Source of the DNA: a virus
Reading direction: 5' to 3' (one strand)
DNA length: 20,379 nucleotides
Virus record (IMG/VR): IMGVR_UViG_3300022907_001428
Span: 1 to 20,379 of that record
Part shown: piece by piece, positions 1 to 20,379 of the stretch
How positions within the stretch are numbered: the stretch's first letter is position 1
How the letters are laid out: each line of letters opens with the position of its first letter
Translations under genes and position numbers: made by a program
The notes under the pieces: model-generated
Told to the model about the DNA's origin: nothing
The model's database searches: none
The model's input: the letters and a program-made list of their open reading frames with translations, nothing else

Positions 1-2
1 AT

Positions 3-602
3 ACCCACCGTGGTGAAGGCAGTCTTCGTGAAGTTAAGAAGAAGTTGTATCTTGCAATGATGACTGTTAACATTCTAGAAGGGTTGCGTTTCTATGTAAG
101 TTTTGCATGTACATTTGGCTTTGGCGAGTTAAAACTAATGGAAGGATCTGCAAAGATTATTTCATTGATTGCTCGTGATGAAGCACAACACCTAGCACTC
201 AGCACACACGTATTGAAGTTGTGGGCACAAGGCAAAGACGATCCAGAGATGGCCGCGATTGCTAAAGAGTGCGAAGAAGATGTATATGCACTATGGCGTG
301 AATGTGTTCTAGAGGAAAAGGATTGGGCAGCTTATTTGTTTAAAGACGGAAGCATGATTGGTCTTAACACTACCCTACTTAATCAGTATGTAGAGTATAT
401 TGCTAATCGTCGTTTGAAAGCACTTAACTTAACTGCTATCTTTGACCAGCCAGTTAACACTAACCCGCTACCTTGGACTACACATTGGTTGTCAAGTTCA
501 GGCTTGCAGGTTGCTCCACAGGAAACAGAAGTAGAATCTTATATTATCGGCGGCATCAAGCAAGACGTTAACACAGAAAGTTTAAAAGGGTTTAGTTTAT
601 GA
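3..602 (+). CDS. nrdB: Ribonucleoside-diphosphate reductase, beta subunit (class Ia), C-terminal part
   Basis: The reading frame is open from base 3, so the gene begins before the window and only about its last 199 codons are present. NrdB carries the diiron-tyrosyl radical that class Ia reductase uses to make deoxynucleotides. The match to E. coli R2 is direct. LEGLRFYVSFAC holds the first helix-borne Glu ligand, RDEAQHL holds the later Glu and His iron ligands, and the AKIISLIARDE block lies between them. The C-terminal tail (EVESYIIGGIKQD, ending in LKGFSL) resembles the peptide that docks on the NrdA large subunit. The stop overlaps the glutaredoxin start (ATGA at 599-602), so the two are translationally coupled. 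The TTG at base 45 is an internal codon, not the start. T4-like phages commonly carry nrdA/nrdB, and nrdA probably lies just upstream. Confidence 0.95.
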   Translation, partial: THRGEGSLREVKKKLYLAMMTVNILEGLRFYVSFACTFGFGELKLMEGSAKIISLIARDEAQHLALSTHVLKLWAQGKDDPEMAAIAKECEEDVYALWRECVLEEKDWAAYLFKDGSMIGLNTTLLNQYVEYIANRRLKALNLTAIFDQPVNTNPLPWTTHWLSSSGLQVAPQETEVESYIIGGIKQDVNTESLKGFSL

Positions 603-850
603 TTGAAATATACGGCAAGCCACAGTGCCCTCATTGTGAGGCAGCAAAACGTATGTGCGAATCTCGAGGTTTAAAATATACATACAAACAACTTGATGTA
701 GACTTTACTCGTGAAGAAGTACTAGAAATGTTCCCTGGAGCACGAACGTTCCCACAGATTATTGTAGGCAGCAACAAAATTGGCGGCTTTGACAAGCTAG
801 GTACATATTTAGAAGAAACCGGATACACCGGAACAGGACACACATTATAA
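599..850 (+). CDS. Glutaredoxin, CPHC type
   Basis: An 83-residue thioredoxin-fold protein of normal glutaredoxin length. The active site CPHC lies at residues 10-13, directly after the first beta strand (MIEIYGKPQ). The conserved TFPQIIV cis-proline region and the GGFDKL glutathione-binding loop follow in the expected order. It probably supplies electrons to the ribonucleotide reductase whose gene it overlaps, the role of T4 NrdC. CPHC in place of the common CPYC is typical of several phage and marine glutaredoxins. The ATG at 599 overlaps the nrdB stop, and its own stop shares a base with the next start at 850. Confidence 0.93.
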   Translation: MIEIYGKPQCPHCEAAKRMCESRGLKYTYKQLDVDFTREEVLEMFPGARTFPQIIVGSNKIGGFDKLGTYLEETGYTGTGHTL

Positions 851-1140
851 TGTTAATTGAAACACCATACAAAGTAAACGATACAGTATCATTTAAGTTA
901 AGTTCGGGCGAAGAAATTCTAGGACGATTAGAATCAGAAGATTCATCTGGTTATACTATTCTTAAACCAATGGTTCTTATTGCAAACGAAAAAGGTCTAG
1001 GACTAGCACCATTTATGTTCTCAGTATCACCTGATGGCAAATTTAAGTTAAATATTAATAGTGTAAGTTGTATTGCAAAAACCGAAAACGAAATTGGAAA
1101 ACAATACATTGCACAAACTAGTGGAATTCAATTGGTATAA
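850..1140 (+). CDS. Small unknown protein, possibly Sm-like beta barrel
   Basis: A 96-residue protein that I do not recognise with certainty. Its start overlaps the glutaredoxin stop by one base (TAATG), which supports translation. The N-terminal half alternates polar and hydrophobic residues, with a VSFKLSSGEEILGRLES stretch that resembles the strand pattern of Sm/LSm proteins. The fold is inference only. No signal peptide or membrane segment is seen. A link to nucleotide metabolism is suggested only by its position behind nrdB and glutaredoxin. Confidence 0.75.
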   Translation: MLIETPYKVNDTVSFKLSSGEEILGRLESEDSSGYTILKPMVLIANEKGLGLAPFMFSVSPDGKFKLNINSVSCIAKTENEIGKQYIAQTSGIQLV

Positions 1141-1147
1141 TATTTAA

Positions 1148-2149
1148 ATGGCAAACACAGTAGCGTCTACACCAACTACAGAAACAGCACCAGAAGACTT
1201 AACTGGTGACACACACGTACATTATGATGTAGGTTATAAAGCTGCGTTTGCAGAAATAGCAAGTTTGTTTGAAGATATTCAAGCAGATTTGCGTATCGTT
1301 ACTGATAGAGCTGACGACGAATCAAAAGGTATGCATGTTAGAAAAGCAGATAGTATTTCTAACAACCCTGCAAACATTGCAGCACAAGCAGCATTAATTG
1401 CAAACTTAGGTCCTGAAGGATTGTCAGTCATTAATGCTGAACTTGCTTCACCAACTGACTTTGGAAATACTAGTGCTGCAAATTATCAATCATTGCGCGG
1501 CGGAAGCGGAATGATAGGTGGCGGTGCTCCACTTGCGCCTGGATACGCAGGAAATACAGCAGCAACAATTACTACATCAACAGGTGAAGTAATTGCAACT
1601 AACAGTGCAAGTCTTGCAGATATTGTTGAAGCTCCGGGAACAGCTACAGGTAATGTTAGATATAACAACACAGGCGCTAAACGTGACTTACCGATTCAGC
1701 AGCAATTAATGGACATTCTTCAAACCGCAGCCGCAGCCGCAGGAGTAGATGTACTTATTAACAGTGGCGGCCAAGTTCCTAAAAGCGAAGGCGGTGTTGA
1801 CGGACGTAATAGAACAGGCTCAAATAGACACGATCGCGGATATGCAGCTGACGTTGCATTGTATGTTCCAGACTTTGGCGGACGCAAACTTAGCAGTAAT
1901 AATTCAGAAGATCTTGCCATCATGATTAAGTTTATGCGCGAGTGCAGAGATGCAGGAGCAACGTCAGTTGGTCAAGGTAATGGCTATATGGGCGACACAG
2001 GAATACACGTTGACATTGCATGGTTAGGACAACAAGCAGGAAAAATTACTGGCATCACTTCAAATAGAACGTGGGGCAGTTCATCAGCAGCATATGCAGG
2101 AGCACCTGATTATATGAAAGAGCTTATGGCACCGAGGGCAAATACATAA
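1148..2149 (+). CDS. Phage protein with C-terminal peptidase M15-like domain
   Basis: A 333-residue protein. Residues 1-100 are helical and charged. Residues 105-175 are rich in Gly, Ala, Ser and Thr, like a linker. The last part (about 178-325) looks like a zinc D,D-/L,D-peptidase of the M15 group. H228-x6-D235 lies in SNRHDRGYAADV and a second HVD begins at H287, giving the His-Asp-His zinc set of the family. Such domains cleave peptide cross-links in peptidoglycan. There is no signal peptide, so action from the virion (tail or baseplate) or at lysis is likely. No strong ribosome binding site precedes the ATG. The stop overlaps the next start by one base. An M15-like domain without peptidase activity cannot be excluded. 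Confidence 0.8.
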   Translation: MANTVASTPTTETAPEDLTGDTHVHYDVGYKAAFAEIASLFEDIQADLRIVTDRADDESKGMHVRKADSISNNPANIAAQAALIANLGPEGLSVINAELASPTDFGNTSAANYQSLRGGSGMIGGGAPLAPGYAGNTAATITTSTGEVIATNSASLADIVEAPGTATGNVRYNNTGAKRDLPIQQQLMDILQTAAAAAGVDVLINSGGQVPKSEGGVDGRNRTGSNRHDRGYAADVALYVPDFGGRKLSSNNSEDLAIMIKFMRECRDAGATSVGQGNGYMGDTGIHVDIAWLGQQAGKITGITSNRTWGSSSAAYAGAPDYMKELMAPRANT

Positions 2150-2871
2150 TGGCTGATTTTAATCATGTTGACTATACCGCAGAACTTAATAGAATAATTG
2201 TAGCTCTAACTGGAATTAGAGATGATGTAAGATTATTGCGCCGCCGAATTGAAGATCCTAATGTAGGTGTAACAATTAATTCAGTAATGAATGATTTTCA
2301 AAAAGCTGTACTTGCTTTAAGCATGAGCGACCAGGGTGCAGGAAATGCAGAAACAGTTCGTCAAACAATTGCAAGCGGCACCGGTGTAAACGGCGGTGGC
2401 GGCAGTGCCACAGCAGTAACTGGTGATGACGGAAATGTAGATCCGGTAGCAGACAGAAAAGCAATACTTGCAGCGTTAGGACAAGATGTTGACAGTACCA
2501 AAGTATTAATTCGTGTAAACGGATTGTATTATTGGGAAGCAGACGCAACAGCAGGACCAGATGACGGCTTGCGCGGATCAGTACCGCAAGTTGTACAATA
2601 TGCATTGGGTGCTCAAATAGGTTATCATGACCTTTCGTCTAACGCACCGAAGCCGGGATCACCGCCAAGTGCTGATGCTATTAATCCAACGGCAACTAGA
2701 AAGCGCTGGCCTGCTCCAAGACCAGAAGGACAAACTGCATTGCCGAATTCAAATCCAAATGCTGATCTAATTAATCCAATAACAGGCGAAATTATTCCTT
2801 TAACAGAAGAACAACAACGTGCAGCAGCAGCGTCCGGAAGTACTCCGACTCCTGCTACTAACGCTCAATAA
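2149..2871 (+). CDS. Unknown phage protein, N-terminus resembling the upstream M15 protein
   Basis: A 240-residue protein of unknown function. Its first 50 residues (YTAELNRIIVALTGIRDDVRLL and the charged stretch after it) resemble residues 30-60 of the preceding protein in spacing of hydrophobic and charged residues, as if both carry the same short helical module. A Gly/Ala/Thr-rich stretch follows (about 80-100). The C-terminal third is rich in Pro, Asn and Ala, with two similar short blocks, SADAINP and NADLINP. No signal peptide, membrane segment or catalytic motif is visible. Its place between two M15-like genes suggests a structural or envelope-related role, but this is inference. Confidence 0.75.
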   Translation: MADFNHVDYTAELNRIIVALTGIRDDVRLLRRRIEDPNVGVTINSVMNDFQKAVLALSMSDQGAGNAETVRQTIASGTGVNGGGGSATAVTGDDGNVDPVADRKAILAALGQDVDSTKVLIRVNGLYYWEADATAGPDDGLRGSVPQVVQYALGAQIGYHDLSSNAPKPGSPPSADAINPTATRKRWPAPRPEGQTALPNSNPNADLINPITGEIIPLTEEQQRAAAASGSTPTPATNAQ

Positions 2872-2885
2872 AGATGGAGAGATAA

Positions 2886-3626
2886 ATGCCAAAAGTACAT
2901 AGAGTAGGTGATCAAGACAGCGGCGGCGATATATCTGCTACAGGTAGCGATAATGTATTTGCTAATGGCGGCCCTACACTCGGCGGAAGTATTGCAGCCG
3001 CACTTGGACTCGAAGATGTCGTAGGTATTGATGATGCAACTGCTAGAGGAATTATCGAAGCTAGAGCAGCAGAATTAGCTGCTGGGCGAGATCCAGATCT
3101 TAACGAAGCACTTGAACAGTTTGGAGCAGGTTCGCCAGGTGGAATCAATCCTATAGATGGTTCAACTGATGCAATACCTGCACCAGGATCTGATGCTGCT
3201 GGTGATGCACCGTTTGATCCTAATCGTCCTGCAAGCGAATGGCTAGAATTTCAATCGCACGTTAATTCAGCTGTACTAGATGAAACATTTAACAAAGCAG
3301 TTGCACTAGCTAGAGCAGTAGGTAAACCTTTACGTATCAACAGTGCATATAGAACACCTGAGTATAATGCTAGTATCGGTGGTGCTAGAAATAGCATGCA
3401 TGTTCAAAAGAAGGCTTTAGACATTCAGTGGCCAGCTGACGATCTGACTGGTAGAATTGCATTTATTGAAAAAGCAATACAAGCAGGTTTTACTGGAATC
3501 GGATGTTATAATAGTTTTATGCACGTTGATATTGGTCCAAAAAGACAATGGGGGCCAAATAGTTCTGCTGCTAGTCAATATGAACAATACAAACCTATAC
3601 TAAGACAATACGGATATAGTGTGTAA
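2886..3626 (+). CDS. Peptidase M15-like protein (M15_3 type)
   Basis: A 246-residue protein with a long Gly/Ala/Asp/Pro-rich N-terminal part (1-115) and a C-terminal peptidase M15_3-like domain (about 125-246). The INSAYRTPEYN block is the family's substrate-binding Arg region. H172-x6-D179 (SMHVQKKALDI) and H213 in MHVDIGP supply the zinc ligands. It would cut peptidoglycan stem peptides. A GGAGAG ribosome binding site lies just before the ATG. It is the second M15-like gene within 2.5 kb, but the two domains are of different subtypes and so are not a simple duplication. There is no signal peptide. Confidence 0.85.
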   Translation: MPKVHRVGDQDSGGDISATGSDNVFANGGPTLGGSIAAALGLEDVVGIDDATARGIIEARAAELAAGRDPDLNEALEQFGAGSPGGINPIDGSTDAIPAPGSDAAGDAPFDPNRPASEWLEFQSHVNSAVLDETFNKAVALARAVGKPLRINSAYRTPEYNASIGGARNSMHVQKKALDIQWPADDLTGRIAFIEKAIQAGFTGIGCYNSFMHVDIGPKRQWGPNSSAASQYEQYKPILRQYGYSV

Positions 3627-3629
3627 ATA
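3623..3629 (+). promoter_or_regulatory. Late-promoter-like box GTAAATA
   Basis: GTAAATA overlaps the stop of the M15 gene and matches the TAAATA core of T4-type late promoters. It lies just upstream of a separate sigma70-like promoter. The evidence is motif only. Confidence 0.3.
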
Positions 3630-3631
3630 GG

Positions 3632-3660
3632 TTGACAATTTGCTTTTTTCAGCTTATACT
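3632..3660 (+). promoter_or_regulatory. Sigma70-like promoter for the HAD gene cluster
   Basis: TTGACA at 3632-3637 and TATACT at 3655-3660 are separated by exactly 17 bases. The site lies in the gap between the M15 gene and the HAD-phosphatase gene, about 35 bases before its ATG. This fits a host-polymerase promoter for the run of small genes to 5527. Confidence 0.75.
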
Positions 3661-3695
3661 ATACAAGTAATAAGGCAAATAGAAAAGGCATTTAA

Positions 3696-4295
3696 ATGAA
3701 ATACAATGATAAAGTAATACTTACGGATGCAGACGGCGTTATCCTTAATTGGGAATATGCGTTTACGTGTTGGATGGAACAACACGGTCATACTCAAGTA
3801 GAAGGAGGCAATTTACTCTACAACATGAGTGAGCGTTTTAATATTACTCCAAGCCAAGCATGGCAGCAGGTTAAAATCTTTAACGAAAGTGCAGCAATGG
3901 GATTTCTCCCTGCACTACGTGATGCAATGTACTATGTTAAGCGACTACATGAAGAACACGGATATGTGTTCCGTTGCATTACCAGTATGAGCTTAGACCC
4001 AAACGCAAAGAAATTGCGTCAAATGAATTTGGAAAAGCTGTTTGGAAAAACAGCATTTGAAGAATTAGTTTGTTTAGACACCGGTGCTCCAAAGGATGAA
4101 GCACTTGCGCCTTACAAAGATTCAGGACTATACTGGATTGAAGACAAACTAGAAAATGCAGAATGTGGACTAGACTTAGGTCTAAAGCCAATCTTAATCG
4201 AACATGGATTTAACATGAACGAAACACTTCGGACCGGTATTACCAAGGTAACTAACTGGAAAGAAATATATAATATCATTACAGGAGAAAAATAA
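3696..4295 (+). CDS. HAD-superfamily phosphatase, 5'-nucleotidase-like
   Basis: A 199-residue protein of the haloacid dehalogenase fold. Motif I is DADGV, with nucleophile D11 and acid/base D13. A motif II candidate is the CITSMS Thr/Ser. The motif IV acidic pair is in YWIEDK. Residues between motifs I and II form a helical cap. Related short HAD proteins include the 5'(3')-deoxyribonucleotidases, so a role in clearing nucleotides is possible, but the substrate cannot be read from sequence. The stop overlaps the next ATG by one base. Confidence 0.8.
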   Translation: MKYNDKVILTDADGVILNWEYAFTCWMEQHGHTQVEGGNLLYNMSERFNITPSQAWQQVKIFNESAAMGFLPALRDAMYYVKRLHEEHGYVFRCITSMSLDPNAKKLRQMNLEKLFGKTAFEELVCLDTGAPKDEALAPYKDSGLYWIEDKLENAECGLDLGLKPILIEHGFNMNETLRTGITKVTNWKEIYNIITGEK

Positions 4296-4477
4296 TGACA
4301 CAACCAACTCACGAAGAAATCGTATTGGCATTTAACAACTACTTGAAAGAGCATGCTTCATTCGAGGAAAAAGGCGTGAAAGCAGCAGCTACTCGCGCAC
4401 GTACAGCACTAGGTGATCTAGGCAAACTTACCAAAGAGCGCCGCAAAGAAATCATCGAGAAAAAGAACGCAATGTAA
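4295..4477 (+). CDS. Small basic protein resembling histone H1-like Hc1
   Basis: A 60-residue protein, strongly basic in its second half. The block EKGVKAAATRARTALGDLGK followed by LTKERRKEI resembles the helical repeat of chlamydial Hc1 and of small phage proteins given that name. It probably binds DNA or acts as a small accessory factor; this is inference. It is coupled to the HAD gene (TAATG overlap) and followed after three bases by a small membrane-protein gene. No Cys and no membrane segment are present. Confidence 0.8.
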   Translation: MTQPTHEEIVLAFNNYLKEHASFEEKGVKAAATRARTALGDLGKLTKERRKEIIEKKNAM

Positions 4478-4480
4478 AGG

Positions 4481-4645
4481 ATGAGTATGTGGGAATACTG
4501 GTGTAAAGCCATTGGTACGAAAGCATACGAAGACAACAAAAAAGCAGACAGAGTTGCAATAATTAGAACCTTTTGGGTTGTAATAAATGTTGTAACCTGT
4601 CTGTTTATTATTGTCGGTAATGGCCGCAATTTAGGACTTTGGTAA
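4481..4645 (+). CDS. Small membrane protein, 54 residues
   Basis: An ORF of 54 codons with its ATG at 4481 preceded by AAAGG. The N-terminal half is aromatic and charged (MSMWEYWCKAIGTKAYEDNK). Residues 31-45 (FWVVINVVTCLFIIV) form one membrane-spanning helix. The stop overlaps the next ATG at 4645 (TAATG), the same coupling seen in neighbouring genes, which argues strongly that it is translated. Similar short proteins beginning with a WEYW motif occur in T4-like marine phages as far as I recall. Function unknown. Confidence 0.8.
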   Translation: MSMWEYWCKAIGTKAYEDNKKADRVAIIRTFWVVINVVTCLFIIVGNGRNLGLW

Positions 4646-4905
4646 TGAGATTCTATCTAGGATCATGTGAGATGAAATGGTCTCACAAGGATAAAATGGA
4701 ACAGCGCTGGATACGTAGAGAACTCGGTGAAGAACTATTTGAAGAAATTCAATCACACACAATTGTAATACTCCGAAGTAACAGTCAATCATTGCCCGGT
4801 GACATTTATAAGAGATGTGATGTGTACGTAGATATAGAAGACGATAGACATGCAACATTATTTGCACTAAAGTTTTCAAAAGCAAAAAAGGTAGAACTAG
4901 TATGA
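4645..4905 (+). CDS. Unknown protein, 86 residues
   Basis: A small charged protein with no family I can name. ATG 4645 is preferred over the upstream in-frame TTG at 4639 because it overlaps the previous stop exactly like its neighbours. The sequence is rich in Glu, Lys and Arg, with a helical first half (KDKMEQRWIRRELGEELFEE) and a beta-rich second half. The stop overlaps the next start (ATGA at 4902-4905). Confidence 0.75.
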   Translation: MRFYLGSCEMKWSHKDKMEQRWIRRELGEELFEEIQSHTIVILRSNSQSLPGDIYKRCDVYVDIEDDRHATLFALKFSKAKKVELV

Positions 4906-5132
4906 TGTGGGCAGGATATAATATATCACAAGCTGGAGAGAACTTTTGCGTAGAAGGCGACTGGCCAGGTGAAGTTATGGGCAAGAACAAAGACGGTAGC
5001 GACAAAGGTTACGCATTGTATAGACCAGGCGATGTGTTTATCGTAAACGAAGGCGGTTGGCTTTGTAAAGTAGAAGATGTTAGTGCAATGGTAATGAAGT
5101 ATGAAGCACGTAAAAACACCGCAGAAGCCTAA
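4902..5132 (+). CDS. Unknown protein, 76 residues
   Basis: A small soluble protein with aromatic- and Gly-rich beta-type sequence (YALYRPGDVFIVNEGGWLCKVED), reminiscent of a small barrel. The start overlaps the previous stop (ATGA). Its last codons overlap the start of a Lys-rich ORF at 5101. Function unknown. Confidence 0.75.
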   Translation: MMWAGYNISQAGENFCVEGDWPGEVMGKNKDGSDKGYALYRPGDVFIVNEGGWLCKVEDVSAMVMKYEARKNTAEA

Positions 5133-5232
5133 GGCTTGGTCAAATAAGAAGTACGAAGAAGAAATTGAAAAAGAGTTAAAGCCTCTTAAAAAGAAACCTA
5201 AATATAAGGATGATTATTTAGATGAGATGTAA
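5101..5232 (+). CDS. Lys/Glu-rich small protein, 43 residues
   Basis: This ORF fills the gap between two better defined genes, overlapping the upstream gene by 32 bases and the downstream gene by 11. It encodes 43 residues, almost all Lys, Glu, Pro, Tyr and Asp, from MKHVKTPQKPKAW to YKDDYLDEM. The overlaps and the lack of any other use for the gap favour translation, but composition this simple gives no homology signal. Function unknown. Confidence 0.5.
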   Translation: MKHVKTPQKPKAWSNKKYEEEIEKELKPLKKKPKYKDDYLDEM

Positions 5233-5527
5233 ACCAGGTGATATTGCTCGTATTATCTATTCAGTACGTCCAGAGAATATTGGTCGCATTGTAAAAGTAG
5301 TAGAGTATATTGGTAAGTTCAAAGAAGGCGAGCAGTTCGAAGCATATGGGCTTACTTGTACTTGTCTTGTGCATGATCACTTTTGGTGGATTGAAGGCAA
5401 TGATATTGAAATCCAATTCGGTCCAAGCCCCAAGGCATACATTGCTGACACATGGCTAGAACCAATTCGACCAGAAGAAGAAAAAGAAAAGTCTAAAGAA
5501 GAAAAAGAACTTGACATCCATATGTAA
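5222..5527 (+). CDS. Conserved unknown protein, 101 residues
   Basis: The protein begins MRCKPGDIARII, followed by PENIGRIVKVVEY, a pattern I associate with a family of small phage and proteobacterial proteins of unknown role. It ends with a short WLEPIRP block and an acidic/basic tail of Glu and Lys. The start overlaps the 43-codon ORF before it. The tail's last codons contain the TTGACA of the next promoter. Confidence 0.75.
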   Translation: MRCKPGDIARIIYSVRPENIGRIVKVVEYIGKFKEGEQFEAYGLTCTCLVHDHFWWIEGNDIEIQFGPSPKAYIADTWLEPIRPEEEKEKSKEEKELDIHM

Positions 5528-5538
5528 TGTGTTATAGT
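5511..5538 (+). promoter_or_regulatory. Sigma70-like promoter for the prohibitin unit
   Basis: TTGACA at 5511-5516 and TATAGT at 5533-5538 are separated by 16 bases. The -35 box lies inside the end of the preceding gene. Transcription would start about 25 bases before the 35-codon membrane ORF at 5569. Confidence 0.7.
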
Positions 5539-5568
5539 AGTGTTGCAGCAACGTAAAGGAACAATACA

Positions 5569-5676
5569 ATGATGCCATTAGCAATAATCGGATTGTTAGT
5601 TGTAGGTGCAGTAATTGGTGCAGGTGCGTATTATCTGCTTAACAATGTCACTATTAGCAAAGGCAAGCGTAAATGA
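5569..5676 (+). CDS. Membrane peptide, 35 residues, coupled to prohibitin-like gene
   Basis: A 35-codon ORF with an AAAGGA ribosome binding site about eight bases before its ATG. It has a single hydrophobic helix (residues 3-24, LAIIGLLVVGAVIGAGAYYLL) and a basic end (SKGKRK). The stop overlaps the next ATG (ATGA at 5673-5676), so it is probably co-translated with the SPFH protein. As a small membrane partner of an SPFH assembly it would be plausible, but that is inference. Confidence 0.7.
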   Translation: MMPLAIIGLLVVGAVIGAGAYYLLNNVTISKGKRK

Positions 5677-6617
5677 AACGCCCTAATCAAGCAGATTATA
5701 CAAGTCAATATCAATACGAAAACGACATGGACGAATATCGTCAATATATGGAAAGAAAGAAAATGATGCGAACAGGATTTACTATCGGTGGAGCAGTAGT
5801 TGCAGGTCTAATCGGCCTAACTGTGCTTGGAGGTTCTTGGTACACAGTTGACCAAGGTGAACGTGGAGTTATTCTACGTAACGGTGCTATCACTGGTACA
5901 GCAGATCCAGGTCTAGGATTTAAGCTACCTATTGTTGACACAGTAGTCGACATTGATATCCGTACACGAGCAAACTTGTATGAAAATGTAATGGCTTACA
6001 GCCGAGACCAGCAAACAGCAGGACTTAATGTTAGTGTTAACTATCGTGTACCAGCAGACCAAGTGTTGAATGTATACGAAAACTACGGCAGTGTTGAAAA
6101 CCTGCGCAGTCGAGTACTTGATCGTAAAGTATTTGATCAAACCAAGAACGTGTTTGGTCAGTTTAATGCTGTAACAGCGATTCAAGAACGTGCTCGTCTT
6201 GTAGCAGATGTACAGATGGCAATTCAAAATGCTGTACAAGGTCCAATCATTATTGAATCAGTACAGATTGAAAACATTGACTTCTCAGATGCATATGAAA
6301 ACTCGATCGAACAGCGTATGCTTGCAGAAGTCGAAGTTCAAAAGATTCAACAAAACGCAGAGCGTGAGAAGGTGCAAGCTGAGATCAAAGTGATCCAAGC
6401 ACAAGCTGATGCTGATGCTCGAGTTGCACAAGCTACAGCTGAAGCAACAGCAATTACATTGACAGGTAATGCAGAAGCAGAAGCAATCAATGCACGAGGA
6501 CGAGCACTTCGAGACAATCCTACATTGATCCAACTTGTTAGTGCAGAACGTTGGAATGGTGTATTGCCAACCACAATGGTTCCTGGAGCAGCAGTACCGT
6601 TTGTTAACGTAAAGTAA
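5673..6617 (+). CDS. Prohibitin/HflC-like SPFH-domain membrane protein
   Basis: A 314-residue protein. Residues 1-32 are a polar N-terminus, 33-55 a single membrane helix, and about 58-220 an SPFH/band 7 domain (VDQGERGVILRNG, GLGFKLPIVD, NYRVPADQV, IESVQIENIDFSDAYE). A long Ala/Glu/Gln-rich coiled coil (about 222-285) and a hydrophobic end follow. SPFH proteins form ring assemblies on the inner membrane and, as HflK/HflC, hold back the protease FtsH. Prohibitin-like genes are known in T4-like marine phages. A phage version might shield phage proteins from FtsH or act as a membrane scaffold; this is inference. A strong terminator follows. Confidence 0.92.
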   Translation: MKRPNQADYTSQYQYENDMDEYRQYMERKKMMRTGFTIGGAVVAGLIGLTVLGGSWYTVDQGERGVILRNGAITGTADPGLGFKLPIVDTVVDIDIRTRANLYENVMAYSRDQQTAGLNVSVNYRVPADQVLNVYENYGSVENLRSRVLDRKVFDQTKNVFGQFNAVTAIQERARLVADVQMAIQNAVQGPIIIESVQIENIDFSDAYENSIEQRMLAEVEVQKIQQNAEREKVQAEIKVIQAQADADARVAQATAEATAITLTGNAEAEAINARGRALRDNPTLIQLVSAERWNGVLPTTMVPGAAVPFVNVK

Positions 6618-6629
6618 ACTAAAAAGATT

Positions 6630-6650
6630 AGGGCCTTAGGGCCCTTTTCT
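6630..6650 (+). terminator. Rho-independent terminator after the prohibitin-like gene
   Basis: The perfect stem AGGGCC/GGCCCT with a TTAG loop (6630-6645) is followed by TTTTCT. It separates the prohibitin unit from the tmRNA promoter only two bases downstream. Confidence 0.85.
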
Positions 6651-6651
6651 C

Positions 6652-6682
6652 TTGACAAACACTTAATACCAGTGTATAAATA
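6652..6682 (+). promoter_or_regulatory. Promoter of the permuted tmRNA gene, with overlapping late-type box
   Basis: TTGACA (6652-6657), a 17-base spacer and TATAAA (6675-6680) form a strong sigma70-like promoter. The -10 box also reads TATAAATA (6675-6682), the exact T4 late promoter core, so one start site may serve host-type and late phage transcription. The predicted start is near 6687, where the acceptor piece of the tmRNA begins. Confidence 0.75.
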
Positions 6683-6686
6683 GTAT

Positions 6687-6749
6687 TGTAACGTTGAAGC
6701 AATTTGACGACTGAACTGGACCCGGGTGCGATTCCCGGCAGCTCCACCA
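6687..6749 (+). ncRNA. ssrA: tmRNA acceptor piece (3' part of a permuted ssrA)
   Basis: The end of this piece has the tmRNA T arm and acceptor end. The T stem CCGGG/CCCGG surrounds loop TGCGATT, and then CAGCTCC (6739-6745) is followed by ACCA (6746-6749) with the CCA encoded. CAGCTCC pairs with GGGGCTG at 6860-6866, 110 bases downstream, giving a seven-pair acceptor stem with one G-U pair. The order 3' piece, spacer, 5' piece is that of circularly permuted tmRNA genes of alphaproteobacteria and some cyanobacteria, whose product is two RNAs. The 5' boundary is estimated from the promoter. Confidence 0.87.
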
Positions 6750-6762
6750 AAAGGATACTACT

Positions 6763-6858
6763 GTGAGTAATACAACTTACTTAAAGTTACAGCGCATACT
6801 ACTGCCCATAGCAGGCATACTTATGCTTATTGGAACAGTTAGTTTAGTATTTTTTTGA
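6763..6858 (+). CDS. 31-codon membrane-peptide ORF in the tmRNA intervening sequence
   Basis: An open frame of 31 codons lies wholly between the two tmRNA pieces. AAAGGA sits seven bases before a GTG start, and the TGA stop ends one base before G1 of the coding piece (6860). The peptide has a short polar start (MSNTTYLKLQR), then a hydrophobic run (ILLPIAGILMLIGTVSLVFF) able to span a membrane. The good ribosome binding site and exact fit to the spacer suggest a real gene, but a chance ORF in a processed spacer cannot be excluded. Confidence 0.5.
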   Translation: MSNTTYLKLQRILLPIAGILMLIGTVSLVFF

Positions 6859-6859
6859 T

Positions 6860-7016
6860 GGGGCTGATCAGGATCGACAGGCAGGATAGAAGAGTGGAGT
6901 TACCGGGATGTAAGCGCCGTACCGCGAACAAACTTTATAATTGCAGAAGCAAATATAGCATTAGCAGCCTAAGGGCAGCTACGAGGTAGTTAGACCTTGT
7001 TACCAAACATAGCAGG
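6860..7016 (+). ncRNA. ssrA: tmRNA coding piece (5' part of a permuted ssrA, with tag reading frame)
   Basis: The piece begins GGGGCTGATCAGGATCGACA, close to the conserved tmRNA 5' end (acceptor strand and D-arm region). It carries a tag frame ending GCA TTA GCA GCC TAA (stop 6970-6972). The tag reads TNFIIAEANIALAA, possibly with an Arg or Ala before it; the resume codon is near 6925-6928 but not certain. The ALAA end is the classic ClpXP/ClpAP degron. The 3' boundary is set by the terminator hairpin and is approximate. tmRNA rescues stalled ribosomes with SmpB. The tag is unlike known alphaproteobacterial ones in its middle. Confidence 0.9.
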
Positions 7017-7042
7017 AAAGGCACCTTCGGGTGCTTTTCTTT
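7017..7042 (+). terminator. Terminator of the tmRNA transcript
   Basis: AAAGGCACC/GGTGCTTTT (one G-U pair) closes a TTCG tetraloop at 7026-7029 and runs into a T-rich stretch. It immediately follows the tmRNA coding piece. Confidence 0.85.
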
Positions 7043-7049
7043 TGACTTC

Positions 7050-7082
7050 TTTCTTTGGACACGGGGTATCTTTCTTTGGACA
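7050..7082 (+). repeat. Two direct copies of TTTCTTTGGACA
   Basis: TTTCTTTGGACA occurs at 7050-7061 and 7071-7082, 21 bases apart (two helical turns), in the spacer between the tmRNA terminator and the next promoter. Spacing on one face of the helix would suit a protein-binding site, but only two copies are seen. Confidence 0.5.
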
Positions 7083-7100
7083 ACATTAGTGTATTAGTAC

Positions 7101-7128
7101 TTGCTAACTTACTAAATAGATGTATAAT
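7101..7128 (+). promoter_or_regulatory. Promoter for the small hairpin RNA
   Basis: TTGCTA (7101-7106), a 16-base spacer and TATAAT (7123-7128) form a sigma70-like promoter. A CTAAATA late-like box lies at 7112-7118 within it. The start site would be about 7135, just before the hairpin. Confidence 0.6.
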
Positions 7129-7134
7129 AGTAAA

Positions 7135-7195
7135 CACAATAAGAAGGCGACCCAGTTAGCGATGCAAAAAAGGCTGACACAGGTCGCCTTTTTTT
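7135..7195 (+). ncRNA. Short hairpin RNA candidate, or terminated leader
   Basis: A composite hairpin pairs AAGGCGACC (7144-7152) with GGTCGCCTT (7182-7190), and inside it GTTAGC (7155-7160) with GCTGAC (7173-7178, one G-U). The two stems are separated by a 2/3-base internal loop and capped by a 12-base A-rich loop. Seven T residues follow, so a transcript from the promoter at 7123 would end here as an RNA of about 60 bases. It could be a free small RNA, or an attenuating leader for the secreted-protein gene at 7229. The sequence matches no RNA family I know. Confidence 0.55.
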
Positions 7196-7200
7196 GTGGC

Positions 7201-7206
7201 TATAAT
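7201..7206 (+). promoter_or_regulatory. Isolated -10 box TATAAT before the secreted-protein gene
   Basis: A perfect TATAAT lies right after the hairpin RNA and 22 bases before ATG 7229. No good -35 box is found at the proper distance, so it may need an activator or phage factor. Confidence 0.4.
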
Positions 7207-7228
7207 TTCATTACATAGGAGAAACAAA

Positions 7229-7516
7229 ATGAAAACTTTAATCGCATACGCAACAATCGCAATCAGCACAGTACTATTCACATTTGGCCCTGCTCACGCA
7301 TTTATGGACGACACTAACGGTAATCACAGTGGCGGCGCAAATGCACAGATGAATGGCAATGCAGAAGGCAGAGGTGTTGCTACGTTTAGTATGAACTTCT
7401 CAGCAAGTGCAAACACCAAAGGCAACTTTGATGCAGACGGCGAAAGCAACATGCAAAATATGTTTAGCGGTAATGACTACGCTTATCGTCCTTACTACTA
7501 TCCTGCAGAAAAGTAA
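7229..7516 (+). CDS. Small secreted Asn/Gly/Ser-rich protein
   Basis: A 95-residue precursor with a clear signal peptide (residues 1-24, ending PAHA) and AGGAG before ATG 7229. An in-frame upstream extension would run back into the hairpin RNA and is rejected. The mature part is rich in Asn, Gly, Ala, Ser and Met and ends in a Tyr-rich block (YAYRPYYYPAEK). The composition and Tyr-rich tail recall small exported sulfur-globule-type proteins, but the resemblance is weak and may be compositional. It acts outside the inner membrane. Function unknown. Confidence 0.75.
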   Translation: MKTLIAYATIAISTVLFTFGPAHAFMDDTNGNHSGGANAQMNGNAEGRGVATFSMNFSASANTKGNFDADGESNMQNMFSGNDYAYRPYYYPAEK

Positions 7517-7522
7517 AATCAA

Positions 7523-7551
7523 GAGAGGGCAGCTTAGGCTGCTCTCTTTTT
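7523..7551 (+). terminator. Terminator after the small secreted protein
   Basis: GAGGGCAGC (7525-7533) pairs with GCTGCTCTC (7538-7546) around TTAG, with one G-U pair, followed by five T residues. Confidence 0.85.
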
Positions 7552-7570
7552 CACTAACCACTTTTGTCTT

Positions 7571-7585
7571 AGTAGAAACACTGAG
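7571..7585 (+). repeat. AGTAGAAACACTGAG leader repeat, copy 1
   Basis: This 15-base sequence lies in the gap before the outer-membrane protein gene, 47 bases from its ATG. The identical sequence recurs at 8370-8384 before the peroxiredoxin gene. It may be a shared transcript leader or a binding site. Confidence 0.6.
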
Positions 7586-7632
7586 AGTATAAGTAAATTG
7601 TCAAAACAGACACACTTTTAAAAGGAAACAAA

Positions 7633-8214
7633 ATGAAAAAAATTATGATGGTTGCCGCAGCGGCGATGATTAGTACAGCCGCAACAGCCGGTGACTTTGA
7701 TAATACAGCAGTTAAGTTGACTGCTCAATCCGAAGCGTTCTCTGTCAGTGTTAAAGCACCTGAGACAGGCGCAACTGAATTTGCCGTAGGCACTACAGTT
7801 GGTCCAGTTGATGTGACTGGTACTTGGAGCCGTGATGGTTCAACTGATGACTACGCAATTAAAGTAGGTAAAGAAGTTGAAGTTGCTGGTCCTGTATATG
7901 CAGGCGCAAGTGCAGAGTTTACATTTGGTGACAGCTACACAACTGACACTCGTACACTTGTTGCAAGCCCATACGTTGGTGTAGCACATACTATTGGTCA
8001 GTTTACACCATATGCTGAAGTTGGCTATTCGTGGAAAAGCACATCTAACGATGTACTAGGTTTTGCACGTAATGATTCATACTTGGAAGTCGGTGCAAGC
8101 TATGCAGTAACTCCAGCAATGGCAGTCAAACTAAGCGTGTCAGAAACACGTGATATTGACTTTAAAAATGCTGGCGACAGAAATGCAACAGTAGGCGTTA
8201 CTGTAGCGTTCTAA
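7633..8214 (+). CDS. Outer-membrane beta-barrel protein with signal peptide
   Basis: A 193-residue precursor. Residues 1-19 are a signal peptide (cut after ATA). The rest shows alternating-residue amphipathic strands with turn residues between them (VSVKAPETGATEFAVGTTVG, VGVAHTIGQFTPYAEVGYSW, YLEVGASYAV). It ends in a strand with a terminal Phe (VGVTVAF), the usual signal for outer-membrane assembly. Size and pattern suit an 8-stranded barrel, porin-like or OmpX-like. AAAGGAAAC precedes the ATG. An outer-membrane protein made by a phage could change the cell surface, for example to block other phages; that is inference. Confidence 0.8.
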   Translation: MKKIMMVAAAAMISTAATAGDFDNTAVKLTAQSEAFSVSVKAPETGATEFAVGTTVGPVDVTGTWSRDGSTDDYAIKVGKEVEVAGPVYAGASAEFTFGDSYTTDTRTLVASPYVGVAHTIGQFTPYAEVGYSWKSTSNDVLGFARNDSYLEVGASYAVTPAMAVKLSVSETRDIDFKNAGDRNATVGVTVAF

Positions 8215-8246
8215 ACTACGGGGATAGGCTATACGCCGTCCGAACT

Positions 8247-8274
8247 AAAGAGACTCTTCGGAGTCTCTTTTTTT
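8247..8274 (+). terminator. Terminator after the beta-barrel gene
   Basis: The perfect 10-base stem AAAGAGACTC/GAGTCTCTTT closes a TTCG loop and is followed by a T run. A nearly identical terminator stands at 8960. Confidence 0.92.
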
Positions 8275-8306
8275 AATTGGTAAAAGCAATTATTGCTATA
8301 GAAAAA

Positions 8307-8347
8307 TACAATAGAAAATTACTGAATAATAGTAGATTTCTATTGTA
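8307..8347 (+). repeat. 11-base inverted repeat before the peroxiredoxin promoter
   Basis: TACAATAGAAA (8307-8317) and TTTCTATTGTA (8337-8347) are perfect inverted arms with a 19-base spacer. The right arm ends eight bases before the TATAAT at 8356. This is a likely operator or activator site for peroxiredoxin transcription. It lacks a T run, so a terminator is unlikely. Confidence 0.6.
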
Positions 8348-8355
8348 AATACATG

Positions 8356-8361
8356 TATAAT
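8356..8361 (+). promoter_or_regulatory. -10 box of the peroxiredoxin promoter
   Basis: A perfect TATAAT has no clear TTGACA upstream; the -35 region overlaps the right half of the inverted repeat. The start would fall at about 8368-8370, so the transcript would begin with the AGTAGAAACACTGAG repeat. Confidence 0.55.
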
Positions 8362-8369
8362 AACTTATC

Positions 8370-8384
8370 AGTAGAAACACTGAG
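8370..8384 (+). repeat. AGTAGAAACACTGAG leader repeat, copy 2
   Basis: This is an exact second copy of the 15-base sequence at 7571-7585. It lies 32 bases before the peroxiredoxin ATG and at the expected transcript start. Confidence 0.6.
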
Positions 8385-8416
8385 TTATTAAGTTTTCACA
8401 CACACAAGGAGAAATT

Positions 8417-8947
8417 ATGAAAGAAGGTATTTGCGTCCCAGACGTAACATTTAAAACACGAGTTCGCGACGAATCAATTGGCGGAGACAATCCATTCCGT
8501 TGGCAAGACGTTACCTCTAAAGATTATTTCGCAGGCAAGCGTGTAGTAGTATTTTCACTACCAGGTGCATTTACTCCAACTTGCTCAACTTATCAAGTTC
8601 CAGGATTTGAAAACAACTACAATGCTATTCGCGATATGAAAATTGATGAAGTGTATTGTATCAGCGTTAACGATGCGTTTGTTATGAACAAATGGGGTCG
8701 TGACCAATGCGTAGAAAATGTCAAACTTATTCCTGATGGTTCGGGTCGCTTTACTCGCCAAATGGGTATGCTAGTAGACAAAGACAATGTTGGCTTTGGT
8801 ATGCGTAGCTGGCGTTATGCTATGGTGGTTAACAACGGTGTTGTTGAGAAGTTCTTTGAAGAGCCAGGTCGTTCAGATAACTTTGGTGAAGATCCGTACG
8901 GCGAAACATCACCCGAAACAGTAATGGCATATTTAAAAAACAGTTGA
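8417..8947 (+). CDS. Peroxiredoxin, Prx5/PMP20 type
   Basis: A 176-residue protein of the Prx5 subfamily, which reduces hydrogen peroxide and alkyl peroxides with thiols. The peroxidatic Cys is C56 in LPGAFTPTCSTYQVPGF. The family block VYCISVNDAFVMNKWG follows, then the Arg region MRSWRYAMVVNNGVV. The C-terminal DPYGETSPETVMAYL also matches the family. Other Cys residues (6, 78, 97) are not in the usual resolving position, so a 1-Cys mechanism with glutaredoxin or glutathione is likely. AAGGAG precedes the ATG. It probably protects the infected cell from oxidative stress, perhaps together with the phage glutaredoxin. Confidence 0.93.
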   Translation: MKEGICVPDVTFKTRVRDESIGGDNPFRWQDVTSKDYFAGKRVVVFSLPGAFTPTCSTYQVPGFENNYNAIRDMKIDEVYCISVNDAFVMNKWGRDQCVENVKLIPDGSGRFTRQMGMLVDKDNVGFGMRSWRYAMVVNNGVVEKFFEEPGRSDNFGEDPYGETSPETVMAYLKNS

Positions 8948-8959
8948 ACATGATCAATG

Positions 8960-8987
8960 AAAGAGGCTCTTCGGAGTCTCTTTTTTT
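8960..8987 (+). terminator. Terminator after peroxiredoxin
   Basis: AAAGAGGCTC/GAGTCTCTTT with a TTCG loop and seven T residues. It is the same as the terminator at 8247 except for one base that makes a G-U pair. Confidence 0.9.
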
Positions 8988-8991
8988 ATGG

Positions 8992-8998
8992 CTAAATA
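8992..8998 (+). promoter_or_regulatory. Late-promoter-like box CTAAATA
   Basis: CTAAATA lies right after the terminator and 27 bases before ATG 9026. It is the only promoter-like sequence seen in this short gap. The evidence is motif and position only. Confidence 0.4.
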
Positions 8999-9025
8999 AC
9001 TACACACTTAATGAGGGAACCTATT

Positions 9026-9787
9026 ATGAAAAAGTTTTTATATCTTTTAGCATTGATGCCGTTTGCAGCATTTGCTAATCCAATAGACGATAACTGTCCA
9101 CAGCACACTATTCACGGTGCACCTATCAGCAGTATTACTGAAAACACACAGTACATCTGTCACGGCAACTATGCTATTCATTATCGTTATGATACTAAGA
9201 CAGCAGAGTTTGTTGTAGAACATTTGGACAAGACAGACATTACAGGACCTGCAAAACGCAAGAATGATTTCCGTACTGATCCAAAAGTTGATGATAGCAA
9301 AGAAGCATCATTAGATGACTACAAAGGACATCCATACGATCGTGGACACCTAGTACCTGCTGCTGACAATCGAACAGACGATGAGCAGATGAGCGAGAGC
9401 TTTTACCTAACTAATATGGTTCCTCAGGATCCAGGTAACAATAGAGTTATTTGGCGCATATTAGAACTAGGTGTAAGAAATACAGCAGCCGCTGGCAATG
9501 ACATTTATGTATCAAGCGGTACAATCTACGAAGATGGTTTTAAAACTATCGGCGACGGAAAAGTGGGCGTTCCAACTAAAGTTTGGAAAGTAATTTACAA
9601 TCACACAACTGGCGAAACTGTTGCATTTATTTTCCCAAACCAAAAGTACAGTTCGAAAGATATTCCAAAGTTTGTAGTTACAGTTGACGAAGTAGAAGCT
9701 GCAACTGGTATCAACTTCTTTCCAAAACTAGACGAAGCTGCTGAAGCTAAGTTTGATAAAACCAAGTGGCCTGAAATATTTAAATAA
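9026..9787 (+). CDS. Exported DNA/RNA non-specific endonuclease (DRGH family)
   Basis: A 253-residue precursor. GAGGG precedes ATG 9026, and residues 1-17 form a signal peptide (cut after AFA). The in-frame ATG at 9011 overlaps the GAGGG and is less likely. The mature protein is a beta-beta-alpha metal nuclease of the NucA/Serratia nuclease type: YDRGHLVPAADNR with DRGH at 105-108 (general base H108), then SFYLTNMVPQDPGNNRVIW with the metal-binding Asn. It would cut DNA and RNA in the periplasm or outside the cell. Roles may include salvage of nucleotides or attack on DNA of competing phages; both are inference. No inhibitor gene is recognised next to it. Confidence 0.92.
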   Translation: MKKFLYLLALMPFAAFANPIDDNCPQHTIHGAPISSITENTQYICHGNYAIHYRYDTKTAEFVVEHLDKTDITGPAKRKNDFRTDPKVDDSKEASLDDYKGHPYDRGHLVPAADNRTDDEQMSESFYLTNMVPQDPGNNRVIWRILELGVRNTAAAGNDIYVSSGTIYEDGFKTIGDGKVGVPTKVWKVIYNHTTGETVAFIFPNQKYSSKDIPKFVVTVDEVEAATGINFFPKLDEAAEAKFDKTKWPEIFK

Positions 9788-9789
9788 GG

Positions 9790-9818
9790 TTGACAGTTCT
9801 AAAAACTCCTGCTATAAT
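9790..9818 (+). promoter_or_regulatory. Perfect consensus sigma70 promoter
   Basis: TTGACA (9790-9795), a 17-base spacer and TATAAT (9813-9818) match the consensus exactly. Transcription should start near 9825. The left arm of a 12-base inverted repeat fills the end of the spacer, so it is absent from the promoter's own transcript. Confidence 0.9.
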
Positions 9819-9849
9819 TGTTATATTGTTTAACAAAGCAGGAGTTTTT
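9801..9849 (+). repeat. Inverted repeat flanking the -10 box and covering the ribosome binding site
   Basis: AAAAACTCCTGC (9801-9812) and GCAGGAGTTTTT (9838-9849) are perfect 12-base arms around a 25-base loop. The right arm contains the GGAG ribosome binding site (9841-9844) of the gene at 9852 and is followed by more T residues. In RNA coming from upstream the arms would form a hairpin that hides GGAG and looks like a terminator. RNA from the internal promoter lacks the left arm and leaves GGAG free. Confidence 0.8.
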
Positions 9850-9851
9850 TT

Positions 9852-10271
9852 ATGACAATGTCGCTAGTAGGTCCTTACCTAACTACTACATCTTATAAGA
9901 AGCCTAAGCAAAAGAAGCGTACAAAGGCACAACAAGAACAGTTTGAACAATCATATCGCGAGTACAACAAAAGTATGAAGCGTATGGGATGTCATGATCA
10001 AATGATGAGTCTAGCAGACTACGACTTATATGTGCGTGGGCAGTATAAGCCTAAACTTAAAGGTGTATATGTAGCGCCCGAAACTAAATCCTATCAGCGC
10101 GAAACTAAACGATATGAAAGTTTCGGTGACGGTGTAGGTGTTGCTACTAAGAAAGAGTCTCAAAAGTACACTGGCACACTTATCAAAGGCATTGCTACTA
10201 TGCATAAAAGCAACGCAGTACCAGTTATAGATCAACAACAGGCAATAGAAATTAGTAATATGCGCAGATAA
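9852..10271 (+). CDS. Conserved basic phage protein, 139 residues
   Basis: A basic protein rich in Lys, Arg, Tyr and Gln. It has a Lys-rich helical start (YKKPKQKKRTKAQQEQFEQS) and a conserved-looking end, GIATMHKSNAVPVIDQQQAI to MRR. I associate that end with uncharacterised proteins of marine phages and some bacteria. There is no signal peptide or membrane segment. The start is fixed by GGAG seven bases before ATG 9852. Expression is probably controlled by the promoter and hairpin described at 9790-9849. Function unknown. Confidence 0.8.
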   Translation: MTMSLVGPYLTTTSYKKPKQKKRTKAQQEQFEQSYREYNKSMKRMGCHDQMMSLADYDLYVRGQYKPKLKGVYVAPETKSYQRETKRYESFGDGVGVATKKESQKYTGTLIKGIATMHKSNAVPVIDQQQAIEISNMRR

Positions 10272-10328
10272 CTAAACTGCGTACATAAAATAGAGCTAAA
10301 TTGCCTTAAATATTTAATGGGATATATA

Positions 10329-10856
10329 ATGAAATTAATCACAGCCGTTACCGCCATCTTAATGTTTAGCGCGGCAGTTGCAAGTACTAACGTTGTCGCT
10401 GATACATCGTCAGATGTTCCAGGAGAGTTGTTTACTAAAGCGCAGCGTCCTGAAATTTACTGTTTAGCTAAGAACATCTATTTTGAATCGCGTAACGATA
10501 ATCTTGCAGGCAAATATGCTGTTGCAGATGTAGTACTTAATCGTGTTAAAGATAGCCGTTATCCAGGAACTATTTGCGAAGTAGTCCGTCAAGGCGAAAA
10601 GACTGCAAGCGGCAATATGAAAATCAATCGTTGCCAGTTCAGTTGGTACTGCGATGGTAAAGCAGATACTACCCCAAATACAGAAAAGTGGATCGAGTCA
10701 CAAGCAATTGCTTATCAATTAGTTGTAAACAATACTATGCGAGGTATTACTGAAGGTGCAACACATTATCATGCAACATATGTTGATCCATACTGGAATA
10801 AGCGTATGGATTTAGTTGGACGCATTGGCGCCCATATTTTCTATAGAGCTCCGTAA
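10329..10856 (+). CDS. SleB-type cell wall hydrolase with signal peptide
   Basis: A 175-residue precursor if ATG 10329 is used; ATG 10317 adds four residues before the signal peptide. Residues 1 to about 24 are a signal sequence. The rest is a Hydrolase_2/SleB domain: CLAKNIYFESRND with the catalytic-type Glu (E53), GKYAVADVVLNRVKDSRYPGTIC, CQFSWYCDG and GATHYHATYVDPYW, in the usual order. SleB-family enzymes are lytic transglycosylases that cut peptidoglycan glycan strands. As an exported enzyme it could be the lysis enzyme or loosen the wall for envelope changes. No holin is recognised next to it, although the following gene is a membrane protein. Confidence 0.92.
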   Translation: MKLITAVTAILMFSAAVASTNVVADTSSDVPGELFTKAQRPEIYCLAKNIYFESRNDNLAGKYAVADVVLNRVKDSRYPGTICEVVRQGEKTASGNMKINRCQFSWYCDGKADTTPNTEKWIESQAIAYQLVVNNTMRGITEGATHYHATYVDPYWNKRMDLVGRIGAHIFYRAP

Positions 10857-10879
10857 GTTAAAACAAGGTAATTTATAAA

Positions 10880-12625
10880 ATGTTTTTAGCATTCATAACA
10901 CTAGCAGTAGCATTGTCGATCAGTGCAGTTGCAATTTATTATTCAGTAGCAGGGCTTGTGGCTATATTTGCAGCCGCGGCAGTTCCTATTATGATTATGG
11001 GTGGTACACTTGAAATTGGTAAATTAGTTACAGCACTTTGGCTACATCGACATTGGAAGCAAGCCACTTGGTGGCTAAAAAGTTATCTAAGTGTAGCTGT
11101 AATAGTCCTTATGTTTATTACAAGCATGGGCATCTTCGGATTCCTAAGCAAAGCACACATTGAACAAACTAGTGCAAGCACAGAAAGTGTTGCACAAGTA
11201 GAACGGTTAACTACAGAAATTGCAAGACAACAAGATGTAGTTAAACGTGCAGAACTAAAGATTAATGCATTACAGACTCAAGGAACAGGTAGTGATGCTA
11301 ATGTTCAATCGCAAATTGACAAAGAACAAGAACGTATTGACAAAGCATTTGAACGAGTACAACCTGCTATTGATGAACAGAATTTAATTATTCAATCACA
11401 AGGAAAACTATTCCGTGATGAGCTAGCAAAGATTGATACTGCACTAACACAATTACAAAGTTACATCGATGCTGGCGAAATTAAAAAAGCACAACAGATG
11501 GTTGGTGCAAAAGCTGACGGAGCATTTGGTCCTAACACTGCTACTAAGTTTAGAGAATGGCAAGATGCTAGACAGCAAGATCGCGCGGCCTTACTAGTTA
11601 AAATAGAACAAGCAACTAATAATCCGCAAGCTCGTGCAGCCGCTGCCGAAATCAAACGCCTACGTCAAACTGCTGAACGTCAAGTAGCCGACTCTAATGC
11701 ACTTATCAATCGCTTACGAACAAACATTGGCAAGACAGATAAGACTGCTGAAATTGATGCACAAGTTGATGAACAGAATGCTCGAATTAAAACTGCTAAT
11801 AATAGCATAGATACTCTAACAGAAGAAAAGTATGCACTTGAAACTGAGTACCGTAAACTAGAAGCAGAAGTAGGTCCAATCAAATACATTGCTGAATTTG
11901 TTTATGGCGAGCAAGCAGATAAGAATATGCTCGAAAAAGCTGTTACATGGGTAATTGTAATTATTATCTTTGTATTCGATCCATTAGCTGTATTATTGCT
12001 TATTGCAAGTCAATATACATTTGAATGGAACCGAAAAGGTCGTGAGGGAGACGATAATGACAATGAGTCTAATAGAGTTGATGATGAATCATCAAAAGAA
12101 GGAACAGGAACCAGCCAAACAGACGGAAGTATTATTGACACCGGCAATGTCGACGAAACAATTGAAGCAGATGATTCCGTGCATAGAACCGATGATGTTG
12201 TTACAACCGATGTCGACACAATGGCTATTGAACAAGCAAGAGCCCAACGAATAGTTGATAATGTGCCACCTGATTTTACAACAGTTGAGTCTAATAATAT
12301 TACAATAGAAGAACACGCTAAAGAATATTCGGAAACACCTGTTGTCGAAAAAAAAGATATAAAATCATCGGAAGAATTAAAGCGTGAAGCTGAATACGAT
12401 TTAAAAGAACAAGATGAAACTTTTATACAAGGCAAAACTGACTGGAAAACTGCAAACCCAGATCAAACACTAAAGCATTATAAAAACCTTTATGTTAAAG
12501 GAGTTATAGATTCATTACCGTGGGAAACTAATACAGATAGTGATAACTATAATGCAGACGAAGGTTATAAACAAAATGCTGAACAAAACGAAAAGACACT
12601 TTTTAACAGACTACGTAGCAAATAG
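10880..12625 (+). CDS. Large membrane and coiled-coil protein with peptidoglycan-binding-like motif
   Basis: A 581-residue protein. Membrane helices lie at about 4-24, 26-46 and 66-91. A long Gln/Glu/Ala/Lys-rich coiled coil follows (about 95-340), then another membrane helix (about 353-378). The tail (380-581) is acidic and rich in Asp, Glu, Ser and Thr and looks disordered, ending in a short folded-looking block. Within the coiled coil, residues 203-227 (VGAKADGAFGPNTATKFREW) match the repeat of peptidoglycan-binding domain 1. The helix pair would place the coiled coil on one side, probably the periplasm. Proteins of this layout occur in T4-like marine phages as hypotheticals. It follows the SleB gene by 23 bases and may work with it at the wall. 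Confidence 0.8.
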   Translation: MFLAFITLAVALSISAVAIYYSVAGLVAIFAAAAVPIMIMGGTLEIGKLVTALWLHRHWKQATWWLKSYLSVAVIVLMFITSMGIFGFLSKAHIEQTSASTESVAQVERLTTEIARQQDVVKRAELKINALQTQGTGSDANVQSQIDKEQERIDKAFERVQPAIDEQNLIIQSQGKLFRDELAKIDTALTQLQSYIDAGEIKKAQQMVGAKADGAFGPNTATKFREWQDARQQDRAALLVKIEQATNNPQARAAAAEIKRLRQTAERQVADSNALINRLRTNIGKTDKTAEIDAQVDEQNARIKTANNSIDTLTEEKYALETEYRKLEAEVGPIKYIAEFVYGEQADKNMLEKAVTWVIVIIIFVFDPLAVLLLIASQYTFEWNRKGREGDDNDNESNRVDDESSKEGTGTSQTDGSIIDTGNVDETIEADDSVHRTDDVVTTDVDTMAIEQARAQRIVDNVPPDFTTVESNNITIEEHAKEYSETPVVEKKDIKSSEELKREAEYDLKEQDETFIQGKTDWKTANPDQTLKHYKNLYVKGVIDSLPWETNTDSDNYNADEGYKQNAEQNEKTLFNRLRSK

Positions 12626-12632
12626 GTTGTAA

Positions 12633-13028
12633 GTGAGTAAAGTTAATATAATCACGCCACCTGATAAATTGTTTAATGACAGTTCTCAGGTACTAATAAT
12701 TTTTCCAACTAAGCAACTTCGATTAGAGTTGCAAGAAACATACCTAAGTACTACTACAGACGATGTTAATGTATATTACTTCGATAAAGAAGTATATGCA
12801 GCAAGTGACATTGATTGGTTATTATCAGTATTTCATCTATCTAATATTGTTATAATAGATGTAGATAATACACCTTCGTATCTAAAAGACCTATTAAGTT
12901 ATATGATATCCAAACCTAAAACATTTTGGTTGACAACCAATCAAAATTCAGTGTATAATCATATAAGCAACAATAGAATACATACGCTAAATTTTTTGTC
13001 AAATAAAGGAGACAATAGCAGTGGCTAA
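12633..13028 (+). CDS. Unknown phage protein, 131 residues
   Basis: The gene begins with GTG at 12633 and is preceded by a weak AGG. It has alternating beta and alpha segments (SQVLIIFPTKQL, VNVYYFDKEVY, NIVIIDVDNTPSYL, TFWLTTNQNSVYNHISNNR), suggesting a Rossmann-like or response-regulator-like fold, but no catalytic motif is clear. I believe similar proteins occur in T4-like cyanophages as hypotheticals. The 3' end contains a promoter and overlaps the bS21 start by eight bases. Confidence 0.75.
   Translation: MSKVNIITPPDKLFNDSSQVLIIFPTKQLRLELQETYLSTTTDDVNVYYFDKEVYAASDIDWLLSVFHLSNIVIIDVDNTPSYLKDLLSYMISKPKTFWLTTNQNSVYNHISNNRIHTLNFLSNKGDNSSG
12930..12959 (+). promoter_or_regulatory. Sigma70-like promoter for bS21 and GMP reductase
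   Basis: TTGACA (12930-12935) and TATAAT (12954-12959) are spaced by 18 bases inside the end of the preceding gene, about 60 bases before the bS21 start. Confidence 0.8.
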
Positions 13029-13284
13029 CTACGATGACAAACCTGCAGGGCGCGGCCTTACAGTAGAAGTGCGCAATGGCGATTTTAATTATGCTTTGCG
13101 AAAGTTTAAAAAGAAAGTACAAGAAGATGGTATTCTACAAACTTTGCGCGAGAAAGAGTTTTTTGAAAAACCAAGCATTAAACGTGCAAAAGCAAAAAAA
13201 GCCGGCCGGGCTCGTTGGTTGAAGAAACAAGCCAAGATGGACGGTGATACAACAACTACGTCAGGTAGCAAACGGAAGCGATAA
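13021..13284 (+). CDS. rpsU: Phage ribosomal protein bS21
   Basis: An 87-residue protein with the bS21 signature: LTVEVRNGDFNYALRKFKKK, then EDGILQTLREKEFFEKPS, then a basic helix with KRAKAKKAGRARWLKKQ. bS21 sits on the 30S platform near the anti-Shine-Dalgarno end of 16S rRNA and helps start translation. Phage copies are known, including in pelagiphages, and may replace the host protein to favour phage messages; the effect is inference. It has an extra basic C-terminal tail relative to typical 60-70 residue bacterial forms. AAGGAG lies nine bases before the GTG start. The next gene starts directly after the stop. Confidence 0.93.
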   Translation: MANYDDKPAGRGLTVEVRNGDFNYALRKFKKKVQEDGILQTLREKEFFEKPSIKRAKAKKAGRARWLKKQAKMDGDTTTTSGSKRKR

Positions 13285-14409
13285 ATGAGAATTGATCAAG
13301 ATATCAAACTAGACTACAAGGATGTACTAATCCGCCCTAAGCGAAGTACACTTAAAAGTCGTAGTGAAGTAAGCCTAGAACGTGGATTTACATTTCGTAA
13401 CTACGTTCCAGACTTTCCAGACAACATAAAAGACGAACACTATCGTGGCATTCCTATTATGGCTGCTAACATGGACGGTGTCGGCACTATGGAAATGGCC
13501 GACAAACTAGCAGAAGGTAATATCTTTACTTGTCTAGTTAAAACATATCCAGTTGAAAACCTAGTTGATTACTTTAATGCAGGTATCAAAGAGCGTACAG
13601 ATAATGTAGCAATGAGTATCGGCACTAGTGACTCAGACTTTAATAAACTTGTTCAAGTATATGAACAATGTGAAGGCAATCTAAAATACGTGTGCATGGA
13701 TATTGCAAACGGATATTCAGAGCACTTTGCAGCTCGAGTGCGTGATGTGCGCAAAGCATTACCACATATTGTAATCATTGCTGGTAACGTAGTAACAGGC
13801 GAAATGACGGAGGAACTTATACTTGCCGGAGCTGATATTGTTAAAGTTGGTATTGGACCTGGGAGTGTTTGCACTACTCGTATCCAAACTGGTGTTGGAT
13901 ACCCGCAGCTCTCCGCTGTTATCGAGTGCGCTGACGCTGCTCACGGTCTCGGTGGGCATATCATTGCTGATGGCGGCTGTACCTGCCCTGGTGACGTGGC
14001 TAAGGCTTTTGCTGCCGGCGCAGACTTTGTAATGCTTGGCGGTATGCTTGCCGGACACGATGAAGGTGGTGGCGAAGTTATTACCAAGTTCTACGAAACA
14101 AATGAAGTTGATAACGAAGGTTATCGAGTAAGAGAAATGAAACAGTTTGTACAGTTCTACGGTATGAGTAGTGACGCAGCAAACACAAAACATTTTGGCG
14201 GATTGAAAAACTATCGTTCGTCAGAAGGTCGTGAAGTACTTGTTCCTTACAGGGGCGAGGTAGCACGAACAGTACAAGACTTGCTCGGAGGCATCCGTTC
14301 AACTTGTACATACGCAGGCGCTATGAAGCTCAAGCAACTTAGCAAATGCACAACCTTTGTTCGTTGTACTCAGCAATTTAATGCTGTTTATGCGAATAAT
14401 AATAAATAA
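13285..14409 (+). CDS. guaC: GMP reductase
   Basis: A 374-residue TIM-barrel enzyme of the IMPDH/GMP reductase family, close to E. coli GuaC. The region [17 protein letters not shown] holds the catalytic Cys (C196). It is followed by [20 protein letters not shown], then DGGC-x4-GDVAKAF and [15 protein letters not shown], and later FYGMSSDAA and [12 protein letters not shown]. Those blocks are GuaC-specific, and no CBS pair is present as in IMPDH. It reduces GMP to IMP with NADPH, feeding purines back to the IMP branch point, which could balance dATP and dGTP supply in step with the phage Nrd. The middle (about 13820-14080) uses Ala GCT/GCC and other codons unlike the GCA-rich neighbours. Confidence 0.93.
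14402..14408 (+). promoter_or_regulatory. Late-promoter-like box ATAAATA before groES
   Basis: ATAAATA lies 12 bases before the GGAA of the leader hairpin. The same box sits at exactly the same distance before the hsp20 leader (16392). In T4 the start site lies about six bases after this box, so the leader hairpin would be at the 5' end of the RNA. Confidence 0.5.
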
Positions 14410-14410
14410 A

Positions 14411-14457
14411 ATCGGAATGCCAAATGGGTTCCAATTAATCTTGCTTAATTAAGGAGA
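14411..14457 (+). promoter_or_regulatory. ROSE-like RNA thermometer candidate in the groES leader
   Basis: Hairpin I pairs GGAA (14414-14417) with TTCC (14429-14432) and CC with GG around AAAT. Hairpin II pairs TCTTGCTT (14439-14446) with AAGGAGA (14451-14457) around AATT. All seven pairs form, including one U-G, with only G14443 bulged. The right arm is the groES ribosome binding site. A UUGCU strand with a bulged G facing the Shine-Dalgarno sequence is the hallmark of ROSE elements that switch on heat-shock genes on warming. A matching copy precedes hsp20. Confidence 0.7.
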
Positions 14458-14463
14458 AATAAC

Positions 14464-16381
<1,918 letters not shown>

Positions 16382-16391
16382 TTTATCATTG

Positions 16392-16398
16392 ATAAATA
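16392..16398 (+). promoter_or_regulatory. Late-promoter-like box ATAAATA before hsp20
   Basis: ATAAATA lies 12 bases before the GGAA of the leader, the same spacing as at groES. It also forms part of a short TTATC/GATAA palindrome just after the groEL stop. Confidence 0.5.
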
Positions 16399-16450
16399 AT
16401 TACGGAATGCCGAAAGGGTTCCGTAATTTAATCTTGCTTATTAAAGGAGA
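16398..16450 (+). promoter_or_regulatory. ROSE-like RNA thermometer candidate in the hsp20 leader
   Basis: Hairpin I pairs AATTACGGAA (16398-16407) with TTCCGTAATT (16419-16428), ten perfect pairs, and CC with GG around a GAAA loop. Hairpin II pairs TCTTGCTT (16432-16439) with AAGGAGA (16444-16450) around ATTA and bulges G16436. It hides the hsp20 ribosome binding site. The paired residues of hairpin II are identical to those of the groES leader, while both loops and the outer stem of hairpin I differ. This suits a conserved RNA structure and fits the known preference of ROSE elements for small heat-shock genes. Confidence 0.75.
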
Positions 16451-16456
16451 AAAAAA

Positions 16457-16930
16457 ATGACAAGACTTACAACTTTAGACTTACCTAACTTTCATAGAGC
16501 CACTGTTGGCTTTGATAGAATGTTTAATGAACTTGAAAGACAGTTTGCAAACAGTCCAAATGGAAACGGGTATCCCCCATACAATATTGCACAAATCAAC
16601 GACGACGAATACATGATTAGTATTGCTGTCGCTGGCTTTGGTATGGATAACCTTGATATTACAAAGGATGGAAAGATCCTGCGTATTGAAGGAACTGCTC
16701 CTAAGGGAGACGAAAATGTAAACTACCTACACAAAGGAATCGGCGGACGCAACTTCCGTAGAGAGTTTACACTTGCTGACTATGTGGAAGTCGCTGGCGC
16801 AACACTAGAACTAGGTATGCTTAACGTACACCTAAAGCGTGAAGTACCAGAAGCACTGCAACCTAAGAAAATCGCTATTAAAGATTACTCAGGTGCAGTA
16901 CACGAAGCAATTGAAACAGACAGCAAGTAA
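16457..16930 (+). CDS. Small heat shock protein Hsp20/IbpA-like
   Basis: A 157-residue alpha-crystallin family chaperone. The N-terminal HRATVGFDRMFNELE is IbpA-like. The alpha-crystallin domain covers about residues 40-135 (YPPYNIAQINDDEYMISIAV, GMDNLDITKDGKILRIEG, FRREFTLADYVEV, LELGMLNVHLKREVPE). The C-terminal IxI-type motif is in KKIAI. It holds unfolded proteins for refolding. Hsp20 is common in T4-like marine phages. Its leader carries the thermometer-like element, and a G/C-rich hairpin follows the gene. Confidence 0.95.
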   Translation: MTRLTTLDLPNFHRATVGFDRMFNELERQFANSPNGNGYPPYNIAQINDDEYMISIAVAGFGMDNLDITKDGKILRIEGTAPKGDENVNYLHKGIGGRNFRREFTLADYVEVAGATLELGMLNVHLKREVPEALQPKKIAIKDYSGAVHEAIETDSK

Positions 16931-16938
16931 GCAGTCTA

Positions 16939-16964
16939 GGGGGAGGTAATACTCCCCCATTTTA
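16939..16964 (+). terminator. Probable terminator after hsp20
   Basis: GGGGGAG (16939-16945) pairs perfectly with CTCCCCC (16952-16958) around GTAATA, followed by ATTTTATT. The T run is interrupted, so read-through into clpS is possible. No separate promoter for clpS is obvious. Confidence 0.65.
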
Positions 16965-16981
16965 TTCTACGGAGAAAACGC

Positions 16982-17287
16982 ATGGCAACAGATACTGATG
17001 TAAAAATTGATGAAAAAATTAAAATTACAATCAAAGAACCATCTAACTATAATGTAATATTTTTAAATGACGATTCAACTCCTATGGAATGGGTAGTAGA
17101 ACTTTTAAAAACGTTATTCAAACATACTACTGCTAGTGCAGAAGCATTAACAATGGATATTCATAATGAAGGTTCTGCAGTTGTAGGAACTTATAAGTAT
17201 GAAATAGCAGAGCAGAAGGCAGCGGAAGCAACTACTGCAAGTCGCAATCACGGATTTCCACTGCAAGTAAAAATGGAAGAAGCATGA
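16982..17287 (+). CDS. clpS: ClpS, adaptor of the ClpAP protease
   Basis: A 101-residue protein of normal ClpS size. A flexible N-terminus is followed by YNVIFLNDDSTPMEWVVELL, then MDIHNEGSAVVGTYKYEIAE, QKAAEATTASRNHGFPL and a final EE. The N-degron pocket residues are kept: N29, D30 and H61, with the same 32-residue Asn-His spacing as in E. coli. ClpS hands proteins with Leu, Phe, Trp or Tyr at the N-terminus to ClpA, and in E. coli it also turns ClpAP away from ssrA-tagged proteins. The stop overlaps the heme oxygenase start (ATGA). It could redirect host proteolysis. Confidence 0.95.
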   Translation: MATDTDVKIDEKIKITIKEPSNYNVIFLNDDSTPMEWVVELLKTLFKHTTASAEALTMDIHNEGSAVVGTYKYEIAEQKAAEATTASRNHGFPLQVKMEEA

Positions 17288-17832
17288 GCAATTTAAAAGA
17301 ACTTACTTGGGAACATCATAAGAACGCTGAACGTCAAGCATTCGTAAAAGAGATGTTTGCAAAAGAACCACAGATTAGTAAAGAACGATATGCAACATAT
17401 TTGTTCAATCAACATCCTCAATACAACATGCTAGAAATGCTAGCAATGATGCATGGACTGTTTGACGGCATGCCCGAATTGCGTAGAGCTCCACGTATTC
17501 ATGAGGACTATCAAGAACTTTGGGATAAGGACAGTTTTGATCAACCTCCATTAATGCCTGTTGTAAAAGAATACATGGATCATTTAATGTCAATCAAAGA
17601 TGATGCAGACAAATTAATGGCACACGTATATGTAAGACACATGGGAGATCTAAGTGGTGGACAAATGATTGCTAAACGTGTGCCAGGCAGCGGCAAGTTT
17701 TATCAATTTGATAAAGATCACGACGAACTTAAAGAATTAGTACGTGCAAGGCTGAGCGATGATATGGCCGACGAAGCTAAAGTGTGTTTTGATTTTGCTA
17801 CAAAAATGTTTAAAGAGTTGGGCGGCGAATGA
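17284..17832 (+). CDS. Heme oxygenase
   Basis: A 182-residue all-helical protein of the heme oxygenase family, shorter than typical cyanobacterial forms of about 240. The proximal heme ligand is H12 in WEHHKNAERQAF, and the distal helix motif is RHMGDLSGGQMIAKRV (GDLSGGQ at 121-127). The Tyr/Phe-rich middle is also typical. It opens heme with oxygen and reducing power (ferredoxin) to biliverdin, CO and iron. The starts and stops overlap clpS before and a bilin reductase after (ATGA both times), so biliverdin is probably passed straight to that enzyme. The name ho1/hemO is not assigned, since the subtype is uncertain. Confidence 0.94.
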   Translation: MSNLKELTWEHHKNAERQAFVKEMFAKEPQISKERYATYLFNQHPQYNMLEMLAMMHGLFDGMPELRRAPRIHEDYQELWDKDSFDQPPLMPVVKEYMDHLMSIKDDADKLMAHVYVRHMGDLSGGQMIAKRVPGSGKFYQFDKDHDELKELVRARLSDDMADEAKVCFDFATKMFKELGGE

Positions 17833-18518
17833 GTGTTATATGGCAAAGACTAATTGAGTGTAAAGATGAGATTATACAAATCTTTAATGACAAAGCCGTT
17901 GAATTTGAAGAGCCCGGGCTTGCTCACTTTAATAATGATACTTGGGTCAATCGTGTGTGGCGTAATGATCATGTTAGGCGTGCTCATATCGATGTAGTAG
18001 ATGCTCGTGACAGCAAAGGCTTGTGGATGATGCATGTATGTGTATTTCCAACATTAACTAATCCTGGACCTATTTACGGGTTTGATGTAATTGCTGGCAG
18101 GACTAAAATGACAGGTGCGTTTCACGATCTCAGTGCAAGTGCTGACTTAGATAATCCTATGATTGCAGGATACAAGGAAGCTGTCGCAGACTTTATTCCA
18201 ACTAAGCAACGACAGCTACCTGAATGGGCAACAAACATCTTTACAGACAGGATGCTGGCCGCAGGTAATGTAAGCACAGAAGAAGAAGCAGTTGCTATTA
18301 TTGAACTAGCATTAGATAACCTTCGTGCATACTTTGATGAAATTGGTGAGTTTACTGGTACAGGCAATATAGATCTAGTTGCCGCAGCACAGAACTATTA
18401 CTGTCATAATCAGCAACAGAATCCGCACACTCCTCGAACAATGAAGAGTCTAGGTCTTGACGAAGCAGACGTTGATAAGTTCTGTACTGATATGTTGTTT
18501 CCTAAGATAAATACTTAA
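17829..18518 (+). CDS. Ferredoxin-dependent bilin reductase, PcyX-like
   Basis: A 229-residue FDBR family protein. MMHVCVFP carries H69 and PIYGFDVIAGR carries D86, with the same 17-residue spacing as His88 and Asp105 of PcyA. N198 in YYCHNQQQNPHTPRTM matches PcyA Asn219, and the C-terminal DMLFP is typical. The Glu76 of PcyA, needed for phycocyanobilin formation, aligns with D55 (HIDVVD), as expected for an enzyme making another bilin. Together with the heme oxygenase it should reduce biliverdin, probably to phycoerythrobilin, as reported for PcyX of uncultured oceanic phages. The PcyX subtype is inference; PebS or PcyA-like alternatives are less likely. No phycobiliprotein is encoded here. 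Confidence 0.87.
   Translation: MSVIWQRLIECKDEIIQIFNDKAVEFEEPGLAHFNNDTWVNRVWRNDHVRRAHIDVVDARDSKGLWMMHVCVFPTLTNPGPIYGFDVIAGRTKMTGAFHDLSASADLDNPMIAGYKEAVADFIPTKQRQLPEWATNIFTDRMLAAGNVSTEEEAVAIIELALDNLRAYFDEIGEFTGTGNIDLVAAAQNYYCHNQQQNPHTPRTMKSLGLDEADVDKFCTDMLFPKINT
18507..18513 (+). promoter_or_regulatory. Late-promoter-like box ATAAATA
   Basis: ATAAATA overlaps the end of the bilin reductase gene, 24 bases before the next ATG. It matches the boxes at 14402 and 16392. No sigma70-type promoter is seen here. Confidence 0.45.
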
Positions 18519-18537
18519 AATAAATTAGGGAATTGCA

Positions 18538-20076
18538 ATGCGTTGGAACGAATTTAAAACGATATTAGCTGAATCAGGTCTAAGTAAGTCCTATCTGCAA
18601 AAGCACAGAGGTCAATATCTTGATGCATTAATCAATATGATTGCTACTGGTAAAGATGTTGAACTAGAAGGTGGATCAAAAAACACATACGGTAAAACTG
18701 TAAAGTTTGAGCCTTCAGAAGCTGAACGACTTGCACAGATGTTCTACGGAGAAAATTCTCCAATTGAAGATAAAGGTGAAGTAAATGCAGATGAGCAAGG
18801 TTTCCTAATACCTGCGCAAGCATTACCGTCGTCAATAAGAATTAAATTAAAAGGCAGAGACGAAACAGTTCCTACGGGTGACATTTTTAAAACACCAGAA
18901 ATGAAAGGTTCTAAAAAACCGTTTAACTCTGGCGATGTAGGCGAAGCATTCTTAGGAGCAGCATGTACTGCAAAGTTTGAAAAACTGGGCGAAGAAATTA
19001 CCGAAGCAGATGTTATAAGTATTCTTAAAAGATTATCAGTTAAAGAAGAAGGTAAGAACAAAAGAGGTATATTAAAATCAACTGCAAATAATGATAATAT
19101 AGAATATGTATTAGTATTAAATCAAACTAGCTTTGGCGCATTGTATCAGTCAGTACAATCAGGAAAACTTCCTCCTGAAATGATAGGTTTAAGTAGATCT
19201 GCTGTGCAGTGGGCAAATAAAAGCGCAGCGGTTAAAGAAGCAATAAACCTTGCCGTAAATGACGAAAACAGCAATACCATTATTATAAACTCAGACGGAG
19301 TTTCTGATCAAAAGGGAACGAAAGCAGATTTGTTTTTAAATTTTGATAACAAGACAATTAACTTGATCAGTGCTAAAGCAGGTGATGTAAAGCAGTTTGG
19401 GCAAGTTCCAGGCAACTCTTATGAAAAAGTACAAACATTTTTTAAGAGTATTTTTGGAGTTGACATCAGCGACAAATATATTGAACAAATGAACGGCAGT
19501 GATGCTAATCATAACTACCCTATTTTTAAAGAAGTATACAAAGATGTAGCAGATGATCTTGCTAAGGAACTAGCAGGGAATACAGTAGCAGAAGTTAAAT
19601 TTATAGAGCGTTTATACAACGGCATTTCGTATCATGCTTCGCTTAACGATCCTAAAGTTAGTATGGTGATATTAAAAGCATCACCAAACGCCCCGGGTTT
19701 TAAAGAATTAAACTTTGGACAAGAACTTAAAGATGCAATGGAACAATTTGATCTACAAGTTAAGTATCAAGCAGATCCGCCTAAGATTGGAATTTATGGC
19801 AGACCAATAGGCACTGATGCAATTGAAGAAACAAAACTTGCAGGTAATTCGTTGTTAATACAAGTGCGCACAAACTTAAAAGGCGACAGCTCAAAAGGTT
19901 ATATTCGTAGCCTTATCGAGATGGGCGGATTGTTAAAAGCAATAGCAGCAGTTGAAGATGATATAGCAAATGCTGCTGACACTAAAGCTCCATCTAAACC
20001 TGCAGAGCCGGCAGCTACAGAGCCAGCAGCTACAGAGCCAGAACAGCCGGCAAACGATCCCAACGCTAAAATTTAA
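18538..20076 (+). CDS. Large unknown phage protein, possible PD-(D/E)XK-like core
   Basis: A 512-residue protein I cannot name. It begins MRWNEFKTILAESGLSKSYL and has acidic, beta/alpha mixed sequence without membrane segments. Residues 262-285 (KADLFLNF, then ISAKAGDVKQFGQ) hold D264 and a later S-A-K at 278-280. This recalls the Asp...(D/E)XK core of restriction-type nucleases, but the second acidic residue is Ser, so activity is doubtful. GDVGEAFLGAA near residue 140 could be the helix before such a core. The C-terminus is Pro/Ala/Glu/Thr-rich with a tandem repeat. AGGGAA precedes the ATG. Its end overlaps the opposite-strand Fis-like gene by four bases. Confidence 0.75.
   Translation: MRWNEFKTILAESGLSKSYLQKHRGQYLDALINMIATGKDVELEGGSKNTYGKTVKFEPSEAERLAQMFYGENSPIEDKGEVNADEQGFLIPAQALPSSIRIKLKGRDETVPTGDIFKTPEMKGSKKPFNSGDVGEAFLGAACTAKFEKLGEEITEADVISILKRLSVKEEGKNKRGILKSTANNDNIEYVLVLNQTSFGALYQSVQSGKLPPEMIGLSRSAVQWANKSAAVKEAINLAVNDENSNTIIINSDGVSDQKGTKADLFLNFDNKTINLISAKAGDVKQFGQVPGNSYEKVQTFFKSIFGVDISDKYIEQMNGSDANHNYPIFKEVYKDVADDLAKELAGNTVAEVKFIERLYNGISYHASLNDPKVSMVILKASPNAPGFKELNFGQELKDAMEQFDLQVKYQADPPKIGIYGRPIGTDAIEETKLAGNSLLIQVRTNLKGDSSKGYIRSLIEMGGLLKAIAAVEDDIANAADTKAPSKPAEPAATEPAATEPEQPANDPNAKI
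20011..20040 (+). repeat. Two tandem copies of a 15-base coding repeat
   Basis: GCAGCTACAGAGCCA occurs twice in a row (20011-20025, 20026-20040), encoding AATEP twice in the disordered tail of the large protein. It probably arose by slippage. Confidence 0.85.
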
Positions 20077-20315
20077 TTAATTTTATACTTTTTCATTTTA
20101 GCAATCAACGCAGTGCGGCCTATGTCTAATGACTGGGCCGCTTTTGTTTGATTACCGTTTGCAAATTTAAGTGCGTTAATGATGCGCTCACGCTCTATAT
20201 TTTCTAGCTCTTTAGACAAACTGTACTGTGATTCTTCAGGCATTACTTCGCCACTGGTTTCCCACATTTCGTCAAACATTTTGTAAAAGTAGTTCTGTTC
20301 TTCTAGCGTATTCAT
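20073..20315 (-). CDS. Fis-type helix-turn-helix DNA-binding protein
   Basis: An 80-residue protein and the only gene on the minus strand here. Residues about 37-79 form an HTH_8 (Fis) domain: ELENIERERIINALKFANGN, then QTKAAQSLDIGRTALIAKMKKY, the DNA-binding helix pair found in Fis and at the C-terminus of NtrC-type activators. The N-terminal 35 residues are acidic and aromatic. AGGA lies six bases before the ATG on its own strand, and a TATAAT-like box is just upstream. It may be a phage transcription regulator. It is not full-length Fis by its N-terminus. The end overlaps the convergent large gene. Confidence 0.85.
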   Translation of the reverse strand: MNTLEEQNYFYKMFDEMWETSGEVMPEESQYSLSKELENIERERIINALKFANGNQTKAAQSLDIGRTALIAKMKKYKIN

Positions 20316-20379
20316 TTTGGTCCTATTATATGTGTACTAAACTATCTAAAGATGTTCACTTAAATACAATATGAAGTAC

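Follow-up and report, generated by a model that had tools for sequence, protein, structure and literature searches.

A Phage Permuted tmRNA Whose Intervening Segment Probably Doubles as a Small Protein Gene

In a circularly permuted tmRNA gene the acceptor piece comes first and is separated from the mRNA-like piece by an intervening segment (IVS) that is absent from the mature molecule. Is the IVS of a phage tmRNA simply discarded, or can it carry a gene of its own? The question is raised by a 20,379-base sequence from an uncultivated aquatic phage (the window), which contains a single tmRNA gene, circularly permuted and located at approximately 6652 to 7040 (the gene, its promoter and terminator, and the features of its IVS are on the plus strand). 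The initial annotation had proposed a complete two-piece tmRNA carried by a phage, and covariance-model searches confirmed it. Rfam model RF04321 (tmRNA_permuted) matched positions 6688 to 6972 with 96.5 bits against a cutoff of 47 (E = 5.6e-18) and RF01850 (beta_tmRNA) matched 6649 to 7040 with 87.7 bits against a cutoff of 84 (E = 1.5e-25), both scores being far beyond chance, and ARAGORN agreed, placing a permuted tmRNA with the tag AEANIALAA at 6657 to 7063.

The acceptor (3′) piece, GGACCCGGGTGCGATTCCCGGCAGCTCCACCA, occupies 6684 to 6749 and comprises one P2 strand, the T arm, the acceptor strand CAGCTCC, and ACCA, with the CCA end at 6749, and the mRNA-like (5′) piece, GGGGCTGATCAGGATCGACA, starts with GGGGCTG at 6860 and extends to 7017. 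As had been claimed, CAGCTCC and GGGGCTG form seven pairs across the two pieces, among them G3-U70, the alanine identity element. In a relative, L002, one acceptor pair is changed on both sides (G to C 9 nt before the start of the IVS, C to G 114 nt after it), and this compensatory change provides direct evidence for pairing between the strands of the two pieces. The P2 helix between the pieces, which joins GUAAC (6688 to 6692) to GUUAC (6899 to 6903), is present as five pairs in the RF04321 alignment, where some further model pairs are nonstandard. Unconstrained cofolding of the two mature pieces did not recover P2 or the tmRNA fold and was not significant (z = −1.6); the fold assignment rests on the covariance models, not on cofolding. 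The T loop (6724 to 6738) reads TGCGATT, not TTCGATT (U55 to G), and that of another relative, L225, reads TGCGACT.

Other features that had been described around the tmRNA stood only in part. The tag frame identified by ARAGORN (6943 to 6972) does end in ALAA-stop, a degradation-signal ending, but the tag as originally given, TNFIIAEANIALAA, was too long, including codons upstream of the resume codon; the correct tag is AEANIALAA. A promoter sequence, TTGACA-17 bp-TATAAA, is present ahead of the acceptor piece at 6652 to 6680 as a consensus match, although it is missing from the output of the promoter scanner, which demands a T at position 6. The supposed late-type box, TATAAATA, overlaps this promoter at 6675 to 6682, but a single copy in 20 kb (chance mean, 1.83) is no more than chance, and a late-promoter regulon was therefore rejected. 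Downstream, a terminator-like hairpin with a T-rich tail (7018 to 7040) forms the last helix of the RF01850 match. Beyond the terminator lie two copies of the direct repeat CTTTCTTTGGACA (7049 to 7081) and, at 7101 to 7195, a promoter-like TTGCTA-16-TATAAT followed by a GGCGACC..GGTCGCC hairpin and a T run, possibly a small RNA unit of ~60 nt. The window also carries a ferredoxin-dependent bilin reductase gene (PF05996; 17829 to 18518) and GroEL, IMPDH/GMPR, peroxiredoxin, and Band_7 genes.

The tmRNA had further been considered notable as a permuted phage example and informative about the host lineage. The permuted form of the tmRNA gene is well established (PMC11915505), and a 2022 report (PMC9004378) describes two-piece tmRNAs in marine and aquatic phages (53 of 133 phage tmRNA structures, 50 of them from aquatic phages) and phage tmRNAs that sometimes mismatch the host lineage, which makes the window's tmRNA a weak pointer to its host. 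Scanning IMG/VR for the acceptor end, without selection for a Shine-Dalgarno sequence, we found permuted tmRNAs in at least about 65 contigs. Given these dozens of contigs and the 2022 report, the window's tmRNA alone is an ordinary new member of a known group. The unexpected part, missed by the initial annotation, is a protein ORF that fills the IVS.

The IVS is 110 nt long (6750 to 6859) and is bounded by the CCA end and the GGGG start of the mRNA-like piece. Its first bases after CCA are a Shine-Dalgarno sequence, AAAGGA (6750 to 6755), found at the same position in dozens of relatives, and a GTG start codon at 6763 opens a frame of 31 amino acids, MSNTTYLKLQRILLPIAGILMLIGTVSLVFF (6763 to 6858), that closes with UGA at 6856 to 6858, one base ahead of the GGGG; Shine-Dalgarno sequence, start, and stop thus all lie within 6750 to 6858. 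The product is predicted to form one membrane helix (mean hydropathy of the best 17-residue stretch, 2.41). An alternative is that the frame is open by chance and that the window holds an ordinary permuted phage tmRNA whose spacer is kept only for its processing stem. In dinucleotide shuffles that kept the start and stop in place, 8% of the sequences stayed open, and a chance of 0.08 for openness alone suits that explanation; only 0.125% were both open and at least as hydrophobic (p = 0.00125), which argues against it, as does the positioning of the Shine-Dalgarno sequence, start, and stop such that the ORF fills the IVS. By themselves, the shuffle statistics for the window ORF are suggestive only. 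Searches of PHROG and Pfam with the window peptide gave nothing above noise, and tblastn searches of GenBank phages with this and other IVS peptides returned nothing but a match of the peptide of another locus, L194, in the phage Melnitz.

How widely such ORFs occur also bears on the possibility of a chance frame. Among the matches listed from the scan described above, the less biased sample, a contained ORF near CCA was present in about 6 of the 65 permuted tmRNAs from phages. A set of 93 IMG/VR stretches had been preselected for a Shine-Dalgarno sequence right after CCA, and most recognizable permuted tmRNAs in it have an ORF starting there. Fifty distinct IVSs with an ORF near CCA (a count that takes in L248, a bacterial MAG contig) fell into 26 automatic clusters of ~20 to 96 amino acids; because L161 and L205 join family F1 through a second ORF, the number of independent families is somewhat lower, about 25. 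In sampled genomes of one proteobacterial phylum, 30 permuted tmRNAs had IVSs of 6 to 116 nt, none with an ORF inside (0 of 30). Across 84,980 genomes of bacteria and archaea, the same pattern found a permuted tmRNA once, in L248, a count that is understated because variants of the acceptor and T arm that occur in the proteobacterial control escape the pattern. A second bacterial control, from the phylum of a supposed Microcoleus MAG, yielded nothing above cutoff and was left out of the comparison. In isolated-phage regions the IVS was readable in 9 of 12 cases, and a contained ORF of at least 18 residues was found in 0 of 9. This absence of a contained ORF from most phage IVSs and all sampled bacterial ones, many with the same stem, is what a chance frame would lead one to expect.

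The relatives of the window ORF are identical copies, and the lack of a diverged homologue again fits a chance frame; selection can be assessed in sister families instead. We used an approximate test that sets the changes along a minimum spanning tree against those expected if the same base changes fell at random. Synonymous changes were in excess in F2 (22 synonymous and 43 nonsynonymous; 11.8 synonymous expected; p = 6e-4), F3 (42 and 37; 20.1 expected; p = 2e-4), and F4 (6 and 0; 1.4 expected; p = 4e-4). F1, a membrane family whose products end VYLVFF-stop and whose layout is that of the window, gave 21 and 20 (11.4 expected; p = 6e-4) in a first set and 63 and 72 (34.0 expected; p = 1e-4) when enlarged to nine distinct members. 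For the copies of the IWHILLTVC family (that of the L194 ORF) inside IVSs, the figures were 101 and 95 (46 expected; p = 2e-4), with 57, 26, and 113 changes at the first, second, and third codon positions. In five families the excess was confined to the predicted frame, the other frames never being significant. Two further sets fell short of significance: the short ORF that comes first in the F1 IVSs (19 amino acids, ..EEPPSPRGK; p = 0.31) and F6, with two members (p = 0.08). By this comparison of sequences, five sister families are shown to be under purifying selection at the protein level, and the match of the window's design to theirs argues against a chance frame.

Another argument comes from L225, in which the window's 110-nt IVS recurs with 100% identity while the tmRNA flanks match at 0.73 and 0.66 in a loose alignment and the tag differs. 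The same contrast between IVS and flank similarity was seen in L216/L212 and L147/L142. An IVS identical between diverged tmRNAs is not what a chance frame predicts, and the identity in L225 may reflect recent recombination rather than selection. The shared IVS is most simply read as the outcome of recombination at the conserved ends, although this is not proven. L225 also matches the window's bilin reductase region. All in all, we consider a chance frame unlikely and conclude that the window IVS is very probably the coding sequence of a tiny membrane protein.

The L194 ORF shows that a protein found in an IVS can also occur outside one. It matches gp85 (59% identity, E = 7e-16), a protein of the cultivated phage Melnitz whose gene is annotated as free-standing and ends just upstream of the Melnitz tmRNA. 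We found 80 relatives, 57 of them free copies and 23 inside an IVS, the latter assigned by motif (16 copies) or by a stem-type ending together with the GGTCCACC/GGGCCTG acceptor (seven copies, of which the four inspected were Rfam confirmed). A permuted tmRNA was present elsewhere in the fetched stretch for 30 of the 80, nearly always 276 to 755 nt downstream, and several other relatives lie between tRNA genes. The ending S[MV]SL-stop (UCUUUAUGAU), which the stem requires, occurs in 23 of 23 IVS copies and 0 of 57 free copies; because it is confined to the IVS copies, the RNA stem appears to have shaped the C-terminal end of the protein there. The tree of the relatives is compatible with differing numbers of entries into the IVS. 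The tmRNA of the phage Mosig is similar to that of L194 and has a 50-nt IVS with no ORF, and the 150-nt IVS of Melnitz has an unannotated ORF (MFKWLSKTRLVVITRDYFRERNRKADAKIPKYLSG..).

How could one RNA be both translated and processed? The first 11 bases of the window IVS (6750 to 6760), which contain the Shine-Dalgarno sequence, pair with 6845 to 6855, the codons for ..VFF, in a predicted precursor stem. Most phage IVSs of at least 40 nt have such a stem, of ~11 pairs, extending the acceptor stem; the mean was 10.8 pairs in IVSs with an ORF, 10.6 in those without, and 1.5 in shuffled sequences. In thermodynamic predictions, the unpaired probability of the Shine-Dalgarno sequence was 0.68 in a nascent RNA ending at 6800, 0.01 in the full precursor, and 0.11 in the excised IVS, and that of the GTG start codon in the predicted structure was 0.14 to 0.16. 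A GTG codon, and one predicted to be mostly paired, counts against the ORF. Because the Shine-Dalgarno sequence is predicted to be free in the nascent RNA and paired in the full precursor, we propose that the RNA is translated first and matured afterward. A single transcript from the promoter at 6652 to 6680 would carry the acceptor piece, the mini-gene, and the mRNA-like piece in that order. The Shine-Dalgarno sequence would emerge from RNA polymerase right behind CCA and stay free while the RNA was nascent, allowing ribosomes to make a 31-amino-acid single-pass membrane protein. When transcription had passed the ORF and ribosomes had cleared its end, its last codons, UAGUAUUUUUU, would pair with the Shine-Dalgarno arm, AAAGGAUACUA, and the closed stem, extending the acceptor stem, would stop translation and offer the RNA to tRNA-processing enzymes, which would cut after CCA and before GGGG. 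We infer the translation, its timing, and the membrane location of the product, and our best guess is an accessory protein acting on the host membrane. Taken together, these results make it likely that this is a phage permuted tmRNA whose IVS doubles as a protein gene, the precursor serving first as an mRNA and then as a tmRNA.

The same stem could be read differently. The ORF might be translated mainly for regulation, with a ribosome on the IVS blocking the processing stem in a leader-type control of maturation and the peptide being incidental. A stem built from the Shine-Dalgarno sequence and the last codons, in a layout common to many unrelated ORFs, would suit such control, but the conserved amino acid sequences of at least five families, together with the free-standing homologues, argue for a role of the products themselves, and we think this explanation improbable. 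We also doubt that the excised IVS is itself the messenger. The expected cut sites, after CCA and before GGGG, coincide with the ORF boundaries and would release a mini-mRNA that begins with the Shine-Dalgarno sequence and, in the window, also contains a stop codon; the existence of families whose ORF runs on also fits. However, the Shine-Dalgarno sequence would be mostly paired in the excised IVS, and so short an RNA would probably be unstable. In the run-on families (F2, F3, and others such as L082 and L074), the ORF continues through GAU into the mRNA-like piece, so that the excised IVS would be a stopless message and a substrate for the very tmRNA from which it had been cut.

Frames also extend beyond the IVS in other ways. 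In L031, L064, and L066 the frame crosses the IVS into the mRNA-like piece and the usual stem is absent (..YYYTENEWSRLG..GPLPPERNKQLLTNEYGGD); here a permuted tmRNA perhaps overlaps a protein gene. The IVSs of L074, L149, L166, and L173 have a second frame, with an MSL start, that spans the whole mRNA-like piece into the tag (..ANDDIYALAA) and is broken in L180 and L211.

Our preferred reading, a protein gene within the spacer, departs from the systems already described. Like other RF04321/RF01850 permuted tmRNAs, the window has the acceptor piece first, an IVS, the mRNA-like piece, G3-U70, and an ALAA tag, but the sampled bacterial IVSs are short and enclose no ORF, whereas that of the window is filled by one. 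Melnitz and Mosig, likewise aquatic phages with a complete permuted ssrA, have no IVS ORFs mentioned in the portion of the 2022 report drawn on here (PMC9004378). Group I introns in tmRNA that carry homing endonuclease genes (PMC11915505) also place a protein gene within a removed part; here, in contrast, there is no intron and no endonuclease match, and proteins of ~20 to 96 amino acids are encoded in the permutation spacer with the Shine-Dalgarno sequence in the processing stem. A homing-endonuclease origin had no support, as the window's T arm is uninterrupted and no endonuclease match was found among the IVS ORFs searched. A tRNA-Ala gene or a repeat element inside an IVS (PMC11915505) is, like the window ORF, foreign IVS content, but these are single cases and not selected protein genes. 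Searches of an open-access literature collection turned up no description of protein genes in an IVS, which does not prove novelty.

For aquatic phages generally, we regard as evenly balanced the broader proposal that the permuted-tmRNA spacer serves as a general expression slot, in which mini-gene cassettes would be swapped by recombination at the conserved acceptor ends and each precursor would be a switch RNA, messenger and then tmRNA, in which the Shine-Dalgarno sequence contributes one of the two strands of the processing stem. A segment regarded as a disposable by-product of RNA processing appears, in many phages, to hold a protein gene, and such genes have probably been overlooked because annotation assigns the same bases to either the tmRNA or an ORF. 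The window would be a compact case of one RNA acting as both messenger and tmRNA precursor, with a conflict between translation and maturation, and the IVS ORFs point to a set of uncharacterized mini-proteins in phages, of which several are predicted to be membrane helices.

Follow-up and report, generated by a model that had tools for sequence, protein, structure and literature searches.

Two-hairpin leaders resembling ROSE thermometers in front of phage chaperone genes

Two related leaders in a phage chaperone gene cluster

The window, i.e. the whole stretch of DNA analysed here, is the record of a marine phage, 20,379 bases long, in which groES, groEL, hsp20 and clpS were identified as consecutive genes (Pfam). 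Both groES and hsp20 are preceded by a leader of about 60 nt, and the two copies are 81–82% identical. The relevant features of this region are as follows:

14402..14408, + strand: ATAAATA, a T4-like late-promoter-like motif just 5' of the groES leader (putative promoter)
14414..14432, + strand: hairpin I of the groES leader, GGAATGCC AAAT GGGTTCC, with a bulged G (fold; covariation in the family)
14439..14457, + strand: hairpin II of the groES leader, UCUUGCUU / AAGGAGA, with the ROSE signature UUGCU, a bulged G opposite the Shine-Dalgarno sequence (SD) and the loop AAUU (fold; ROSE_3, 33.7 bits; conservation)
14464..14751, + strand: groES (Cpn10), 95 aa (Pfam PF00166)
14762..16381, + strand: groEL (Cpn60), 539 aa (Pfam PF00118)
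16392..16398, + strand: ATAAATA, late-promoter-like, immediately 5' of the hsp20 leader (putative promoter)
16399..16427, + strand: hairpin I of the hsp20 leader, a long stem with a bulged G and a GAAA loop (fold; covariation in relatives)
16432..16450, + strand: hairpin II of the hsp20 leader, UCUUGCUU / AAGGAGA, with the loop AUUA (fold; ROSE_3, 35.8 bits; conservation)
16457..16930, + strand: hsp20 (small heat shock protein), 157 aa (Pfam PF00011)

Comparison of the groES leader with the virus record gave a sole other match, at 16392-16460 (81% identity, E 3e-14), and a repeat search recovered the two copies as families D8 and D12, with a spacing of 1990-1993. The initial annotation had described a repetition of the groES leader before hsp20, and this was borne out, including the shared two-hairpin layout. 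Direct reading of the sequence also confirmed that the arms of the SD hairpin (hairpin II) are identical in both leaders (TCTTGCTT / AAGGAGA), while the loops are AATT (14447-14450, groES leader) and ATTA (16440-16443, hsp20 leader); when folded, both leaders pair UCUUGCUU with AAGGAGA around a bulged G. Hairpin I retains GGAATGCC...GGGTTCC and one bulged G in both leaders, with a change of the loop from AAAT (groES) to GAAA (hsp20) and a longer stem in the hsp20 leader (12-13 pairs around the bulged G). These differences had been described before, except that the stem had been given as ten pairs, an undercount, since the fold yields 13.

The fold of the hsp20 leader was more stable than expected (z -3.3; none of 200 shuffled sequences equalled it), whereas that of the groES leader was by itself unremarkable (z 0.09; 101 of 200 shuffles were as good). 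The structure of the leaders is not a product of chance, and its decisive support is the comparative evidence across relatives. A role of hairpin I as a terminator seems unlikely, its 3' side being followed, as read from the sequence, by AATTTAATC, with no T run. The NTAAATA motif occurs 13 times on the + strand and 7 times on the - strand of the window.

The window carries several further features. A permuted tmRNA gene of the two-piece type lies at 6657-7063 + (ARAGORN tmRNA*, tag AEANIALAA; Rfam tmRNA_permuted, 96.5 bits, cut-off 47). Two near-identical terminator-like hairpins (AAAGAGnCTCTTCGGAGTCTCTTTTTTTA, 97%) are placed 713 bases apart, at 8247-8275 and 8960-8988 +. A gene for a ClpS adaptor follows hsp20 (16982-17287 +), and clpS is also found near hsp20 in Sinorhizobium phage Phosso (L403, 2130-2429). 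Genes for a heme oxygenase and then a ferredoxin-dependent bilin reductase (17284-18518 +) constitute a bilin-making pair of the type reported from oceanic phages.

Occurrence of the leader in viral and bacterial genomes

Exact-pattern scans of the viral collection revealed at least 119 stretches for hairpin I and at least 119 for the anti-SD/SD pattern. A covariance model (R1) was built from 46 phage leaders, most of them chosen by the 3' motif and some taken from contigs also represented among the test loci. The initial annotation had proposed a search of this kind with a tally of the genes that follow, and its outcome was that the element is widespread and mostly precedes chaperone genes. 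A restriction of the similarity to this one contig, named there as the refuting result, was not what the search showed.

Among loci selected by their proteins, R1 matched at the hsp20 start codon in all 80 viral hsp20 loci; these loci gave 90 matches altogether, the other 10 being groES or groEL leaders. The 78 groEL loci gave 64 matches, followed by (i) groES (38), (ii) hsp20 (20), (iii) dnaK (3), (iv) groEL (1) and (v) short unmatched ORFs (2). In the 80 dnaK loci there were 115 matches, 58 at dnaK itself and 57 at the next gene, which was hsp20 in every case (57/57). Three phage loci (L334, L335, L351) carry three leaders each, before groES, dnaK and hsp20.

R1 was further run on 100 of the 117 loci found by the hairpin I pattern (L012-L128) and on 100 of the 114 found by the second pattern (L129-L242). 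The whole element was present in 63 of the 100 loci picked by hairpin I alone, and in 57 of these it stood before hsp20. In a tally of the groEL loci and both pattern sets, which includes some contigs repeatedly, 222 of 235 matches precede one of the four chaperone genes and 163 precede hsp20; the remaining 13 include truncated ORFs and two small orphan families. The orphan proteins behind the same type of leader are of about 81 aa (L142, 3364-3609 +, and L173) and about 63 aa (L154, L188). A Pfam search with those of L142 and L154 gave no match; the 81-aa ORF looks phasin-like, by eye only.

The motif U(U/C)GCU 5' of an AGGAG SD was found at 170 of 299 chaperone ORFs in the protein-selected loci (hsp20 85/111, dnaK 45/70, groES 31/54, groEL 9/64) and at 6 of 144 other ORFs, a difference for which the Fisher value is indicative only, the sequences being related. 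An ordinary SD context was rejected as an explanation of the motif, which the other SD genes of the same loci lack, apart from these 6 of 144.

As regards isolated phages, R1 matches (E<=0.01) at the start codon, or at another start a short way upstream, were detected in 17 of 24 hsp20-bearing records, namely Melnitz, S-SCSM1, S-SM1, Syn33, Phosso, AG-345-E15, P-SSM5, C48C1, S-N03, syn9, S-RIM44, S-RIM2, S-SKS1, P-RSM3, P-TIM68, ACG-2014f and S-T4 (in S-T4 the match lies 5' of the annotated hsp20 start). Matches were weak in HTVC008M (E 0.012) and HTVC115P (0.14), the motif of ACG-2014g was visible by eye and not called by R1, and the R1 search of the hsp20 loci found none in S-TIM54, S-CAM3 and PWH3a-P1. 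The whole genomes of Syn33, HTVC008M and Melnitz contain one match each (E<=0.1), at hsp20. The unverified record 'Campylobacter phage A11a' carries a ROSE_2 leader of the E. coli ibpA type (L407, 935-1007 +; 100.4 bits) and not R1, which probably reflects bacterial contamination.

R1 was found in 7 of 142 bacterial genomes of one class under strict filters, in 26 of 32 of one order and in 14 of 38 of another. The order with 26 positive genomes had 30 loci (24 before hsp20, 4 before dnaK, 2 without a resolved gene), and one of the 24 hsp20 loci looks phage-derived; the order with 14 had 15 loci (6 before dnaK, 6 before hsp20, 3 before neither). The alphaproteobacterial genomes with the leader before hsp20 and dnaK probably include SAR11 (the order with 26 of 32). 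The element is therefore common to phages and bacteria. A search of the same class with ROSE_3 under strict filters matched 1 of 142 genomes, with no score over the cut-off. A protein scan of genome contigs yielded only three loci, and two of these resemble phage contigs within MAGs. A phage-type hsp20 with the same leader occurs in L411 and L412 (MAG contigs labelled Pirellulales and Neomarinimicrobiota) and in L428 (genome G151), and all three are probably phage contigs binned with bacteria. A weak R1 match (E 0.0026) was also noted in one alphaproteobacterial genome (L424), 5' of an ORF that by eye resembles RpoH, the heat-shock sigma factor.

Covariation and modelled opening of the Shine-Dalgarno hairpin

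In the set of 46 leaders, 95.4% of the cells of hairpin I were paired and 6 of its 8 pairs had changed on both sides. Over all 18 pairs of the structure, changes on both sides amounted to 112 cells, compared with a mean of 41 for shuffled alignments and a maximum of 35 for slid ones. RNAalifold found both hairpins unaided, with four pairs of hairpin II. The 12-pair outer stem was evaluated in 13 hsp20 leaders close to that of the window (11 of them distinct), where 96.9% of the cells were paired (at most 40.5% when slid) and 8 pairs had changed on both sides in relatives. Of 33 hsp20 leaders with a tetraloop in hairpin I, 32 had GNRA (a loop of this form was absent from 20 more), and 9 of 13 cyanophage leaders had UUCG; such swaps point to selection on the RNA.

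Hairpin II has no covariation support of its own, because its sequence hardly varies. The core anti-SD pairs were all formed in 53 of 53 unique hsp20 leaders selected by protein, and in 31 of 33 groES and 15 of 15 dnaK leaders, the latter two sets having been found with the model. Cyanophage leaders carry UCGCU, the other permitted form of U(U/C)GCU.

Standard energy models did not predict that the SD of the window leaders is closed in the cold. With ViennaRNA, the mean probability of an unpaired SD dropped from 0.98 at 5 °C to 0.59 at 55 °C in the groES leader, and was about 1.0 up to 30 °C in the hsp20 leader. This is partly due to a competing AU hairpin of 6 pairs, present in both leaders; a competitor of at least 5 pairs was found in 19 of 53 hsp20, 9 of 33 groES and 1 of 15 dnaK leaders, so that the AU hairpin is not a trait of the family. 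For the 53 hsp20 leaders, the Turner and Langdon parameters left the SD more open than when the 5' part was shuffled, and the Andronescu parameters alone produced a clear opening on warming (0.44 at 5 °C, 0.72 at 37 °C). The model applied to the window leaders holds the E. coli-type ibpA ROSE element closed up to 55 °C, and is thus a poor judge either way. Models of this kind ignore the non-canonical pairs known in ROSE.

Proposed function and relation to known RNA thermometers

The best Rfam match of both window leaders was ROSE_3 (RF02523; cut-off 43), with 35.8 bits for the hsp20 leader and 33.7 bits for the groES leader (E 1.6e-6 and 5.6e-6, respectively, for 91 bases). ROSE matches with E<=0.1 in 58 kb of sequence from 20 fetched loci were confined to hsp20 leaders (ROSE_3 in 4 phage loci and ROSE_2 in L407); the leaders of L298, L194 and the isolate Melnitz gave ROSE_3 matches under the cut-off. 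No Rfam family reached its gathering score in 20 phage loci, and no ROSE family did so in 11 of 12 isolate loci, the twelfth having an E. coli-like ibpA leader. According to the accessible text of PMC11182007, the signature of ROSE is U(U/C)GCU in an imperfect pairing with the SD that includes a bulged G. The phage leaders contain this arrangement; as judged by folds, consensus structure and covariation, they also have the SD in the last of two to four hairpins, and they lie in the 5' untranslated region of a small heat shock gene (all 80 hsp20 loci).

We consider it likely that each window leader is a short RNA thermometer of the ROSE type, with two hairpins, in the 5' untranslated region of a phage chaperone gene. 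This reading is based on architecture, covariation, association with particular genes and similarity to ROSE_3; from these we infer the occlusion of the SD in the cell, its melting with heat, the start of transcription and the benefit to the phage. Hairpin I would serve as a stable scaffold and hairpin II would hold the SD AAGGAGA by means of UCUUGCUU around the bulged G; warming would melt hairpin II, so that ribosomes could initiate at groES(-groEL) and hsp20 and, in relatives, at dnaK as well. Phage late promoters appear to drive transcription of the chaperone genes, and we propose that heat-shock control could operate without a host heat-shock sigma factor because the late-promoter transcripts would carry a cis-encoded thermometer. 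In T4, transcription starts 6 nt past the late-promoter motif. A start 6 nt past ATAAATA would leave the outer stem of the hsp20 leader untranscribed; since that stem covaries, the leader may be read through from groESL or started earlier.

Alternatively, hairpin I could protect or process the mRNA, and UCUUGCUU...AAGGAG could merely be a strong conserved ribosome-binding region that does not sense temperature. Nearly all of the covariation sits in hairpin I, the energy models leave the SD open, and hairpin I may stabilise the ibpA mRNA (according to the part of PMC3669281 consulted). Yet the anti-SD UUGCU is invariant and not needed by a ribosome site, the motif is rare at other SD genes of the same loci, and it varies between U and C exactly as in ROSE; we regard this alternative as unlikely. 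The leader might instead bind a protein or a small molecule. One candidate is RegA, a translational repressor of phages, since RegA or a 'translation repressor' is annotated 5' of hsp20 in the fetched stretch of 8 of 24 isolates. The element, however, is also found at groES, groEL and dnaK and in bacterial genomes, and it is associated with chaperones, not with early genes, which makes such a role quite improbable. A bistable leader of opposite sign, in which the AU hairpin (UUAAU / AUUAA) leaves the SD accessible at low temperature and gives way to the SD hairpin on warming, would agree with the energy model of the window groES leader and with the 6-pair competitor of both window leaders, but with that competitor in so few members of the family we give it very little credence. 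That one leader was simply duplicated in this phage, locally and not long ago, is scarcely credible: the window copies are the most similar of 13 pairs compared, but the same element occurs in hundreds of matches in other viral loci, and in the 13 phages with two leaders (in L351 and L334 the second copy precedes dnaK, not hsp20) copies within one phage were no closer than copies from different phages, with a mean identity of 0.717 within and 0.705 between phages (permutation 0.11).

Judging from these comparisons, the leader of each gene belongs to a widespread family and has long been maintained in its own right. Hence, of the proposal in the initial annotation, a structured regulatory RNA common to the chaperone units of one phage, with differences that preserve structure, stands, while local duplication does not; the ROSE type had not been named, and the presence in well-known isolates had been missed.

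The thermometer reading can be extended to other phages. A large, previously unlabelled family of phage leaders resembling bacterial ROSE suggests that many phages have heat-shock control of their own. On balance we lean towards the view that a heat-shock regulon of hsp20, groES(L) and dnaK, each behind a ROSE-class thermometer of the alphaproteobacterial kind, is encoded by many tailed phages of the sea and of fresh water, among them model cyanophages and phages of Pelagibacter and Methylophilales. If so, chaperone supply during infection would track the temperature of the sea or lake without host sigma factors. Water temperature would then be linked, at the molecular level and in a testable way, to infection by abundant marine phages, and the hsp20 leaders of cultured cyanophages permit direct testing.

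In the open-access literature searched, with subscription papers mostly outside it, we found no report of ROSE elements in phages; the searched terms gave no mention of such a leader in the accessible text of a paper on Pelagibacter structured RNAs (PMC2704228) or of one on cyanophage sHSPs (PMC3827213). Another known RNA, freshwater-2 (RF02980), scored 34.9 bits with the hsp20 leader and 15.4 bits with the groES leader, both under its cut-off of 49.9; the hsp20 leader can be aligned with the freshwater-2 ribosome-binding region, AAAGGAGAAAA-AUG, whereas the hairpins of freshwater-2 do not fit.

The phage leaders share with ROSE_3 a hairpin I of the form GAUGCC...GGGUC with a bulged G, followed by an SD hairpin that contains U(U/C)GCU and again a bulged G, and then AUG. 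They differ in that they score under the curated cut-off, are A/U-richer, have a shorter and weaker hairpin II and, in phage genomes, precede groES, groEL and dnaK besides hsp20. In some dnaK leaders (L206, L182, L160 and others) a further hairpin separates hairpin I from that of the SD, and in this they resemble three-hairpin ROSE elements.

The short ROSE-like thermometers of Pseudomonas ibpA, as described in the available sections of PMC3669281, are proven; their hairpin I is stable, while hairpin II is short and melts. The phage leaders are like them in length (about 60 nt), in having two hairpins with the SD in a short hairpin II, and in U(U/C)GCU. In that same portion of the source, the Pseudomonas core has flanking G-C pairs on either side and its thermal response has been tested; above the phage core there are A-U pairs only. 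The weaker phage hairpin II, with no upper G-C clamp, could suit colder hosts, or else the signal could be something other than temperature. At P. stuartii oppF a ROSE-like hairpin is sufficient by itself, and ABC transporter genes were added in 2024 (both according to the part of PMC11342760 consulted). Three phage thermometers are named in the accessible text of PMC11182007, i.e. lambda cIII, SPbeta blyA (fourU) and a sigma70 fourU in a gut Caudoviricetes phage. These are single cases at other genes, with fourU or alternative folds and none of ROSE type or at a chaperone gene, whereas the leaders described here would, like them, act in cis as temperature elements of phage mRNAs.

Follow-up and report, generated by a model that had tools for sequence, protein, structure and literature searches.

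An overlapping heme oxygenase–PcyX gene pair, probably translationally coupled and of a non-cyanobacterial marine jumbo myovirus

The stretch of DNA analysed here (the window; 20,379 bases, the whole of its IMG/VR record and a fragment of an uncultured phage's genome) carries a heme oxygenase gene that overlaps the gene for a PcyX-type ferredoxin-dependent bilin reductase (FDBR). We think it probable, given the genes themselves and those of their relatives, that the two form a translationally coupled heme-to-phycoerythrobilin enzyme pair in a non-cyanobacterial marine jumbo myovirus. The window probably derives from a very large marine phage, and the phage origin assumed in a preliminary description of this DNA is supported.

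The gene pair and its predicted products

The following features of the window are used below.

6657–7063, + strand: permuted tmRNA, tag AEANIALAA (ARAGORN; RF04321, 96.5 bits; RF01850, 87.7 bits)
13021–13284, + strand: ribosomal protein S21 homologue, rpsU, of the same jumbo-phage module (PF01165, 5e-16)
14464–14751, + strand: groES (Cpn10)
14762–16381, + strand: groEL (phrog_5725, 5e-183)
16457–16930, + strand: Hsp20 small heat shock protein, 5' neighbour of the cassette (PF00011)
16982–17287, + strand: clpS, Clp protease adaptor (PF02617, 1.5e-28)
17284–17832, + strand: heme oxygenase (HemO), 182 amino acids (Pfam Heme_oxygenase, PF01126, 3.3e-19, above the curated cut-off; heme oxygenases at E ~1e-9 in a PDB search)
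17829–18518, + strand: PcyX-type FDBR, 229 amino acids (Pfam Fe_bilin_red, PF05996, 5.7e-14, above the curated cut-off; PDB 5owg, PcyX, 1.5e-80)

The preliminary description had reported two overlapping enzyme genes, and the reading frames do share the ATGA at 17829–17832. It had not recorded that the 3' end of clpS overlaps the start of the heme oxygenase gene by ATGA as well (17284–17287); the unit in the window is clpS–hemO–pcyX with hsp20 just 5' of clpS. The groES and groEL genes are optional, being found in some relatives of the window and not in all, and a megablast search of the whole window against isolates gave matches of the groEL type only. The window also encodes an SPFH/Band 7 protein (5673–6617), a peroxiredoxin (8417–8947) and an IMP dehydrogenase/GMP reductase homologue (13285–14409), the last of which is retained 5' of hsp20–clpS–HO–pcyX in most relatives. 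Two weak matches fall below the cut-off: 7633–8214 with a cyanophage outer-membrane-like beta barrel, 7196–7516 with a sulphur globule protein.

H12, at the position of the proximal His, is kept in all 141 aligned heme oxygenase homologues, and the distal-helix motif GDLSGGQ is present in 127 of 146. With both the proximal His and GDLSGGQ, the predicted product of 17284–17832 is by sequence a HemO-type (HO-1-like) heme oxygenase. It is 43% identical to the heme oxygenase of Pelagibacter phage Mosig and only 26–31% identical to those of the cyanophage type.

The best PDB match of the reductase is PcyX_EBK42635 (5owg), with PcyA far behind at ~1e-13. When aligned with PcyA of cyanophage P-SSM4, residues H53, D55, H69, D86 and N198 correspond to PcyA His74, Glu76, His88, Asp105 and Asn219 (numbering in part from PMC10151467), which bears out both the FDBR active site (H69, D86, N198) and the replacement of Glu76 by Asp that had been read from the sequence alone. 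An alignment of 83 non-redundant rows separates the two families at position 55, where 48 of 48 PcyX rows have Asp and 35 of 35 PcyA rows have Glu; the other four positions are invariant throughout. Asp55 has been described as a catalytic residue specific to PcyX, and the same paper ascribes the formation of PCB by the FDBR of phage CB_2 to the lack of this residue (PMC11480375).

A maximum likelihood tree (86 rows, quick method, SH-aLRT), of the kind that the preliminary description had proposed, places the protein inside PcyX and outside PcyA, PebS, PebA and PebB. All PcyX rows form a single, fully supported clade (100) with two parts: M, the Mosig-like part that holds the characterised EBK42635, and J, into which the window falls; J-group and Mosig-type PcyX proteins are ~53% identical. 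Sixteen of the 17 M rows share one branch (support 90), and the basal J/M split has weak support (24 and 37). The PcyX stem is very long and the tree was built without alphaproteobacterial PcyA (the AX lineage), so the branching order among PcyA lineages stays loose. Taken together, the Pfam and PDB matches and the tree indicate that the predicted reductase is a true PcyX, as first proposed. Because it lies in the PcyX clade and shares the Asp55 pattern, phycoerythrobilin (PEB) is its expected product, strongly suggested by family and residues, in agreement with the PEB-type product named in the preliminary description.

Distribution, phage lineage and host

Relatives are encoded by 388 IMG/VR stretches, and a scan based on Mosig gave 194 matches. 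Identical copies of the window's genes occur in two further samples (L002 and L003), and comparison of the window with L006, L012 or L014 gave a dN of ~0.1 for both enzymes against a dS above 1, which is saturating. The 388 stretches, the identical copies and the low dN argue that the cassette is neither chance nor artefact, and the heme oxygenase and pcyX genes are under purifying selection. Of the window's 80 best relatives, 74 have the order clpS–HO–pcyX and 64 have the heme oxygenase gene immediately next to pcyX; in L004 a contig end breaks the order. A nitrilase-like reading frame lies between the two genes in L006 (6560–7357), L007 and L008 have gaps of similar size there, and the gaps of L065–L067 are larger. 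Five related contigs (L019–L023) have pcyX elsewhere and no heme oxygenase gene within the record, apparently encoding an FDBR without an adjacent heme oxygenase; in L019 pcyX adjoins a DNA polymerase gene. In Mosig-type loci a neck-protein gene is next downstream in 70 of 81 cases, and hsp20 lies 5' of clpS in the listed relatives of the window. J-type and Mosig-type cassettes thus occupy two different fixed neighbourhoods.

Marine hemO–pcyX cassettes have been assigned to pelagimyophages (PMC11480375), which fits the Mosig type. The window, with its hsp20–clpS context and with relatives whose structural genes are nearest those of jumbo isolates, does not. As a 20-kb fragment it has no structural genes, and its assignment rests on relatives. 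Its locus is collinear with one (L060) in G037, a record of 357,559 bases. The capsid protein of G037 shares 70% identity with that of Sinorhizobium phage Phosso, 69% with that of Vibrio phage 2.275 and 67% with those of PA5oct-like phages; for its terminase the figures are 55% with PA5oct-like phages and 51% with Atu_ph07. Identity of the lineage's capsid and terminase to those of Mosig is 34–38% (capsid 35–38%). G008, a closer relative of the window, has homologues in G037 for 82 of its 170 predicted genes. A 335,231-base contig, independent of G037, carries PcyX, a capsid protein 89% identical and AlaS (5-aminolevulinate synthase). Set against a definition of the jumbo group as more than 200 kb with the group's capsid and terminase, the 357-kb relative has both proteins and the 335-kb relative the capsid. 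We place the window, on the evidence of its relatives' sequences, in what appears to be a second PcyX group (J) carried by jumbo phages and not in the Mosig type.

The 335,231-base contig (L099 / G049:C57, PBPT01000016.1) is filed under a Candidatus Neomarinimicrobiota (Marinimicrobia) MAG and is probably a near-complete phage that was mis-binned; the same MAG has a second capsid copy on contig C77. Bacterial genomes were considered as carriers of PcyX, and the four "genome" matches look like phage contigs in MAGs, this one among them. A host-encoded FDBR as the source was likewise rejected: when 385 genomes were sampled from the class to which G050 belongs, only three matched PF05996, one through the PcyX contig of the Marinimicrobia MAG and the other two with distant proteins.

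The hsp20 and clpS genes are close together, with hsp20 5' of clpS, in PA5oct, Phosso and Atu_ph07, PA5oct also having rpsU and NrdB nearby, and S21 homologues adjoin clpS in PA5oct, SCTP-2 and Vibrio 2.275. No PcyX or heme oxygenase match was found in the records of PA5oct, Phosso, Atu_ph07 and Vibrio 2.275. Since the first three carry hsp20–clpS without either enzyme, the two enzyme genes were apparently gained downstream of an rpsU–hsp20–clpS module that is ancestral.

As to the host, the permuted tmRNA had been taken to indicate an alphaproteobacterium. Permuted tmRNAs are also found in some cyanobacteria and betaproteobacteria. The best clan member in Rfam for the tmRNA of the window is the betaproteobacterial model (87.7 bits, cut-off 84), the general permuted-tmRNA model matching too, and the betaproteobacterial model is likewise best among clan members for the tmRNA of G037. 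A permuted two-piece tmRNA in this 357-kb relative (L130, 15163–15596) has the tag VAVNDNNFALAA. Among the isolates closest to the jumbo lineage there are phages of alphaproteobacteria as well as of gammaproteobacteria. The step from tmRNA to host is thus not borne out; an alphaproteobacterial host is possible.

Tetrapyrrole supply and the purpose of the bilin

AlaS (TIGR01821, above cut-off) is encoded by six J-type virus records and by the 335-kb contig. Six of the seven carriers have the gene 35–42 kb upstream of pcyX. In the seventh, G037, it sits at the opposite end of the record; a circular genome would place it ~30 kb upstream of pcyX. Records that extend more than 42 kb upstream of pcyX have AlaS in five of six cases, G046 having none. 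A respiratory purpose has been proposed for phage AlaS (PMC11480375), and in the J-type phages it may equally be an aid to respiration. A 2Fe-2S (Fer2) ferredoxin was not found in 27 J-type records, Mosig being the only carrier; J-type PcyX would therefore draw its electrons from a host protein or from a donor of a different type. Ferrochelatase was rejected as a partner: the "putative ferrochelatase" beside the Mosig heme oxygenase has no PF00762 match, nor does any protein of the other records. The annotation of that gene (gene 59; L082, MT647606.1 43207–43977) is doubtful, and it has a 34% identical homologue in G037.

We propose that HemO would open the heme ring, giving biliverdin IXalpha together with CO and Fe2+, and that PcyX would then reduce biliverdin via 15,16-dihydrobiliverdin to PEB in a four-electron reduction, most likely with electrons from host ferredoxin. 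Both enzymes would be made alongside ClpS and Hsp20 from a phage proteostasis operon. During infection the bilin could be a soluble antioxidant, a ligand or, through its synthesis, a sink for heme; light harvesting is the less likely purpose. That the bilin output is the selected function, made with host reductant and for some non-light-harvesting role, is speculative; we nevertheless rank it first, because relatives of the window also carry AlaS.

Next in rank, and in our judgement unlikely, is a role in iron or heme turnover, in which the iron of host hemoproteins would be freed by HemO to supply enzymes of the phage and the virocell. ClpS-directed proteolysis would release the heme, and PcyX would do no more than clear biliverdin. 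The coupling of clpS to the heme oxygenase gene fits such a scheme, as do the many 2OG-Fe(II) oxygenases that accompany the same gene pair in Mosig, and an iron role has been discussed (PMC11480375). However, AlaS in the same phages implies new heme, and making heme only to break it down yields no net iron, so in AlaS-bearing phages the release of iron would by itself explain little. The full PcyX active site is conserved beyond what biliverdin removal needs, and the clpS–HO proximity may be incidental since clpS is ancestral in jumbo relatives that have no heme oxygenase.

Roles tied to light appear less probable still. The bilin might serve a host photoreceptor (a bacteriophytochrome or a bilin-binding globin) and bring a light signal to the infection cycle: Bradyrhizobium ORS278 has hemO–pcyA–alaS adjoining a phytochrome gene, and PcyA of phage CB_2 supplies Cph1 (both PMC11480375). 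But neither PHY (phytochrome) domains nor GAF domains, the latter search having been suggested by the preliminary description, were found in the phage records; the phytochrome chromophore that it had mentioned is not supported by any phage-borne receptor, and we regard this role as improbable. Last comes the upkeep of phycobilisomes in a cyanobacterial host, as suggested for PebS cyanophages, which we consider very improbable. PEB is a light-harvesting chromophore, and this role has been proposed for hemO–pcyX (PMC11480375). Yet the 20.4-kb window has no visible photosynthesis genes, as first noted, and no psbA or other reaction-centre gene was found above cut-off in 49 related records, no CpeT in 28 PcyX records (cyanophage P-SSM4, the positive control, has it) and no phycobilisome family gene in related records, although these absences weigh little because most records are fragments. 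A PF00124 match in G013 (13 bits, internal stop) was dismissed as noise. SAR11 is the host of Mosig, the PcyX phage in culture, and the window's heme oxygenase is far from cyanophage types.

Returning to a bilin made for its own sake, we would put forward, more tentatively than the ranking itself, a global lineage of marine jumbo phages of heterotrophs in which AlaS, HemO and PcyX, joined to ClpS and Hsp20, yield a free phycobilin with no part in light harvesting or in phytochromes. If true, this would be a non-photosynthetic use of PEB in the virocell.

Relation to known systems

The enzyme pair is not new. Phage cassettes with hemO followed directly by pcyX, the arrangement seen in the window, have been published (PMC11480375), and Mosig is in culture. 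The literature covered, which included few subscription papers, yielded no report linking jumbo phages with a bilin reductase or, in substance, a heme oxygenase, a weak sign of novelty. What appears new is the second group, J, whose PcyX genes occur in jumbo phages behind rpsU–hsp20–clpS and with AlaS ~35–42 kb upstream.

PcyX_EBK42635, from an uncultured oceanic phage, belongs to the same FDBR subfamily and has Asp55, Asp86 and His69 in common with the window's protein, but groups with M. Pelagibacter phage Mosig EXVC030M (MT647606) has an overlapping HO–PcyX pair like that of the window (genes 53–54; PcyX 53% and HO 43% identical). In contrast to the jumbo relatives, Mosig is a 141-kb T4-like phage whose cassette adjoins neck genes and 2OG oxygenases, not hsp20–clpS; AlaS was not found in it and a 2Fe-2S ferredoxin is present. 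The 527-kb freshwater phage CB_2, with a predicted Methylocystis host, has hemO–FDBR and a separate AlaS (PMC11480375, PMC7674155), but its FDBR is without Asp55 and makes PCB, and is set apart from the window's PcyX by that published description (PMC11480375). PA5oct, Phosso, Atu_ph07 and Vibrio 2.275, nearest in capsid and terminase, have clpS with hsp20 and/or rpsU nearby but genes other than HO–pcyX after it. PcyX is thus decoupled both from photosynthesis and from a single phage lineage, the gene pair being retained by purifying selection in two distantly related phage groups and two fixed neighbourhoods with no pigment acceptor visible. This repeated retention makes a role of the bilin in phages of heterotrophs testable, with Mosig and Pelagibacter HTCC1062 as a cultured system.
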